A stretch of 64,000 nt of DNA from Mesonia aquimarina (GTDB taxonomy: Bacteria; Bacteroidota; Bacteroidia; Flavobacteriales; Flavobacteriaceae): the NCBI RefSeq assembly GCF_003667275.1, contig NZ_RCNV01000009.1, positions 100,848 to 164,847 of the forward strand, read 5' to 3'. Position 1 is the stretch's first letter, and every line of letters begins with the position of its first letter. Made by a program: the position numbers and the translations under genes. Under the pieces are notes generated by a model. It made no database searches and was not told the origin of the DNA. It worked only from the letters and a program-made list of their open reading frames with translations. This document shows positions 1-64,000 of this stretch, piece after piece.

Positions 1-313
1 ATTGTACACCACGTTTGCTGCGTACTCGATACCCCACAGCAAGAATCATATCTAAGGAGTAAAAACTAACACTATAATCTTTACCATCAGAAGCAGTTAT
101 TAAGTAATCCTTAATAACTGAATTTTCATTTAACTCCTTGTCTTTCAATACACTTTTAATGTGCATGCTAATATTGGGTACAGAGGTGGCAAAAAGTTCT
201 GCAAGTTGTTTTTGATTCATCCAGACATTACCATCACGAGCAAATAAAGCTACCGAGGCCTTGCCATCTTGTGTGGTGTAAATAATGATGTTATTCTGCT
301 CTTGTTCTCTCAT
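1..313 (-). CDS. RhuM/KilA-N-like family protein, N-terminal part (cut by window edge)
   Basis: The reading frame starts at the ATG at 311-313 and runs off the left edge, so only about 104 residues are seen. It begins MREQEQNNIIIYTTQDGKAS and contains VWMNQKQLAELF, a winged-helix-like segment, then a stretch ending in DMILAVGYRVRSKRG. The pattern (WL/M-x-Q-x-x-(I/L)-AELF, then D-x-I-(I/L)-(S/A)-VGYRV) is characteristic of RhuM (virulence RhuM family), found on pathogenicity and accessory islands with no settled biochemical role. A related but distinct copy lies at 1178-1699 and a relic near 5.9 kb, so this end of the island has collected several RhuM genes. The family call is firm; the function is unknown. 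Confidence 0.8.
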   Translation of the reverse strand, partial: MREQEQNNIIIYTTQDGKASVALFARDGNVWMNQKQLAELFATSVPNISMHIKSVLKDKELNENSVIKDYLITASDGKDYSVSFYSLDMILAVGYRVRSKRGVQ

Positions 314-384
314 TTTTTATTTTGATCATTTTTAGAAACTTAATTAACTTCAAGCTTGCTATTTGCGTGCTCCCTAGCCCTAAA

Positions 385-741
385 GGTTGTCATCACGCAC
401 TATTGAATTAATTTCAGCTACAACATTTTTATAATCAGTTAATACTTGCTTATTCGTAAATCGGGTTTCTACAATTCCCAAATCGCTTAGGTATTTTGTT
501 CTTTCTAAATCTTTTTTCTGCTGTTCCAAAGTTAGGTGATAGCCCCATCAATTTCAGACATTTTAGCTTATGACAATAAAAATCTAAAATATATCCCCCT
601 ATTGGATGCTGCCTTCTAAACTTAAATCCAAAGTTTAATTTCGGGTTCAGTCATTTAAGCCCTTAACCTAGCCGCATTTTTAAATACCGAAGGCGTTGCC
701 CCATCGTGCATTCCATTTATTTTTAACTTATCATTCTTCAT
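385..741 (-). pseudogene. DUF559 (Vsr-like endonuclease fold) relic, frameshifted
   Basis: Reading leftwards from the ATG at 739-741 gives MKNDKLKINGMHDGATPSVF then KNAARLR. The sense moves between frames through pieces reading TEPEIKLW, KFRRQHPIGGYILDFYCHKL, EQQKKDLERTKYLSDLGI and FTNKQVL. The piece with RRQHPIGGYILDFYC is the core of the DUF559 family, relatives of very-short-patch-repair endonucleases. At least two frameshifts and a stop separate the pieces, so the gene is broken. Its start overlaps the end of the adjacent methionine aminopeptidase fragment, which suggests a recombination junction. Confidence 0.7.
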
Positions 742-983
742 TATTTTAAATAAAATAATATATCATTTTTTTTGAAAACCCACCCTTTAGGGCCCGGAAA
801 AGCATAGGTTTCAAAAGGAGCCGATTTTGCGCCATAAGACTTTAAAATATCCTCGCCATATTCATCTAGTTCTTTCGTGGACATCCCTATATGTGCGTAT
901 GCTCTCATTAATTTTAGTGTAGTTCCCACCACTTCACTAATTTTTTGCATTCCTACCAATTCAGCTTCTTTTGTTATCGACAT
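741..983 (-). pseudogene. Methionine aminopeptidase (map) 5' fragment, copy 1
   Basis: 80 codons. The N-terminal ~65 residues (MSITKEAELVGMQKISEVVG, then TTLKLMRAYAHIGMSTKELDEY, GAKSAPFETYAFPG) are the start of a type I methionine aminopeptidase (M24 family). After FPG the frame reads nonsense and stops, so all metal ligands (two Asp, His, two Glu) are missing and the product cannot be an enzyme. The ATG and about 30 bp upstream are shared with copy 2 at 1732-1932, so both come from one duplicated segment. A functional map gene would be expected elsewhere in the chromosome. Confidence 0.8.
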
Positions 984-1014
984 GGTTTTTCTTTAATTGA
1001 TCCTATAAAATTTG
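868..1014. repeat. Direct repeat, map 5' segment, copy A
   Basis: A segment of about 147 bp repeated at 1817-1964 with only a handful of differences. It covers the first ~38 codons of the methionine aminopeptidase fragment plus its leader (shared leader sequence CTTTAATTGATCCTATAAAA). The two copies lie in the same orientation and bracket the RhuM gene at 1178-1699. Confidence 0.85.
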
Positions 1015-1177
1015 CCACTACTCCTACCTACGAAATTACAACTTTTAAATGATGCCAGCCCAAGCCAGAATAAAATTCAGCACTTCCATCAACCCTCAAC
1101 AGTATTCTTTTAACATGTGGATCAGCTTCTATCGGAAAATTCAAGGAAACTGATATTCTGTAAAAACCTGTAAAAGT

Positions 1178-1699
1178 TCATATACTTGCGTGGTACTTGC
1201 TGGGAACTTGCTCGGTTTTCTTATAAACCTCTTCTGCAGCAGTAAAATTCATTCGCAAAAAATTATCGGAAGTTTTACCTTGCTTTAAACGTTCATCATC
1301 TATGGCAAAACCTTTTATAATATATTCCTTTAAGGTCTTGGTAGCCCAAATACGAAACTGTGTGGCTTTGGTAGAATTCACCCGGTAACCTACAGAAATT
1401 ATGGCATCTAAGTTGTAAAACTCAATGTTTCGTTTTACATCTCTGTCACCCTCTTTTTTAACTTGTGCATATTTTGCACTAGTTGCTTCTTTTTCTAACT
1501 CGCCCTCAGTAAAAATATTCTTAAGGTGCTTGGTAACAACCGATCGATCTACTCCAAACAACTCGGCAATTTTTTGCTGCGTAAGCCAAACTGTTTCATT
1601 TTTAACATAGATTTCAATTTTCACCTCGCCACTTGGGGCTGTGTAGAGAATTAACTCACTTAGCTCATCACTGGGTTTTATGTTATTGTTTTTTTTCAT
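1178..1699 (-). CDS. RhuM family protein, probably C-terminally truncated
   Basis: 173 residues. Visible family landmarks: ILYTAPSGEVKIEIYVKNET, VWLTQQKIAELFGVDRSVVT (helix-turn-helix-like), and RNIEFYNLDAIISVGYRVNS followed by FRIWATKTLKEYIIKGFAID. The C-terminal part reads FLRMNFTAAEEVYKKTEQVP. RhuM-family proteins are usually near 330 residues, so about half is missing here. The downstream sequence towards 1014 does not continue the family, which suggests loss by recombination with the repeated map segment next to it. It could still make a short DNA-binding-like protein. Function unknown. Confidence 0.75.
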   Translation of the reverse strand: MKKNNNIKPSDELSELILYTAPSGEVKIEIYVKNETVWLTQQKIAELFGVDRSVVTKHLKNIFTEGELEKEATSAKYAQVKKEGDRDVKRNIEFYNLDAIISVGYRVNSTKATQFRIWATKTLKEYIIKGFAIDDERLKQGKTSDNFLRMNFTAAEEVYKKTEQVPSKYHASI

Positions 1700-1731
1700 A
1701 GGCTTGTTATATCTTTAAAAAGGCGACCACC

Positions 1732-1932
1732 TTAGACTTTGTATGCTATGCGGTTGGTTTCTTTTATCATGCTATTTCTTTCTTTGTGGAGTGTTGTTTC
1801 CAATTTAGAAATAAACAGTTCTTTAATGGACATCCCTATTTGTGCGTATGCTCTCATTAATTTTAGTGTAGTTCCCACAACTTCACTAATTTTTTGCATT
1901 CCCTCTAATTCAGCTTCTTTTGTTATCGACAT
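1732..1932 (-). pseudogene. Methionine aminopeptidase (map) 5' fragment, copy 2, fused to unrelated tail
   Basis: 66 codons. Residues 1-39 match the start of the map fragment at 741-983 almost exactly (MSITKEAELEGMQKISEVVG, GMSIKEL). The frame then switches abruptly to FISKLETTLHKERNSMIKET and stops at NRIAYKV. The tail is unrelated to M24 peptidases and looks like the end of another decayed gene. No catalytic residues are present, so this is a non-functional chimera marking a recombination breakpoint. Confidence 0.75.
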
Positions 1933-1964
1933 GTTTTTTTCTTTAATTGATCCTATAAAATTTG
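1817..1964. repeat. Direct repeat, map 5' segment, copy B
   Basis: Partner of the repeat at 868-1014 and in the same orientation. Similarity starts at AGTTCTTT and ends at CCTATAAAATTTG; outside these points the flanks are unrelated. Confidence 0.85.
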
Positions 1965-2047
1965 AAGACCCACTCCTAAAAGTTGAAATAAAGCCCTGTG
2001 TTTTATTGGTGATTCGAGTGCTTAAACTTTCACGTTGTATAACCTAT

Positions 2048-2641
2048 TTAATCAACTCCTAAATCATTTACGAAAGAATGATGTACTTCAATTTCGCTTA
2101 TCGGAACACCTATTCTATCTTCTGTTATTCCACAAATGATTCGTTCAACCTCATATTTACTTGCTATATTTTCAATATCGATTAGTTCATCTCGATTGAG
2201 AGATATTGTCCAATCGACTAATTGTCTGATTGTTCCTTTTGAAACTGGAGTTGTTCGCTTAATGGTTTTAATACCAAAAATTTTTACGTGAGAACCTGCA
2301 CCCGGATTAAAATCGAGTGTTACCAACTCAGGTAATTCAAGTCCGAGTTCTGTTTTCAATTGACTCCATTTTTCTTCCAGTTCTGTTTTCGTGAATAATT
2401 CCGATATTTTCATATCAGGTCTTATTTCTTTTTCAGTTGAAATCAAAATTCTTAAGGCTTTTCTAATTCTATAAAACACTATTTGAGTCAGACACTTATC
2501 GGTTGGAGTTGAAATAATTTTACGGAAAACAATATCCGCAAATTCCTGAACCGTACGTATTTTTTCCGCTTCAGAATCCTCAATGCGTATTCCGAATTTT
2601 TCCTCAATTGTCATCACTAATTCTACTGAATCTAATCCCAT
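2048..2641 (-). CDS. Acyl-carrier-like protein with circularly permuted ACP halves
   Basis: 197 residues. The N-terminus, MGLDSVELVMTIEEKFGIRI, then EDSEAEKIRTVQEFADIV, is the second half of an acyl carrier protein from the phosphopantetheine Ser loop (D-S-V-E) through helices II and III. The C-terminus, RIICGITEDRIGVPISEIEV then HHSFVNDLGVD, is the first half of an ACP (helix I and loop I), ending exactly where the N-terminus starts. Between them are ~120 residues of unrelated sequence. No complete ACP can be formed in the usual order, so the fold would have to close through the two termini. I recall similar uncharacterised proteins in Bacteroidota. The partner enzyme is unknown; the neighbours give no biosynthetic context. 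Confidence 0.65.
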   Translation of the reverse strand: MGLDSVELVMTIEEKFGIRIEDSEAEKIRTVQEFADIVFRKIISTPTDKCLTQIVFYRIRKALRILISTEKEIRPDMKISELFTKTELEEKWSQLKTELGLELPELVTLDFNPGAGSHVKIFGIKTIKRTTPVSKGTIRQLVDWTISLNRDELIDIENIASKYEVERIICGITEDRIGVPISEIEVHHSFVNDLGVD

Positions 2642-2704
2642 TATCGATTTGATTTAAATGTTATAGGTGAACCGGAATGAACTATATCAGCTCTTGTAGC
2701 ACCC

Positions 2705-3415
2705 TTAAAATTCCGGACATAAGTTTGTATTGGCAGGAGAATAGAAGCCTTTTTCAATTGCAATTTTATCATTCCCCATGCTAAAACAACATAAAAAGCC
2801 TCCGAGCCTAGCATTCGTTTGCCACGTATTAAATAAACCATAGGAAGCCCCTATTCCTTCATAAAAATATTGATCGTTGCTTAATTTGTATTGAGTCAAG
2901 TAATTCGTTCCTATTTTTATAGAATCAATTGCGCTTACCGTTGCGTTGTAGGTATTCCATTTATAATTTAATGTATCGCCAAGCTGAATATTAAAATCTG
3001 CATATACTTCTGCTGTACTTTGATTTGGAGCAATGTAAACCACTACATCAGCATTCTGTCGCATTGCCGCCACATAATTTATAGCCTTAAAAGTGGAGTT
3101 AAATTGTTGTACCCCACCGGAAATTGGCTGGTGATAGATAGAATCCAATTGTTTACTATACATTTTTTTGAATTGCAAACCATTAATAAGCGTATCACCT
3201 TCAAAATAGTATATTAATTTTCTTCTAATCTCTTTTATTATCCCATTGGCTTCGTCTAATTCTTCTAAACTTCCATTGATATACCATTGGTTAGCTTCAG
3301 CAACCATATCAATTGATTTATTCAAAACTGGCGGACGATCAGGTTCCGAATCATCCTTGCTAGAACAACCTATCAATACACATAATAAAAGGAAAACTAT
3401 ATTTCTTCTCATCAT
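2705..3415 (-). CDS. Hypothetical lipoprotein
   Basis: 236 residues. The start MMRRNIVFLLLCVLIGCSSK gives a signal peptide with lipobox LIGC and a lipidated Cys at about residue 16, followed by the acidic stretch KDDSEPD, which in Bacteroidota often directs surface export. The rest is soluble beta-rich sequence, and a CC pair and a further Cys lie near the C-terminus. I do not recognise the family. It is convergent with nothing and lies 63 bp upstream of the ACP-like gene on the same strand. Confidence 0.7.
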   Translation of the reverse strand: MMRRNIVFLLLCVLIGCSSKDDSEPDRPPVLNKSIDMVAEANQWYINGSLEELDEANGIIKEIRRKLIYYFEGDTLINGLQFKKMYSKQLDSIYHQPISGGVQQFNSTFKAINYVAAMRQNADVVVYIAPNQSTAEVYADFNIQLGDTLNYKWNTYNATVSAIDSIKIGTNYLTQYKLSNDQYFYEGIGASYGLFNTWQTNARLGGFLCCFSMGNDKIAIEKGFYSPANTNLCPEF

Positions 3416-3470
3416 ATCTTAGTTTAAATGCTTTTCACATATATAGCGCAACGCATTTATTCAGTTTAGC

Positions 3471-3518
3471 GTAAACTACCTCGAGGTATTCCACCCTTTG
3501 GCGGTATCAATAAAAAAC
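3471..3518. repeat. Short copy of the CTACCTCG...GGCGGTGCC intergenic repeat (copy D)
   Basis: Contains TACCTCGAGGTA, a perfect 12-bp palindrome, followed by CCCTTTGGCGGTATCAATAA. It equals the left and right ends of the longer copies at 24580, 32069 and 46266 with the central ~55 bp missing. Confidence 0.6.
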
Positions 3519-3712
3519 CTTCACATCAAAAAAAAGAAGCGCTATACGGTGTTTTAAAGTTAGAGTTCCTCAATACAGTACTCACAAGCCAAGTAAACAA
3601 GTACACAGACTTGTAGGATCCTTCATTTTCATGGCCGGATTTATAAAATTACACTATTTCAATTAAACTCGCTAGTTGCAATTAGCAATGTTGCTTGCTG
3701 AGAAGGTAAGTT

Positions 3713-4276
3713 TTAAATTTTTACGACTCCTCGAAAGCCTCTTGAGGCATAATATGATTCTGCCCCGTTATGATAGATAAATACTTGCCCATAGCGGAAA
3801 TCTCCAAAAATAGCTCCTCCTAATTTTCTAATACGTTCAGGGGTTTCCAGCCAACTGGATGTTTTCGTATCAAATTCATTTATCTCCTGTAATTTCCTGT
3901 ACTGGGCTTCATTCATTAATTCAATTCCCATTTTCGAGGCGAGGTCTTTAACGCTGTCAGCGGGCTTAAATTTTTTTCGCGATTCTAAAGCTTGTCTGTC
4001 GTAACAAAGACTTCTCCTGTTTGTTGGACTTTCTTTAGAAAAATCACAGAAAATATATTCCTTATTACTTTTATTAAATTCCAATAAATTTGGCTCTCCC
4101 CCGGTCTTTTCCATTTCGTGAAGCGACCATAATTTATCCAACTGCTGCTCTAGCTTACTTCTTAAAGCTATCCAATTTAAATCCCCTAACCTATCTTGAC
4201 TATTTTCAATTCTAGATTTTAAAACCTCAATTATTGATTCCGTTTCTTTTTCTGATAGATTTTTAATTGAAAACAT
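3713..4276 (-). CDS. DUF4256 family protein
   Basis: 187 residues, full length for the family. Recognisable blocks: LWSLHEMEKTGGEPNLLEF, EYIFCDFSKESPTNRRSLCY, ALESRKKFKPADSV, then FDTKTSSWLETPERIRKLGG and the C-terminal FIYHNGAESYYASRGFRG. These are hallmarks of DUF4256, a soluble cytoplasmic family of unknown function seen in Bacteroidota and Firmicutes. It sits alone, 22 bp downstream of a lipoprotein gene on the same strand. Confidence 0.85.
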   Translation of the reverse strand: MFSIKNLSEKETESIIEVLKSRIENSQDRLGDLNWIALRSKLEQQLDKLWSLHEMEKTGGEPNLLEFNKSNKEYIFCDFSKESPTNRRSLCYDRQALESRKKFKPADSVKDLASKMGIELMNEAQYRKLQEINEFDTKTSSWLETPERIRKLGGAIFGDFRYGQVFIYHNGAESYYASRGFRGVVKI

Positions 4277-4298
4277 AGTATATCAATTGTTAGTTTAA

Positions 4299-5615
4299 TT
4301 AGTTATTTGCTGTTTTAAAATCAATAAGATAGGCTTGTAACGGAATGTCATTTTTTGTTCTAAAGTTATTTGAAACCAATAACTGATAACGCTTATTGGG
4401 CTCTAAATCTACCGAAATTGTCCAAGCCTTATGGTCTGCTGACCAAAACCTGCCGTTGATGTCATTTTTTGGAAAAGCCTCGGGGCCTAAATCTCCAAAA
4501 TCAATGCCTGTATTGTGTCCATTAAGCGGTGCTGAAAACAGGATCGTGATTTGTTTTGTTGTCGGGTCAACATGCTGACTGTTGTTTTTAAATTCTTTTA
4601 TTCCAACTACTTGAGGGCGCTTGTTTTCAAAATTTTGATAAAGCTCCTCTAAGGGAGCTGAAAAAAAGGCTGACTTTGCTACAAATTCTTCAATTTCAGC
4701 ATCATTTGTAAAATCTAATTCGATCATTTTTGTAAGGGCTTCCTTCTTATTTTCTTCCTGTTGGTAATAATTTTCAGCCATTTGATAACCTATATAGTAG
4801 CCTAAATCTCTTACGCCAAACTCGTTGGGATAATCACTCCAAAACCATTTGGCTTGATTGTTAGGGTAGAACATTTCCGCCTCAAATTTAGCCCTTACTT
4901 TTTCGGCGTTTTCTTTCCCGTAGGTAATGGCAGGGGTTGCAGAAGCTACCTTCATGGCTAAGCTTGAAACAAACTCGGCTACACCTTCTCGTATGGCAAT
5001 GGAAAGTAGGTTGTGCACCTGCGGATTTTGCTGGGTATGCACGTATTCGTGAAGGTTTAAAAGAACAATATCATCAATCGGGTTGCTGTTAAAATAAGTG
5101 CGCCTTCCATTTCTTATGTTTTCCGGAAATTCTTCAGAAATTGTGTTTTTATCTGCCATGGCTATTTCACTCCCTATAAGTACTAAACTGTCTAAAGTAG
5201 TTCCGCCGGTTCGTAAAGCCCCTATGGTAAAATATATTTTGGCGGGTTTGAGCGTAGGATAAAGTACACGCAATTTTTCAATTCCTGTTTCCAATTCCCT
5301 GCTAAATTGATCCGCTTTTAGAGTGTTTTCCTTCACCGAAGACCAAAACTTCGGATAATTATTGATAGCTGAAATATAATCTTGTGGCGTATAATTTCTC
5401 GCTTCTCTAATAGCTGCCAATCCCGGCGTTCCTTTTTGAAAATAAAGACTGTCCAGGTATTTATATTGTAAAATGGAATCTTGTGTCGAACGTATTTTAT
5501 CGTAAGCTTTCCAAAAGTTTTGTATATCGGTGGTAACAATAGTTGAATGTTGTTTTTGGGATTGACAAGCTCCCAAAAGTATTGCAAAAGTCAAGAAGGC
5601 TAGAATTCTTTTCAT
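4299..5615 (-). CDS. Predicted zinc-dependent protease lipoprotein (HExxH) with C-terminal Ig-like domain
   Basis: 438 residues. MKRILAFLTFAILLGACQSQ is a lipoprotein signal with lipobox LGAC. The middle has LLNLHEYVHTQQNPQV, an HExxH zinc motif (HEYVH), followed about 20 residues later by IREGVAEFVSSLA, whose Glu could be the third ligand in gluzincin style (compare the DUF2268-type proteases). Residues ~340-438 (VVGIKEFKNNSQHVDPTTKQ to YLIDFKT) read like a bacterial Ig-like domain with a RYQLLVSNNFRTKNDIPLQ strand. It is likely a surface- or periplasm-exposed peptidase. Substrate unknown. Confidence 0.7.
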   Translation of the reverse strand: MKRILAFLTFAILLGACQSQKQHSTIVTTDIQNFWKAYDKIRSTQDSILQYKYLDSLYFQKGTPGLAAIREARNYTPQDYISAINNYPKFWSSVKENTLKADQFSRELETGIEKLRVLYPTLKPAKIYFTIGALRTGGTTLDSLVLIGSEIAMADKNTISEEFPENIRNGRRTYFNSNPIDDIVLLNLHEYVHTQQNPQVHNLLSIAIREGVAEFVSSLAMKVASATPAITYGKENAEKVRAKFEAEMFYPNNQAKWFWSDYPNEFGVRDLGYYIGYQMAENYYQQEENKKEALTKMIELDFTNDAEIEEFVAKSAFFSAPLEELYQNFENKRPQVVGIKEFKNNSQHVDPTTKQITILFSAPLNGHNTGIDFGDLGPEAFPKNDINGRFWSADHKAWTISVDLEPNKRYQLLVSNNFRTKNDIPLQAYLIDFKTANN

Positions 5616-5826
5616 GGCTTGCGATTTTTTTAGATTTATATAACTCCTCTGCCATCCCTGCTTCTATTTTCTTGAAGTAAGCTCATCGACGGACTCCCGC
5701 TCTCCACATAGAAAATAAAAATCACAGCACCTCAACCCGCATTTGGCATCTCAAATATACCAAAATTCCGGTTGAGAAAAGAGGGCGGTTTTTATTATCT
5801 ATGGTATGGAGAGTCCCTTTTAATTT

Positions 5827-6060
5827 TCTTTAAAGAGCGCTTTCAGAAATTCAACTCGCTTATCTTCAGTCCAATTATCGGTTAACATTGAAAAGTTATA
5901 GGCATAATTGTTTTTTGCTCCATAGAGAAAAATCGTATTCACACGATAACCCACAGATAAAATGGTGTCCAGATTATAAACTATACGTTTTCTTTTAACT
6001 GATCTTTTTCCTTCTTTTTGAACTGGTAAGCTTTCCTTACAAGTTAGAGATAAATTTTCT
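5827..6060 (-). pseudogene. RhuM-family relic
   Basis: Reading leftwards from about 6060 gives VQKEGKRSVKRKRIVYNLDT then ILSVGYRVNTIFLYG and NYAYNFSMLTDNWTEDKRVE, stopping at KALFKEN near 5827. The D-T-I-L-S-VGYRVN block is the RhuM signature, but the helix-turn-helix part and most of the C-terminus are gone and there is no start codon in the expected place. Confidence 0.65.
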
Positions 6061-6061
6061 A

Positions 6062-6349
6062 TCAGTGCCTGGGAAAATCCCTGTGTTGCTCTAAAATTCT
6101 GACCACGAAAGCTTCATCTTCTGCCAGTGTAAAAAATATAATATGTGACTGATATTTAAAGCGGTATAAATCACGTGTAATGTATCCGGCTTTACGACTT
6201 AACTCTGGTCTGCTGGTCAGTACTTCAAGATTTCCCTCAAGTCCTTTAAGGTAAGTTTGTGCCTGCCTTATACCAAATTGTAATATTCCATACTCATAAA
6301 TATCAGCAATATCCATTACCGCTTTAGTGGAAAGTTTATAGTTTGCCAT
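6062..6349 (-). CDS. ParE/RelE-superfamily toxin
   Basis: 95 residues, typical length. MANYKLSTKAVMDIADIYEY, then YLKGLEGNLEVLTSRPELSR, YRFKYQSHIIFF and VVRILEQHRDFPRH follow the RelE/ParE fold, including the conserved end (R-I-L-x-x-x-D). ParE toxins poison gyrase; RelE toxins cleave mRNA at the ribosome; the sequence is closer to ParE. It overlaps the upstream antitoxin by 14 bp, the classic translational coupling of a type II toxin-antitoxin pair. Confidence 0.9.
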   Translation of the reverse strand: MANYKLSTKAVMDIADIYEYGILQFGIRQAQTYLKGLEGNLEVLTSRPELSRKAGYITRDLYRFKYQSHIIFFTLAEDEAFVVRILEQHRDFPRH

Positions 6350-6596
6350 TCTGGCTTAATCTTTTTTCTACACTCTCCATAATATCTGTTACCGATTGTG
6401 AGCTAACACCACTTTCAAAGCCTTCATCTATAGCAAGTTTTAATTTTGCAAGTTTATCATTTCTTCTTTGATCTTGTCTTACTAGATCCCGAATATACTC
6501 GCTATCATTGGTAAAATGACCTTCCTCAATCTGGGACTTAATCCATTTCTCTTGTTGCTCGGTAAAAGTAATTGATTTTCTTACTGTACTCATCAC
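6336..6596 (-). CDS. ParD-type ribbon-helix-helix antitoxin
   Basis: 86 residues. MMSTVRKSITFTEQQEKWIK begins a ribbon-helix-helix: beta strand KSITFT, then helices around WIKSQIEEGHFTNDSEYIRDLVRQDQ. The NDSEYIRDLVR motif is diagnostic of ParD antitoxins. The C-terminal tail would bind the toxin encoded by the overlapping downstream gene. The pair is expected to autoregulate through operator binding upstream of 6596. Confidence 0.9.
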   Translation of the reverse strand: MMSTVRKSITFTEQQEKWIKSQIEEGHFTNDSEYIRDLVRQDQRRNDKLAKLKLAIDEGFESGVSSQSVTDIMESVEKRLSQNGKL

Positions 6597-6715
6597 ATTT
6601 CTATTTACGTAATACTATTGGTGCAATTTACAACTTTTTTGCATCACATCATAAATTATTTATAGTGCGTTCCAATAAAACGAATGTAGACCTTTTATGT
6701 TAGACCTCCCCCAAT

Positions 6716-6931
6716 TTAAACCATTCTACGTTCCAGGATATCTTTCCACTTCTTCCAATTGGGCATAATCAAAGTTAGTGTATTGTAAAAAGCTTTGTTA
6801 TGCTTTGGGAATACAAAATGACACATCTTGTGTACCATAACATAGTCAATACATTTTGAAGGTGCTTTTATGAGTTCCGGGTTGATCGTTATTATATCAA
6901 TCGTATTACAACTTCCCCAACACTTGGCCAT
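6716..6931 (-). pseudogene. YgjP/SprT-type (M48-like) metallopeptidase relic
   Basis: 71 codons keeping only the C-terminal part: AKCWGSCNTIDIITINPELI, APSKCIDYVMVHKMCHFVFP, PNWKKWKDILE. In working members the zinc motif is HELCH; here it reads HKMCH, so the catalytic Glu is lost. Just upstream in the same frame is IDIRR, preceded by a TAG stop. YgjP peptidases often accompany hsdR in type I restriction loci, so this is probably a leftover of such a neighbour. Confidence 0.75.
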
Positions 6932-6984
6932 TCTTCTAATATCTATATGCTATTTTTCAATTTCGTGATAATCCAATATTTCTT

Positions 6985-7080
6985 CTATAAAGCAACGTCT
7001 TCAATAGTATTGTTACGCCACCAGTAATTTTCAAACTGAAGTCTGTCTTGCACCTGTGCCTTAGAAATTTTTTCAACCAT
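6985..7080 (-). pseudogene. AAA ATPase N-terminal relic
   Basis: Thirty-one codons: MVEKISKAQVQDRLQFENYW then WRNNTIEDVAL and a TAG stop. The segment DRLQFENYWW resembles the opening of archaeal-type AAA ATPase (DUF4143-related) proteins, which start with R-L-x-F-E-N-P-W-W. No Walker motifs follow. It is a broken gene remnant. Confidence 0.4.
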
Positions 7081-7338
7081 TTTTAAGCTATTAAATACAA
7101 ACAAATAGACAAAATTATTGCTCTTATTTTATCATTAAATTGCAATAAGAAAAATATCTATTGTTTTTTCTCTTAGCATGGCTTTATTAACATCGGTAGC
7201 CTATTTTTGGTAATAGGCGGATACTACCTTTTGCGCATTGTTAACGCGTGAACTCAGTGTTTGTATTTTTAACGCTGTATTTGCTTTTAACTTTAAACGA
7301 TTTCATTTCTGATTGAATTGATGCACTGTCATTTTTCT

Positions 7339-7458
7339 TAATGCAAAATATAGCTCTTTTTTGCATCAAGAAGTTCACTAATGCAAAATATGGCTGTTTT
7401 TTGCACTAAGGCTTTGCTTAATGTAAATTATTACACTTTTTTACACAAAGCAATTAAG
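7339..7458. repeat. Three 40-bp tandem repeats, each with an internal inverted repeat
   Basis: Units start at 7339, 7379 and 7419, each beginning TAATG. In units 1 and 2 the arms are TGCAAAA and TTTTGCA; in unit 3 the left arm becomes TGTAAA and the right arm TTTACA, so pairing is kept. They lie just downstream of the last gene of the restriction operon (stop at 7492). They could be protein-binding sites or RNA hairpins in the transcript tail. Confidence 0.75.
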
Positions 7459-7491
7459 CGTTGCCCTAAAGTACTAACGTGCACTTAGCGT

Positions 7492-8172
7492 TTAACCTAC
7501 TTTATTTTTTACGAAATTAATATGCCAAACTAAACGCTTAAACGAACCATTATCTAAAGCCCGTTGCCCTGTAAGCATACTGGTAAAAAAGAACGGATTA
7601 TTTTTATAAGTATAGGTTCCTAATTCCTCATCCCAAATAAAATCATAGCCAATAAAATGAGTAGATTTTTGATCATTTTCCTCCTCGTGATAATCCCCTA
7701 AAAGATTTCTTGCTAAGGTATTGGTGACTACAAATATTCTAGGTTTATCCAAATCAATAATTTTATCTAATACTTCTTTCGTAATTTGGCATTGTTTGTA
7801 AATAAAATCTTTGCCTCTTTCTGTTTTTAATATCTTTTCAACTTTCTTCTGATTGGTTTCTCTATTATATAATATATCAATATGCCCCCAATCTAAATTA
7901 GTCTTTTTAGATACTTCAAAAAACTTTCTAAAATACCGATATTCCCCATTAGGGTCATTTGTGAGTGTATGAAACTCGCACTTAATATCATTTCTTTCTA
8001 TTAATTTTTGTTCTGCTTTTTTATTGAGGGAAGGGTTTATCCCAATAAATAGTAGACCTTCCTCAGGCACTTGTGCAATGGAATGGGGTGAAAACCTACA
8101 AAACTCTTCTCCTTTAAATTCCTTCCATAGGCTATTCACTTTAGCTTCTACTGTTTCTCGAACATCTATCAT
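7492..8172 (-). CDS. Uracil-DNA-glycosylase-superfamily-like protein in defence operon
   Basis: 226 residues. Near residue 40 is EGLLFIGINPSLNKK; the hydrophobic-GINPS loop resembles the catalytic water-activating motif of UDG-superfamily enzymes (GxNPG/S). Near the C-terminus SMLTGQRALDNGSFKRLVWH could be the DNA-intercalation/His region. I infer a base- or nucleotide-acting enzyme, but no family was confirmed and the catalytic residue is not certain. It begins 1 bp after the DUF5655 gene and closes the long restriction operon, so its job is probably defence or DNA repair linked to the restriction system. Confidence 0.5.
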   Translation of the reverse strand: MIDVRETVEAKVNSLWKEFKGEEFCRFSPHSIAQVPEEGLLFIGINPSLNKKAEQKLIERNDIKCEFHTLTNDPNGEYRYFRKFFEVSKKTNLDWGHIDILYNRETNQKKVEKILKTERGKDFIYKQCQITKEVLDKIIDLDKPRIFVVTNTLARNLLGDYHEEENDQKSTHFIGYDFIWDEELGTYTYKNNPFFFTSMLTGQRALDNGSFKRLVWHINFVKNKVG

Positions 8173-8173
8173 G

Positions 8174-9079
8174 TTAAATTGCTTGTTTTATCAGGCTTAA
8201 TATGTATTCTAACTTATCAGTATCCGTAATGATGGTATCGTAATCTCCATTTCCCCATTTTCCTTTTCCGGTAATATCGCGCATTATATTTTTAGGATCG
8301 TCTAATTCTCCTTTAGAGAGGTTTATATATAGTTTCAAGCCTTTTTTTAAGACAACTATATCGGTTATATTTTTCTTCTTTTTAAAAGCGATGTATTGTT
8401 TTTTGGGTTCTACTTCAATATCATCAGCTAAATTCAAAATAGCCTCTTTAAACGTCTCATAAAGTTCAATGATATCATCAGAATGTTTTGCAAGGTGATC
8501 TTCTTCCGTATAAACTTTTATTTCTTTATTAACGGCTTTTAATTTTTCATTTTGCTGAGTAATGGGTTTAATACTTTCGGCAGCTTTTCCTTTTCGAATT
8601 TGATTAATTGATAATAAGTTATTTTCGTATCGTTTCACTTCCCATAACTCAATAGCTATATCTTTAAAGTTGGTAGCTGTTTTTTGGTTTTCTGTAAAAC
8701 TTGTAGAAACAAAAACGACTCTGGTTTGACTCCAGTCTACATCGGTACGTTTTAAATTAGGTTTTAAGGTTTCATTATATTCAATAATAAAATCTGCTTT
8801 GTTTTCAAGCATTAAACTTAAATAAGTAAAGCCTTGATCTACTACGCTTATATTTTTATTCCGTTTATATTCAATAATGATAAATGCCTTAGAAACAGGA
8901 TCGTAAGCCAGTGTATCTATCCGCTTATTTTTAATGGAGAATTCAGATTTTACCAGTTGCAAGTCCATGATAGTCTCTAAATTAGACTCAAAAACCTCTT
9001 GAATTTCTTTCTCTAACTTAAAAGGCTTTTCTTTTATACTAGTCAATACTTGAGAGGTGGAATTTAAAAATAACTGCAT
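8174..9079 (-). CDS. PD-(D/E)xK nuclease-like + DUF5655 protein
   Basis: 301 residues. The N-terminal domain has KRIDTLAYDPVSKAFIIIEY followed by K, the D...(E)xK core of a restriction-like endonuclease fold, as in DUF91/NucS-like proteins. The C-terminal ~110 residues (HSDDIIELYETFKEAILNLA, IEVEPKKQYIAFKKKKN, GKWGNGDYDTIITDTDKLEY) match DUF5655, a domain commonly attached to such nucleases near restriction loci. It directly abuts abiH upstream (0 bp) and the UDG-like gene downstream (1 bp), so all three are co-translated. It is likely an accessory nuclease or DNA-binding partner; biochemical function untested. Confidence 0.75.
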   Translation of the reverse strand: MQLFLNSTSQVLTSIKEKPFKLEKEIQEVFESNLETIMDLQLVKSEFSIKNKRIDTLAYDPVSKAFIIIEYKRNKNISVVDQGFTYLSLMLENKADFIIEYNETLKPNLKRTDVDWSQTRVVFVSTSFTENQKTATNFKDIAIELWEVKRYENNLLSINQIRKGKAAESIKPITQQNEKLKAVNKEIKVYTEEDHLAKHSDDIIELYETFKEAILNLADDIEVEPKKQYIAFKKKKNITDIVVLKKGLKLYINLSKGELDDPKNIMRDITGKGKWGNGDYDTIITDTDKLEYILSLIKQAI

Positions 9080-10228
9080 TTAGAAATAGTTTTGAGGGAT
9101 TGGGTGGCATAACTCTTTATTTACAACCTTCCGGCGCATTAAGGCCTTATCTGAAAAATGTCTTGAAATCTCCATTGTTTTCTCTAAAAAATCGTCTGAT
9201 CCATCAGGTCTTTTGTAATAAAATACCTTTATAGATTTGCAATTTTTATGTTCAAAAATTTCTTTCAGCATTGTTCTGTCTGAAACACCACAAGAATGGC
9301 CGTAAATAAAGACCTGAAAATTAGCAGAATCAAGGAATTTAATTAAATGCTGGTAATTTTTAGTTTGAGAATATTTAAACGATTTTATATGTTCAAAAAA
9401 AGTATTTTTATTTAGATTTTCTATTCTTTGGTAATCTTTATCACTCTCATCTCCAAAACCAAATACAATAGGTGCATTTTTATTTCTAATTTGTCCGTGA
9501 ATGGAATTCCATTGTGGAATGATTTCGCTCAAGTGATTCCAACTTTTTATGTTACGAGTTAAATTAAATAAAGACTTAGTGTAATTAAAATTAAGAAAAT
9601 AAAGAACATCGGGTAATTTACCTTCACTTAACAAACTTTCATCTTCTAATTCATCCTTCCCTATTTCTCGGGTAAGTTGACTGCAAACAGTAGCTGCAAA
9701 TTTCCGTTCTCCCTCTGGTAAATCATCAACTTCATATAGGTATAATTCCAGTTCCTTCGATAAAAAATCTAATTCATTATTAAGACGGTTTATATCTTCT
9801 TGTTTATTATTGATGCAGTTTTTAAGCTCCTGATAAAATAACGACTCGATATCAACCCAACCTAAATCATCACTATGTTTAATGATTTGATTAAGGAATT
9901 TAGATTTAATTTTATATTCGATCCCATATCTTTCCCATAAGTCCTTTATATCTTTAATTGATTCAATTTTAGATATTTCATTTTCATAAGAAACATTAGA
10001 ATAATTATGCCGAATTCCTATCTCAAAAGTATCATTGTTAAGGTAACCGCCATTGAAGCTTCTTCTGTCACGGGTTACAGCTGCACTATTACTTAAAGTT
10101 AGAAAGAAATACTTTTTCAATAGCCAAAGTATAAAATCGTTGTATCCGGTTTTTAACCCAAGTGCAAGATCAAAACCATTCCCAACTAAAACAAGCCTAT
10201 TGAATTCTGTTATTGTTTCTTTTTCCAT
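9080..10228 (-). CDS. AbiH family abortive-infection protein
   Basis: 382 residues. The N-terminal RLVLVGNGFDLALGLKTGYN, then DFILWLL, is the AbiH signature (G-N-G-F-D-L-A-x-G-L-x-T-x-Y). Further family features are the VLYFLNFNYTKSL segment, IHGQIRNKNAPIVFGFGDES and the C-terminal FQVFIYGHSCGVSDRTMLKE. AbiH was described from lactococcal phage resistance; the mechanism is unknown. It follows hsdR by 89 bp on the same strand and abuts the DUF5655 gene, so it belongs to the extended restriction operon. The long insertion at residues ~35-80 is not family-core. Confidence 0.88.
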   Translation of the reverse strand: MEKETITEFNRLVLVGNGFDLALGLKTGYNDFILWLLKKYFFLTLSNSAAVTRDRRSFNGGYLNNDTFEIGIRHNYSNVSYENEISKIESIKDIKDLWERYGIEYKIKSKFLNQIIKHSDDLGWVDIESLFYQELKNCINNKQEDINRLNNELDFLSKELELYLYEVDDLPEGERKFAATVCSQLTREIGKDELEDESLLSEGKLPDVLYFLNFNYTKSLFNLTRNIKSWNHLSEIIPQWNSIHGQIRNKNAPIVFGFGDESDKDYQRIENLNKNTFFEHIKSFKYSQTKNYQHLIKFLDSANFQVFIYGHSCGVSDRTMLKEIFEHKNCKSIKVFYYKRPDGSDDFLEKTMEISRHFSDKALMRRKVVNKELCHPIPQNYF

Positions 10229-10317
10229 AAATTAAAAATTCTCAACTATCTCAATTTCCTCTTGGTTAAACCGTATAACTCATAAACCATTTTTAGCAAA
10301 GTAGTTTATTGATGGAT

Positions 10318-13300
10318 TTATATTTTGCCCCCCACCCCTTTAAACTTTTCTACAAAAGCTGATATTTTTTGAAATACAGTTTGCTTTTTGGTTAAATACT
10401 GAGGATTTAAAGGACTCATTTTTGGTAAAATAGAATTCAATTCTGTACCGTTTTCACTGGCGTATTCGCGTTTTAGTGAAGATAGCATATAGCGCTTCGC
10501 TGCGTCTTCATTTAAGTTATCGTCCTCTATTAATTCTTCGGCTTCTTTCTTTTGTTTCTTTTGAGCAAATTCAAAGAAAGCATCTATAATACTAGACTTG
10601 TCTTCTATTGCATCCAGGTCGGTAGAATTTATGAAATCTACGACTAAGCTTTCTTTGGCTCTATTCCCAATACTAGCACGAATTACGCGTCTTATTTCTT
10701 CTACTAAGTCTGCTTTACTTTTTGTTTTCTTATTATTCTCAAAAATCAATTCAAGAATATAGTCTAAGTTGATTTCTTGTGATTTTAATAAGTCTATTTC
10801 AAAAACTACATCATCCCAATCGATATTAGATTCTTCAGCCTCCTTACCTTGTTTTTCTCTTCTTAGCCAATCGCGAATATCGTTATAGGTAGAGCGATAG
10901 TCTTGGACGGTTCGTTCTTCCAGCACTTCAAGGCCTTGCATTTTTTCAATATCTACATCACTTAAGAAATTCTCCTCCTTAAACTCTTCAATTGCTTCTT
11001 TATCATCTTTATCTATTTTTTGGAGTTCTTGAAGGTGTGTAAATTCATCATAATTTTGCAAAATGTTTTCTACACGCAAGTATTCCCCAAAAAGTTTAGA
11101 AAATTCTTTTTTATCTTTTTCTGTTTCTATTTGATCTGGATTTGGGAACTTTTCATTCAACTCGTTTACAATTTCTATGTAACCGCGTCGCGCTTTGCCT
11201 GTGGCTATGTCTTCAAAGCCTTCTAAGTATTCTTTATAGCTTTTTTCTAAAACAACATTCTTTGTCTTACTATCACCAAATAGCGTAATCGCATCTACCG
11301 TAGCTTTTTCTAAATCTCTAAAGGTGACAATGTTTCCAAACGTTTTCGTGGCGTCGTAAATACGATTGGTACGTGAAAAGGCTTGCATTAAACCGTGGTA
11401 ACGCAGGTTTTTATCAACGAATAATGTATTTAAAGTCGGTGCATCAAAACCGGTTAAGAACATCCCTACGACAATTAAAAAGTCGATATCCTGATTTTTT
11501 ACTCTTTTGGCTAAATCACGATAATAGTTTTGAAATTCTTTGCTATCTACTCCAAAACTGGTTTTAAACATTTGGTTATAATCACCAATAGCTTTGGTTA
11601 AAAATTCCTTACCACTCATATCCATTGCAGCAGGCTCGAAGGTCTCATCCTGAATCTCACCTATTGCATTTTGTTCTTCATTGGCTGCAAAAGAAAAGAT
11701 GGTTGCTATTTTTAAGGGCTTATCGCTCTCTTTTTGCAACTCATTCATCATTTCGTAATAGGACTTTGCTGCATCGATACTACTTACTGCAAACATTGCA
11801 TTAAAACCGGTATTACCTCCTTTGGTTCTATGAGTTTTTTGCCTGAAATTATTTAAAATATATTGCGATATTTCTTTGATTCTTGTTGGATGTAATAATG
11901 CCTTTTTGTTTTCTGCGGCACTTAATTTATCTAAATCTTGTTCTGTTTCTATCCCTTTAAATTGAGGGCGAACATCGTTATAATCTACCTTGAATTTTAA
12001 TACTTTTTCATCACGAATGGCATCGGTAATTACGTAGGAATGCAACTCCCTGCCGAATACGCCTGCCGTTGTATCTGCCCCTAACGCGTTTTCAGGAAAA
12101 ATTGGTGTGCCGGTAAACCCAAATTGATAGTACTTTTTAAACTTCTTCTGTAAGTTTTTTTGAGCTTCTCCAAATTGTGATCTATGTGCTTCATCAAAAA
12201 TAAAAACTACTTGCTTCTGGTATAAGGCTAAATTATTTTCACTTTTAATGAGGTTATTCAATTTTTGAATAGTAGTAACTATAATCTTATTATCGTCTTT
12301 CTCTATATTTCTTTTTAACCCGGCAGTATTTTCTGAACCGTTTACACTATCAGGAGAAAAACGTTGATACTCCTTCATTGTTTGAAAGTCTAAATCTTTC
12401 CGATCTACAACAAAAAATACTTTATCTATAAAATCTAATTCTGTTGCAAGCCGTGCTGCTTTAAAACTGGTAAGGGTTTTACCGGAGCCTGTTGTATGCC
12501 AAACATAACCACCACTTTCTGTAGTAGCCCATTTTTTAGCTTCATAGCTGCTTTTAATTTTCCATAAAATCCTTTCGGTTGCAGCAATTTGATAAGGACG
12601 CATTATCAATAAGGTGTTACTTATATCGAACACCGAATAATTAAGCAAAATATTGAGTAAGGTATTTTTCTCAAAAAAAGTAGCAGTAAAATCTTTTAAA
12701 TCCCTGATGAGTGAATTGTCAGATTTTGCCCAATTCATCGTAAAGTCGAAACTGTTTTTATTTCGCTCTACGGTATTTGCAAAGTATCGGGTATCTGTAC
12801 CGTTTGAAATTACAAAAAGCTGTAAATATTTAAACAGTGAATTTGTAGTATTAAAACTTTCTTTGGTATAGCGGTGTACCTGGTTAAAGGCTTCACGAAT
12901 GGCAATACCTCTTTTTTTAAGTTCAATTTGTACGAAGGGTAAACCATTGACTAAAATCGTGACATCATAACGATTGGCGTGTGTGCCTTTTTGCTCAAAT
13001 TGTGAAATGACTTGCACTTTATTACGCGTCATATTCTGTTTATCTACTAAATAGATATTTTGGATATGCCCATCGTCAAATACAAAATCATAGATATAGT
13101 CGTCGTGTACCTTTCTTGTTTTATCAGTACTATTATCGCTGGGTTTGTCTAGATACTCTACTACAAAACGCTGCCACTCTTTATCGGTAAATTGCATATC
13201 GTTTAGATTTTGCAATTGTACCCGCACATTGGCCAGCATTGATTGTTGATTAAGCTGCGGAAGCACTTCGTAGCCTTGATTTTTTAGATCTTGGATAATC

Positions 13301-13422
13301 TCTCTCTCTAAATCTGCTTCGGTTTGATAGCTTACAGGGGCTTCATTAACTTCTGAAAACTTTTTATACTTGTCTAAAACAATAAAGTTTTTTGACTCAG
13401 CTATGGGTTTATATTCTTTCAT
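10318..13422 (-). CDS. hsdR: Type I restriction endonuclease subunit R (HsdR)
   Basis: 1034 residues, normal for HsdR. N-terminal nuclease domain: D153 ([10 protein letters not shown]) and E167/K169 (QIELKKRG) form the PD-(D/E)xK site. Superfamily 2 motor: Walker A at 312-316 (TTGSGKT), DEAH at 410-413, TGTP at 437-440, and motif VI around [10 protein letters not shown]. The C-terminal helical domain binds the methylase core. HsdR cuts unmodified DNA after ATP-driven translocation. Its start overlaps the prrC stop by 4 bp (ATGA), as expected for a type IC EcoprrI/EcoR124-like operon. No frameshift seen, so the system should be able to restrict. Confidence 0.96.
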
Positions 13423-14621
13423 AAAATTATTTCTTCAGTATCGACATTAAACTGATATGTTGACGAAATTTCTTTTACAAGTCGTTTAAAAATAAGTTTA
13501 TCGCCAGTGGTTACAATATTCGCCTCTTCTCCCGAGTGTTTAGAATGACTGGATGCGTTAAGTATCCGTTTTACGTAAGGTTCTTTATCTCCTAAATTTG
13601 TTTTTGTTATTAGGTTACCCCAATGTTTATGACCAAGAAAAGTAGCTGTTTTCTCTAGAATATTTCGAAGTAAATTGAAATGAAATTTTTCAATATTATT
13701 GGATAAAGCAACATCCTTTAAAATAGACAAAAGATGTGTATGGTAGGAAAATGGAGAATCGTTTTGATTGTTGGTAAGTTGAAGTGTACCATCATCAAAC
13801 TTTTCTAATAAATATTTCTCCAGTTTAGGTTTATAGTTATAACGAGCGTCTTTGTTGTTAAGTTCGTTATATATCACATTATAAAATAACGGATTGTGAG
13901 TTGTAATAATAAATTTTATATCAGATTGGCAGGATTTTATTAAGGTTGCAATATTTACTGCTAGCTCAATTAAGTGCGTATCGTCTAATGAGCTTACTGG
14001 ATCATCAATAAATACATATTCTAATTCATCAAACTGATCTGTTTCACGCTCATCAGGTTCTGGTGTGTTTAATACCTCAATCACCTGATCTAATAAGCTG
14101 TAGAATACACTCCAAATAAAACAACTCTCTTCTCCTTTTGAAATTTTTATATTTCTTAAACTATCATCATCACCACTTTCTATTGAAAAGGTTACTTCTG
14201 AATAGGCTTTTACCGTAACATTTTTATTTTCTCTATTCTTAAAGGTGTACTGTTCGTTAAAACGTGGGGTAATTTTTTTTGAGGAATAATATTGAAAATT
14301 ATCGATAACGTCCACTCCTTTACCTTGATCTGCAAGTATCCAATCTGTAAAACGATTTGATTGTATTTTTAGCTTTCTGTCTAAATCTCCCTTTAAATCA
14401 TTATCCCAATAAAATAGATCTTCTGTAAATGCATTATAATACATGATTTTAACTTTAGTCTCTTCTTCTTGATTCTCTTGATCTATTTCTTTAGGCGATA
14501 CTAATTCCTTAAACTCTCGCGACAATCTGGTTTTACCAGTCCCATTAAAAGCATACATTAACTGAACCCTTTTTTGAGAATCTACAAGTTTTTGCGCTAT
14601 TTGTTCTAAAGATTGACTCAT
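13419..14621 (-). CDS. prrC: Anticodon nuclease PrrC (latent tRNA-Lys ribonuclease)
   Basis: 400 residues, compared with 396 for E. coli PrrC, and collinear with it as far as I recall that sequence. ABC-like NTPase part: Walker A FNGTGKT at 25-31, the PrrC box region [18 protein letters not shown] at 60-77, signature SKGEES at 161-166, Walker [14 protein letters not shown] at 202-214, H-loop IITTHNP around 242. The C-terminal nuclease part carries the Arg-Glu-His triad: R319 and E323 in [14 protein letters not shown] and H359 in ASSHSKHS. In E. coli PrrC is held silent by the type I enzyme and is released when a phage inhibitor (T4 Stp) perturbs it, then cuts tRNA-Lys. The placement between hsdS (1 bp gap) and hsdR (4 bp overlap) is identical here. 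Confidence 0.92.
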
Positions 14622-14622
14622 C

Positions 14623-15831
14623 TTATACTTCTATATTTTCTTTTGGAAAGTCTAACAACATTGAACGATAGTATTCATATTGTTTTTTACGTAATTCTAT
14701 TTCTTTAGGTAAGCCTTCGCTTATTGAAGTGGTAAGGGTATCAAATTTATCGAGAATAGAGACGATGCGTTCTTGTTCTTTTGGGGAAGGGATAGGAACT
14801 AGAAACTTTTTAAAACCGTTCATATCTACAGACGCGAAACTAGATTTTGTTGTATTATTTTTACACCATTCATCTAATAGAAAACTATAATAAAAAAGAA
14901 ATTTTATATTAAATCTATTTTTATATTTTTTCTTTAGACTCAAATTAGTAAATCTTTGATTAGATAAATAAGGAACAGTGATTAAAGCATGTTCTCCAAT
15001 AGTTGCAGAAGTAGCAATAATAATAGAATTAGCAGGAAACAACTTACCGCCTTTAACTCCTTTTTCATTAACCCTTTGAATAGAATTATCTAAAACTCTT
15101 CCATGTTCTCTAATATCTTCCATACGGAACCAAGGAATAGTACCATTTGTCCAATACTCTTTATTCTTTTTAGAAGGTGTATAACCATTTTTAACATTAA
15201 AAATATCCTCTAAAGTTTCCCATTCCACTTCCTCCTTATCAAAACTCAATAACTGGTCGCGATAATACTCAAACTGCTGTTTACGGGCGGTAAGCTCTGC
15301 GGTAAGCTCTGCGGTAAGCTCTGCGGTAAGCTCTGTAAACGTATCGAGAATATCAACTATTTTTTGTTGAATTTCTAGGGATTTTTTTGACTTATCGGGA
15401 CAAGGGATGGGAATTTCCTTATTCGCATAATTACTAATCCATTGTCGTTTATGATCACCATCAACTAAACCACTTGGAATTGTGTTTAACCAATAATACA
15501 AATACTTTAATAAAGCTTTTGATTCATCTTTAGAGGTAATCATTTTCATTGCAGATGATTTCACTTTAAAATCAAAGTCTACCCACTTGTTAGCAGTCGT
15601 AAAATCATCAAAAATTATCACAGGATTTTCTGATGCCTTGTATATACCGTTGGTCTCATTAGTATATCCCAATAAAAATGTTTTACCTGCAGTTAATACA
15701 GGTGTTTTGTATTCGTCACTATAAAGTTTTGATTTTACGCGATATTTAGTTGGCTGTTCATAATCGGCATAATCACCCAAAGTTTTCCATTCAACCTCAA
15801 CCCCATCCAATAATTTTTCTAGATAATTCAT
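14623..15831 (-). CDS. hsdS: Type I restriction specificity subunit S (HsdS)
   Basis: 402 residues with the usual two target-recognition domains: TRD1 in residues ~1-150, a central conserved helix, TRD2 from ~200, and the C-terminal conserved helix ([20 protein letters not shown]) mirroring the central one ([20 protein letters not shown]). The central spacer is built of TAEL repeats encoded by four identical 12-bp units at 15287-15334, as in EcoR124, where repeat number sets the spacing between the two half-sites. It overlaps hsdM by 4 bp and precedes prrC by 1 bp. The DNA sequence recognised cannot be read from the protein. Confidence 0.95.
15287..15334 (-). repeat. Four perfect 12-bp tandem repeats in hsdS (TAEL-type spacer)
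   Basis: Plus-strand unit GCGGTAAGCTCT repeated four times without a mismatch at 15287, 15299, 15311 and 15323. On the coding strand the tract gives T-E-L followed by three T-A-E-L units. A change of one unit stays in frame and lengthens the spacer helix by four residues. Confidence 0.95.
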
Positions 15832-17375
15832 CCTTCAATCTCTTTTACGATGTTATCAATCTCAGCACGAAGAGTATCTATTTTTTTTACAGTTTGCGCA
15901 ACTTTTTTATTCAGCACCTCGATATCTATTTCCTCTCGGGTGTCTTTTGGTTCTACATAAGAACTTACGGAAAGGTTATAATCGTTTTCTGCAATCTTTG
16001 AATTATCAATAGTCGTAGCTACGTGTGCTTCTTCCTCTTTGCTGTCGAACATCTCTATAATCCTATCGATATGTTTGTCTAGCAATACATTATTATTCGT
16101 TTCTTTTTTAAAGAAATCTTCTCCGCTTACATCTATAAATTGGGTTTTCGTATCGGTTTTTCTTTTAGAAAGCACCAAGATATTTACCGCGATAGAAGTC
16201 CCAAAAAACAAGTTAGGCGCTAACGAAATGACGGTTTCTACAAAGTTGTTATCAACCAAGTATTTTCTAATTTTTTGTTCTGACCCGCCACGGTAAAAAA
16301 TACCCGGAAAACAAACCAAAGCTGCTCTTCCTCGACTGGACAAATAACTTAAAGCGTGTAGAACAAAAGCAAAATCTGCCTTCGATTTAGGTGCTAAAAC
16401 ACCAGCCGGAGCAAAACGGTCATCGTTAATCATTGTTGGATCGTCCTTACCAATCCATTTTACCGAGTATGGCGGATTGGAAACAATGGCATCAAAAGGT
16501 TTTTCATCACCCAATTCAGGAGCTACCAGCGTGTCACCGTGTACTAAATGAAACTTGTCGTAGTTGATGTTATGTAAAAACATATTCATACGTGCCAAGT
16601 TGTAGGTGGTGTAGTTAATTTCTTGTCCGTAGAAACCTTCTTGTATAATATGATTTTTAAAATAGGTTTTCGCTTGTAGCAATAACGAACCAGATCCAGC
16701 CGCAGGATCATAAATTTTATTTACGGTCTCTTGTCTATGCAATGCTAATTTAGCGATAAGGTGAGATACATTGGGAGGCGTGAAAAATTCCCCTCCAGAT
16801 TTACCTGCATTGGCGGCGTAGTTAGAAATCAAAAATTCATAAGCTTCCCCAAAAAAATCGATTTTATTATCTTCAAAACTACCAAACTTTAAACCGTCAA
16901 CACCTTTGAGGACTTTAGCCAATCGGCTGTTTTTACTTTCAACCGTACTTCCCAGTCGGCTGCTCGTGGTATCAAAATCCGCAAACAAGCCTCTGATATC
17001 TTCTTCTGAAGGAAAACCGTTGGCAGAACTTTCGATTGCAGAAAATATAGCTGCTAAATCTGTATTTAAGTTTTCATTAGAATTAGCCTCTTTAACTACA
17101 TTTATAAAAAGTTGGCTTGGATATATAAAATAACCTTTCGTTTTTACGGCATCTTCTTTAATCTCCGGCGTAATTACATCATCTGATAAACTAGCATAAT
17201 CTATACTTTCGTCTCCACCCTCAATGTAAATGGTAAAATTTTCGCTGATGAATCGATAGAAAAGCGTTCCTAAAACGAAGTGTTTGAAATCCCACCCATC
17301 TACTGAACCTCTAACTTCATTTGCTATTTTCCAGATTTGGCTCTTTAATTCGGCACTTTGTGCTGTACTTGTCAT
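15828..17375 (-). CDS. hsdM: Type I restriction DNA N6-adenine methyltransferase subunit M (HsdM)
   Basis: 515 residues. N-terminal helical domain (residues ~10-160), SAM-binding motif I DPAAGSG at 223-229, catalytic motif IV NPPY at 300-303 (SNPPYSVKW), and [13 protein letters not shown] just before motif I, all standard for HsdM. With HsdS it forms the methylase that modifies adenines in both half-sites and guides HsdR. First gene of the operon; the promoter must lie in the ~400 bp upstream (17376-17779). Confidence 0.96.
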
Positions 17376-17779
17376 TTATTGATTTTATGTGTTTTGCTCC
17401 ACGTAACGGAACTATTTTTGAACTGAACATCCTGTAAATCTTTCCTAGCTTAAAAACTAACCTAGATTTTTTCTTAATAAAAGCCTAAATATAGGAAAAG
17501 TATAGGGTTATGCTATGATTTACCATTGGATTTTGTAGAATTATTGAAAAAATTTAAGTCAAAAATTATATACTATTTATATTTAATTTTTAAACATAAT
17601 ATTTAGTTTTTTATTGACCCAACCAATATATACTAAAAAGAATGATTTCTTGGTTACCACAATGTGCGAGATCAAGAACGTGTGGTATGAGGTTATGATT
17701 GGAATTGTTGGGTAAATTAATTATTTTGTTTCTAAAGGTGCTAGCTATTGGAGGTAAACCGATGTTGTGGAATCTTACC
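17376..17779. other. Intergenic region upstream of hsdM
   Basis: About 400 bp without a gene, very AT-rich. It must hold the hsdM promoter on the minus strand. I see short imperfect inverted sequences around 17485-17505 (CCTAAATATAGG) but no confident promoter box, terminator or RNA gene. Confidence 0.5.
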
Positions 17780-19999
17780 CTACTTAATCATTTTCTTATG
17801 ATGTTCCTCATAACCCGCAATCTTAAATAGTTCCTCAAATCCATCTTTAAAATCATCATAATCAAATTCTTTAAAGTCAAATATATTTTGTCCTAAAGAA
17901 TGGGATTCCCTGTTTATATACCTGTAAAAAGCTTGAAATCTGTTTGAATTAAGTGGCTCTTGTTTAAAGAAGTTGTTCAAATCTTTCTTCTCAACAAAAT
18001 TGAAAAAATATTCAATTACATTTCTCATACAATTCGCAATTAAAGCTGGGTGTTGCTTTTCATCTTTAATTATATACCAATATGCTTGATAATCATTTTG
18101 TATTTCTTCATATCTCATTCTTTGAAAAGAGCTACCATCACCATTCTTTATTAATCTAATTAGTTTCTGATTTTCTTTTCGTTCTTGGTGTTTGGTTTCG
18201 GTAATCTCGTAGAAAAAATATAAGCTATGAGTTAGAATGAAAACTTACTCATAATTGTAATTCCAATTTACAATTCGTTCTCCCGTGTCTGGATTTTTTT
18301 TATTTTCTTTTTTTCCAAAAAACTCATTTTTTATTAATCTGCCGATATTAAAAACATAAATATGAGAAAGACTGGAAATTGGATCATCAATAACTATAAT
18401 CTTCTTTTTTCCAGTTTCTGTAACTTCCTGTTTTCCTTTACACATCTCAATAAAATACAAGAAACTGATAATCATTTTTTCTCCTTCGCTTAAGGAACGG
18501 AAAACCTTTTCTTCATTATCTTCTCGGACTATTTTGTATAAATTTTCAGAATGAGGTTCAATTTTAAAATCATTTATTCCTAAATCAATTAAACCGTCAT
18601 TTATACTTTTAATTGCTTCTTTAATATTGACAGTTTGTTTTTGTTGTTCTGAAATAATATTTCTTTGCTCAGAAATTTTATCATCTAAAGCTTCAATTGA
18701 ATCGGTTAATTTATCCGATTTAATTTTTGAATTATTTTTTTCTTTATTATAGGATTCAATGGTTTGGTCATAATCCCATCTCATATTCTCCCAAAATTGA
18801 CTTTTTATTTTTGATCTAACTTTTGTTTTCTGGTCAATATTCTTATTATGTTCTAAAATTGAGGTATTGATTTGATCTACGAGTTCATTAAAATCTTGTG
18901 TAGCTTTTACCGAACTATCTAAGGCAATGGCAACACTCGGAGTTTTTATTTTAGACTCTATTTTCTCTTTATTTGATTCAACTATTTTCGTTAATCTGGC
19001 ATATATAATTTCAAAGTCTTGTTTAAAGTCTTCGAATTTTGGATTTGTTTCATATATACTTTTATCTGGAATTGTCTTGATAGCATTAGAGTACTCATCT
19101 AAATAGGCTTTAAGTGAATTAAGATCAGATTCGTATGATTCATCAAAGTAACCTTGAATATTCTTTATCAGCTCATTGGTAATGCTTTTTTCTTGACAAA
19201 ACGGACAATTTTGATTTTCTTCTAAAGGAGGATTGGGTAAGTATTCCAAACCATCTTTAACCCAATCAGAATTACCTAGCTTAGTGATTAATTCCGATAC
19301 GCTACTATTTTCATTACCAACAATTGCCTTGCTAAATAATTCTTTTGATTCAATACCAGATGATGAAAAATTTATTTTTGGGACGTGAGTATATTTTTGA
19401 GCATTTTCACCAGAAATTGATTGTACTTCATCTTTAAGGTTTTCAATTGTTTTACTTGGCTTTGTAGTTGGTTTTGATATGGATTCTATATGACTAAATA
19501 ACTTATCTTTTGATCCTTTATGTCCTTCTAAGCAAAATTCAAGTACCCGATCACCTCCGCTGTAATCAGTCTTAATTTTCCAAACAGTATTTTTTGCGTT
19601 ATCAAGTTTATTATCTAACGATTTTTTTTCCTTTCCTAAATCTTCAATCTTTTTTTCTTTTACTTTATCAAGTTCATTAATTTCTTTTTCAGCTTCAGCT
19701 ATTTTTATTTCGGCCTCCTTATTTTCTTTTGATAAAGTGAAAATACCTTTGAGATTTTCAGATTCGAAAAAGCTCTCTTGTATGAAAGTTTGGTTATATA
19801 CAAGTATTTCGTGATTATCATCTAAACCCTCAACGGAACAATTTTTAAATTTCTCAAGATCTCTTTTGAGCAGATAATTTGATAATGTGCTTTTACCCGT
19901 TCCATTTAAACCGTAAATCAGATTTACCTTCTTATCCGTTTCTAATATCGCTTGACTTTTATAGCTCGCTACTTTATTTAAATTTATCTTACTTATCAA
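17780..19999 (-). pseudogene. RloC-like zinc-hook anticodon nuclease interrupted by one in-frame stop
   Basis: One frame of 740 codons with a single TAA at 18245-18247. Upstream part (584 residues): Walker A GLNGTGKST at 30-38, coiled coil, zinc hook CPFC at 265-268, second coiled coil, signature RSLSEGEKM, Walker B IIVIDDPISSLSH. In the same frame after the stop: VFILTHSLYFFYE (H-loop), then a C-terminal domain with R659 and E663 (MRNVIEYFF) and H700 (INRESHS), the Arg-Glu-His triad of PrrC/RloC anticodon nucleases. RloC proteins combine exactly these parts. The stop separates the NTPase from the nuclease. A downstream ATG (codon 628) could start the 112-residue tail alone, after the H-loop. 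Probably inactivated recently, since no other damage is visible. Confidence 0.85.
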
Positions 20000-20037
20000 T
20001 TCTTCAGTTTTTTATGAAACGATAGTTTTCTGGGGTA

Positions 20038-20182
20038 TGGCGCACACCGTGTTTACATATAGTTTATTGCGTGTTTTAAGCACCTAATTTAGCAAATACA
20101 AACCAAATAGAAAATCCGCGAGGATTTTCGTAAGTAGGCTTGCACTAGCAATAAATTATATGCGGTATTGCAAACTGGCTTT
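20038..20182. repeat. Cassette-flanking intergenic repeat, left copy
   Basis: Contains TTGCGTG, TTTAGCAAATACAAACCAAA and the hairpin GAAAATCC-GCGA-GGATTTTC, then AGTAGGC and AGCAATAAATT. A diverged copy in the same orientation lies on the other side of the putAbiC-like gene at 21098-21236. I recall similar intergenic elements in other Bacteroidota. Confidence 0.6.
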
Positions 20183-20193
20183 TAATTTATTTC

Positions 20194-21069
20194 TTATCCT
20201 AAATTTCCTTTTCGAGATTCCCATTTCCTTTTTTCTTCCTCAAAGTTTTCTTCCTTAATTCGTAGATTTGAAAATTCTATTACTGGTTTTAAAAAAATTC
20301 TTGCTCTACTAAATCTGTAGCTTTGTTCTACACTAAAACCATTTTCAATGTAATCTTCAGGCTCCATAAATTCCAATTCATCTTCTTGGATTTTAGAAAT
20401 TCTTTCAATGACGCCCATTTTTACAAATCCAATATTAACAAAAAATAAATTTTTTAAGTCGTTTAATTCTTCAATCTCTAAATTTGATTTGAAAATTAAC
20501 CTTTGTAAAACTTCTACGGTATTATAAATATTTTGTGCAAATTCAGTGATATTTGATTCGTTAGGATTGTATAATTTTAGTAATTTGATTATAGCAGTTT
20601 TCTTTTCTTTTTTAAATTGTTCATCTGATTTATCAATACCTTGATAAACTTCATATAAGTTTTTATCAAGAAAAGTAATAGCTTCGTCTCCTTTCAACTT
20701 TTCCATATTAGTATCAAAGTTGAAATTCTCAATATATTTTTCAAATCTATTGAGTTGATTATAAACTAGACTAGTCGTTCTATTCATTAAAAACTCTTTG
20801 CGAGTTTCTTTCATTTCGTTTCTTTGTAATTCTAATTCAACTCGTTGATTTTGTAATTCCTGCTTTTGAATTAAAATTGTGACAATTACTCCAGCTAGAG
20901 CAAGACCTGAAAACAAAGCATTAAGTGCTCCATATGTGTCGCCAAAAGTTCCGCTTTTCGTCCAATCTGAGAAAAAATAATTTACGCCAAAAGGATATCC
21001 AATAGATATAATTATTAATAAAATTGCTATTAGAGTAAAATTCTTTAAATGATTTTCTTTTTTGCTCAT
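20194..21069 (-). CDS. Putative phage abortive-infection membrane protein (putAbiC-like)
   Basis: 291 residues. Two membrane segments, residues ~10-31 (FTLIAILLIIISIGYPFGVN) and ~48-67 (ALFSGLALAGVIVTILIQ), separated by SGTFGDTYGALN, then a charged coiled coil (QKQELQNQRVELELQRNEMK) and a soluble C-terminal domain. The GTFGDTYGALNALFSGLA block followed by the coiled coil is typical of the putative phage abortive infection (putAbiC, Pfam16872-type) family. The membrane anchor suggests a membrane-acting or sensing defence protein. It is a single gene with its own flanking repeats rather than part of an operon. Mechanism unknown. Confidence 0.7.
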   Translation of the reverse strand: MSKKENHLKNFTLIAILLIIISIGYPFGVNYFFSDWTKSGTFGDTYGALNALFSGLALAGVIVTILIQKQELQNQRVELELQRNEMKETRKEFLMNRTTSLVYNQLNRFEKYIENFNFDTNMEKLKGDEAITFLDKNLYEVYQGIDKSDEQFKKEKKTAIIKLLKLYNPNESNITEFAQNIYNTVEVLQRLIFKSNLEIEELNDLKNLFFVNIGFVKMGVIERISKIQEDELEFMEPEDYIENGFSVEQSYRFSRARIFLKPVIEFSNLRIKEENFEEEKRKWESRKGNLG

Positions 21070-21097
21070 AATTTATATAGAATCCTTACTTTTTTTC

Positions 21098-21236
21098 AGC
21101 CTGTTGGCAATGTCTCCTCCGGCTATGAGTAGTTGCGTGGATTAGCACTGAACTTTGCAAATACACGCCAAACTGAAAATCCTCAAGTATTTTCTGAAGT
21201 AAGCGATATATAGCAATTACTTATAGTTGTGTCTAG
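21098..21236. repeat. Cassette-flanking intergenic repeat, right copy
   Basis: Aligns with 20038-20182: TTGCGTGGATTAGCACTGAA, TTTGCAAATACACGCCAAAC, GAAAAT...ATTTTC, GTAAGCGATATATAGCAATT. It sits between the OLD-nuclease stop (21237) and the putAbiC start (21069). Confidence 0.6.
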
Positions 21237-23198
21237 TTATTTTATTATATCTTTTATTTCTTCAATCCAACCTAATGTTTTATTTATATCAGAGTTTTCA
21301 GTTATTTCTATATATTTTTCAGCAAAAACTATTTTGTTGTTGCCATAATTTTTATTAAAAAAAGCTTTCAAAATATCTTTTTCGGAATCCTTTAAATCTA
21401 ATGCGTTTTTAGAATAGATAGATTCTTCTCTTATACTTTCAGGTTTAATTAATCGTTTTAATTCTTCATTGTCATTTGACAGATGTTTTAAAGCTTCTAT
21501 GTAATGAGTTGAGTCTAATGAATCTTCTATTGTTGTTTCTGTAGTCAAATCAGAATTAATTTTGTGTAAAATTGTGTTATCGTTTTTATTAAATACTAAC
21601 CTTTTAAAATACAGGTTTTTATTGTTAATGACGGTCTCTGCATCAACTCTATTTGCATCAGTGTCAATTAAACAAATTATTTTTCCTTTTTTGTCATAAT
21701 CGGTATCTTTAAAAGGTCCCAATAAATAGTTATAAATTTTCATTACTTCTTCGTAACCTCCAACAGGTAGTATCCTTAGTTTTTGTTCTTGTATCTCTTT
21801 TTTAAAGTAATATTCAAAATATATTTTTTCTGATGAACCTTCACATATTATCCAATTATAAGGTTCTTCTTGAATTAAAGAAATAGTAATAGATTGTATT
21901 AAATCATTATAAGATTTAATACGATAATCTATTGATAAAGGTCCTCTAATTTTAGCTTTTTTATGTCTTTCTTTTTCTTGTTTTATAAATTCTCTAAAAT
22001 TGCTTAAACTGAAAAAATCTGTTGTGATTTTATTGTCAGAATTTTTATTTATTGAAGTTGCCGTTCCTTCTGTTACGATTGGTAAAAAACCGTACCAATG
22101 AGTTGTAATTAAGATTTGATGATTTTCTCTAGCTATTTCAATTAACTTTTCGAATTGTTCGTAACAATTACTAATATGTAATGATGATTCAGGTTCGTCA
22201 ATTGCTATTATTAGGTTAGAATCTCTATCCAAATTCTTTTTTAAGAAAGAATATGCTAAACCTATTAAAGCTTTTCTTTTTTCACCTGAACTTAGTTCAT
22301 TTACAGATATTGTTTTTGTTGAACCAGGGATTTTTTTGTTAAGTTCTTTAATAGAAAAATAAGATTCAATTATTTTAGAAACTAAATCTGGCATTGTTAA
22401 GTTATTTTTATATTTACCCTTATAAGTATAGGTTTCTAAAACACTTTCAATGTCTTTTACAAATTTATCTAAATGTCCATTTATTTGATTAATAGTTTTT
22501 TGAGTAATTGCTTTTTCAATTTCTGATTGAACATTTTTGTCCATTAATTTTTGCATATCCTGTGTTTCTAACTTAGTATAAGTTTGAACATCAGTTTCTA
22601 CAGGTATATATAAATACGAGTAATGTGAAATTATATATTCATAAAACCCATTAAAATATTCTTGCAATTCTGTTTCTTCATATTCTTTATGAGGTTTATC
22701 ATTTATAAATGAAAGTTTCTTTTGATATGAACCAAAAAAACAACCACTACTTTTATATTTTCTTCCTACTAATAATAAAAAGTATTCATCAGGACTAAAT
22801 TTTTCTTTAATTTTTTTTCTATGTTCATAAAAAGCTTCTAAAGATGCTCCCTTTGCCTTTTCATTTGTGCTCCATAAAAAATCTGATAAATTTTCAGCTT
22901 TTTTATATTGTTCTATATCTGCTTTTAAGGAATTACGTAATTTATTTTTAGGAATTAAAAAAATAGGAAGAATATAAGGACTATTATTTCCACTTATACC
23001 TTCGGATTTAGCCTCATAATTGATAGACCAATCAGTAAAAGGTCTTTTGTTAAAAAAACAATCAAAGGACTCTAAAATAGAACTTTTTCCTGCTCCATTT
23101 TCACCAAGAATACTTGAGAATTTTGTGCCGTCAGATAATGGTAAATAGTTAACTCCTTTATATATCTTATAATGTCTTATTATTAGTGATATTATCAT
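21237..23198 (-). CDS. OLD-family ATP-dependent endonuclease (AAA ATPase + TOPRIM)
   Basis: 653 residues. ABC-type ATPase: Walker A LGENGAGKSS at 31-40, signature VNELSSGEKRKALIG, Walker B LIIAIDEPESSLHIS, H-loop ILITTHWYGFLP. C-terminal TOPRIM nuclease: acidic motif WIICEGSSEKIYFEYYF (Glu) and ICLIDTDANR (Asp-x-Asp), plus a basic IVFAEKY near the end. This is the overettingham (OLD) layout used in several anti-phage systems (class 1 OLD, GajA of Gabija, PARIS fusions, retron effectors). No UvrD-like helicase (GajB), reverse transcriptase or separate DUF4435 gene is adjacent, so it appears to be a stand-alone OLD nuclease. Single-gene unit, 158 bp downstream of an XRE regulator. Confidence 0.8.
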   Translation of the reverse strand: MIISLIIRHYKIYKGVNYLPLSDGTKFSSILGENGAGKSSILESFDCFFNKRPFTDWSINYEAKSEGISGNNSPYILPIFLIPKNKLRNSLKADIEQYKKAENLSDFLWSTNEKAKGASLEAFYEHRKKIKEKFSPDEYFLLLVGRKYKSSGCFFGSYQKKLSFINDKPHKEYEETELQEYFNGFYEYIISHYSYLYIPVETDVQTYTKLETQDMQKLMDKNVQSEIEKAITQKTINQINGHLDKFVKDIESVLETYTYKGKYKNNLTMPDLVSKIIESYFSIKELNKKIPGSTKTISVNELSSGEKRKALIGLAYSFLKKNLDRDSNLIIAIDEPESSLHISNCYEQFEKLIEIARENHQILITTHWYGFLPIVTEGTATSINKNSDNKITTDFFSLSNFREFIKQEKERHKKAKIRGPLSIDYRIKSYNDLIQSITISLIQEEPYNWIICEGSSEKIYFEYYFKKEIQEQKLRILPVGGYEEVMKIYNYLLGPFKDTDYDKKGKIICLIDTDANRVDAETVINNKNLYFKRLVFNKNDNTILHKINSDLTTETTIEDSLDSTHYIEALKHLSNDNEELKRLIKPESIREESIYSKNALDLKDSEKDILKAFFNKNYGNNKIVFAEKYIEITENSDINKTLGWIEEIKDIIK

Positions 23199-23355
23199 TT
23201 ATTATTTCTGTTTCTAATTAGGCACAATAGGTTATATTGTAACAAATATTCCGTTTTATAATAATTATTCCAAGATGATTTTTTGTTATGGTTGTAGTAA
23301 AGAAAGAATGAGTTTCTAAGCCAATTCAAGAATTATAGAAAGTATAATTCTAACT

Positions 23356-23577
23356 CTATTTGTTCGGCAACTCAATATCCTTACAAACTTTTTTAAAAAG
23401 AAAACCGGGATCCTCATCTACAGCTAACGCAATTAAATATAACTCTCTAACTCTTAATTGAGTGCTTGGATTATTCGCCAATTCACTCAACCGAGTTTTG
23501 CTAATTCCTGTTTTACGAGAAACATCTGATCTATTAATAGATTTTTTAGCAAAATAGAGCCCTAGTTCAGTCATCAA
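23356..23577 (-). CDS. Small XRE-family helix-turn-helix regulator
   Basis: 73 residues. MMTELGLYFAKKSINRSDVS then RKTGISKTRLSELANNPSTQ is a lambda-Cro/C1-type HTH (recognition helix around SKTRLSELA). The C-terminal ELYLIALAVDEDPGFLFKKV packs as helices 4-5. It lies upstream of the OLD nuclease on the same strand and divergently from the sigma-like gene at 23781, so it could control either or both. Direction of regulation is not evident. Confidence 0.85.
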   Translation of the reverse strand: MMTELGLYFAKKSINRSDVSRKTGISKTRLSELANNPSTQLRVRELYLIALAVDEDPGFLFKKVCKDIELPNK

Positions 23578-23780
23578 TTTATCTTCTTTTCAATACATAA
23601 AGTTAGGCTTTAAGTTAAAGTTTTCCGATTATCTAAACTTTTACTTGTGATTTTATCTTTTAATCAATACATTTATTCCGAATTTAAGAACATATTATCA
23701 TAATAAATAAAATATTATTTTAACTGATAAACACAATATCCCATTTCACACCCTCATTTCTGCTTTAAAAAAAGCTAAAA

Positions 23781-24614
23781 ATGCGCGTTAAAGCCCGAAA
23801 TCTTATGCAAACCCAAGACTTCCAAAACCTAAAACAAGGTAAGCCCATCGCTTTAGAACACCTCTATCAACAATACAGTCGCATGCTTTTTTGGTTGGGC
23901 AAGGAATTGATACGGGATGAGTTCGTGATTGAAACCTTGGTACAAGAAAGTTTTTTAACCCTATGGAAACATCGGGATACGCTAGAAACCCCACAGCACA
24001 TCTTCTTTTTCCTGCGCTATGTCATGAAACGGGAATGCACCTATTATTACTGTCGGCCCAAAAATAAGTTTAACCGTTCCATCAACCGACTCAGTTTTTA
24101 CGGCAACTATGAAGATTATATGCTAGGGCACGATCCGGTGGCGGAGGAAGATGAACATTTATTGGAACAAGAAGCTACCCAACGAGCCTTTGAACAGGTT
24201 AAAAACGTACTCCCCTACTTGAGTGCCGAGCGAAGTCGGCTGATCGAACTTTGCATTACCTATGGCTTTCAGTATAAAGCCATTGCCGAGGTGATGGGAA
24301 AAGGAATTACCCAAACCGCCAATGAGGTAAAACGTGCCATTGCCGAACTCAAAAGCATCCTGCGGCAAGACAATGCCCTTGAACCGGAAAAGCCCCAAAA
24401 GGCGCTAAAGCTACAAGGCAAAATGACCGAGGAACAAGCCAAGGTGTTTCAATTGCGTTGTGAAGAGGCCTATTCCTTTGCCCGTATCGCGGAAGAATTA
24501 AACTGCTCTCAAAAAGAAGCGCAACAGGAGTTTATGACCGCCTATAGCTTTATGCAGCAACAGCACGAACAACAAACAAACTCCCTCGGGGCAAGCCTCC
24601 AAGGCATTCGTTAG
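23781..24614 (+). CDS. ECF-sigma-70-like factor with an extra C-terminal HTH, paired with dCas12f-like gene
   Basis: 277 residues against ~180-200 for an ECF sigma factor. Region sigma2 at ~24-90 (LEHLYQQYSRMLFWLGKELI, ETLVQESFLTLWKHRDTLET, FFFLRYVMKREC); sigma4 at ~143-195 (VLPYLSAERSRLIEL, FQYKAIAEVMGKGITQTANE). An additional sigma4-like helix-turn-helix follows at ~213-260 (KMTEEQAKVFQLRCEEAYSF then ARIAEELNCSQKEAQQE). ATG at 23781 is used; the ATG at codon 9 (23805) is equally plausible. The stop lies inside a genomic repeat that extends to the next gene, 72 bp away, which encodes a catalytically dead Cas12f-like protein. I infer that this sigma factor is recruited to DNA by that RNA-guided protein. 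The third domain could be the docking surface. More GC-rich than its surroundings. Confidence 0.8.
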   Translation: MRVKARNLMQTQDFQNLKQGKPIALEHLYQQYSRMLFWLGKELIRDEFVIETLVQESFLTLWKHRDTLETPQHIFFFLRYVMKRECTYYYCRPKNKFNRSINRLSFYGNYEDYMLGHDPVAEEDEHLLEQEATQRAFEQVKNVLPYLSAERSRLIELCITYGFQYKAIAEVMGKGITQTANEVKRAIAELKSILRQDNALEPEKPQKALKLQGKMTEEQAKVFQLRCEEAYSFARIAEELNCSQKEAQQEFMTAYSFMQQQHEQQTNSLGASLQGIR

Positions 24615-24672
24615 AAACAAATTTTCAATTTCAAGGCAAGCCTCGGGGAGTAATCCCGTTGGCGGTGCCAAA
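24580..24672 (+). repeat. CTACCTCG...GGCGGTGCC intergenic repeat, copy A (between sigma and dCas12f genes)
   Basis: Shares GGCATTCGTT(A/G)GAAACAA, ATTTTCAATTTC(A/G)AGGCAAGC and GGCGGTGCCA with copies at 32069-32173 and 46266-46366. The ends pair (ACTCCC with GGGGAGT). It supplies the last ~11 codons and the stop of the sigma-like gene and ends 14 bp before the next start codon. Confidence 0.8.
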
Positions 24673-24686
24673 AACCGGTATCTAAG

Positions 24687-25784
24687 ATGAAAAAGAATAC
24701 GATCAAACTCACCCGAAAAATACAAGTGGTAGTCGATCTCCCCACAGCGGAAGAACGCAAAGAAGCCATCGGAAAACTATACGACTGGCAAGATCGCGCG
24801 TATAGAACAGCAAACCTGATGGCTTCGCACCTCTATGTACAGGAAATGATAAAAGAATTCTTTTACCTATCGGAAGGGATACAATACAAACTAGTCGATG
24901 AACAAAAAGAACCAAACGGCATCTTACAAACCTCCCGGATGAATACCATCTATCAGGTCACCTCCAAACGTTTTAAAGGCAAGATGCCCACCAACATTAT
25001 TTCCTGCTTAAAGGCGACTATGTACAGTAATTTTAAAAAGAACCGTGATGCTTATTGGCGGGGCGAAAGTTCCTTGATGAACTTTAAACGGGATATGCCT
25101 TTTCCTTTTACCACCGAAGGCATGAGCAAACTGGTCTATGACAACGAAAAGAAAGCCTTTTGCTTTCGCTTGTTTAAGATTCCATTAAAAACCTATTTAG
25201 GCAGGGATCATAGCGATAAGTGGAAACTGTTGCAGCGTGTCACCCGAGGTGAACTCAAGTTATGCACCTCCCATTTACAGCTGAAAGACGGAAAAACCTT
25301 CTGGCTAGCGGTATTCGAATTGGAAAAAGAAAAGCATGCCTTAAAACCAGGAGTGGTAGCGGAAGTTTCACTTTCGTTGGAATATCCCCTCGTGCTTAAA
25401 GTCGGAACAAAACGTTTTCCCATCGGTACCAAAGAAGAGTTTTTACACCGAAGACTTGCCATACAAGCCGCTCGAAAACGCGCACAGGTAGGCGTGACTT
25501 ATGCCAAATCAGGCAAAGGACGCAAACGGAAATTAAAAGCTTTAGAAAGCTACCGGCAAATGGAACGGAACTATATCAAAAATCGCTTACACGTCTATAG
25601 CCGGCGATTAATCGATTTCTGCGTTCAACAACAAGCAGGAACATTAATGCTGATGAATCAAGAAGATAAAATCGGCATCGCCAAGGAAGAAGAATTTGTA
25701 TTTCGAAATTGGAGCTATTACGAATTAATCACCAAGATAAAATACAAAGCCAACAAAGCGGGGATTGAAGTGATTGTTGGGTAG
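24687..25784 (+). CDS. Nuclease-dead Cas12f/TnpB-like RNA-guided DNA-binding protein
   Basis: 365 residues; active Cas12f are ~400-550. N-terminal beta strand NTIKLTRKIQVVVD and helices follow the Cas12f/TnpB wedge-REC layout, with PTNIISCLKATMYSNFKKNR and FKRDMPFPF typical of Bacteroidota members. The RuvC part is recognisable but lacks catalysis: RuvC-I GIDxGxxxPLV is EVSLSLEYPLV (Asp to S228), RuvC-II xGTxxxExL is AGTLMLMNQ (Glu to M323), and the protein ends at IKYKANKAGIEVIVG, before the CxxC zinc ribbon and RuvC-III Asp. The bridge-helix region (RRLAIQAARKRAQ, KSGKGRKRKLKALESYRQME) is kept. It should bind guide RNA and target DNA without cutting. Linked to the sigma-like gene 72 bp upstream; a structured RNA candidate lies 200 bp downstream. 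GC-richer than neighbours, no transposon ends. Confidence 0.85.
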   Translation: MKKNTIKLTRKIQVVVDLPTAEERKEAIGKLYDWQDRAYRTANLMASHLYVQEMIKEFFYLSEGIQYKLVDEQKEPNGILQTSRMNTIYQVTSKRFKGKMPTNIISCLKATMYSNFKKNRDAYWRGESSLMNFKRDMPFPFTTEGMSKLVYDNEKKAFCFRLFKIPLKTYLGRDHSDKWKLLQRVTRGELKLCTSHLQLKDGKTFWLAVFELEKEKHALKPGVVAEVSLSLEYPLVLKVGTKRFPIGTKEEFLHRRLAIQAARKRAQVGVTYAKSGKGRKRKLKALESYRQMERNYIKNRLHVYSRRLIDFCVQQQAGTLMLMNQEDKIGIAKEEEFVFRNWSYYELITKIKYKANKAGIEVIVG

Positions 25785-25888
25785 TGAGAAGTGAGTAATG
25801 AGTAATTAGTAGTTAATGAGGAATAAAATGCTAAATTTTGAATTTTAAATTTTAAATATTCATAAAAAACCACAATGAAGTACCGTCA

Positions 25889-25909
25889 CCCTGAACTTGA
25901 TTCAGGGTC
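25889..25909 (+). terminator. Hairpin after dCas12f-like gene
   Basis: CCCTGAA-CTTGA-TTCAGGG stem-loop about 105 bp after the stop. It resembles the arms of the palindromic repeat at 42634-42712 and lacks a T-run, so the terminator call is tentative. Confidence 0.35.
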
Positions 25910-25984
25910 TCATCCTCAAGATATTGTTTTTTCAGTATAGTAGAAACTCTTGAATTTGAAATTCGAAATTAAAAATTTGAAATA

Positions 25985-26070
25985 ACCGAGGGTGCTTGCA
26001 CACCCGTAAGGTGAGGTAACAATTACACTCACTAAGTATTTTAACATGCAACGCGTGGGCTCTTTTTTTT
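25985..26070 (+). ncRNA. Candidate guide RNA of the sigma/dCas12f locus
   Basis: A compact, GC-richer block in AT-rich flanks. Hairpin 1: GGGTG (25990-25994), loop CTTGCA, CACCC. Hairpin 2: GTGAGGTAA (26011-26019), loop CAA, TTAC-A-CTCAC (26023-26032). Then TAAGTATTTTAACATGCAAC (26033-26052), GCGTGGGCTC and eight T (26063-26070). The TTGCA in loop 1 can pair with TGCAA at 26047-26051, a pseudoknot of the kind seen in Cas12f/TnpB RNAs, and ATGCAAC resembles the 3' end of a Cas12f repeat. An AT-rich promoter-like stretch with TTTG boxes precedes it. The guide could be the 20 nt after 26032 or after 26052. Position downstream of the dCas12f-like gene fits a guide RNA; RNA evidence is lacking. 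It might instead be an unrelated small RNA or terminator. Confidence 0.55.
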
Positions 26071-26173
26071 GTTTTAAGCAGTAGGCTGTAAGTCGTAAGC
26101 TTTATGATTAAAATTACTAAAGCCCCAAACTATAACATTAAACCTTCAACATTAGACATTAAACATTTTTAAT

Positions 26174-26455
26174 CCCCGGCCTATCGAAAAAAGGATTAAA
26201 AATCAAGGAAGCAGCGAGGCGATGGGATGAAAATCTGTTTGAAACCGACCGAAAGGGAGGTTGAGTTATTTTCATTCGTGGCGGCGGGTTCCGTAGTATT
26301 TTTTTATGCTTTTTTCGTAAGCCTAGATCTTTTTGTTACTTTTTACAGCAATGGTAAAAAGTAAATAGCATTAGTTTCGTAAGCCTAGACTTTTTTGGTT
26401 CTTTTTTATCGTAACCGACCAGTGTAAGCAGAGAATTACGTTGGCAAAAAGTAAA
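26174..26455. repeat. Diverged member of the CCCGGCCTA...GGCAAAAAGTAAA repeat family
   Basis: Starts CCCCGGCCTATCGAAAA and ends with two GTTTCGTAAGCCTAGA(C/T) and (G)GCAAAAAGTAAA motifs, like the copies at 26632, 27064, 29925 and 30372. Its centre (GCAGCGAGGCGATGGG, GACCGAAAGGGAGG) differs. No coding potential seen. Confidence 0.6.
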
Positions 26456-26631
26456 AACAACTCATGGAAAAAGAATATATCACAAAAAGATACTTCGACT
26501 CCACTTCGTTCGCTCAGTATGACAACTTAAATTTTAAAGCTCTAGGCTTTATGCGATAAGTTTTAGACTATATACTTAAAGTTACTGAAAACCTAAATAC
26601 AACATTAGACATTAAACCTTAAACATTCCAA

Positions 26632-26803
26632 CCCCCGGCCTACAGAAAATAGCTCGTAAAATTTGAAGAGCCGGCTCCGTAAAATTTTAGGCTGTTTGAA
26701 CGGAGTGAGTTCCTAAAATTTAGGAGGCAATCAATAAATTTAGAGCTAGTTTCTTAAGCCTAGACTTTTTTCTTAGTTTTTGCGGCAATGGCAAAAAGTA
26801 AAA
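26632..26803. repeat. Intergenic repeat R1, copy 1
   Basis: About 172 bp from CCCCCGGCCTACAGAAAA to GGCAAAAAGTAAA. The core has CGTAAAATTTTAGGCTGTTT and GAGTTCCTAAAATTTAGGAG, which can fold on themselves. Nearly identical to copy 2. Confidence 0.85.
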
Positions 26804-27063
26804 ACATGGTTTAAACCTAGCTCATTGATGAGATCCCGGATCAAGCCCGGGATGACAAATCGATTTTGAATTCAAATTTGTCAATTAGATTAATTTTTAA
26901 GAAATGTCATGGAATAAAAATTGTATCGAGAACAGTTACTGCCATCCAGAGCTCAACACAGTAAAGCGAAGGATCTTTCCGTTATGAAGAAGCAGATTTT
27001 TCGACTCCACTTCGTTCGCTCAAAATGACAACTTAAATTTAAAAATACAGTAGTTTCACCCTC

Positions 27064-27233
27064 CCCCGGCCTACAGAAAATAGCTCGTAAAATTTGAAGA
27101 GCCGGCTCCGTAAAATTTTAGGCTGTTTGAACGGAGAGAGTTCCTAAAATTTAGGAGGCAATCGATAAATTTAGAGCTAGTTTCTTAAGCCTAGACTTTT
27201 TTCTTAGTTTTTGCGGCAATGGCAAAAAGTAAA
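27064..27233. repeat. Intergenic repeat R1, copy 2
   Basis: Direct repeat of 26632-26803 with few differences (for example ACGGAGAGAG for ACGGAGTGAG). Between and around the copies are shorter repeats: GATACTTCGACTCCACTTCG at 26489, 27355 and 27657, and the hairpin ATCCCGGATCAAGCCCGGGAT near 26829 and 27486. Confidence 0.85.
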
Positions 27234-27829
27234 TAGCATTAGTTTCGTAAGCCTAGACTTTTTTGGTTCTTTTTTATCGTAACCGACCAGTGTAAGCAGA
27301 GGATTACGTTGGCATAAAGTATAACAACTCATGGAAAAGAATACATCGAAAAAAGATACTTCGACTCCACTTCGTTCGCTCAGTATGACAAATTGTTTGT
27401 TAAAGCTGTTCGCAGTAGGCTGTAGGCTGTAGGCTGTAGGCTATATGCTTAAAGTTACTGAAAACCTAAATTCAACATTCAACTTTAAACCTAAGATCCC
27501 GGATCAAGCCCGGGATGACAAATCGATTTTGAGTTCAAATTTGTCAGTTCAAGTGATTTTCAAGAAATGTAATGGAATAAAAATTGTATCGAGAACAGTT
27601 ACTGCCATCCAGAGTGTAACACAATGAAGTGAAGGATCTTTCCGTTATGAAGAAGCAGATACTTCGACTCCACTTCGTTCGCTCAGTATGACAAGTTTTT
27701 TGTTAAAGCTGTAGGCGCTAAGCTGTTCGCAGTAAGCTGTAAACTGAAACCATCAAAATTAAACATTCAACATTAGACATTAGACATTCAACATTCCAAC
27801 CCCCAGCCTATCAAAAACTACAAATCACC

Positions 27830-28270
27830 TCTTATTTTCTTACCTCATCCCCATAGATACCCCCTATCCACCCCAGACTGAGTCCATACCGCTAGCAGGA
27901 CGAGAGTACTAATTCCCCTATAAACCGTAGTCTTAGGCTCTTTTTAGTCTTATGTTACTCCGCTTTAACCTTCTGCTATCCTACGCTTTAGCCTTAACTG
28001 CCTATACGCTAAATCCTAATCATTCAACACTATTCCCCCATGCAGCAACTCGCTAGCTACTCCCCGGCAAACCTATAGCTAACCCAATACTGAATCGTAG
28101 CTTGTTCGAGGCTAAGCCGTAAAAAATCCCTGATTACGGGCGAGATACGACCGAATCTCGAAGGAGCTGCGACTTAGCTATACATGATCCAGCACTAAAC
28201 TATACCCAAAACAGGCTTTAGCCATAGGGCGGTAAAAAATTGTTTGTGTTCGATGAGCGTAGATTATAAT
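27830..28270. other. Unexplained GC-richer non-coding stretch
   Basis: About 440 bp with no reading frame of note, visibly richer in C and G than the flanks (CCCCATAGATACCCCCTATC, CCGCTAGCAGGACGAGAGTA, ACGGGCGAGATACGACCGAA). It does not match rRNA, tRNA or a repeat seen elsewhere in the window. It could be a structured RNA or decayed foreign DNA. Confidence 0.4.
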
Positions 28271-28321
28271 TTATAGTGGAAAACTAGAGTTAAGTTTCTT
28301 ACCAACGTAAGTGTTGACTTT

Positions 28322-28771
28322 TTACTCATGTTCAGATGCGAAAATCTGGTCTTTAACCCATAACATATGCTGCGCCAATTTGAAGTCGAACCATTCTTGC
28401 CTGTAGTTCGAGCCTTCCACTAGATAGTTAAAATTCCCAAAGGGTTTAGGTCGATTTAATGCATCAATAACTTTTTCACGTAAAGGTTCTGCTTCTATAT
28501 TTCCAGTAAATTTTTCCATAACTCGAAAGGATTGATTAGAATTCATGCCTTCTATTCTAATGTAGTCAGCCGGATTGTTTTCAATCTTATCTATAATATC
28601 TTGCCAAGGAATTTCTTCGTCATAAAGCAGATCTGTTTCTTCCGGATAGTATTCAATTTTTTCGGTTGTTTTTTCTAAAAAGCATACATGGCCGCAATCG
28701 ATTAAATCTGCAAGTTCTCTTATTGTTTTCTCGGAATAGTTCATTTTGCACATAATAATAGTTATGATCAA
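28322..28771 (-). CDS. UPF0158 family protein
   Basis: 149 residues as an open frame; the natural start may be one of the inner Met codons (MCKMNYSEKTIRELADLIDC). Features include GHVCFLEKTTEKIEYYPEET, ADYIRIEGMNSNQSFRVMEK and the C-terminal ALNRPKPFGNFNYLVEG, YRQEWFDFKL, which correspond to the UPF0158 pattern (RKPF-x-x-F, W-x-x-F). Small soluble protein of unknown function, isolated between two repeat-rich non-coding tracts. Confidence 0.75.
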   Translation of the reverse strand: MIITIIMCKMNYSEKTIRELADLIDCGHVCFLEKTTEKIEYYPEETDLLYDEEIPWQDIIDKIENNPADYIRIEGMNSNQSFRVMEKFTGNIEAEPLREKVIDALNRPKPFGNFNYLVEGSNYRQEWFDFKLAQHMLWVKDQIFASEHE

Positions 28772-29031
28772 CTAAATTTATAAAAAAACACTTAATCAGC
28801 TTTAAAATTTTTTAGTAGATATCTTTAAATCAAAAACCTTGGTCGTCTTTCTTAAATTAATTAACAAGCTTCCTTAGTTTTAACTCCCCTATTCCTCCTA
28901 GCCTGAACTCGATTATTTTCATTAAACCTTGGATTTCAGGTTCCGATAATGATTTATAATTCATCAAGATAAGATTCTGAAAAAATTCAGAAAGACAGAT
29001 TCTGATACCTTTTAAACAGTCTCATTTTTAT

Positions 29032-29586
29032 TTATTCACTTACCAAGGAATCTTCCATAGCTAAAGCTTCATCTTCTGTAGTTGAAAAAGCAGCAGAATC
29101 TTTTAAACGCATAAATTCTTCTACCTGCGCTGCATTGTCTTCTTCTCCCGTAAAATAAGGAAAAACATCTATAATAGGTGATTCCGAAATGGCAGGGATA
29201 CTATATTCTCCCATCGTCTCTTTCATTACATGAGTTGTGTTTTCAAAAGCCTCTTTAATATCATTGGCCTGAACCAATAAATATTGATTGGTTTTACGCT
29301 CTTTACCACTTTCTTGATCAAAAGCAATGAGCGATACTTTAGCCTTAAACCATCGATCGGCTTTTTCAAAAGGATGTATTTCGGCGTAATTGGCTACTTT
29401 GATATTGGTTATTAAGATTTCTTCTCCTTCACTTATGTACACCGACATTTCTTCTGTAATACGTTTTTCGGCTTCGGTATACGAAATGGCATCGACCAAA
29501 AAGGGCTCGGTTTTTACTTTTCGAACGCCTGAAGCTTCATCTGTTTTTCTATATTTTACCTTGCATTCATACCAAGTTGCACTCAT
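29032..29586 (-). CDS. DUF4494 family protein
   Basis: 184 residues. MSATWYECKVKYRKTDEASG, then KVKTEPFLVDAISYTEAEKR, DRWFKAKVSLIAFDQESGKE and KTNQYLLVQANDIKEAFENT, are the repeated W-(Y/F)-x-(C/A)-K-V units of DUF4494, a Bacteroidota family of unknown function. The C-terminal ~35 residues are acidic and probably disordered. Stand-alone gene. Confidence 0.85.
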   Translation of the reverse strand: MSATWYECKVKYRKTDEASGVRKVKTEPFLVDAISYTEAEKRITEEMSVYISEGEEILITNIKVANYAEIHPFEKADRWFKAKVSLIAFDQESGKERKTNQYLLVQANDIKEAFENTTHVMKETMGEYSIPAISESPIIDVFPYFTGEEDNAAQVEEFMRLKDSAAFSTTEDEALAMEDSLVSE

Positions 29587-29755
29587 AGCTTATTTTTTTA
29601 GAGCGCCAAAAATAGAATTTCAATACGGCTAAACAAGCTGAAATACTCAATAGATATTCACAATTTTAAACAGGCATTTTTACAACAGTGGAAATCAACG
29701 ATTCACGAACACTTATAAAGTAATAAAGTGGGTTAGTAAATAAGTAAAAACAACT

Positions 29756-30770
29756 CTTGGAAAAGAATACATTGAAAAAAGATACTTCGACTCCACTTCG
29801 TTCGCTCAGTATGACAACTTAAATTTTAAGGCTCTAGGCTTTATGCGATAAGCTTTAGACTATATGCTTAAAGTTACTGAAAACCTAAATACAACATTAA
29901 ACATTAGACATTCAACATTCCAATCCCCCGGCCTACAGAAAATAGCTCGTAAAATTTGAAGAGCCGGCTCCGGAAAATTTTAGGCTGTTTGATCCCGATG
30001 GCGATCGGGAGAGTTCCTAAAATTTAGGAGCCAATCGATAAATTTAGAGCTAGTTTCTTAAGCCTAGACTTTTTTCTTAGTTTTTGCGGCAATGGCAAAA
30101 AGTAAATAACATTAGTTTCTTAAGCCTAGATCTTTAGTGCATCCGACGACCAACGGGAGAGGAATGCATTTTTACAGCAATGGTAAAAAGTAAAAGCAAT
30201 TCATGGTAAAAAGAATACCTCGAAAAAAGATACTTCGACTCCACTTCGTTCGCTCAGTATGACAAGTTTTTTGTTAAAGCTGTAGGCGTTAAGCTGTTAG
30301 CAGTAAGCTGTAGGCTTAAAGTTACTGAAAACCTAAATACAACATTAAACATTAGACATTCAACATTCCAATCCCCCGGCCTACAAAAAATAGCTCGTAA
30401 AATTTGAAGAGCCGGCTCCGGAAAATTTTAGGCTGTTTGATCCCGATGGCGATCGGGAGAGTTCCTAAAATTTAGGAGCCAATCGATAAATTTAGAGCTA
30501 GTTTCTTAAGCCTAGACTTTTTTCTTAGTTTTTGCGGCAATGGTAAAAAGTAAATAATATTAGTTTCTTAAGCCTAGATCTTTAGTGCATCCGACGACCA
30601 ACTAGAGAGGAATGCATTTTTACAGCAATGGCAAAAAGTAAAAGCAATTCATGGTAAAAAGAATACCTCGAAAAAAGATACTTCGACTCCACTTCGTTCG
30701 CTCAGTATGACAAGTTAAATTTTAAAGCTTTATACTGTAAGCTATTCGCAGTAAGCCGTATGCTTAAAAT
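29756..30770. repeat. Tandem repeat of 448-bp period, 2.2 units, carrying R1 copies 3 and 4
   Basis: GATACTTCGACTCCACTTCG recurs at 29781, 30229 and 30677, exactly 448 bp apart. Each full unit carries an R1 element (29925-30106; 30372-30553), a TAAGCCTAGATCTTTAGTGC block and TTCATGG(T)AAAAAG. A variant, GATCCCGATGGCGATCGGGA, replaces the AACGGAG of R1 copies 1 and 2. Units differ by a few bases. No coding frame. Confidence 0.9.
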
Positions 30771-30947
30771 TAACTATAATACAATATTAAACATTCAACT
30801 TTTAAACCTATCTCATTAATGAGATCCCGGATCAAGTCCGGGATGACAAATCGTTTTTAAGTTCAAATTTGAGAAATCGAACTAACAGGCCAAGACGCGA
30901 CGTGACAATTTGCTTTTTTTAGCTGACGCGTAATCTTACAAGCGCTC

Positions 30948-31322
30948 TTACTTTCTTTCTCGTAAAATTTTTTCCATTTTCCGACCTTTTGCTAATTCAT
31001 CTACCAACTTATCTAAATACCGACATTGTCTATACAGCGCAAACTGATCTTCTATATCTTCTATTCGATAACCACAAATCACACCTTTAATCAAATCTGC
31101 ATTAGGGTGAATGTTTGCTTGTTGAAAAAATGTTTCAAAAGTGGCTTTTTCTTGCATAAGTCCCTGCAAGTCCTCTTCATCAAAACCGGTTAGCCATTTA
31201 ATGACTTGATGAAGTTCTTCTTTTGTACGGCCTTTCTTCTCTACCTTCGTTACATAATGCGGATAGACAGATGCAAAGCTCATGTTGGCTATTTTTTCGT
31301 TTTTTTCTGCGGTTACTTTCAT
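30948..31322 (-). CDS. DUF2200 family protein
   Basis: 124 residues, full length. IANMSFASVYPHYVTKVEKK then GRTKEELHQVIKWLTGFDEE and ADLIKGVICGYRIEDIEDQF, ALYRQCRYLDKLVDELAKGR match the DUF2200 pattern closely (M-x-F-x-x-V-Y-P-x-Y, W-L-T-G, I-C-G-Y-R). Cytosolic, function unknown. It follows the SRPBCC gene by 26 bp on the same strand, so the two are probably one transcript. Confidence 0.9.
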   Translation of the reverse strand: MKVTAEKNEKIANMSFASVYPHYVTKVEKKGRTKEELHQVIKWLTGFDEEDLQGLMQEKATFETFFQQANIHPNADLIKGVICGYRIEDIEDQFALYRQCRYLDKLVDELAKGRKMEKILRERK

Positions 31323-31348
31323 CTTAATTTTTGTTATAAATTATCTGC

Positions 31349-31786
31349 TTACTCTCTCATAAAGTCAAATGCACCTTTTCGCAGTTGTATGCCATACTCT
31401 AAATAGGCTTTTAAACATGCCAGGAAATTCGCCCAACCTCCGGAATTTAAGAGTGCCCATTCCAAATTTTCTTCATTTAATTCTTTTTCTTTTTCGTTGA
31501 TGCGAACCACAGTACTTTCATCGGCTAATTCTTCCAGTGTAATGGTCACACGAGTTTCCGGATCCCAAACAAATGAAATCAACTGATGATGTTCTGTTTG
31601 AATTTCTGTCACAGGAAACTCCTCTTCAAATTCAGGGAACTTCCAAATTACTTCTTTTCCTGATTCAAGTCGTCCGCTGCTTTCAGAAATAAAATATTTC
31701 GTCATATGCTCCGGATTCACAATTCCTTCAAAAACTTCTGCCATCGGTTTTTGGATTTGTATAAACGCTTTCGATTCTAAGTTCAT
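31349..31786 (-). CDS. SRPBCC (AHSA1-type START-like) protein
   Basis: 145 residues. The AHSA1/CalC-like fold shows as an N-terminal strand with KAFIQIQKPMAEVFEGIVNP, HMTKYFISESSGRLESGKEV, the charged-WKFPEF strand and the C-terminal helix WALLNSGGWANFLACLKAYL. The GGWANFLACLKAYLEYG helix is typical of the SRPBCC proteins that bind small hydrophobic ligands. Ligand unknown. First gene of a pair with DUF2200. Confidence 0.85.
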   Translation of the reverse strand: MNLESKAFIQIQKPMAEVFEGIVNPEHMTKYFISESSGRLESGKEVIWKFPEFEEEFPVTEIQTEHHQLISFVWDPETRVTITLEELADESTVVRINEKEKELNEENLEWALLNSGGWANFLACLKAYLEYGIQLRKGAFDFMRE

Positions 31787-31924
31787 CGTATAATTTTAGC
31801 AAATCTATTTCAAAAATAGATTAATTAGTTCCTTTTCCTGTAAAGTAAGACCTTCTGTTCGTTTTTACAAATATGAAAATTCTTTTTCTTGTAAAAGCGC
31901 TATTCTATTTTAGCAGATAATCCG

Positions 31925-31932
31925 TACATTTG
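31925..31932 (+). promoter_or_regulatory. Bacteroidota -7 box of the thi operon
   Basis: TACATTTG matches TAnnTTTG and lies just before the first base-paired part of the TPP riboswitch. No clear -33 TTTG was found at the usual spacing. Confidence 0.6.
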
Positions 31933-31935
31933 GGT

Positions 31936-32014
31936 TGGCTTTAGGGGTATTCTGAAAAGAATTGAGAGAGTCCCTTTGAACCTGATTCGGTTAGTACCGG
32001 CGTAGGGAAAAGTT
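31936..32014 (+). promoter_or_regulatory. TPP (thiamine pyrophosphate) riboswitch
   Basis: Contains the conserved parts of the THI element in order: AGGGGTATTCTG, the GAGAGAGTCCCTTTGAACCTGA core (31966-31987; the usual CTGAGA is here TTGAGA), then TACCGGCGTAGGGAAAAGTT. It lies 160 bp upstream of thiM and will turn the thiamine salvage operon down when TPP is plentiful. Confidence 0.95.
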
Positions 32015-32068
32015 GAACTTGTATTTCTTTCTATTCTAGAGGAATTCGTCCTTCAGCCATTTATAAAG

Positions 32069-32173
32069 TAAACTACCTCGGGGGTAAGTCCACGAGGCAT
32101 TCGTTGGAAACAAATTTTCAATTTCGAGGCAAGCCTTGAGGTATTATACCCTCTGGCAGTGCCAATAAAAAAC
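32069..32173 (+). repeat. CTACCTCG...GGCGGTGCC intergenic repeat, copy B (between riboswitch and thiM)
   Basis: Longest intact copy. Left end AAACTACCTCGGGGG pairs with CTTGAGGTA; the centre has GAGGCATTCGTTGGAAACAA and TTTTCAATTTCGAGGCAAGC; the end is CTCTGGCAGTGCCAATAAAA. It stops 4 bp before the thiM ATG, so it forms most of the leader after the riboswitch. Confidence 0.8.
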
Positions 32174-32177
32174 TTAA

Positions 32178-32984
32178 ATGATGAAAGAACTCCTTTGGAA
32201 AAATATCACACAACTTCGAACACAATCTCCGCTGGTTCATAACATTACCAACTATGTGGTGATGAACAACACGGCTAATGCTTTATTGGCAGCCGGAGCT
32301 TCTCCTATTATGGCACACGCGCATTCCGAAATGGAAGCTATGATGAATATCTGCCAAGTTTTAGTCATCAATATTGGTACGCTTGATGAGTATTGGGTAA
32401 GCTCCATGAAGAAAGCCGCAACACAAGCCCATCAATTGCATAAACCTTGGGTACTCGACCCGGTAGGTGCCGGAGCAACTCCTTATCGAGATGAAGTTTT
32501 AGCGGAATTATTACAACTGCAGCCCACGATCATTCGTGGAAATGCTTCAGAAATTATGGCTTTGGCTAAACATAACACAACACCTACTAAAGGGGTAGAT
32601 AGTTCTGCTGAAAGTAACGAGGCTGTTGCAGCCGCTAAATTTTTAGTCGAAAATTATCAAACAACGGTTTGCATTTCCGGAGCCACCGATATTATTCTGA
32701 ATAAGAATAAAGAAATTCATTTGACTAACGGAAGTGAACTCATGGCAAAAATCACCGGTATGGGTTGTTCGGCTACAGCTTTAGTCGCTGCTTTTTCTGC
32801 CGTTATCGAAGATAAAGTTGAAGCCGTAACTACTGCCATGGCTTTACTTGGAGTTGCCGGAGAATTGGCAGCAAAAGAAAGTAAAGGCCCGGGAAGCTTA
32901 CAAATGCACATCTTAGATAAATTGCACAACATTGCTGAAGAAGAATTCACTTCTTCATTAAAACTAGAAATAAAACGTGGCTAA
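32178..32984 (+). CDS. thiM: Hydroxyethylthiazole kinase
   Basis: 268 residues. Phosphorylates 4-methyl-5-(2-hydroxyethyl)thiazole in thiamine salvage. Features: PLVHNITNYVVMNNTANALL, GASPIMAHAHSEM, WVLDPVGAGATPYRDE and ITGMGCSATALVAAF, with the GMGCSA anion hole carrying the catalytic Cys typical of ThiM. First gene of the riboswitch-controlled operon; the end overlaps thiE by 8 bp. ATG at 32178 follows the repeat directly; a second in-frame ATG is the next codon. Confidence 0.95.
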   Translation: MMKELLWKNITQLRTQSPLVHNITNYVVMNNTANALLAAGASPIMAHAHSEMEAMMNICQVLVINIGTLDEYWVSSMKKAATQAHQLHKPWVLDPVGAGATPYRDEVLAELLQLQPTIIRGNASEIMALAKHNTTPTKGVDSSAESNEAVAAAKFLVENYQTTVCISGATDIILNKNKEIHLTNGSELMAKITGMGCSATALVAAFSAVIEDKVEAVTTAMALLGVAGELAAKESKGPGSLQMHILDKLHNIAEEEFTSSLKLEIKRG

Positions 32985-33609
32985 TTCTTTTCCTTATAAA
33001 TTGTATTTGGTGATTTCTGAAGAGGCTTGTGTTTACGATCACTTTTTAAACGTTGCAGAACAAGCCGTAAAAGGTGGCGTAGATTTGGTTCAACTACGAG
33101 AGAAGAATAGTTCGACTGAAAAATTTCAACAAAAAGCTTTTCAACTAAAAGAACTTTTAGCACCCTATAATGTGCCCCTTATTATTAATGACAATTTAGA
33201 GGTGGCAAAACAAGCAGAAGCCTATGGAATTCACGTTGGGACTTCTGATATTCCCCCCACACAAATCCGTCAAGAGTGGAAAAACCTTCAATGTTTAGGA
33301 TATTCGATAGAAAACCTTAATCAGCTTGAATCTGTAGAAGTCAAAACAGCCGATTATTTTGGGATAAGCCCGGTATATAAAACGGCAACAAAAACCAACA
33401 CCATTATTGAATGGGGATTATTAGGAATTCAGCAAATTAGATCTATTACGGAAAAACCATTGGTTGCCATTGGAAATATGAACGCGGAAAATGCACAGGA
33501 GGTTATTAAAGCCGGAGCCGATTGTATTGCCGTGGTTTCCGAAATTTGTGGAGCTCAACATCCTACAAAAGCAGCAGAACACTTGAGAAATGAAATTGAA
33601 AAAATATGA
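32977..33609 (+). CDS. thiE: Thiamine phosphate synthase
   Basis: 210 residues. Joins hydroxymethylpyrimidine diphosphate and thiazole phosphate to thiamine phosphate. TIM-barrel signatures: GGVDLVQLREKNSSTEKFQQ, VPLIINDNLEVAKQAEAYGI HVG (Asp-binding loop), YFGISPVYKTATKTNT and PLVAIGNMNAENAQEVIKAG. Overlaps thiM by 8 bp and thiD by 4 bp (ATGA), so the genes are translationally coupled. GTG start (GTGGCTAATTC) at 32977 gives MANSFPYKLYLVIS. Confidence 0.95.
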   Translation: MANSFPYKLYLVISEEACVYDHFLNVAEQAVKGGVDLVQLREKNSSTEKFQQKAFQLKELLAPYNVPLIINDNLEVAKQAEAYGIHVGTSDIPPTQIRQEWKNLQCLGYSIENLNQLESVEVKTADYFGISPVYKTATKTNTIIEWGLLGIQQIRSITEKPLVAIGNMNAENAQEVIKAGADCIAVVSEICGAQHPTKAAEHLRNEIEKI

Positions 33610-34445
33610 ATACAACAAAATACACTTATCCGTCGGTACTCACTATTGCGGGATTTGACGGTAGCGGTGGTGCCGGTATTCAAGCCGATATGAAAACTAT
33701 TTCTGCTTTAGGATGCTATGCAACCTCTGCGCTCACCGCTTTGCCGGTGCAAAATACGACGGGCGTTAAATCTATTTTCAGTATTCCGGAGAAAGTGGTA
33801 GGTGAACAAATTAAAACCATTATGGAAGATATTTTTCCCGATGCAATAAAAATCGGAATGGTACATACCTCAGCATTGGTAGCAATAATTGTTGAAAAAC
33901 TAAAGCACTCTCCTAACCTACCCATCGTTTTTGATCCTGTGATGGTAGCCACAAGCGGCGATAAACTCATTAAGGAAGAAACCATACAAACCATCATTCA
34001 ACAGTTGTTCCCTATCGCCAATGTCATTACCCCTAACTTAGATGAAGCTGAAATTTTAGCCCATATGAAGATTGAAACGGTGGAAGAAATGAAAATTGCC
34101 GGCAAGAAAATTATGGAACTCGGTTGCCAATCAGTTTTACTAAAAGGCGGACATTTAAAAACCGAAAAACTCACTTCGCTCTATTTTTTACCGGACGGAA
34201 ATATAGAGCGTTTTGAATTTTCTAAATACGAAACCAACAATACCCACGGTTCGGGTTGTACACTTTCATCTGCTATCGCTTCGTATTTAGCGCAAGGAAA
34301 ATCTTTGTTAGAAGCGGTAAGTTTAGGACAAGACTACATTCATCAAGCAATTTTTCATGGAAAAGATGTGACGATTGGCAAAGGCAACGGACCGGTAAAT
34401 CACTTTTTTAACCCACAAAAACTTATCAAAAATGAAATGGACTGA
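33606..34445 (+). CDS. thiD: Hydroxymethylpyrimidine (phospho)kinase
   Basis: 279 residues. Ribokinase-fold enzyme phosphorylating HMP and HMP-phosphate. Landmarks: IAGFDGSGGAGIQADMKTIS at the N-terminus (substrate loop), VFDPVMVATSGDKL, VITPNLDEAEIL, VLLKGGH and the anion hole NNTHGSGCTLSSAIASYLAQ. Overlaps thiE by 4 bp and tenA by 14 bp. Confidence 0.95.
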   Translation: MNTTKYTYPSVLTIAGFDGSGGAGIQADMKTISALGCYATSALTALPVQNTTGVKSIFSIPEKVVGEQIKTIMEDIFPDAIKIGMVHTSALVAIIVEKLKHSPNLPIVFDPVMVATSGDKLIKEETIQTIIQQLFPIANVITPNLDEAEILAHMKIETVEEMKIAGKKIMELGCQSVLLKGGHLKTEKLTSLYFLPDGNIERFEFSKYETNNTHGSGCTLSSAIASYLAQGKSLLEAVSLGQDYIHQAIFHGKDVTIGKGNGPVNHFFNPQKLIKNEMD

Positions 34446-35085
34446 TAAAACTTGGCAACAAATTGAACCCATTTACCAACAAATCATTGAAATGCCTTTT
34501 ATTGAAGAACTTCAAAATGGGAGGCTCCCGTTAGAAAAATTTCAGTTTTATATGGGGCAAGATTCCTTTTATTTAGAGAATTTTTCTCGGAGTTTAGCCA
34601 TAATCGGTGCTCGAGCAGAACGTGTAGATCATGCGTTAGATTTTATTCGTTTTGCTGAAGGAGCTATTGTAGTAGAAAAAGCACTACACGATTCTTATTT
34701 TAAAGAATTTGGTTTAGCTGATCGAGGAAATATTGAACCGACCACGCATCATTACATCAATTTTCTAAAAAGTACCGCTGCTTTAGATCAAGTAGAAATA
34801 GCCATGGCCGCTGTTTTACCTTGTTTTTGGATCTACCAAGAAGTAGGCGATTATATTTATGAAAATCAACTGGTGAAAGATAATCCCTATCAAAAATGGA
34901 TTGATACCTATGCCGGTGAAGAATTTGGAGAATTAGTGACCAAAGCTAAAAATATTTGCGATACAGTAGCAGAAAATTGCACGGAAGCACAACAAAAAAG
35001 AATGACACAAGTATTTATTGCAGGCAGTAGATTGGAGTTTATGTTTTGGGATAGCGCCTATCAGTTAAAGAAATGGGGAGTTTAA
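34432..35085 (+). CDS. tenA: Aminopyrimidine aminohydrolase / TenA family
   Basis: 217 residues. All-helical TenA/Thi-4 fold: FIEELQNGRLPLEKFQFYMG, QDSFYLENFSRSLAIIGARA, AAVLPCFWIYQEVGDYI, WIDTYAGEEFGELV and RLEFMFWDSAYQLKKWG. The Cys of VLPCFWIY fits the catalytic Cys of TenA_C-type enzymes, which release HMP from degraded thiamine. With thiM, thiE and thiD it makes a salvage (not de novo) gene set under the TPP riboswitch. Last gene of the operon. Confidence 0.93.
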   Translation: MKWTDKTWQQIEPIYQQIIEMPFIEELQNGRLPLEKFQFYMGQDSFYLENFSRSLAIIGARAERVDHALDFIRFAEGAIVVEKALHDSYFKEFGLADRGNIEPTTHHYINFLKSTAALDQVEIAMAAVLPCFWIYQEVGDYIYENQLVKDNPYQKWIDTYAGEEFGELVTKAKNICDTVAENCTEAQQKRMTQVFIAGSRLEFMFWDSAYQLKKWGV

Positions 35086-35994
35086 GTATCTCCCTTTCAA
35101 TTTTTAAATTAGTAAAACTGTTTAAAAAGCGAAATACTATTCTTAAAGGAGAAAATATACCATTTCATAAATACCTTAATAAAATTATAGAACCAGTAGA
35201 TAGTTCCCAGTAAATCATTAAAAATTCATAAACAGCGTCCTAAACGATTTTAAAATAAACTGCTAAAGTCTTTATTAAAATGGGTTTTAATAATATTTTT
35301 CAATCTTATAGGTTACTTTTTAAAAAAACACTTTTTGGCATATTGAAAATTTATCGTGAAATTTGAAGCGAAGTCCCCGTAAAATTTTAGGCTGTTTGAG
35401 CCAGCCAGAACATTCTGCAAAAACTGTTTTTAAAGGCGAGTTCCTAAAATTTAGGGGGCAAGCAAAAAATTTAGATAAAGTTTCATAAGCCTAGATTTTT
35501 TTGATTCGTTTTTTCATCAATGGAAATCTCTGATTCATGAACACTTAAACAATAGTAAAGTGAGTGAATAAAAAATGAATGAATGAAATTATTTAGAACA
35601 GGATTGAAAATTAGTAGGAAATATCTAGTTGAGCCTTTCACTATCGCTCAAGTCAGGTTTAAATCGAAACCTTTAGTTAACGAATAGTTCTCGACTCCGG
35701 TCGAACGGACAACCACACATGCTTTAAATACCTAAACAATAATGTTCTATTATTAAACTTACTAAGCATTTACCTATTGATCTTTATAGTATTTTTATCA
35801 TAAGAAACTTATCATTTTTTTTTAGAAAATAATAAAACCACTTTACAGTTTTATACGAATTCTGTTTACCGGTATAGCTTATATCAAATCTTGCTTCTTT
35901 ACCGGACAACAATGAAAAACAATAAAAATCAACTTCAAAGAAACTTCCGCTTTTCTATTCTATTTTTTACCTTTAGCCATCAACAAAAGACAAT
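35086..35994. other. 909-bp intergenic region with a diverged R1 copy
   Basis: Holds one diverged R1 repeat at 35352-35526, with GTAAAATTTTAGGCTGTTTG and GAGTTCCTAAAATTTAGGGG; about 35 bp (35400-35437) are inserted between its arms. The remainder is AT-rich. Short plus-strand frames near 35913 (MKNNKNQ...) are not convincing genes. It must hold the promoter for the adenosyltransferase gene. Confidence 0.6.
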
Positions 35995-36573
35995 ATGAAA
36001 ATATACACCAAAACCGGAGATAAGGGAACCACCGCACTTTTTGGAGGAACCAGAGTTCCTAAAAGTCATATCAGAATAGAAAGCTATGGCACCGTAGATG
36101 AGCTTAACGCTAATATTGGTTTAGTAAGAGACCAAGCTATAGACCAACATACAAAAAAAATACTCAAAAAAATTCAAGAGAATTTATTCACCTTAGGAGC
36201 AGAATTGGCAACCGATCCCAAAAAAGCAAAATTAAAAAACGGAAAAGAGCGGCTTGCTATTTCAAAAATAGCGAGTCGCCACATCGAGGAATTAGAGCAC
36301 GAGATGGATGCCATGAACGAACAACTCCCTGAGATGACACATTTTATATTGCCCGGTGGACACACCACCGTGTCATATTGTCACATTGCCCGTTGTGTTT
36401 GTAGAAGAGCAGAGCGGTTAACGACTGCTTTGTATGACATCGAAGCTTTTGACGAGCATATTCTTAAATACCTCAACCGCCTATCAGACTATTTGTTTGT
36501 GCTGGCACGAAAGTTGACTAAAGACTTAAACGCAGAAGAAATAAAATGGATGCCTGAAAAGGAAAATTCTTAA
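35995..36573 (+). CDS. Cob(I)alamin adenosyltransferase, PduO type
   Basis: 192 residues, full length. MKIYTKTGDKGTTALFGGTR then SYGTVDELNANIGLVRD are the ATP-binding N-terminal motifs; FILPGGHTTVSYCHIARCVC RRAER and YLNRLSDYLFVLAR give the C-terminal R-x-x-x-R-R-x-E and N-R-L-S-D motifs of the trimeric PduO family. Makes adenosylcobalamin, the cofactor of methylmalonyl-CoA mutase; meaB at 48 kb protects that mutase, so the two fit one metabolic context. Monocistronic. Confidence 0.93.
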   Translation: MKIYTKTGDKGTTALFGGTRVPKSHIRIESYGTVDELNANIGLVRDQAIDQHTKKILKKIQENLFTLGAELATDPKKAKLKNGKERLAISKIASRHIEELEHEMDAMNEQLPEMTHFILPGGHTTVSYCHIARCVCRRAERLTTALYDIEAFDEHILKYLNRLSDYLFVLARKLTKDLNAEEIKWMPEKENS

Positions 36574-36657
36574 TTTACTTCCGAAAAAAATTATAGTGTG
36601 ACACACCCTATAAAACTTACGTTCTTAAAAATATTATTGAATTAATAGATTTTTTAC

Positions 36658-36687
36658 TTGACTTTTACGTCGAAAAATTTATTTTTG
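36658..36687 (+). promoter_or_regulatory. Bacteroidota promoter upstream of the DUF2795 gene
   Basis: TTG at 36658-36660 and TATTTTTG at 36680-36687 (TAnnTTTG) with 19 bp between them, ending 23 bp before the ATG at 36711. Confidence 0.65.
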
Positions 36688-36710
36688 CAAAAATTAAACA
36701 CGATAATCAA

Positions 36711-36932
36711 ATGTATTGGACATTAGAATTAGCATCATATTTAAGCGATGCTCCTTGGCCGGCTACGAAAGATGAATTAATTGATTACGCGATTAGAACC
36801 GGAGCTCCGCTTGAGGTTGTAGAAAACCTTCAGGCTATTGAAGACGAAGGAGACTCTTACGATTCTATCGAAGAAATTTGGCCAGACTATCCTACTGATG
36901 AGGATTACCTCTGGAACGAAGATGAATATTAG
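36711..36932 (+). CDS. DUF2795 family small acidic protein
   Basis: 73 residues. MYWTLELASYLSDAPWPATK then DELIDYAIRTGAPLEVVENL is the DUF2795 helical core; the rest (IEEIWPDYPTDEDYLWNED) is a strongly acidic tail. In flavobacteria this gene commonly precedes secA. Own promoter at 36658 and own terminator at 36955. Function unknown. Confidence 0.88.
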   Translation: MYWTLELASYLSDAPWPATKDELIDYAIRTGAPLEVVENLQAIEDEGDSYDSIEEIWPDYPTDEDYLWNEDEY

Positions 36933-36954
36933 ATAAAGCAAAAAAACAATAGTA

Positions 36955-36981
36955 AAAAGTCTCAATTTGAGGCTTTTTTTT
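36955..36981 (+). terminator. Rho-independent terminator between DUF2795 gene and secA
   Basis: AAGTCTCAA-TT-TGAGGCTT stem followed by a run of T (36972-36981). It covers the upstream part of the open secA frame, supporting a secA start at 37020 rather than 36981. Confidence 0.85.
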
Positions 36982-37019
36982 TGCTTACATTTGAATACTA
37001 TTTAAAACCATTAAACATT

Positions 37020-40000
37020 ATGAGTTTTTTAGACTCTGTACTAAAAATTTTCGTGGGCGATAAATCTGAAAAAGATGTCAAAGCTATCCAGCCCATGGTA
37101 GATAAAATAAAATCCTTTGAAAGCGAACTAGAAAAGCTTTCAATTGACGAACTGCGAAATAAAACGGTACTTTTTAAAGAAAAAATTGCAGCAGCAACCA
37201 AAGAAACTACCGAAGAAATAGAATCGCTCAGAGAAAAATCTGAAGCCTCAGAAGATATCGCAGAGAAAGAAGATATCTATGCGCAAATAGATGCGCTTAA
37301 AGACAAGTCTTACGAAATTTCTGAAGGCGTTTTAAACGAAATCTTACCCGAAGCTTTTGCGGTTGTTAAAGAAACAGCAAAACGCTTTTTCCATAACGAT
37401 ACCTTAGAGGTAACTGCCTCTTCTTTTGATAGAGAACTCTCTGCAGAAAAAGACTATGTAAATCTTCAAGAAGATAAAGCCATTTGGAACACTACTTGGG
37501 ATGCAGCCGGTAAAGAAGTAAAGTGGGACATGATCCATTATGATGTTCAGCTAATTGGCGGTATTGCTATGCACCAAGGTAAAATTGCAGAAATGCAAAC
37601 CGGTGAAGGGAAAACCCTTGTGGCTACACTTCCTGTTTACCTTAATGCATTAACCGGACGTGGTGTGCATTTGGTAACGGTAAACGATTATCTGGCTAAA
37701 CGTGATAGCGCATGGATGGCACCTATATTTCAATTTCATGGGATGAGTGTTGACTGTGTAGATTACCACCGTCCTAATTCAGAAGCGAGAAGAAAAGCCT
37801 ATAATGCCGATATTACTTACGGAACCAATAACGAATTTGGTTTTGATTATTTAAGAGATAACATGAGCCACTCGCCTAACGATTTGGTTCAACGTCCGCA
37901 TAATTACGCCATTGTAGATGAGGTAGATTCTGTTTTGGTAGATGATGCCAGAACACCTTTAATTATCTCAGGGCCTGTACCCAAAGGTGATGTGCACGAG
38001 TTTGACGCGTTAAAACAACCCATTTCAAAAATTGTTGAAGTTCAACGAAAATATTTAGTAGGGGTTTTAGCGGAAGCTAAGAAATTAATTAAAGCAGGAG
38101 AAACAAAAGAAGGAGCTTTCTTATTACTGAGAGTTTACCGCGGATTGCCTAAAAACAAAGCGCTTATAAAATATTTAAGTGAAGAAGGCATCAAACAATT
38201 GCTTCAGAAAACAGAAAATCATTACATGCAAGACAACAACCGCGAAATGCCGAAGGTTGATGCTGAATTGTATTTTGTGATTGAAGAAAAAAACAACCAA
38301 ATAGATCTTACCGATAAAGGAGTAGAATTTTTATCAGGGAAAGAAGATCCGGATTTCTTTGTCATGCCCGAAATGGGAATGGAAATTTCTAAAATCGAGA
38401 AGCAAAACTTATCGAAAGAAGAAGAAGCAGAGAAAAAAGAGGAATTATTTAGAGACTTTAGCGTAAAAAGTGAACGTATTCACACCTTACGCCAATTGCT
38501 AAAAGCATACACCTTATTTGAAAAAGATACCGAGTATGTGGTGATGGATAATAAGGTTAAAATTGTAGACGAACAGACCGGGCGTATTATGGACGGGCGT
38601 CGTTACAGCGATGGTTTACACCAAGCCATTGAAGCTAAAGAAAACGTAAAGATTGAAGATGCTACGCAAACTTTTGCTACCGTAACCTTACAGAATTACT
38701 TTAGAATGTACAGTAAGCTTTCCGGTATGACGGGTACTGCCGTAACGGAAGCCGGAGAATTCTGGGAAATTTACGAATTAGATGTTGTTGAAATTCCTAC
38801 CAACAGACCAATCGCAAGAAAAGATAAAGAAGATTTAGTTTATAAAACTAAGCGTGAAAAATACAACGCGGTTATTGAAGAGGTTACCAATTTATCGCGC
38901 GCCGGAAGACCGGTACTTATTGGTACTACCTCCGTAGAAATTTCTGAATTACTGAGCAGAATGCTTAAAATCAGAAATGTAAAACACAATGTATTAAACG
39001 CGAAATTGCATAAAAAAGAGGCTGACATTGTAGAAGAAGCCGGTAAATCGGGTATTGTTACCATCGCTACCAACATGGCAGGTCGTGGTACCGATATTAA
39101 ATTAAGTAAAGAAGTTAAAGAAGCCGGCGGACTTGCCATTATTGGTACAGAACGTCACGATTCTAGACGTGTAGACCGACAATTAAGAGGTCGTGCAGGT
39201 CGTCAAGGAGATCCTGGAAGCTCACAATTCTACGTTTCCTTAGAAGACAATTTAATGCGTCTATTTGGTAGTGAACGTATTGCCAAGTTAATGGATAAAA
39301 TGGGTCTTGAAGAAGGCGAAGTTATTCAACACGGGATGATTTCAAAATCTATAGAACGCGCACAGAAAAAAGTTGAAGAAAACAACTTTGGGGTTCGTAA
39401 GCGTTTGTTAGAATATGATGATGTAATGAATGCACAGCGTGAAGTTATTTACAAACGTCGTTATCATGCCTTATTTGGTGAGCGCCTACGGGTAGATATT
39501 GCCAATATGCTTTTTGATATTTCTGAACTCATTAGCGAAAACAATAAAGCCACCACAGACTTTAAGAATTTTGAGTTTGAATTGATTCGGTACTTCTCGA
39601 TGAATTCTCCGATAAGCGAAGCTGAATTTGAAAAAATGCCAGCGCAAAAAATTTCGGCAGAAGTTTACAAGGCTGCATACGAAGCTTATCAGGAAAAAAT
39701 GAAACGCAATGCAGAATTAGCTTATCCGGTAATTAAGCGTGTTTACGAAGAACAAGGCGATCGATTTGAACGAATTGCCGTTCCTTTTTCTGATGGCCAC
39801 AAAACCTTACAAGTCGCTACTAATTTAGCGAAAGCATACGAAACCGAAGGGAAAGAACTCATCACCGATTTCGAGAAAAACATTACCCTTGCTATTATTG
39901 ATGATGCTTGGAAAACCCATCTTCGAAAAATGGATGAGTTAAAACAAAGCGTTCAGTTAGCGGTTCACGAACAAAAAGATCCCTTATTAATTTATAAGTT

Positions 40001-40376
40001 TGAAGCTTTTGAGTTGTTTAAAGCTATGCTAGATGATGTGAACAGAGATGTAATTTCATTCTTATTTAAAGGAGAAATACCGCAACAAGAAAATAACAAC
40101 ATTCAAGAAGCGAAAGAAACCAAGCCTAAAGAGCAACTGGAAACCAGTAAGGAAGAAATTCCGAATATGGATGAACGCGCCGCTCAGAGTAGAGCTGCCG
40201 GAGAACAAGCACAGCAACAACCACAAGTAACCGAAACGATTGTTAGAGAACAACCAAAAATTGGTAGAAACGAAAAGGTTACCATAAAAAATGTGGTGAG
40301 CGGAGAAAATAAAACCATGAAATATAAGCAAGCTATCCCATTACTTGAAAAAGGCGAATGGATTTTAGCGAACTAA
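37020..40376 (+). CDS. secA: Preprotein translocase ATPase SecA
   Basis: 1118 residues from the ATG at 37020 ([20 protein letters not shown]), chosen because an upstream in-frame ATG falls inside the terminator. DEAD-like motor: [16 protein letters not shown] (Walker A), [20 protein letters not shown] (Walker B), [32 protein letters not shown]. Helical scaffold and wing are present. Longer than E. coli SecA (~901) because of the insertion after the DEVDS region (~residues 320-460), normal in Bacteroidota. The C-terminus ends in a linker with [11 protein letters not shown] and lacks the Cys-rich SecB/zinc motif. Drives secretion through SecYEG. Confidence 0.97.
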
Positions 40377-40393
40377 GAACAAATTTTTTCTCA

Positions 40394-40549
40394 ATAAAGA
40401 GGCTATCTAAAAAGATTTAAAAAACGTCATTCTGAATTTATTCCGATAAGTATCGGAACAGAATCTCACCTCACTGAAATACAAATTAGTATGAGAACCT
40501 GAATCAAGTTCAGGTTGACAGAAATAGACTTTTTAGACAGCCTCTTTAT
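40394..40549. repeat. MITE-like element with terminal inverted repeats
   Basis: About 156 bp. Left end ATAAAGAGGCTATCTAAAAAG and right end CTTTTTAGACAGCCTCTTTAT are inverted with one mismatch. Inside are arms related to the CCTGAATCAAGTTCAGG palindromes. No coding sequence. Probably also ends secA transcription. Confidence 0.75.
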
Positions 40550-40578
40550 TATTTTAGCACGCAATAATAACTACTCTT

Positions 40579-41098
40579 ATGCGGCTAACAAACCTACTTT
40601 TTGTCTCTTGCTTTTTTATAACGATGTTCACCTTTGCACAAAAATTGCTACACCTAGGCGTTAAAGCCGGAGTAAACCTATACCGGCAGCAGTATTAATA
40701 GCGGTAATTCCGGAATAAACTTTGGCGGCCTGGCAGAACTGCAATTAAACGATTAATTTTCATTACAATCTGAAATTATTTATAACAGAAAAGGAGGATT
40801 ATTTGATGTTAGAGACGGGAGCTTTTCTGAATTTTACAGTATTAAAACTGACCTTGATTATATAGATATTCCCATTCAGGCGAAAATTCATGTGCTGAAA
40901 AAAGTAAGTTTAGATCTTGGTGCACAAGTAGGCTTTTTATGGAATAGTACAGGTGAAATCACAAATTCTCAAAATAATAATGGTGAAGAAGTTGAATTTA
41001 CATCTGCAAATACGTTGGATGCCGGCGTAAACGGCGGTTTTACTATAAAATTTCACGAAAAATTCTCGATATGCCAGATTTCAGCCCCCATAAACTAA
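40579..41098 (+). pseudogene. PorT-type outer-membrane beta-barrel protein, broken
   Basis: ATG at 40579 begins MRLTNLLFVSCFFITMFTFA QKLLHLGVKAGVNLY, a signal peptide and first strand. A frameshift near 40690 moves the sense to SINSGNSGINFGGLAELQLN, then a TAA, then FSLQSEIIYNRKGGLFD, YIDIPIQAKIHVLKKVSLDL and GAQVGFLW up to a premature end at 41098. This is the OMP_b-brl_2 pattern of flavobacterial barrels. The C-terminal third is missing. Inactive. Confidence 0.75.
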
Positions 41099-41236
41099 AA
41101 GTGTATCCTCGTCTCAATGATAACAAGTACTTTCAAAAAAACACGCAAAACGTTTAGCACGCTATTGTTCTTAAATGCGTAAATTTCAATATCTTTGAAA
41201 GCCTTAGTTGAACCAATTTATATTAAAAAAGTTTAG

Positions 41237-41731
41237 ATGAAAAATTTCAGCATAGAATTTAAATGGGCCATGGTGTTTACTGTATTTTCTTTAATCTGGA
41301 TGTATGTAGAAAGAAGTCTAGGCTGGCATAGTAATTCGATTTTTAATCATCAAATATTCACTAATTTACTGATTATTCCGCTCCTATTTATTTTTACTAT
41401 CACTTTTGGCCTTCGCGAGAAAAAAAGGATGTATTATGACGGCATCATCTCTTGGGAACAAGCCTTGGTATCCGGCGGAATTATTTCGGTGATCATTTGT
41501 GTTTTCACCCCTGCGCTACAATATATTTTCTCTGAAGTTATTTCTCCTGAATATTTTGAAAAAGCCGCAATACAACTTTCTGAACGTGGCGGAACCTCTA
41601 TAGAAAAAGCAAAAGATGTGTACAATTTAAAAGCTAGCATTATTGATGCCGTCGTTTTTAACCTAGCCATGGGTATAGTTACGTCGGCTATTGTAGGTGC
41701 TTTTATAAAAAATTCAGCTAAAAAAAATTAG
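41237..41731 (+). CDS. DUF4199 family membrane protein
   Basis: 164 residues with four membrane segments (about 10-25, 42-60, 78-97, 135-155). Characteristic start FSIEFKWAMVFTVFSLIWMY and GIISWEQALVSGGIISVIIC. DUF4199 proteins are small inner-membrane proteins common in Bacteroidota, often near glycosyltransferases; role unknown. Stand-alone here. Confidence 0.85.
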   Translation: MKNFSIEFKWAMVFTVFSLIWMYVERSLGWHSNSIFNHQIFTNLLIIPLLFIFTITFGLREKKRMYYDGIISWEQALVSGGIISVIICVFTPALQYIFSEVISPEYFEKAAIQLSERGGTSIEKAKDVYNLKASIIDAVVFNLAMGIVTSAIVGAFIKNSAKKN

Positions 41732-42058
41732 GCATACCCAGCTTAAGTACGTAGATTTAAAAAGCATCAATCAACTGAAAGTAAGTATTTTAAGAAATAT
41801 ATAATTATCAGAAACACGATCGAATCCTATTTGTTTAATCAAATTGTGCTTTGCCTATGCTCCTCCTGAAAATTTACTCAAAGCCAAGGTTTTAGACCCC
41901 AACTTTGTTACATGAATATCTACGAGGATTTTCCGCATTAAACCTAAGATCGTAAATTTGTGAGAACTTTTTCGAAATGAAAGTCAGAAGCAATGAACAC
42001 TAGCTGGTCGTAGCGAGTCATTATCTTTAATTCCTGTTCAATTTCTTCCTTAGCTTTT
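41732..42058. other. Intergenic, nothing recognised
   Basis: About 330 bp between a plus-strand and a minus-strand gene (convergent). No clear terminator hairpin, RNA gene or relic of a known gene was seen. Confidence 0.5.
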
Positions 42059-42451
42059 TTAGTTAGCTCTCTGTCTTTTCACCTCTACCTTTTTTCTTTG
42101 CTGAGTAATTTCATTTCTTTGGATTCTCGCTTGCTTTCTTTGACTTACAGCCTGTGCTCTTTGTTGTCTTCTTTGCTGTTTCGTTTGCTCTCTTTCACTT
42201 TCAATTAATTCTCTTTGTTGAGTAACTTCTTTTCTTTGAATTTCCGCTCGTTTTCTTTGACTTACAGCCTGTGCTCTTTGTTGTCTTCTTTGTTGTTTCG
42301 TTTGCTCTCTTTCACTTTCGATTGATTCTCGCTGTTTTTCTACTTTTTGTTTTCGTTCGGTTCTTTGATCTGTTTGATTTGATTGAACTTGAGCATTATT
42401 TACATTAGAGACTAGCAATAACATTAAAGTTATTAGTGTTATTCTACTCAT
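42059..42451 (-). CDS. Secreted Arg/Gln-rich repeat protein
   Basis: 130 residues from the inner ATG (42451), preferred because MSRITLITLMLLLVSNVNNA is then a complete signal peptide cut after AQ; an upstream ATG at 42475 adds eight residues. The mature part is almost only R, Q, K, E, with two copies of a 39-residue unit (REQTKQQRRQQRAQAVSQRK followed by ~19 residues), encoded by a 117-bp direct repeat (CTTACAG at 42144 and 42261). Predicted to be a continuous, strongly basic helix or coiled coil in the periplasm. I recognise no family. Function unknown. Confidence 0.65.
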   Translation of the reverse strand: MSRITLITLMLLLVSNVNNAQVQSNQTDQRTERKQKVEKQRESIESEREQTKQQRRQQRAQAVSQRKRAEIQRKEVTQQRELIESEREQTKQQRRQQRAQAVSQRKQARIQRNEITQQRKKVEVKRQRAN

Positions 42452-42633
42452 TTTTGTTGTTAAATATAGATTCATAACTTTTGTCTTTAAATGTTAATAG
42501 TAAATTTTGCTTTCTTTTATATAGGTTTCTTTATAACGTATTTTGATAAAATTTATTTTTTAGTTCTCTCTTCTAAAAATCGTCTTTCAGTTTTTTAATT
42601 TAAGTTTTTCGGTCATTCATTAATGATTTTTCC

Positions 42634-42712
42634 AAAAACGTCATACTGAACTTGATTCAGCATCTCATTCAGAATGGGGTGAGACCCTGAATCAAGTTCA
42701 GGGTGACGGAAA
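42634..42712. repeat. Palindromic intergenic repeat (GTCA-CTGAA...TTCAG-TGAC)
   Basis: Arms CGTCATACTGAACTTGATTC and GAATCAAGTTCAGGGTGACG fold into a long hairpin with inner CTCATTC/GGGGTGAG. Related single arms occur at 25886-25912 and 40435-40520. It sits downstream of the M23 gene (minus strand) and may end its transcript. Confidence 0.7.
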
Positions 42713-42753
42713 TTTTCAAGATGGTAATATCAACCAGATATGAGAAAAAAAGA

Positions 42754-43440
42754 TTAATAGATTTTTAGAAGTAAATTAGGATCCGGACAGTTTTTTCGGT
42801 AAAAATCTATCTTTTGTCTGGAGGAAACGCCCGGATAATCCCCGCGCTTATTTTCAAGATTCAGTATCAGTTGAAAATGCAAGTGTGGAGCATAATCTCC
42901 GTTGACACTTGGATCTCCCAAACTAGCAAATGAATCTCCTTTTTCAATGGACTCACCAATTTGGCAATTTTCTATGGATTGAATTGATAAATGTCCGTAC
43001 AGTGTATAAAATTTGAAATCCTCCAGTTGATGTTCTAAAATTATTGTCGGTCCGTAATCTCCAAAATTCTGATTATTCTGAAAACTGTGAATTTTTCCGT
43101 CTAATGGAGCCATGATTTTAGTTTTCGCAGGCGCCCAAATATCTAACCCGATATGAATGTTTCGCTCTAAATCTTCATCTTTTTCAGCAAAAAAATGTTT
43201 ACTCCTTTTGTATAAAGTGCGTTTTTCCATATAGCCGCCATAAGCAACTTTGGCATTATTTTGTTCTAAAAGTTCCGTGATATAATCTTGAAAAATAGCT
43301 ACTGAAGTTATATCTATTTTTTGCAAGGATTCATTCTCTTCAGACAAATCTATAGCCAGGTAATCTCCCTGTTGATAAGCCGTATCAATTACTGGGGTAA
43401 ATGTTGAAGTTAACGCATTTATCTTTTCTAAATCATTCAT
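42754..43440 (-). CDS. M23 family peptidase (LytM-type), cytosolic-looking
   Basis: 228 residues from the ATG at 43438-43440 (MNDLEKINALTSTFTPVIDT); an upstream ATG would run through the terminator hairpin at 43441-43480. LytM zinc site: HIGLDIWAPAKTKIMAPLDG (H and D ligands), then YGHLSIQSI and HLHFQLIL (H-x-H). The N-terminal ~80 residues are not recognised. There is no signal peptide, which is unusual for a peptidoglycan endopeptidase, so the protein may act on another substrate or be regulatory. Confidence 0.8.
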   Translation of the reverse strand: MNDLEKINALTSTFTPVIDTAYQQGDYLAIDLSEENESLQKIDITSVAIFQDYITELLEQNNAKVAYGGYMEKRTLYKRSKHFFAEKDEDLERNIHIGLDIWAPAKTKIMAPLDGKIHSFQNNQNFGDYGPTIILEHQLEDFKFYTLYGHLSIQSIENCQIGESIEKGDSFASLGDPSVNGDYAPHLHFQLILNLENKRGDYPGVSSRQKIDFYRKNCPDPNLLLKIY

Positions 43441-43480
43441 ATAAAAAAATTGCCTTGCTAAGATAGCAAGGCAATTTTGA
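43441..43480 (-). terminator. Terminator of the sigma/anti-sigma/DUF4097 operon
   Basis: AATTGCCTTGCTA-TCT-TAGCAAGGCAATT read on the minus strand, followed by T7. Lies 37 bp after the DUF4097 stop. Confidence 0.85.
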
Positions 43481-43516
43481 AATGATACAAACAACTATAA
43501 AAAATATCAAATCAAC

Positions 43517-44965
43517 TTACTGCATCATAACTTCACTAAACTTGGCATTAATCGTTATGTTTTTATCGGTATTTCGAGATTTATAAAATCCGTTAATCAA
43601 TTTACTTCCATAGCTGTCAGAAACCGTAGTCGACATTTTCTCGGGAACATTTACATTGCTACGAGAACCGCTATAATTAAAGTTAAATGAGGTCTCCGGT
43701 AGCTTTAATACCAAATCACTATTTTCTAAATTAATGTCTAAGCGTTTAAAGTTATTCCCTAAAGATGCGATAGAAAGCTCTCCAAAAACGCCTGAGATAA
43801 TTCCTGTTTCATCTATACTTTCTATGACAACATCACTAGCATTAGAGTTGAGCTTTATGCTTTTAATTGAATTTATACGACATTCTTTTACATAACTTAA
43901 ATTTAATGCGCCATACTCCCAATTTTTAATTGCTACCGGTGCATAAGCTACGTTTATAGCGGTTTGCTTTCCGGCTATTTCATCGGCATTAAAAGCAGTG
44001 TAAGCTAAATTTCCGGAAAGATTTTCTGCAGGGTCTTCTAGCGTTAGACTACCGTGACGTAAATTAAACTTGAGTTTTGCGTCTTTAGGCATTTTTATCA
44101 GAATTTTTCTACGAACATCATTTTCATTCACCGGTGAGGAATTCCCTGAGTTTCTGTAATACACACTAACCGATTTAGATCCGTTGGGGCTAGTGGTAAC
44201 TTTTTTGGTTACTTCTCCTCCACCTTGTGCCATACGGGTTGCCATTTGCTCCATGCGTTTTCCCCAGGCTTCCATTCGTTTTGCATATTCTTCTTGACGC
44301 TTTTCTAATTCGCCGCTTTCTTCTAACATTTTCATTCGTTCTTCGACTTGTTTTGCCCAGGCTTCTGCATTTTTTTCAAAACGCTCTCCCCATTTTTCCA
44401 TGGCAACTTCAAAATCTTTTCCGAAGCTTTTTTCTATTTGCTTTTCGTAGCGTTCTACATAAGCTTCTCCTTCTTGCTGATAGGCCTCGTAATCAAAATT
44501 AAGTTGACTCATGCCCTCATAAAATTGAGGCGGTAATTGTGCTGAAGAGATTCCTTCTAGCATTGGACCTACCATGTTTTTCATTAAGGGAGCCACAAAG
44601 TCACGATGTAGAGAACTTATAGAGCCACTGTGAGAATTTGGTATTCTATGGTGTGAAGATTGAATTGTAATTTGATTGCTGTTGCCCATAATATTTACAT
44701 TCCAAGCTTCTGCCAATTGATCTAATTCTTCATCATTTAACTCTTCACCGCTAAGGCTTGCTTCTATTTCTACGGAATTTCTATTCCAAGTTTCTACAAC
44801 AATTTCAGTTTGGCGCGCATCTAAGGAGATTTCAACACCATCTTCTACATCGTAACTTTCTGAAACTTTTTCTTTACTGTTTTGTGCCAGCGTGAGTTGG
44901 GAACTGAACAGTAATGCGAACACCAGTAGAAAAGTTAAGCCAAATTTTTCTTTATTCTTTTTCAT
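43517..44965 (-). CDS. DUF4097-type beta-helix protein with signal peptide
   Basis: 482 residues. MKKNKEKFGLTFLLVFALLF SSQLTLAQ is a signal peptide. Residues ~160-250 form a highly charged coiled coil (EKWGERFEKNAEAWAKQVEE, KRMEAWGKRMEQMATRMAQG). The C-terminal ~200 residues have the short repeated beta strands of DUF4097 (KAKLKFNLRHGSLTLED-like, SDVVIESIDETGIISGVFGE). It is the last gene of an operon led by an ECF sigma factor and its anti-sigma candidate, so it may be part of an envelope-stress sensor. Molecular role unknown. Confidence 0.7.
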   Translation of the reverse strand: MKKNKEKFGLTFLLVFALLFSSQLTLAQNSKEKVSESYDVEDGVEISLDARQTEIVVETWNRNSVEIEASLSGEELNDEELDQLAEAWNVNIMGNSNQITIQSSHHRIPNSHSGSISSLHRDFVAPLMKNMVGPMLEGISSAQLPPQFYEGMSQLNFDYEAYQQEGEAYVERYEKQIEKSFGKDFEVAMEKWGERFEKNAEAWAKQVEERMKMLEESGELEKRQEEYAKRMEAWGKRMEQMATRMAQGGGEVTKKVTTSPNGSKSVSVYYRNSGNSSPVNENDVRRKILIKMPKDAKLKFNLRHGSLTLEDPAENLSGNLAYTAFNADEIAGKQTAINVAYAPVAIKNWEYGALNLSYVKECRINSIKSIKLNSNASDVVIESIDETGIISGVFGELSIASLGNNFKRLDINLENSDLVLKLPETSFNFNYSGSRSNVNVPEKMSTTVSDSYGSKLINGFYKSRNTDKNITINAKFSEVMMQ

Positions 44966-44973
44966 GATTTTTT

Positions 44974-45582
44974 TTAAATTTTACGCTCGTGCATTTCTGC
45001 CGCAGCGGACTTTTTAATCTCAGTTAATTTCTTTTTTAATTTGTAAAGCAATTCTAAACGCAGTTCTAAATTATTGATGAGCGCGCTTACCGTTTCTTCA
45101 TTAACTCCGGTATCATCAAGCTCTGCATTTAATTTTTTATATTCTTTGTCTAAGGCAGAAAGTTGCAGCATAAAAGAATCTATGAGTTCTTTATTTTCTT
45201 TGTTGATGTTTAGTTGCGATAATTCTGCATTGATATTTGCTAAATAAAAATCTTCTATTTTTTTAAATTCCGGAGAAACATCACTTAAATAAACCGGTTG
45301 AACTTTTACCGAAGGATCGGTTTGTAAATTTTCGTTAGCATTTACCACCGGATTTTCTATGCTACTTGCATTTTGTTGATAGATAAAAAATGTTGCTGCT
45401 AGGGCCACAATTAAAATTGCTGCGATTTTCAGCTTAAAAAAAGAAGTTGTTTCTTTCTTTTTTTCTGCCGGCATTTCTTTTTCAAGACGCTCTAGAAAAC
45501 GGTTTTGATGACCGCTTTCTAACGGAGCTCCTATCTTCTTTTCTTTTTCATTTTCAAAAAGTTTTCTAAGATCCTGTGCCAT
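44974..45582 (-). CDS. Putative anti-sigma factor (single-span membrane protein)
   Basis: 202 residues. Cytoplasmic N-terminal ~45 residues (MAQDLRKLFENEKEKKIGAP), one membrane span (FKLKIAAILIVALAATFFIY, ~47-66), then a periplasmic part with long helices ending in KKKLTEIKKSAAAEMHERKI. The start overlaps the ECF sigma gene by 17 bp, and this topology is the standard anti-sigma arrangement. No zinc motif is visible. The call rests mainly on position and topology. Confidence 0.7.
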   Translation of the reverse strand: MAQDLRKLFENEKEKKIGAPLESGHQNRFLERLEKEMPAEKKKETTSFFKLKIAAILIVALAATFFIYQQNASSIENPVVNANENLQTDPSVKVQPVYLSDVSPEFKKIEDFYLANINAELSQLNINKENKELIDSFMLQLSALDKEYKKLNAELDDTGVNEETVSALINNLELRLELLYKLKKKLTEIKKSAAAEMHERKI

Positions 45583-46111
45583 GATATAATGTTTTAAGTC
45601 TTTTTTGTAATTTTTTCTTTCCGCGATGAACCAGCGTTCTTGAAGAAACTGCCGTAATTCCTAATATTTGTGCTATTTCTTCATGATCGTACCCTTCTAT
45701 TAAAAAAAGCAAGACCGGATATTTGTAATTTTCAGGTAAGGCTTCAATTTCTTTCTTGATTTCATCTACAGATACCTCGTCTGCAACAGACCAATCGTTA
45801 TCTTCTTCTACCGTTCCTAAGGTTTGTTCATTTATAGCTGTAAAATTCACTTTTCTCGCTTTCAATTTATCAATGCTCTTATTGATAACAATCCGTTTTA
45901 ACCAAGCACCAAAAGTTACTTCTCCTGTAAATTGATGCAGTTTTAAAAAGGCTTGAACAAATCCTTCATGCATTGCTTCTTCTGCGTCATGCTGATTTTT
46001 TAAAAAGCGGAGCGCCACATAATACATCCCGTCACAGTACTTATTGTACAGTTCTAATTGAGCCTTCCTGTTATTTTGCCGGCATTTTTCTATTAATTCA
46101 ATTTGTAACAA
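45566..46111 (-). CDS. RNA polymerase ECF sigma factor
   Basis: 181 residues. sigma2: LYNKYCDGMYYVALRFLKNQ then HDAEEAMHEGFVQAFLKLHQ and WLKRIVINKSIDKLKARK. sigma4: EIKKEIEALPENYKYPVLLF, EGYDHEEIAQILGITAVSSR TLVHRGKKKLQ. Standard length and order, unlike the 277-residue factor at 23781. Head of a three-gene operon with an anti-sigma candidate and a DUF4097 protein; the signal it responds to is unknown. Confidence 0.93.
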   Translation of the reverse strand: MLQIELIEKCRQNNRKAQLELYNKYCDGMYYVALRFLKNQHDAEEAMHEGFVQAFLKLHQFTGEVTFGAWLKRIVINKSIDKLKARKVNFTAINEQTLGTVEEDNDWSVADEVSVDEIKKEIEALPENYKYPVLLFLIEGYDHEEIAQILGITAVSSRTLVHRGKKKLQKRLKTLYHGTGS

Positions 46112-46265
46112 AATTTGTTTAGTTAGTTGCTATTCATTTATAAAGACATGCTAAAATTTTAGATGTTGCATTTTTTTTCAGTAAATTTCCAAAAGCAAGA
46201 TCAGTAGATAATGATAAGAAATATGTTGATACAAAACGAAGACACAGTTTATTATTAAGGTTCAT

Positions 46266-46366
46266 ATAAACTAGCTCGGGACAAATCCAAAAGGCATTCG
46301 TTATAAACAAACTTTCAATTTCGAGGCAGGCTCGGGGTATGAAACCTTTTGGGGGTACTCACAAAT
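46266..46366 (+). repeat. CTACCTCG...GGCGGTGCC intergenic repeat, copy C
   Basis: Shares AGGCATTCGTTATAAACAAA, CTTTCAATTTCGAGGCAGGC and the GGGGGTACTCACAA end with copies A and B; more diverged. Ends 21 bp before the start codon of the DUF2911 gene. Confidence 0.7.
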
Positions 46367-46387
46367 TTAAAACTAATTATTTTTTTA

Positions 46388-46951
46388 ATGCACAAGAAAA
46401 TTAAATGGACTGTTTTAAGCCTTGTTATTCTAATTCTAGGCGGCACAATTGGATTTTATAGTTGGAAAGGGGAAACCAAATCTTATAGTCCGGAAGACAC
46501 CGTAAACTTTAAACAAGCGGGATTAAAAATTGAAGTCTTTTATAACCGGCCTTATAGAAAAGGAAGAGAACTTTTTGGGAATTTAGTTCCGTATGGAGAA
46601 GTTTGGCGAACGGGCGCTAACGAAGCAACCACCATTAGCTTTAATAAAGATATAATGGTTGACGGCTCTTTGCTGAAATCGGGTAAATATACCCTGTGGA
46701 CTATTCCGAATAAAGATTCGTGGAAAGTGATCTTTAACGATAAAATGTACGCTTGGGGAATTGAGCTCACTACCGAAAAAGCCGCTAGAGAAGCAAGCTT
46801 TGATGCACTTACTTTAGAAACCCCCGTTACAGAAAATAAAGAACTCGTGGAGCAATTCACCATTTCCTTTAAAGAACAACAAGGATTAATCAATATGAAG
46901 TTAGCTTGGGGAAAAACGCTGATTTCTATTCCTATAAAAGAAGTTAGTTAA
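46388..46951 (+). CDS. DUF2911 family protein, membrane-anchored
   Basis: 187 residues from the ATG at 46388 (MHKKIKWTVLSLVILILGGT), which gives an N-terminal membrane anchor; an upstream ATG falls in the repeat. The family core is clear: LKIEVFYNRPYRKGRELFG, LVPYGEVWRTGANEATTISF, LKSGKYTLWTIPNKDSWKVI and FNDKMYAWGIELT. DUF2911 is a periplasmic or secreted family common in Bacteroidota with no known function. Confidence 0.9.
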   Translation: MHKKIKWTVLSLVILILGGTIGFYSWKGETKSYSPEDTVNFKQAGLKIEVFYNRPYRKGRELFGNLVPYGEVWRTGANEATTISFNKDIMVDGSLLKSGKYTLWTIPNKDSWKVIFNDKMYAWGIELTTEKAAREASFDALTLETPVTENKELVEQFTISFKEQQGLINMKLAWGKTLISIPIKEVS

Positions 46952-47044
46952 ATAATTAATTGCATATTTATTAAAAACATGCATTATAACAACATAATTA
47001 GTTAATTTACGTTATAAAATATAAATTTACGTAAATATATTCCA

Positions 47045-47740
47045 ATGAAACCTATTGTTCTTTCTTTATTAATAGTTGTTTTTGGTACTTTGACAACTTT
47101 TGCACAATTGCAGCGTGCACATTATAAGGTTGTTTCTGAATTTAAAAAGCAACCCGATAGTATTCAAGCCAATCAAAACCTTTCGCTAGCTGTTCTTAAC
47201 CAAATTATGCAACAGGAAACCTTAGTACCTATTTTAGAGACTACAGCAACTCCAAATAGAATTAAATTTCGCTATTTACCTCCACAACAAACTAACTCAG
47301 GATTATCTATACAAATGCCTAATGTATTGATTGTATATAATAAGGAAAAAGAAAAAACAACCATTTATAATGCTGAAACTCAAATAGTGAAAGAAATCTG
47401 GATGCTTTCTTCAGGTGAACATGAACTGTTAAAGGATAAAGACAGCCTTATCAACGGTAAAAACTTAAGAGTGATTGAATTAGGCTTAAAAGATTCCCCT
47501 GAAAAAGGAACACGTTTATTTTATATTGACGAAACTTTACCTGAAAATATAACTCCTATTCATGGAGATTTTCAGAAAGAATTAAATGTAAAAGGAGGCA
47601 TTCGGGAGTATCATGTTATTCACGAAGATAAAATTCTTAAATATATATTGAAGTCACATAAAGAAATACCCACGGAGGTTTTCTTATTTCACAATATAAC
47701 AACGCTACCCGAACCCATAGAAAAAATTGCTTTCTTTTAA
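47045..47740 (+). CDS. Secreted hypothetical protein
   Basis: 231 residues. MKPIVLSLLIVVFGTLTTFA QLQ is a signal peptide. The remainder is soluble and beta-rich (MPNVLIVYNKEKEKTTIYNA, VKEIWMLSSGEHELLKDKDS, YIDETLPENITPIHGD). It faintly recalls the GLPGLI-type secreted proteins of flavobacteria, but the diagnostic motif is absent. Ends just before a bidirectional terminator. No function assigned. Confidence 0.65.
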   Translation: MKPIVLSLLIVVFGTLTTFAQLQRAHYKVVSEFKKQPDSIQANQNLSLAVLNQIMQQETLVPILETTATPNRIKFRYLPPQQTNSGLSIQMPNVLIVYNKEKEKTTIYNAETQIVKEIWMLSSGEHELLKDKDSLINGKNLRVIELGLKDSPEKGTRLFYIDETLPENITPIHGDFQKELNVKGGIREYHVIHEDKILKYILKSHKEIPTEVFLFHNITTLPEPIEKIAFF

Positions 47741-47761
47741 TATAAAATTCGTTTTAAAAAC

Positions 47762-47793
47762 AAAAAGCTCGCTTAAAATAAGCGAGCTTTTTT
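47762..47793. terminator. Bidirectional terminator
   Basis: AAAAAGCTCGCTTA-AAA-TAAGCGAGCTTTTTT; A-run on one side and T-run on the other, between the convergent genes ending at 47740 and 47811. Confidence 0.92.
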
Positions 47794-47810
47794 ATAAAGT
47801 AAAAACTATA

Positions 47811-48236
47811 TTATTCGTCTAATAACAAGTTTAATGTTACATCAATATTATCGCGTGTAGCTCTAGAGAATGGGCAAACTTCATGTGCCTTGTTTACTAG
47901 TTCCTCTCCCGTTTCAACATCTACTCCCGGAAGATAAGAATCTAACACCACAGACAACTGAAAGTCTCCTTCATCAGTTTTACCAATGCTTACAGACCCT
48001 GTTACGCTAAAATCTCCTAAATCTAAATTTTTCTTCTCAGCAATAGATTGTAAAGCACTACCGTAACAAGCTGAATAAGCCGAAGCAAATAATTGCTCCG
48101 GATTTGTACCGTCGCCACCATCGCCATTCATTTCTTTAGGCACGCTCAAATTCATATCTATTTTACCGTCATCACTTTTTACGGTTCCCACCCTACCTCC
48201 GTGAGCAGTTGACTTGGCTGTATAAAACGTTTTCAT
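47811..48236 (-). CDS. Organic hydroperoxide resistance protein (OsmC/Ohr)
   Basis: 141 residues. Thiol peroxidase with the paired catalytic Cys: C57 (FASAYSACYGSALQSIAE) and C121 (AHEVCPFSRATRDN), and Arg in GGRVGTVKSDDG. Length and motif spacing fit Ohr rather than OsmC. Reduces organic and lipid hydroperoxides with dihydrolipoate. Single gene; no OhrR regulator nearby. Confidence 0.92.
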   Translation of the reverse strand: MKTFYTAKSTAHGGRVGTVKSDDGKIDMNLSVPKEMNGDGGDGTNPEQLFASAYSACYGSALQSIAEKKNLDLGDFSVTGSVSIGKTDEGDFQLSVVLDSYLPGVDVETGEELVNKAHEVCPFSRATRDNIDVTLNLLLDE

Positions 48237-48335
48237 AAATTTATTTTTTAGTTATTAATTATGTGTTGAATATAGAAAGGATTGAAAGGCTTTTCAAAAA
48301 TGAATTCATAAATTTGTGCTAAATATTTAATCGAT

Positions 48336-49421
48336 TTGAAGCAGCCCAATAAAAAAGATTCCGCTTTACACGAAAAGCAAGGAAAATCTATCGAGAATAG
48401 CGTAAGTTCTAAAAGTGCTGATCGTATAAAAGCGCTTCGGAAGAAAAAAGTATCGGCAAAAAATTTGCTTGATTCTATTTTAGAGGGCAACAAAACTGCT
48501 TTAAGTCGAGCAATCACCTTAATTGAAAGTCAGCAACAAAACCACGCAAAAGATGTTTCTACCCTAATTGAAGGTTGTTTACCGCATGCAAACAAGTCGC
48601 TTAGAATTGGGATTACAGGCGTTCCCGGCGTGGGTAAAAGTACGTTTATTGAAGCCTTTGGTAATTTTTTAATCCAACAAGGAAAAAAAGTAGCGGTTTT
48701 AGCCGTAGATCCTACCAGTTCCATTTCTCACGGAAGTATTTTAGGTGATAAAACCCGAATGGAGGAATTGGTAAAGCAAGAAAATGCATTTATTCGTCCC
48801 ACAGCTTCAGGCGATTCTTTGGGAGGTGTGGCAAAGAAAACACGTGAATCTATTATTTTATGTGAAGCTGCCGGTTTTGATACTATTTTAATTGAAACGG
48901 TTGGCGTAGGGCAAAGTGAAACGGTGGTGCACAGTATGACCGATTTTTTCTTATTACTGAAATTAGCCGGTGCCGGCGATGAACTACAGGGGATTAAGCG
49001 GGGTATTATGGAAATGGCCGATGCCATTGTCATTAATAAAGCCGATGGTGAAAATGAACGTCCTGCCAAAAAAGCCAAAGCAGAATTTAAAAAAGCGCTT
49101 CACCTCTACCCGACCAGAGAAAGTGAATGGATCCCAAAAGTGAAATTAGCCAGTGCTTTATACAATACGGGAATTGAAAATATTTGGAAGATGATTTCTA
49201 AGTATGAAAATTTAACCAAAAAAAACGATTACTTTTTTCATAAACGCCAAGAGCAAAATAAATTTTGGTTGCTGCAAACCATCAATGAAAAATTGAAATC
49301 CAATTTTTATAATCAACCCGCAATTAAAACGGAGTTAAAAAAGCAATTGCGATTAATTGAAGAACAAAAAACCACTCCTTTTGAAGCGGCTAATTTTTTA
49401 TTACAACTTGCTAATTCTTAG
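48336..49421 (+). CDS. meaB: Methylmalonyl-CoA mutase-associated GTPase MeaB
   Basis: 361 residues. G3E GTPase: Walker A GVPGVGKSTFIEAFG, then VLAVDPTSSISHGSILGDKT RMEELV, TVGVGQSETVVHSMTDFFLL and VINKADGENERP (NKxD). Protects and repairs B12-dependent methylmalonyl-CoA mutase. The frame begins with TTG at 48336 (TTGAAGCAGCCC); the first ~35 residues are polar and not conserved, so the exact start is uncertain. The mutase genes are not in this window. Confidence 0.93.
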   Translation: MKQPNKKDSALHEKQGKSIENSVSSKSADRIKALRKKKVSAKNLLDSILEGNKTALSRAITLIESQQQNHAKDVSTLIEGCLPHANKSLRIGITGVPGVGKSTFIEAFGNFLIQQGKKVAVLAVDPTSSISHGSILGDKTRMEELVKQENAFIRPTASGDSLGGVAKKTRESIILCEAAGFDTILIETVGVGQSETVVHSMTDFFLLLKLAGAGDELQGIKRGIMEMADAIVINKADGENERPAKKAKAEFKKALHLYPTRESEWIPKVKLASALYNTGIENIWKMISKYENLTKKNDYFFHKRQEQNKFWLLQTINEKLKSNFYNQPAIKTELKKQLRLIEEQKTTPFEAANFLLQLANS

Positions 49422-49651
49422 TAAAACTCACTATTATCTGGTAAAGAAACAAGACCGCTTCGCTTTTAGAACCGAGAAGCAAGACTGGATATTAACGAAC
49501 TAATAAATAGCTTTTTGAAGCGTATAAAATTTATTTTCGAGTTTTATGAGCTACATTTTTACGCATAATTTTTCAGGTTATTTTTTGCAAGTTCAATCCA
49601 AATTATAGTCATAATTCACCGTTTTATGGACTCAGCATAACGTAAAACTTG

Positions 49652-50596
49652 CTAATCAATAAAATTAGTTTTATACCATTTTACTTGCTGTTCTAAACCT
49701 TCGGTTAAAGTTGTTTGCGGATTGTAATCTAGGAGTTTTTTCGCTTTATCGATTACGGCTTTTGTCCGCCATTGATCGCCCGGTCGTTTTTCTACAATAG
49801 ACAATTCAATTTTTCTTCCTAAAATTTTTTCAACAGTTGCTATACCTTCTTGTGTAGTATGTTCTACTTCGGTCCCTAAATTGATTATCTCTCCGTCAAT
49901 TTTCTGATAGCGTTCTACTGCTTTTACAATTCCGTCAACTATATCTCCCACATAGGTAAAACTACGCAAGTGTTTTTCGCTTCCGCTGAATAATGGAAAA
50001 GTTTCATTCTTAAAACCGCAAGCGATAAGTTTAGTATATAATTTCTCCGGACGTTCTCGTGGTCCGTAAACCGAATAAAGCCGTAATGAACTTGCTGAAA
50101 GTTTTTTATTTCTAGATGCTGACAATACCAATTGTTCTGCTGCTAATTTGGTAATTCCATAATGAGAGGCCGGTTTTGGCGCTACACTTTCAGGAAAAGT
50201 AGCTTCTAGTCCATAGATTGACGAAGTACCGATGTTTATAAAATGCTTTAGGTTTTTATTTTTTAAACTGAAGTCGATTAGATTTTTTGTTGCTAAAAAA
50301 TTATTGGTAAAGTAATCTTCAAAAGAACTGCTTGCAGAAATCCCGGGTTGTGCAGCAAAATGAATAATAAACTCAAAATCTGTTGAAAGCGTATTTACAT
50401 CTTTAGGCTTTCGAAGGTCGAGATCTAAAACATCTATATCTTTGGCCGATAGGGCTTTTTCATTTAAACGCTTTAGGGAAAGCGAATAATAATCAGAAAA
50501 ATTATCGACACCAACAACTTCAAAGCCCATTTTACTTAAGCGTTCAGCCGCATGCGAACCGATAAACCCAGCAGCGCCGGTTACCAATATTTTCAT
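49652..50596 (-). CDS. NAD-dependent sugar epimerase/dehydratase (UDP-glucuronate 4-epimerase-like)
   Basis: 314 residues, extended SDR. Rossmann motif VTGAAGFIGSHAAERL, DNFSDYYSLSLKRL (typical of UDP-GlcA/UDP-Glc epimerases), catalytic IGTSSIYG and HYGITKLAAEQ (YxxxK). YSVYGPRERPEKLYTKLI is the substrate region. Probably interconverts UDP-sugars for surface polysaccharide. Stand-alone, so the substrate is not fixed by context. Confidence 0.85.
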   Translation of the reverse strand: MKILVTGAAGFIGSHAAERLSKMGFEVVGVDNFSDYYSLSLKRLNEKALSAKDIDVLDLDLRKPKDVNTLSTDFEFIIHFAAQPGISASSSFEDYFTNNFLATKNLIDFSLKNKNLKHFINIGTSSIYGLEATFPESVAPKPASHYGITKLAAEQLVLSASRNKKLSASSLRLYSVYGPRERPEKLYTKLIACGFKNETFPLFSGSEKHLRSFTYVGDIVDGIVKAVERYQKIDGEIINLGTEVEHTTQEGIATVEKILGRKIELSIVEKRPGDQWRTKAVIDKAKKLLDYNPQTTLTEGLEQQVKWYKTNFID

Positions 50597-50787
50597 TGAA
50601 TAGTATTTTATTTAACTAAATTTCTTTTAATTTCGAACAAAGCTGAGCGACTGTATACAAAGTTTACTTTTGTTAACATGAGCTTGATTTACTTCATTGA
50701 ATCTTCTATTTCACTTTACCATGCCCCCCTGCAATTCAGAATCTCATATCTTCATTCTGTGTAGAAAGCCTCCAATTAAAATAAAAA

Positions 50788-51348
50788 TTAAGCCATATAT
50801 TTTTTCAGTAAAAACTGTTGAAGCTTATAAAATACAAAGCCCAAAAATGCTCCAATTATAATTCCGGTAAGTACGTCTCCCGGATAGTGTTTCCCTACGT
50901 AAATTCTACTGTAGCTGACAATCATTGCCCAAAAAAACATCCCGAATAAAGCGTATTTATACCAATGTTTTAAAATTGAACCTAAATATATTGCCAAGGC
51001 TGTAGAGCTTGCCGCGTGTGCAGAAAAATACCCGTAACTTCCACAGTAATCCATTAAAAATCTGCCTTGCTGCATAAAATCTTCTTTGCAAGGTCTGGGA
51101 CGCTCAAAATAATCTTTAAACACATTTGCTAATTGATCTGTACAGGTTATTAATCCTGCAATTAGAACTACTGTTACGATTACAGCTTTCCAACCATAAT
51201 TTTTAATCAGTAAAAAAAGTAAAAATGCATACAGCGGAATGGCAGCAAATTTGTGCGTAATAAAAACCCAAAACCAATCCCAAGTAGATGTTCCTAAGTT
51301 ATTGAGGTATAAAAACACATCTTGATCGAGCTGTAATAATTCTTCCAT
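50788..51348 (-). CDS. PAP2-family membrane phosphatase
   Basis: 186 residues with about five membrane spans. Phosphatase motifs in order: KDYFERPRPC (C1), GYFSAHAASSTALA (C2, SAHA in place of PSGH), and SRIYVGKHYPGDVLTG (C3, SRx5HxxxD). Likely a lipid or undecaprenyl pyrophosphate phosphatase, which recycles carrier lipid. 3 bp from the small gene upstream (51352), so co-transcribed with it and MATE. Confidence 0.9.
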   Translation of the reverse strand: MEELLQLDQDVFLYLNNLGTSTWDWFWVFITHKFAAIPLYAFLLFLLIKNYGWKAVIVTVVLIAGLITCTDQLANVFKDYFERPRPCKEDFMQQGRFLMDYCGSYGYFSAHAASSTALAIYLGSILKHWYKYALFGMFFWAMIVSYSRIYVGKHYPGDVLTGIIIGAFLGFVFYKLQQFLLKKYMA

Positions 51349-51351
51349 AGA

Positions 51352-51579
51352 TTATTCTTGATAACGTTCTACTTCGCGATCATAAAACTCAGAAGCTTCT
51401 TTAATTAAATTTTCTGCTTCATTTTGTAATTCTTCTTCGTCATTTTTATCAAAATCTTCCAGCCACTCTACCTCATCATCCTGTAAATTAATAATAAAAC
51501 GAGGAAACTGTGTATGTACTACAAAAATAGCATCGGGATAATCTGTATTATCCCCTAATAAAAATCGTGGAAATTCCAT
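51352..51579 (-). CDS. Small acidic hypothetical protein
   Basis: 75 residues: MEFPRFLLGDNTDYPDAIFV then VHTQFPRFIINLQDDEVEWL and an acidic helical tail (DKNDEEELQNEAENLIKEAS). Between MATE (13 bp upstream) and PAP2 (3 bp downstream). I recognise it as a type common in flavobacteria but know no function. Confidence 0.7.
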   Translation of the reverse strand: MEFPRFLLGDNTDYPDAIFVVHTQFPRFIINLQDDEVEWLEDFDKNDEEELQNEAENLIKEASEFYDREVERYQE

Positions 51580-51592
51580 TAAAAAAATCTAA

Positions 51593-52966
51593 TTAAGGTG
51601 TTGTTAAAACACCGTGGTTTATTAATTTTTTACTTAAATAATTAAATCGAAGATACAACATTATTGCCGAAGCAGACAAACCTGCCAGCAAACCAAGCCA
51701 AATTCCTATACTGCCTAAAACAGCTTCTTTTCCTGTAAAGTATGAAATTGGAAAACCGATTAACCAATAAGAAATAAAACAAATAAGCATGGGTATTTTT
51801 ACATCTTGTAAACCTCTAAGCGCCCCTAGAATTACTACTTGTAGTCCGTCACTTAACTGAAAAAGTGCAGCTACAATTAATAGTTGTGCGGCAATTTGTG
51901 TTACTTCAAAATTATCTATATAAAATGTTGGTAAAATATCTTTTAGTACAATAAAACCGATTGCGAAAACAGCTTCGATCAGGAATACTAATAAAAATGT
52001 TGAAAAAGCAATTCTGTGCATTTCTTTAAAATCGTTTCTTCCTTTTTGATTTGCTACGCGAATTGTTGCGGTAACACCAATTCCCACCGCAATCATAAAA
52101 GTCATAGAAGATAAATTGAGTGCTACTTGATTGGCCGCTTGCGGATTGGTACCCAGCATTCCTGCTAAAAAAACAGAACCTGTAAAAATAGCTACTTCAA
52201 AAAGCATTTGTAAAGCAGTAGGAAATCCTAAATCCCACATACGTTTAAACACTTTTTTCTGAAGCGATTTTTTTGCCCAGATAAAGTAAGTGCTAAATTT
52301 TTTCTTCGATTTTAAAATGTAATATAAAAAACCAAGCATAAAAAACCTCGAAATTAAAGTTCCGATAGCAGCACCTTCTAATTCTAAGCGGGGAAAAATC
52401 CAAACCCCATAAATTAATAAATAATTGAATAAAACATTTACCAGATTAGCAGCAATAGTAGCGTACATCGCATACTTGGTTTGCGAAAGTCCATCACCAA
52501 ATTGTTTAAAAGCTTGAAACAACATCAATGGCAATAACGAAAAAGCTACGATATTAATGTAAGGCAATGATAAATCGACCACTTCCGGCGGCTGATCTAA
52601 ATAATACAGCAATGGTTTTGCCGCCCAAACCAATGCAAATAAAATTATACCGTTAAGCAAACACATAATAATACCGTGCTGAAAAAAAGAACGGCCTTTT
52701 TCTATATCTGCGGCTCCATCGGCTTCTGCAATAAGTGGCGTAATGGCAAAACTAAAACCAATACCAATAGAAAGCGCTATAAAAATTAAACTGTTTCCTA
52801 AGGAAACTGCAGCCAAGGGCGCAGCTCCTAATTGCCCAACCATAATATTATCGGCCAAGCCGACCAATACATGACCTAACTGACCTAACATTACCGGAAA
52901 GGCAATTTTTATATTTTTCCGAAATTCTTGTGTATAGGTAGAAAGTTGCACCAATTTTTTTTGCAA
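51593..52966 (-). CDS. MATE family multidrug/cation efflux transporter
   Basis: 457 residues, twelve membrane segments. IAFPVMLGQLGHVLVGLADN IMVGQLGAAPLAAVSLGNSL is the N-terminal MatE signature; the second half repeats the fold from about residue 245 (GFPTALQMLFEVAIFTGSVF). Exports drugs or metabolites using Na+ or H+. First gene of a three-gene unit (MATE, small protein, PAP2). Confidence 0.93.
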   Translation of the reverse strand: MQKKLVQLSTYTQEFRKNIKIAFPVMLGQLGHVLVGLADNIMVGQLGAAPLAAVSLGNSLIFIALSIGIGFSFAITPLIAEADGAADIEKGRSFFQHGIIMCLLNGIILFALVWAAKPLLYYLDQPPEVVDLSLPYINIVAFSLLPLMLFQAFKQFGDGLSQTKYAMYATIAANLVNVLFNYLLIYGVWIFPRLELEGAAIGTLISRFFMLGFLYYILKSKKKFSTYFIWAKKSLQKKVFKRMWDLGFPTALQMLFEVAIFTGSVFLAGMLGTNPQAANQVALNLSSMTFMIAVGIGVTATIRVANQKGRNDFKEMHRIAFSTFLLVFLIEAVFAIGFIVLKDILPTFYIDNFEVTQIAAQLLIVAALFQLSDGLQVVILGALRGLQDVKIPMLICFISYWLIGFPISYFTGKEAVLGSIGIWLGLLAGLSASAIMLYLRFNYLSKKLINHGVLTTP

Positions 52967-52983
52967 AGATATTTTATTTCAAC

Positions 52984-53697
52984 TTGAAAAAATCTGTTTT
53001 TACCAGAAGATTTAAGACTACTTTAATAGAAAAAGATGTTGCTTTCTACTACCTTACTTTTTCAAATTTATCGGTTAAAAATTTTATGACGTACAGCAAT
53101 AAAGAAATTCCTAAATCCATAGAAAAACAAGTTGAAAAAGCGCTAAGTTTTTATCCTGAATTAAAAGAAACTCCAATTTCATTTAAATTCAAAAAAAGCA
53201 TTAAAAAATCTACCATGCAAGCGCAACCAAGATACGAGAGCTTTTTAAGAAGTAAGAAAAACAGAAGTTACATTATTTTAATCAGTGAGAAATTTCATAT
53301 TGAAGATGAAGAATTTCACATTACCGATGTTGAAGATGATGTATTGATTGGATGGATTGGTCATGAACTTGGCCACGTAATGGATTACAGAGACCGAAGC
53401 ACACTTGGCATGCTCATTTTCGGAATTAAATATTTATTCTCTAAACGACATATTAAAGAAGTGGAACGTGCCGCAGACACCTTTGCTGTAAAACACGGGA
53501 TGTATCAATATATTTTAGCCACTAAAAACTTTATTTTGAACAATACCAGCATCAGTCCAACATATAAAGCCCGTATTAAACGACTTTATATGTCGCCCGA
53601 AGAAATCATGGAATTGGTCAACAATTTAAAAACGGAAGAGGTCGAGAAAAAAGTTGAAAAAGAAGCCGAAGAAGAAAACCAAACGTTTAGCTATTAG
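52984..53697 (+). CDS. M48-like zinc metalloprotease, soluble
   Basis: 237 residues in the open frame starting with TTG at 52984; a likely alternative start is the ATG near 53086 (MTYSNKEIPKSIEKQVEKAL). The zinc motif is GWIGHELGHVMDYRDRSTLG (HELGH), and VERAADTFAVKHGM supplies the third-ligand helix E-x-x-A-D of M48 gluzincins. No signal peptide. Divergent from MATE, with 17 bp between the two starts. Substrate unknown. Confidence 0.8.
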   Translation: MKKSVFTRRFKTTLIEKDVAFYYLTFSNLSVKNFMTYSNKEIPKSIEKQVEKALSFYPELKETPISFKFKKSIKKSTMQAQPRYESFLRSKKNRSYIILISEKFHIEDEEFHITDVEDDVLIGWIGHELGHVMDYRDRSTLGMLIFGIKYLFSKRHIKEVERAADTFAVKHGMYQYILATKNFILNNTSISPTYKARIKRLYMSPEEIMELVNNLKTEEVEKKVEKEAEEENQTFSY

Positions 53698-55226
53698 GCT
53701 AGTTGTTTTTTAACAAAAGCTTCAAAATCTGTAAACTTTTCGTCGTCCATAACTTTTTCCATTTTTACTTGTCCGCCTTTTTTCTTGTTAGCTCCGCTCC
53801 ATTCATAAAAAACATCCATGGGAATCAAGTTTACTTTTACTCCTTTTAATGCTTTAGATCGAGCAACTTTATAATTTTTATTGGCATTTTTTAGACTTTC
53901 ATCTAATGCTTCAGCTAATTTCTGTTCATCAATATTAATTTTTTCGTCGGTACCTAAATGCCAGACGTGATAAAATTCACCATCGATTTTTACAGCTGCA
54001 ACAGTAAATTCAGGCAATTCGATATCAAATTTTTGTTCAACTTCCTGCACCGCATCATTCATCTTATTTACCGAAAGTTGTGAGCCTACAACATTTAGAA
54101 AAAACTTGGTTCTACCGGTAATTCTAATTTCAGCTTTTGCTACATCAGTAAACGCAATGGTATCGCCAATTAAATAACGCCAGGCTCCCGAAACCGTACT
54201 AATTAGTAATACATAATCTTTATCTTTCTCTACTTCTTCTAAATTTACAACCGGTGCATCTTCGGTTATGGAACCGTCTTGATTGATATAGTCTGGATGA
54301 AATGGAACAAACTCAAAATATACCCCATTATCGGTAATCAATTGCATTGCTGAGGTACTAGGACGCGTTTGGCAAGCCATAAAACCTTCTGATGCTAAAT
54401 ACGTATCTATTACCGTTATGGGGTGAGCCAATAAAGCATTAAAACTTTTTTCATAAGGCTCAAAAGCTACCCCCCCGGAAGTGTACACTTGTAAATTTGG
54501 CCAAACTTCGTGAATATTTTCTACCTTGTGGTATTTTATTACAGCCTTTAGCATTAACTCCATCCAAGACGGAATTCCGCTTAGGGCACCAATATCCCAG
54601 TTTTTAGCATTTTCGGCAATATGTTTTACACGCTCATCCCAATCGTCTATTTTAGCTATTTCTTCTCCCGGTTTATAATATCCGCGAAACCAAAATGGAA
54701 TATTACTAGCGCTAATTCCACTAATTTCACCTTCTAAATGGTCTTCTTTTTTTTGAAGATTAGTAGAACTTCCCAACATCATAATTTCTTTTTCAAAGAA
54801 ATCTGAAGGAAGATCAAAATTAGAAAGTGCCGTAACTTGTTTTATCCCCGCTTGTCTAATCGCATCTAACATATCATCGGTTACCGGAATTTTTTTACTG
54901 GTCTTCCCGGTAGTTCCAGAGCTTATTGCATAATAAGATGGCGCCCCCGGCCAGGTAATATCTTCTAAACCTTCGTGTAATTTATACCACCACTCTTCTT
55001 GCATTTTATGATAATCAAAATAAGGAATCTTCTCTTGAAAAGCTTTTTGTTGATTTTCGCTTTCAATAATTCGCTGAAAACCATAATATTTTCCAAAAGC
55101 AGTATTTTTAGCTTTCTTTAATAAATTATGGAGCACTTTTTTTTGATTTTCTATCGGATTATTTTCGGTAGAAATACTTCCGGTAACATCGATAACTCCT
55201 TTGATAATTGAACCTATTATAGCCAT
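53694..55226 (-). CDS. GH3 auxin-responsive-promoter-like acyl-adenylating protein
   Basis: 510 residues, the full length of bacterial GH3 proteins. ANL-superfamily features: YYAISSGTTGKTSKKIPVTD (P-loop-like SSGTTGK), VIDTYLASEGFMACQTRP, YVLLISTVSGAWRYLIGDTI (YRxGD equivalent) and RITGRTKFFLNVVGSQLS. Plant GH3 enzymes conjugate amino acids to auxin or jasmonate; the bacterial substrate is unknown. Convergent with the M48-like gene, the stops overlapping by 4 bp. Confidence 0.9.
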   Translation of the reverse strand: MAIIGSIIKGVIDVTGSISTENNPIENQKKVLHNLLKKAKNTAFGKYYGFQRIIESENQQKAFQEKIPYFDYHKMQEEWWYKLHEGLEDITWPGAPSYYAISSGTTGKTSKKIPVTDDMLDAIRQAGIKQVTALSNFDLPSDFFEKEIMMLGSSTNLQKKEDHLEGEISGISASNIPFWFRGYYKPGEEIAKIDDWDERVKHIAENAKNWDIGALSGIPSWMELMLKAVIKYHKVENIHEVWPNLQVYTSGGVAFEPYEKSFNALLAHPITVIDTYLASEGFMACQTRPSTSAMQLITDNGVYFEFVPFHPDYINQDGSITEDAPVVNLEEVEKDKDYVLLISTVSGAWRYLIGDTIAFTDVAKAEIRITGRTKFFLNVVGSQLSVNKMNDAVQEVEQKFDIELPEFTVAAVKIDGEFYHVWHLGTDEKINIDEQKLAEALDESLKNANKNYKVARSKALKGVKVNLIPMDVFYEWSGANKKKGGQVKMEKVMDDEKFTDFEAFVKKQLA

Positions 55227-55299
55227 TGCTTTATATTAAAAGTGGGTTATCAAATATATATTGAAATGAGTTTGGAGCGAAAAATAGCGCTATAAATCT

Positions 55300-56001
55300 T
55301 TGTTAATTAAACTTACGCCTAGTAAGCATTATGGAATAGAAAGTCAATATTTCTTAAAATGCTTAGTTTTTCTTTTTATATCTTTGTCCCTAAATTTATT
55401 CAGTTTGAACAAGGAAGTTATTATAGATCGGGTAGCAGAAATTCTTAAAGAAACGCCTACCTCTATGGAAATAGTAAAAAAAGGGGGCAATCGTGATGCA
55501 CGTTTTCATTATTTAGCAACTCACATGGTTGAGAAAGCTATTGAAAAAGATGCCTTAGTTTTATCTGAAAACGAAATGGGTATTGCTATTTTATTTAGAA
55601 ATAGTGAAAATCAAGCTAACTTCTGGAAAGATACCATTGAAAACATTAAACTGGTCTTAAACGTTACCGGTTTTAAAAATGTTTCTAAAATTCTGCGGAA
55701 TCAAAAATATGTAAAAAATCAGCGTCCTAAAGATCAAGATTATTTATACTGTTGGTTTTGGGGAATTGTTAAAGATAGTCGTGGAGCCGATACGCAAGTA
55801 GGTAAACAAATGAAAGATGAATTTTTGAGTCGTGCAGATAAATATAACTTACCCTTATTTGCTGAAACGCAAACCAGAAGAAATACAATTGTCTATCAAA
55901 AATTTGGTTTTGAGTTGTTTCACACCTGGAATAGACCGGATGGAAAAACGATGTATTTTCTTAAATACGATCCAAAAAAACAAGCAGCTAAGCGAAATTA
56001 A
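55300..56001 (+). CDS. GNAT-like acetyltransferase
   Basis: 233 residues in the open frame, which starts with TTG at 55300; the first ~35 residues look untypical (hydrophobic LKCLVFLFISLSLNLFSL), so translation may begin near 55405 (TTGAACAAGGAA). The body (GGNRDARFHYLATHMVEKAI, MGIAILFRNSE, then YLYCWFWGIVKDSRGAD, MKDEFLSRADKYNLPLFAET, RNTIVYQKFGFELFHTW) follows a GNAT fold: beta4-alpha3 and the YxxxGF C-terminal motif. Substrate unknown. Confidence 0.65.
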   Translation: MLIKLTPSKHYGIESQYFLKCLVFLFISLSLNLFSLNKEVIIDRVAEILKETPTSMEIVKKGGNRDARFHYLATHMVEKAIEKDALVLSENEMGIAILFRNSENQANFWKDTIENIKLVLNVTGFKNVSKILRNQKYVKNQRPKDQDYLYCWFWGIVKDSRGADTQVGKQMKDEFLSRADKYNLPLFAETQTRRNTIVYQKFGFELFHTWNRPDGKTMYFLKYDPKKQAAKRN

Positions 56002-56041
56002 GTATATTTTCTATTATTTAATTAAGAAAAAGTAAATACAA

Positions 56042-57205
56042 CTATTTACTGGCAAATAATTTTACATCTTGCTCTTCAATTGTTTTTCCCCCTAAAATAA
56101 TTAAGCGTTCCACAACATTACGTAATTCTCTGATATTGCCTGTCCAATCATACTCTTGTAGTAGTTTTAACGCTTTATCTGAAAATGTTTTTTCGGGTGT
56201 ACCTTGTTCTTCAGCTACTTTTTGCGCAAAATAATTTACCAATAGCGGAATGTCTTCTCTACGCTCATTAAGCTCAGGAACATTGATTAAAATCACAGCT
56301 AGACGATGGTATAAATCTTCTCTGAATTTTTTCTCTATAATTTCTTCCGATAAATTTTTATTAGTAGCAGCAATAACACGAACATCTACTTTTATGTCTT
56401 TATCGCTTCCTACCCGGGATATTTTTTTTTCTTGAAGTGCACGTAGAACTTTTGCCTGAGCAGAAAGGCTCATATCGCCAATTTCATCTAAAAAGATTGT
56501 CCCACCGTTTGCCGCTTCAAATTTACCGGCACGATCTTTATTTGCCGAAGTAAAAGCACCCTTAACGTGACCAAATAATTCACTTTCTATTAATTCTGAA
56601 GGAATTGCGGCACAATTTACTTCAATCATCGGTCCTTTTGAACGATCACTTTTTTGATGAATCCAATGTGCTACTAATTCCTTTCCGGTACCATTATCTC
56701 CGGTTATTAAAACGCGTGCATCGGTTGGAGCTACTTTCTCAATAATATCTTTTATCTGATTTATTTCTTCAGACTCCCCTATCATTTTATAGTTTTTACC
56801 AACTTTCTTTTTAAGGCGTTTATTTTCGGTTACTAACTCTTTCCTATCAAGAGCATTACGCACGGTGTTTAATAACCTATTTAAATCTGGTGGCTTAGAA
56901 ATGTAATCAAAAGCACCGATTTTCATGGTGTTTACCGCCGTATCTATATCTCCATGGCCCGAAATCATGACCATTGGCGTTTCGGGTTTAATTTTTTTAG
57001 TAGCTTCTAACACCTCAACACCATCCATTTTGGGCATTTTTATATCACAAAGTACTAAATCGTAATCTTCATTTTTGATCTTTTCCATTCCTGCGAGGCC
57101 ATCTTCGGCTTCTTCTACGGAATACTCTTTATTTTCTTCAGTTAAAATTTTTATTAAAACTCTACGGATTGCCGCTTCATCTTCTATGACAAGTATTCTA
57201 GCCAT
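56042..57205 (-). CDS. NtrC-family sigma-54 activator lacking the DNA-binding domain
   Basis: 387 residues. Receiver domain with phospho-Asp in YDLVLCDIKMPKMDG and Lys in FDYISKPP. AAA+ domain: Walker A ITGDNGTGKELVAHWIHQKS, sigma-54 loop GAFTSANKDRAGKFEAANGG, Walker B TIFLDEIGDMS, R-finger region EDLYHRLAVILI. The protein ends DWTGNIRELRNVVERLIILG then EEQDVKLFASK, so the usual C-terminal Fis-type HTH is missing. It abuts an outer-membrane protein gene (1 bp gap). No histidine kinase is adjacent. Confidence 0.9.
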   Translation of the reverse strand: MARILVIEDEAAIRRVLIKILTEENKEYSVEEAEDGLAGMEKIKNEDYDLVLCDIKMPKMDGVEVLEATKKIKPETPMVMISGHGDIDTAVNTMKIGAFDYISKPPDLNRLLNTVRNALDRKELVTENKRLKKKVGKNYKMIGESEEINQIKDIIEKVAPTDARVLITGDNGTGKELVAHWIHQKSDRSKGPMIEVNCAAIPSELIESELFGHVKGAFTSANKDRAGKFEAANGGTIFLDEIGDMSLSAQAKVLRALQEKKISRVGSDKDIKVDVRVIAATNKNLSEEIIEKKFREDLYHRLAVILINVPELNERREDIPLLVNYFAQKVAEEQGTPEKTFSDKALKLLQEYDWTGNIRELRNVVERLIILGGKTIEEQDVKLFASK

Positions 57206-57206
57206 G

Positions 57207-58106
57207 TTATATTTTTAATTTAATTCCTGTTCTTACGTAAAAAGCATTATCATTTTCAATTACAAATACATCATCTCGATTATTGTTTCTAATGCGGTAT
57301 TCGTTATAAATTGTATGACCTGCATAAAGGTAATATAAAATATGTTCTGTAAAATAATGTTCATAACCTATACCCAAGGTTACGTTGGTCATCGAAATAT
57401 TTTGCCCTACTCTGTTTTTGCCTTCTACTACGATATCTTCTTGAATATTGGCAAAGAAACCATCAAGTGTAGCAAATGTTTGTAGGTGATTTTTTTCATT
57501 AAAAGAATAGCGTAATAAAGATTTAGGAACACCGGCAGTATAGGACCAGTTTTCGTCAATTTCCCTAAAATAATTCAATAATGGTATAGGGTAGCCTCTA
57601 CCCGGAGTGGTGGTATAAATTAAACCGAAAATGATACGATAAGGTTTTCCTAAAGCTACTCCGTTTTCATCTGTATTCTTTACATCATTAATGGCATAAA
57701 TTGCGCTCAAAAAAATAAAATCGTCACTTCCTAAAGTAGTTTGAAAATTCGAGGCTATTCTCATCCCCGTTTTTACAGCAATTCGCCAATTAGAATTTCT
57801 AATTTTTCTGATGTAACCAACTGTAGTTTCTATACGTTGAGTAGATTCAATTGTACTGGTTTCAAAAGGAAAACGATCGTCAAAATCTAAATCTAACTTT
57901 CTATATTCCCCTCCAATAACTAAAAAGTCTTCTTCATTTAAAGGAATTGGTAATTGTGCTAAACCTCTAAAACGGTTTAAAGATTGGTTACCATTACTAA
58001 ATGGAATTCGCAAAAATTCTATGCGCGCTAAATCTGTTGTTTGGGCCTTAGCGGTAATTATAAATGCAAAAAAAGTAAGGCAAAAAATTAAAAGGTTTTT
58101 TTTCAT
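57207..58106 (-). CDS. DUF6268-like outer-membrane beta-barrel protein
   Basis: 299 residues. MKKNLLIFCLTFFAFIITAK AQ is a signal peptide; the rest alternates strands (FLVIGGEYRKLDLDFDDRFP, WRIAVKTGMRIASNFQTTLG, MTNVTLGIGYEHYFTEHILY) and ends with the aromatic-containing FYVRTGIKLKI strand of an outer-membrane barrel. Most like the DUF6268 porin-like family. Precedes the sigma-54 activator by 1 bp, so the two share a transcript. Confidence 0.7.
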   Translation of the reverse strand: MKKNLLIFCLTFFAFIITAKAQTTDLARIEFLRIPFSNGNQSLNRFRGLAQLPIPLNEEDFLVIGGEYRKLDLDFDDRFPFETSTIESTQRIETTVGYIRKIRNSNWRIAVKTGMRIASNFQTTLGSDDFIFLSAIYAINDVKNTDENGVALGKPYRIIFGLIYTTTPGRGYPIPLLNYFREIDENWSYTAGVPKSLLRYSFNEKNHLQTFATLDGFFANIQEDIVVEGKNRVGQNISMTNVTLGIGYEHYFTEHILYYLYAGHTIYNEYRIRNNNRDDVFVIENDNAFYVRTGIKLKI

Positions 58107-58241
58107 AAAATTATCAATCCGTATAACTTAACTCGTAAGCATAGAAAGATACTATTTTTGAATAAAGACAATTAATAATTAACGTTTATTTGGGCTTGAA
58201 ACCCTCGGAAAAATAAACTTTCGTTAAAACTATTAAGAGTT

Positions 58242-59537
58242 TTAATATTTTAACCACTTATATAATTCTTTATAGGTTGGTTTTTTACCATACATTAAAA
58301 TTCCGATTCGATATATTTTAGCCGCTAATAGTGTGACTAAAAATATAGTCCCGATTAAAACCAGCATCGATAATAGAATTTCCCACCATGGCACCCCAAA
58401 AGGAATTCGCATTAACATGACAACTGGAGAAGTTAATGGTATAAAAGAAAATATGGTAGAGACAATTCCGTGAGGGTTTTCAATTACCGAAAAGAAACCA
58501 ACATAAATCCCCAACATTAGCGGAATAATAATAGGAAACATAAACTGTTGTGTATCGGTTTCGTTATCTACCGCCGCACCAATAGCTGCATAAATTGCAC
58601 TGTATAAAAAATAACCGCCAATAAAATAAAACAGAAAACATAAAATCAGTTTTCCTAAAGGAAGATTAACAATATCTGTTATAATTTTTTGAATTTCTCC
58701 ATTGGCTGCTTGAGTAACTGCTTGTTGAGAAACTTCCGGTGGTTGAACATCTAAACCAAAAACAGCGCTTAGGCCAAACAATAAAATTCCCCCTAAAATA
58801 ACCCAAATTAAAAACTGTGTAATACCTGCAAAACTGGTTCCTAAAATTTTGCCCAACATTAATTGCATCGGTTTCACAGAAGAAATTATAATCTCAATTA
58901 TTCGGTTTGTTTTTTCCTCAATCACACTACGCATAACCATATTCCCATAAATAATGATAAACATCATTAAAAGGTAACCGGCCGCACCGCCAAAAAACAT
59001 TTTAATGTAATTTGCCATTTTAGAAGTTTGTTCCCCTTCAAAAGTCTCTATTTGCAAATTTACCTTTGTTTTAGCATCAGCTAATTTGGTTAAATCTACG
59101 CCATTTTCAACCAAATTAGAATTGGTTAGTTTTGTTGCAATTTTTTGTTCAACACCAGAAATAAATGAATTACTCGGTGCATCTTTTGCGAAAAATTCAA
59201 TTTTATTCGACAATACTGTTTTATCTTCTTCAACAGGAATATATAACAATCCGTAATATTCTTTAGCATCTACCGAATCTATTGCTTGTTCTAAACTATA
59301 AGTAGAATAGTTGATGTAAGTTATATCTTTTGTATCTACAAATTCTTCCTCAAATAAATTTGCCTCGTCGTGTAAACCTACTATCCGTTTCTCGTCATTA
59401 TTAATACTGCTTAAATAGGCAATAAGTGCGATCATCCCCACCATAATTATGGGACTTAGAAAAGTCATTATCACAAAAGTCTTATTTCTAACGCGGGCTA
59501 AATATTCGCGCTGAATGATGAGTTTTAGGTTACGCAT
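58242..59537 (-). CDS. ABC-2 type transporter permease (NatB-like)
   Basis: 431 residues. N-terminal span (KTFVIMTFLSPIIMVGMIAL), a large extracytoplasmic domain (~45-180), then five spans including MMFIIIYGNMVMRSVIEEKT NRIIEIIISSVKPMQLMLGK, the ABC-2 signature helix. It overlaps the ATPase gene start-to-stop by 8 bp. Together they form an exporter of the NatAB type (Na+ or other efflux); substrate not deducible. Confidence 0.9.
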   Translation of the reverse strand: MRNLKLIIQREYLARVRNKTFVIMTFLSPIIMVGMIALIAYLSSINNDEKRIVGLHDEANLFEEEFVDTKDITYINYSTYSLEQAIDSVDAKEYYGLLYIPVEEDKTVLSNKIEFFAKDAPSNSFISGVEQKIATKLTNSNLVENGVDLTKLADAKTKVNLQIETFEGEQTSKMANYIKMFFGGAAGYLLMMFIIIYGNMVMRSVIEEKTNRIIEIIISSVKPMQLMLGKILGTSFAGITQFLIWVILGGILLFGLSAVFGLDVQPPEVSQQAVTQAANGEIQKIITDIVNLPLGKLILCFLFYFIGGYFLYSAIYAAIGAAVDNETDTQQFMFPIIIPLMLGIYVGFFSVIENPHGIVSTIFSFIPLTSPVVMLMRIPFGVPWWEILLSMLVLIGTIFLVTLLAAKIYRIGILMYGKKPTYKELYKWLKY

Positions 59538-60459
59538 GATCGTTAACGGTTTTTATAAAAATATCGTTTACAGAAGGTATTACCTCCACAAAATGGTTTA
59601 CCACACCATAATTCATTAAAAATGAAAGCAATTCGTTAGGTTGATGTGTTTCAGAAATTTTCACATTTAATCGTACATCTTGATTGATACTGTGGAAATC
59701 TGCAGGCAGTACGGTAAACTTTTCATTTATCGCTTGTAAAAATGCCGCATCATCCTTTGTTTGTATAGATATCTGGTATTCATTTGTTTTAAATTGCTGT
59801 TTTATATCAGCAACTTTACCATCTAAAACCTTGTTTGACTTATGAATTAATGCCAAAGAATCACACAACTCTTCTACACTTTCCATACGATGTGTAGAAA
59901 ATAATATGGTAGCACCTTCTTCTCTTAACTGAAGAATTTCATCTTTAATTAAGTTTGCATTTACGGGATCAAAACCACTGAAAGGCTCATCAAAAATTAA
60001 GAGTTTTGGTTGATGCAATACCGTTACAATAAATTGTATTTTCTGTGCCATCCCTTTAGAAAGCTCTTGAATTTTTTTATTCCACCAATCGCCAATTTCC
60101 AGCCGATCAAACCAATATTGAAGTCTCTTTTTTGCCTCTTGTTTAGAAAGACCTTTTAGTTGTGCCAAGTATAAAACCTGCTCTCCAACTTTCATAGATT
60201 TGTATAAACCCCGTTCTTCAGGCAAGTAACCTATATATTGAATATCTTCAGGTTGAAGCGGTGTACCATCTAACAACACTTGGCCTTTATCTGGCATGGT
60301 AATTTGATTGATAATTCTAATGAAAGTAGTTTTTCCTGCTCCATTTGGACCTAAAAGGCCAAAAATACTTTGCTGAGGAATTTGCAATGAAAAATCATTT
60401 AAGGCGGTAAAATTACCAAATGATTTTGAAACTCCTTCAGCTACTAAAAGATCATTCAT
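59530..60459 (-). CDS. ABC transporter ATP-binding protein (NatA-like)
   Basis: 309 residues. Walker A GLLGPNGAGKTTFIRIIN, Q-loop IQYIGYLPEERGLYKSMKVG, signature ELSKGMAQKIQFIVTVLHQP, Walker B LLIFDEPFSGFDPVNA and H-loop ILFSTHRMESVE. C-terminal ~90-residue accessory domain (DUF4162-like). Cognate permease is the overlapping downstream gene. Confidence 0.95.
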   Translation of the reverse strand: MNDLLVAEGVSKSFGNFTALNDFSLQIPQQSIFGLLGPNGAGKTTFIRIINQITMPDKGQVLLDGTPLQPEDIQYIGYLPEERGLYKSMKVGEQVLYLAQLKGLSKQEAKKRLQYWFDRLEIGDWWNKKIQELSKGMAQKIQFIVTVLHQPKLLIFDEPFSGFDPVNANLIKDEILQLREEGATILFSTHRMESVEELCDSLALIHKSNKVLDGKVADIKQQFKTNEYQISIQTKDDAAFLQAINEKFTVLPADFHSINQDVRLNVKISETHQPNELLSFLMNYGVVNHFVEVIPSVNDIFIKTVNDHA

Positions 60460-60579
60460 AAATATGGTCTAAAATTTTGCGTAACAAATATAGGTATTCA
60501 GGTTGAGTTTTAGACAAAAAACAAAACCCACCCTTAAAATTATACAAATTAAGGATGGGAAAAAAAATTGCTATGAAAA

Positions 60580-60613
60580 AGAAAAATATCACTACAAAAT
60601 GCTGTAGTGATAT
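60580..60613 (-). terminator. Terminator of the grpE-dnaJ operon
   Basis: Read on the minus strand: ATATCACTACA-GCATTT-TGTAGTGATAT then TTTTTCTTTTT. About 35 bp after the dnaJ stop. Confidence 0.88.
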
Positions 60614-60647
60614 TCAAATATATATAAATTTTTGTTAATAAAATGAA

Positions 60648-61772
60648 TTATGAAAACATATCTTTAACTTTTTCAAAGAAAGATTTATCATTTTTTTCTG
60701 GATTCGGCTGGAAATTATCGTCATTCTGCATAGTTTCAAAAAACTCCTTTTGCTCTTTAGAAAGTGTTTTAGGTGTCCATACATTTACATGAACCAATAA
60801 ATCTCCACTACCGTAACCATTAATACTAGGAATACCCTTGCCACGTAAACGAAGTATTTTACCACTTTGAACCCCGGCTTCAATCTTTATACGCACTTTT
60901 CCACCTACAGTTTGAATTTCTTTAGAAGCTCCTAAAGCTGCTTCAGAAAAACTTATATATAAATCGTAATGTAAATTATCACCTTCACGTTGCAAATCTG
61001 CGTGTGGTTTTTCCTCAATAGCAACTAATAAATCTCCCGCAATTCCATTACCCGGGGCTTCGTTCCCCTTTCCGGCAACTTTCAATTGCATTCCTTCTAC
61101 AACGCCGGGAGGAATTTTTATAGAAACCGTCTCCTCTTCCATTCGCAAGCCTTGCGCATCTGCGTCTTGAGGCTTTTTATCGATCATTTGTCCAGAACCG
61201 CCACAAACATTACAGGGAGATGCGGTCTGCATTCTTCCTAGAATAGTATTGGTGACACGAGTCACTTGCCCTGTACCTTTACAAGTAGAGCAAGTTGTAT
61301 AGGTTGTACCTGGCGCTTGAATTTTACGTTTTACTTTTATTTTTTTCTCAACTCCCTTGGCAATTTCCTCTAAACTAAGTTTTACACGAATTCTTAGGTT
61401 GCTTCCTTTGGCTCTGCGTTGGCCACCGCCGAAACCACCCCCGAAACCGGAGAATCCGCCTCCACCAAAAGCACCGCCAAAAATGTCTCCAAACTGACTA
61501 AAGATATCATCCATATTCATTCCGCCTCCGCCGAAGCCTCCAGAACCATCAAAAGCTGCATGACCCATTTGGTCATAACGTGCTTTTTTGTCAGGATTAC
61601 TTAGCACCTCATAAGCTTCTGCAGATTTTTTAAACATCTCTTCTGCCTTTGGATCATCAGGATTTTTATCGGGATGGTATTTAATTGCCCTTTTCCGATA
61701 AGCCTTTTTTATCTCTGCTGCACTTGCGTCTTTACTCAGTCCTAATATTTCGTAATAATCTTCTTTCATCAA
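60648..61772 (-). CDS. dnaJ: Chaperone DnaJ (Hsp40)
   Basis: 374 residues. J domain with HPD ([11 protein letters not shown]), Gly/Phe-rich linker ([20 protein letters not shown] and repeats), Cys-rich region and two C-terminal beta domains. The zinc region has only two CxxCxGxG motifs (CSTCKGTG and CNVCGGSG) rather than four, so it binds one zinc; I recall this as usual in Flavobacteriia. Stimulates DnaK ATPase; follows grpE by 27 bp. dnaK is not in this window. Confidence 0.97.
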
Positions 61773-61799
61773 AAATCTTCTTTTCTAATTTTGCACTTC

Positions 61800-62378
61800 T
61801 TACTTTCCGGTAACAACTTTAGGATATCGAATTATTTTTTCTCCTAAAGTGTATCCTTTTTCAACTACATCAACAATTTTGCCTTTTAATTTTTTGTCAG
61901 GTGCTGGAATTTGTGTTATTGCTTCGTGTAAATCAGCATCAAACTTATCTCCCTTTTTTACATTCATCAAAGTTAAGCCTTTACCCTTAAGTGTTTCTTT
62001 TAGCTTATTGCTGATTAACTCAACACCTTTTAATAAATCTTTATCTTTAGATTTTTCAATTTCCGCTAAAGCGCGATCAAAATCATCTAAAACCGGTAAC
62101 ATCGCTTGCATTACTTCTTGTCCGGCGGTTTTAAATAGCTCTACACGCTCTTTACTAGTGCGTCTTTTATAATTCTCGAATTCAGCAAACAGACGCAAAA
62201 ATTTATCTTTTTCTTTCTCTACTTCATTTTTTAATTGATCTACTTCAGAAAGCTCTTCTTGCTCTTCCTGCTTTTCCTCCTGGGTTTCTACATCTTCAAT
62301 AGCCTCATCTATAGTCTGTTCCACTTGATCTTTTACAGTTTCGTTTTCTTTATTGGTAGTTTCTTCTTTCTTACTCAT
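61800..62378 (-). CDS. grpE: Nucleotide exchange factor GrpE
   Basis: 192 residues from the ATG at 62376-62378 (MSKKEETTNKENETVKDQVE); an upstream ATG at 62420 precedes the predicted promoter end and is unlikely. A long acidic N-terminal tail, dimerising coiled coil (FAEFENYKRRTSKERVELFK), and the C-terminal beta-wing with HEAITQIPAPDKKLKGKIVD VVEKGYTLGEKIIRYPKVVT, the GrpE signature. Releases ADP from DnaK. Upstream of dnaJ in the same operon. Confidence 0.96.
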   Translation of the reverse strand: MSKKEETTNKENETVKDQVEQTIDEAIEDVETQEEKQEEQEELSEVDQLKNEVEKEKDKFLRLFAEFENYKRRTSKERVELFKTAGQEVMQAMLPVLDDFDRALAEIEKSKDKDLLKGVELISNKLKETLKGKGLTLMNVKKGDKFDADLHEAITQIPAPDKKLKGKIVDVVEKGYTLGEKIIRYPKVVTGK

Positions 62379-62405
62379 GGTAACATTATTTTTTATTTGA
62401 TTTGG

Positions 62406-62439
62406 CAAATGTACTGCCAATAAAGAATAATTGTCAAAA
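62406..62439 (-). promoter_or_regulatory. Promoter of grpE-dnaJ
   Basis: Minus strand: TTTTGAC (33-type box; CAA at 62435-62437) and TACATTTG (TAnnTTTG, 62406-62413), about 21 bp apart, ending ~28 bp before the grpE ATG. No CIRCE element seen. Confidence 0.6.
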
Positions 62440-62529
62440 TGTCACTTTATATTTTTTAATATATATTTAAGAAACTGCGCTATGGAAAACTTTAAATTTG
62501 GAGATTACTTAAATCTAAATAATCAAATC

Positions 62530-63207
62530 ATGAAAAAGGCATTTTTAAATGTATTTTTATTGGCAACTATAGGGATAGCTGCCGTTTCTTGTAAAAATGA
62601 CAAGAAAAACGAAACAGAAGCGAAAGAACCGGAAAAAGTAGCTGAAGCTAGTGAAATGGCAGCTACTTACAAAGTTGACACCGAACAATCTGTTATAAAC
62701 TGGAAAGGAGCTAAACTTACCGGTGGCGGGCACGAAGGTGTTATTTCTTTTAAAGGAGGTGAACTAAGCATGAATGACAATATGCTAGAACATGGAGAAC
62801 TTGTTATAGATATGACAAGTATTCAAGTTGAAGATTTAGAAGGTGAAAAGAAACAAAATTTAGAAGCGCACCTTAAGGGCACCGTAGAAGGTAAAGAAGG
62901 CGATTTTTTTAATGTAAAGAAATACAACACAGCTACTTTCGAAATTACTGGAATCAATAAGAAAGATGGGATGTATATGTTAAATGGAAACTTAACTTTA
63001 AAAGAAAAGACAAACAATATATCTATTCCTGTTCAGGTTGAAAAAAACAATGAAGCTTTACGTCTTTCTAGTGAAGCATTTATGATTGATCGTACAAAAT
63101 GGGATGTTAATTACGGATCTAAATCTGTGTTTGACGACTTAGTTGGAAACAATGTTATTAATGATGAAATTGAATTACAAGTAAAAGTTTATGCTTCAAA
63201 GGTTTAA
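62530..63207 (+). CDS. YceI family lipoprotein
   Basis: 225 residues from the ATG at 62530 (MKKAFLNVFLLATIGIAAVS CKNDKK), which gives a clean lipoprotein signal with Cys 21; upstream ATGs add an untypical leader. YceI lipocalin-like fold: YKVDTEQSVINWKGAKLTGG GHEG, LVIDMTSIQVEDLEG, HLKGTVEGKEGDFFNVKKYN and DRTKWDVNYGSKSVFDDLVG NNVINDEIEL. YceI proteins bind polyisoprenoid lipids in the periplasm. Divergent from grpE. Confidence 0.92.
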   Translation: MKKAFLNVFLLATIGIAAVSCKNDKKNETEAKEPEKVAEASEMAATYKVDTEQSVINWKGAKLTGGGHEGVISFKGGELSMNDNMLEHGELVIDMTSIQVEDLEGEKKQNLEAHLKGTVEGKEGDFFNVKKYNTATFEITGINKKDGMYMLNGNLTLKEKTNNISIPVQVEKNNEALRLSSEAFMIDRTKWDVNYGSKSVFDDLVGNNVINDEIELQVKVYASKV

Positions 63208-63241
63208 TTAAGGCCCATATCATAAACTTTTTTAATAGAAG

Positions 63242-63275
63242 AATAACAGGGATCGCGATTCCTGTTATTTTTTTG
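63242..63275 (+). terminator. Terminator after the YceI gene
   Basis: AATAACAGG-GATCGCGATT-CCTGTTATT stem followed by seven T; 35 bp after the stop. Confidence 0.9.
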
Positions 63276-63878
63276 TCCAATTCTAAATTTTACACATTGT
63301 GAAAAGAAGATTTATTTAGTAATAAATTCTTGAAGTAGTTCAAAAGGGGTGACGAGCTCAATGGATTTTAGAGAAATTATAGAAACGTGGATTGAGAAAA
63401 TGCTGGGAGGAGAATTGATAGTTATCTAGACTTAGACAAGTACCAAAAGACCGAAAATACCAATACCTGTTATGGTTTTGATTAGAAAAATGTAAGAACA
63501 TCCTCCGGAGAATCCCAAATCCAGCTTGCCAAGGATCGGAACGCTTCCTTTAACTCAGTGATTATTCTTAAACGTGTCATTGTATTGCTCTACGCTAAAG
63601 CAATAAGCAATAGCGAAGAACAAATCAAGGGAGAAAGCCATATTTTAGAATTATTCATCAATAAAATTTTAAGAGGCAAATGTAATTGATTTAAAATTGA
63701 AAATAAAGGCTTATAATTTATTTCAAGGATATAAAAATAAAATGATTAAGCTTATAGGAATGGCGTTCCTTCGGTCGGGCTATCACTACTCGCTTTTTTA
63801 CAAACGTTTTGCGTTTTATAAAAAGAGCTCAAACACACCGTTCTATCCCGAACGCAAAACACCAATAAATTATTAAAA
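63276..63878. other. Intergenic region downstream of the rRNA operon with gene relics
   Basis: No intact gene. Short pieces read MDFREIIETWIEKMLGGELI (63361) and, after breaks, LLYAKAISNSEEQIKGESHI LELF (63577-63650), which look like a decayed small protein I cannot name. The tail 63764-63870 contains GCGTTCCTTCGGTCGGGCTA and CGTTTTGCGTTTTATAAA, a form of intergenic repeat common near flavobacterial rRNA operons. Confidence 0.45.
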
Positions 63879-63913
63879 CAAAAACCCCTTCATCGATTGA
63901 TGAAGGGGTTTTA
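63879..63913 (-). terminator. rRNA operon terminator
   Basis: Minus strand: AAAACCCCTTCATC-AATC-GATGAAGGGGTTTT then GTTTT. Directly after the 5S gene. Confidence 0.92.
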
Positions 63914-63917
63914 AAAA

Positions 63918-64000
63918 AAGGCGGCGACATACTCTCCCACAATAAGTAGTACCATCTGCGCTAACGGGCTTAACTGCTCTGTTCGGAATGGGAAGAGGTG
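63918..64000 (-). rRNA. rrf: 5S ribosomal RNA, 3' part (cut by window edge)
   Basis: Reverse complement contains CCTCTTCCCATTCCGAACAG, AGCAGTTAAGCCCGTTAGCG and ends GGGAGAGTATGTCGCCGCC, the conserved 5S 3' two-thirds. The rest of the rRNA operon lies to the right of the window. Confidence 0.95.

Follow-up and report, generated by a model that had tools for sequence, protein, structure and literature searches.

In this 64,000-nucleotide stretch of the Mesonia aquimarina genome (hereafter the window), a sigma factor gene and the gene for a nuclease-dead Cas12f (dCas12f) constitute a known kind of RNA-guided activator, now in another genome. The guide RNA encoded downstream of the pair probably (with a chance of roughly two in three) directs dCas12f and sigma to a leader before a susC-susD-M16-peptidase operon, where the complex would recruit RNA polymerase and start transcription. 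The original prediction of an RNA-guided pair made of a dead Cas12f and a sigma factor is supported, as both proteins are, judged by sequence, homologues of two chains in one solved complex (PDB 9n9q); the guide, its target and the self-target of relatives are additions to that prediction. New here are the match of the guide core to a conserved terminator-like leader and the architecture of this leader, which we worked out. The features of the locus are collected in Table 1.

Table 1 Features of the sigma-dCas12f locus (positions are those of the window)
Feature	Position	Strand	Basis
Divergent 73-aa Cro/C1-type HTH gene, 5' of the operon	23356..23577	-	HTH_26 1.3e-07
ECF-type sigma factor	23781..24614	+	277 aa as called; profile and PDB matches
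Nuclease-dead Cas12f, 365 aa	24687..25784	+	S228 and M323 at the catalytic positions, without RuvC-III and zinc ribbon
Guide-RNA scaffold, three stem-loops, end ..GCAAC	25988..26052	+	Covariance model R2, E=1.2e-15; covariation
Guide GCGTGGGCTC, then 8-T run 26063-26070	26053..26070	+	Location directly 3' of the scaffold; guides of relatives compared

Both open reading frames are present as had been described, 72 bp apart. The sigma protein had been called ECF-like, and this agrees with Sigma70_r4_2 (43.4 bits, E 2.6e-11, cut-off 25.7) and NCBIfam sigma70-ECF (60.4 bits, cut-off 42.9, residues 24-193), both above their cut-offs, while Pfam region 2 (22.8, cut-off 24) and TIGR02985 (74, cut-off 126) both stay below. 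Its residues 12-268 match residues 4-260 of the 261 in 9n9q_C, 'RpoE' (E=2.1e-87). The sequences of the closest relatives (L001-L003) begin at the methionine corresponding to position 23805, so that this is likely the true start. A sigma-like ORF precedes dCas12f in all 30 relatives measured, with a gap of 1-2 nt in 29 of them; the 72-bp gap is peculiar to the M. aquimarina copy. By eye, L001 has the same stretch upstream of the operon. The suggestion that both genes are GC-richer than their neighbours is clear on the upstream side only (0.36-0.46 for the pair vs. 0.24-0.31), since the downstream side has 0.33-0.42.

Residues 1-365 of dCas12f align end to end with residues 1-365 of 9n9c, 9n9m, 9n9o and 9n9q (E=1.4e-171), and PADLOC reports a Cas12f match (5.1e-52). 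Alignment with solved chains confirms the predicted losses: at residue 228, Ser replaces the RuvC-I Asp of nuclease Cas12f, at residue 323 Met replaces its RuvC-II Glu, and the C-terminus stops just short of RuvC-III and zinc ribbon (solved nuclease chains have 415-539 aa), a short form common to 18 aligned members of the family. By these alignments, the protein lacks the intact RuvC catalytic residues of a Type V-F CRISPR-Cas nuclease. Nor does it fit a TldR, derived from TnpB and without a sigma partner, since the NCBIfam TnpB model scores 67.2 bits (cut-off 100) and sigma is present in 30/30 relatives. The AlphaFold model has low confidence (pLDDT 60.5) and served only to list named PDB entries; the entries that it fits best carry the titles dCas12f-gRNA-DNA (partial R-loop) and dCas12f-gRNA (67 and 63% identical), and 9n9m and 9n9c are among its fold matches. 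The HMM and structure searches proposed earlier thus returned Cas12f, sigma70-ECF and, with this low-confidence model, dCas12f-gRNA entries. With the system to which the solved complex belongs the locus shares end-to-end dCas12f homology, the loss of catalytic residues, an adjacent co-directional homologous sigma and a scaffold downstream.

The structured intergenic RNA put forward as a candidate guide is recovered as a scaffold by cmsearch (E=1.2e-15, the window copy itself being one of the 50 training rows of R2), and 10 of its 18 pairs show changes on both sides among 50 sequences. It is the only copy found in this genome; across genomes the scaffold lies downstream of dCas12f in 32/33 loci, which, together with the sigma-like ORF in 30 relatives, bears out the expected co-occurrence of the components. 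Folding energy alone is weak evidence for a structured RNA, with z -0.70 vs. shuffles for 25985-26072 and z -2.33 for 25985-26052 (3/200 shuffles as good). The 8-T run may also end the guide RNA. Within the family, the scaffold was found in 13/299 genomes, namely the 12 with a dCas12f match (E 1e-40 or better) and G049, in which a dCas12f remnant adjoins it; in one of the 12, G294, dCas12f is partial, with stops. At gathering level, Rfam gave only a TPP riboswitch and 5S rRNA in the whole window, and up to E 1 nothing overlapping the guide RNA of L033. Guides of a second kind, e.g. AAAGCCTTCCC.., are present in G014, G021 and G128, and we counted them against the preferred explanation.

Within the M. 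aquimarina genome, a covarying structured leader carries the guide core GCGTGGGCT next to a 5' G, with 9 consecutive nt and 13/16 positions matching; it is located on contig C25, 511 bp before the susC-susD-M16 operon and 97 kb from the sigma-dCas12f pair; the predicted dCas12f binding site in it is GGCGTGGGCT. A second leader in this genome (G000:C24:2017) matches the guide by only 3 in a row. Genome-wide, guide-like sites are at background (15 vs. 12 for the reversed pattern, in two separate counts) and were therefore left out as evidence; the susC site is distinguished from the others only by its position in a leader, and this leader was among the rows on which the leader model R1 (below) was trained. 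The sigma-dCas12f operon here is without a self-target leader. Elsewhere, GGCGTGGGCTNNNNT has a single exact match (L088, C18:284821), which falls within a small coding sequence and was rejected as chance.

Among 28 relatives' genomes, the pattern of a 5' G, the guide core and CTTAT, with at most one mismatch, gives 66 matches (guide RNAs themselves included) vs. 5 when reversed. The leader model R1 finds leaders in 56/299 family genomes, including 12/12 with dCas12f (hypergeometric 6.6e-10), a figure to be read with the facts that R1 was trained on leaders of dCas12f genomes only, some among the 12, and that the test ignores kinship among genomes. Leaders away from dCas12f occur in 9/12 dCas12f genomes vs. 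44/287 others (Fisher 1.3e-5, again ignoring kinship). Leader-bearing family genomes without a dCas12f match number 44 at E 1e-40, and 43 lack a match even at E 1e-5, so conservation of the leader is not due to dCas12f. In a second set, 4/32 dCas12f genomes (G008, G024, G025 and G028) gave no leader. The leader precedes sigma-dCas12f itself in 15/29 loci. The longest run shared by guide and leader within a genome is at least 9 nt in only 19/29 genomes and 14-17 nt in 5/29; a permutation test over the 29 genomes gives no sign of co-variation (mean run 9.28 vs. 9.66 for shuffled genomes, p 0.82). One seed base differs between guide and leader in G012, G282, G026 and G162. The shortness of the match in M. 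aquimarina, the background level of guide-like sites, the leader-bearing genomes lacking dCas12f, the four dCas12f genomes that gave no leader and this lack of co-variation all weigh against the preferred explanation. In its favour, a leader GGCGTGTCATCCG.. stands before a susC-like gene in G021, and the guide of a second sigma-dCas12f locus there, GGCGTGTCATCCC.., agrees with it over 12 consecutive nt. Plasmids searched with 80 bases of leader gave no match.

The leader, which lies outside the window, has two mutually exclusive conserved pairings, one of them before a U-run, as in an attenuator. Scored on the alignment from which it was derived, the structure is paired in 97.0% of 959 cells, and both sides are changed in 104, vs. 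31 in shuffles. The strand that matches the guide (strand 2) pairs with an upstream strand and also with the strand before the U-run; the latter pairing holds in 392/392 cells, 6 of them compensatory, with 0/500 shuffles reaching its percentage paired and 2/500 its number of both-sides-changed pairs. At least four T follow within 14 nt of this terminator-like pairing in 55/56 leaders. RNAalifold returns the terminator-like fold from the longer alignment and a P1-P5 hairpin from the shorter one. We compared the two folds via predicted energy alone (means -51.1 kcal/mol for P1-P5 and -52.3 for the terminator-like fold, P1-P5 being lower in 25/56), and these values show only that the folds are comparable, because P1 maps only imperfectly to the longer alignment. 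The terminator-like fold encloses about 50 nt, which is long for an intrinsic terminator and was counted against the preferred explanation. Rfam searches of four loci up to E 1 gave no match overlapping the leader. A small divergent gene is located before 58/61 leaders, and genes like those for Cro/C1-type HTH proteins precede many of them.

These data suggest the following model. With the guide RNA encoded downstream, dCas12f and sigma would bind DNA within the leader about 0.5 kb before the operon, presumably forming an R-loop there, and the complex would then recruit RNA polymerase, so that transcription begins at the leader and the importer genes are likely switched on. In the dCas12f-sigma family, transcription starts about 46 bp downstream. 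Here, counted downstream from the 5' G, initiation would fall at about 45-50 bp, between strands 2 and 3 of the terminator-like pairing; guided transcripts would then be missing the 5' arm of the terminator and could escape attenuation. In relatives, a leader before sigma-dCas12f would give positive feedback on the operon; here, the operon lacks a self-target and is perhaps controlled by the divergent HTH protein instead. Only tentatively, at less than even odds, do we extend this to a regulon across the Flavobacteriaceae, in which one guide drives initiation inside bistable terminator leaders of susCD operons, with feedback in relatives, and the leader is an older or independent regulatory RNA with a varied HTH gene that was taken over by dCas12f. 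If true, the guide-leader link would account for a guide that hardly varies from species to species; one RNA could then control several importer operons plus its own genes, and RNA-guided initiation would be able to overlay an existing RNA switch.

The pair might also work as in the known family with a guide that, in this genome, has decayed or is aimed elsewhere, so that it would not act at the susC leader. In favour of this are the T-run that makes up the 3' half of the guide, a match of only 9 nt, the 72 bp between the genes, an operon without the leader found in 15/29 loci, and the lack of any other site in the genome with at most one mismatch over 14 nt of guide. We nevertheless consider it unlikely: both reading frames are intact, the length of 365 aa is shared by the two nearest full-length relatives (89 and 84% identical), and in the leader before susC the 9-nt core is retained exactly, together with the 5' G and the fold.

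Since the guide copies strand 2, it could instead bind in trans to the leader RNA, at strand 1 or strand 3, and tip the balance between read-through and termination, with RNA rather than DNA as its target. The guide has the same sense as strand 2, and both partners of that strand are conserved; a role for the sigma partner would be missing, a solved relative bears the title dCas12f-gRNA-DNA (partial R-loop), and in G021 the variant guide retains a G beside its match, all of which makes an RNA target very improbable. Least probable of all is a TldR-like repressor, whose R-loop in the leader would stop polymerase that had started at the leader's own sigma-A-type promoter. A TAnnTTTG-like box does stand directly before the leader, with TA at the expected place in 56/61, and corresponds to the sigma-A consensus in PMC9723704; the linked sigma factor and a solved complex that contains sigma argue against repression. 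Guided initiation at the susC leader remains our preferred reading.

A literature search, mostly without subscription papers and preprints, found no paper on a dCas12f with a sigma factor and none on this leader, and either may be published elsewhere. The closest known system is that of 9n9c, 9n9m, 9n9o and 9n9q (release date of 9n9c and 9n9m, 2025-12-24), which we take to be the dCas12f-sigmaE RNA-guided transcription system. 'Programmable', as the activator had been called, draws on work on this dCas12f-sigma family, which has a 5'-G motif, and not on the present data. The locus here is alike in both proteins (by homology), the dead RuvC, the order sigma-dCas12f-guide RNA and the 5' G beside the match; it differs in the 72-bp gene gap, the T-run that replaces the guide tail and the operon without a self-target leader. 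To our knowledge, TldR proteins act without a sigma partner. Like the window dCas12f, as judged by its sequence, they are RuvC-dead RNA-guided DNA binders; they differ in being repressors, and the window protein resembles Cas12f more closely than TnpB. TldR proteins are described as TnpB-like nuclease-dead repressors in PMC13418256; PMC12908284 and PMC13092281 both cite the TldR paper. The Cas12f nucleases (Al3Cas12f, 9nzo and 9nzr; CnCas12f1, 8hr5) share the fold, with 23-26% identity in the model comparison, but have chains of 497-508 aa and retain both catalytic residues of RuvC, Asp and Glu (alignment for 9nzo). Finally, as in attenuators and riboswitch-type leaders, the middle strand of the leader can pair with either of two partners but not both, and the second of these precedes a U-run; unlike them, the leader is without a known ligand, and its middle strand is copied by a dCas12f guide RNA.

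The guide associated with the nuclease-dead Cas12f (dCas12f) in the window belongs to an RNA whose layout is shared with relatives, where a conserved scaffold of three stem-loops lies 3' of dCas12f and is followed by the guide. Both sides have changed in 10 of 18 scaffold pairs (50 sequences). A covariance search of 33 loci (the window plus 32 relatives), most of which had served to train the model, found the scaffold in 32; the sole locus without a match, L024, has sequence that stops 17 bases past the dCas12f match. The scaffold is present in 13 of 299 family genomes, among them all 12 whose dCas12f match reaches E 1e-40 (in one, G294, the match is partial and has stops). The thirteenth, G049, has a dCas12f remnant of 52 residues directly before the scaffold. 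The guide core, which matches the predicted target, is almost invariant across many species, and some genomes have multiple guide RNAs with differing guides (for example at loci L003, L021-L023, L026 and L144). The same scaffold is followed by a different guide type (AAAGCCTTCCC..) at L144, L020 and L028. In the window, a dispersed repeat with CCTGAACTTGATTCAGG at 25884-25916 is covered by most of that stretch's 48 genome matches.

Searching the genomes of 28 relatives for the guide pattern preceded by the G adjoining the match (5' G), with at most one mismatch, gave 66 matches, the guide RNAs themselves included, vs. 5 for the reversed pattern. Inspection by eye of 30 retrieved loci places all those other than guide RNAs in a single conserved element, ~135-180 bp long and hereafter called the leader. 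A covariance model (R1), trained on 30 of these elements with the first one of this genome among them, returned two leaders here. Counts of guide-like sites as such in this genome are at background level. The guide agrees with the first leader over a short stretch, 9 consecutive nt and 13/16 positions overall. This leader, on the window's own contig (C25) ~97 kb before the sigma gene, is followed by a SusC-type TonB-dependent receptor (start 511 bp on), SusD and an M16 peptidase. Within ~1.5 kb downstream of the second leader (L124) there is no ORF longer than 51 aa. Non-coding repeats (..gtaagcctagactttttt.., ..gtaaaattttaggctgttt..) at 26100-26800 of the window recur, by eye, downstream of that leader.

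Features of the window (plain coordinates) and the two leaders of this genome (contig coordinates)
Feature	Position	Details
Type I restriction-modification genes R, S, M	10318-17375	PrrC-like gene between R and S
PDC-S06 piece	17780-18118	model positions 608-723 of 727
PDC-S06 piece	18245-19999	model positions 1-565 of 727
AAA_15 ATPase	21237-23198	weak OLD-like TOPRIM match, below cut-off
ECF-type sigma factor	23781-24614	
Cas12f relative (dCas12f)	24687-25784	365 residues; 72 bp after sigma gene
Guide-RNA scaffold, window copy	25988-26052	
Guide, window copy	from 26053	GCGTGGGCTC, then eight T
TPP riboswitch	31933-32025	
5S rRNA	63916-64000	cut by window end
First leader	C25:27633-27767	5' G at 27700; R1 match, also R1 training row
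Second leader	C24:2017-2150	R1 match, outside training rows; core diverged

Across 48 leader loci, some of them places listed under two handles, the next ORF is by eye SusC-like in 29 and the sigma-dCas12f operon in 7; the other 12 have another or no next gene, partly because contigs end. A receptor-sized gene (~1000 aa) is present in 16 of 20 longer leader stretches, once split over two frames, and absent in 4. Leaders L158, L159, L163 and L164 have no susC-sized gene of the receptor kind within 4.5-10 kb downstream, and may be stand-alone RNAs or remnants. On the other side, a divergent ORF of at least 55 aa starts 40-110 bp upstream (median 93) of 58 of 61 distinct leaders. Together with the window's own, 37/59 of these ORFs match HTH_3 and 37/59 match HTH_26 (E 0.01), and identity to the first member is mostly 15-26 %. 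The leader is preceded by a box (TA in position in 56/61) resembling TAnnTTTG, described for Flavobacterium psychrophilum as its sigma-A consensus (PMC9723704), and the leader RNA may therefore have its own promoter.

The element is a structured leader: in 30 sequences, 97.0 % of the 959 cells in its P1-P5 hairpin are paired and 14/32 pairs have changed on both sides, covariation far exceeding that of shuffled or slid versions. In this hairpin the guide-matched strand 2 (GGCGTGG) pairs with upstream strand 1 (GCTCACG). Strand 2 pairs equally with downstream strand 3 (CCACGCC), in 392/392 cells (56 sequences), with compensating changes in L126 (GGTGTGG with CCACACC) and in L080, L118, L121 and L122 (GGCGTGA with T in strand 3). 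The percentage paired between strands 2 and 3 was reached by 0/500 shuffles and the count of pairs changed on both sides by 2/500. The folds are similar in predicted energy, and at least four T follow strand 3 in 55/56 leaders. Two exclusive folds with a T-run are the build of an attenuator, with predicted termination.

Like the short match and the background-level site counts in this genome, the comparison of guides and leaders between genomes counts against the proposed targeting. The best guide-leader run is at least 9 nt in 19 of 29 genomes. Its mean across the 29, 9.28 vs. 9.66 in shuffled genomes, gives no sign of co-variation in what is a weak test, because most leaders share one core. 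Guide and leader mismatch at one seed base in four genomes (G012, G282, G026 and G162). In favour of the targeting, an unusual guide at a second sigma-dCas12f locus in G021 matches an unusual leader, which stands before a susC-like gene, over 12 consecutive nt; variant guides likewise match variant leaders in G015 (10 nt) and G016 (9 nt).

R1 matched 56 of the 299 family genomes under stricter filters that lose weak matches. Of these, 44 lack any dCas12f match, and profile searching turned up only the G049 remnant among them; the leader therefore does not depend on dCas12f. At that remnant (G049:C1:23251-23523; L193, L292) the guide RNA survives, and the genome retains three leaders. A leader precedes the sigma gene in 15 of 29 dCas12f loci with sufficient upstream sequence (the window and L001-L032, minus L007, L016, L017 and L019), most of the 15 being R1 training rows; one extra weak match upstream of sigma in L015 is excluded. 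R1 found no leader before the sigma gene in the window and L001, which instead share a divergent HTH gene there, and none anywhere in 4/32 dCas12f genomes searched, a further point against the targeting. Statistics on the co-occurrence of leader and dCas12f in the family carry no correction for kinship or for the fact that R1's training rows came from dCas12f genomes. Neither the leader nor its relation to the guide was found in the literature searched, the coverage of which was partial.

By extension from the solved family, the complex would open DNA at leader strand 2, where the guide would occupy the template strand and the sigma factor would bring RNA polymerase to start ~45-50 bp downstream. 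Work on dCas12f-sigma systems reportedly places the start about 46 bp downstream. The predicted start coincides with a TAAG that is conserved at 47-49 nt from the 5' G (49/56 leaders) and falls between strands 2 and 3, the latter beginning 58-62 nt from the 5' G. A transcript begun at TAAG would lack strands 1 and 2, and the terminator could not form. Where the leader precedes the sigma gene, feedback on the sigma-dCas12f operon would result.

The restriction-modification genes form a defence island beside the pair. A gene of candidate defence family PDC-S06 (AAA_13) at 17780-19999 is broken in two, and the AAA_15 ATPase is perhaps another defence gene. The spacer between the sigma and dCas12f genes (24615-24686, 72 bp) is 1-2 nt in 29 of 30 relatives measured.

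In the window's dCas12f, the RuvC Asp and Glu of active Cas12f are replaced by Ser (residue 228) and Met (residue 323), and the C-terminus falls ahead of RuvC-III. This short form is common to 18 aligned family members, and lengths are mostly 360-374 aa among the best 120 of 1137 relatives retrieved at E 1e-3 or better. Its best solved-chain matches are 9n9c, 9n9m, 9n9o and 9n9q ('Nuclease-deactivated Cas12f', residues 1-365) and that of the sigma factor is 9n9q chain C ('RpoE', residues 12-268), so a single solved complex contains relatives of both proteins. The sigma-dCas12f pair belongs to an already known kind, for which a predicted guide and a predicted target in this genome can now be named.
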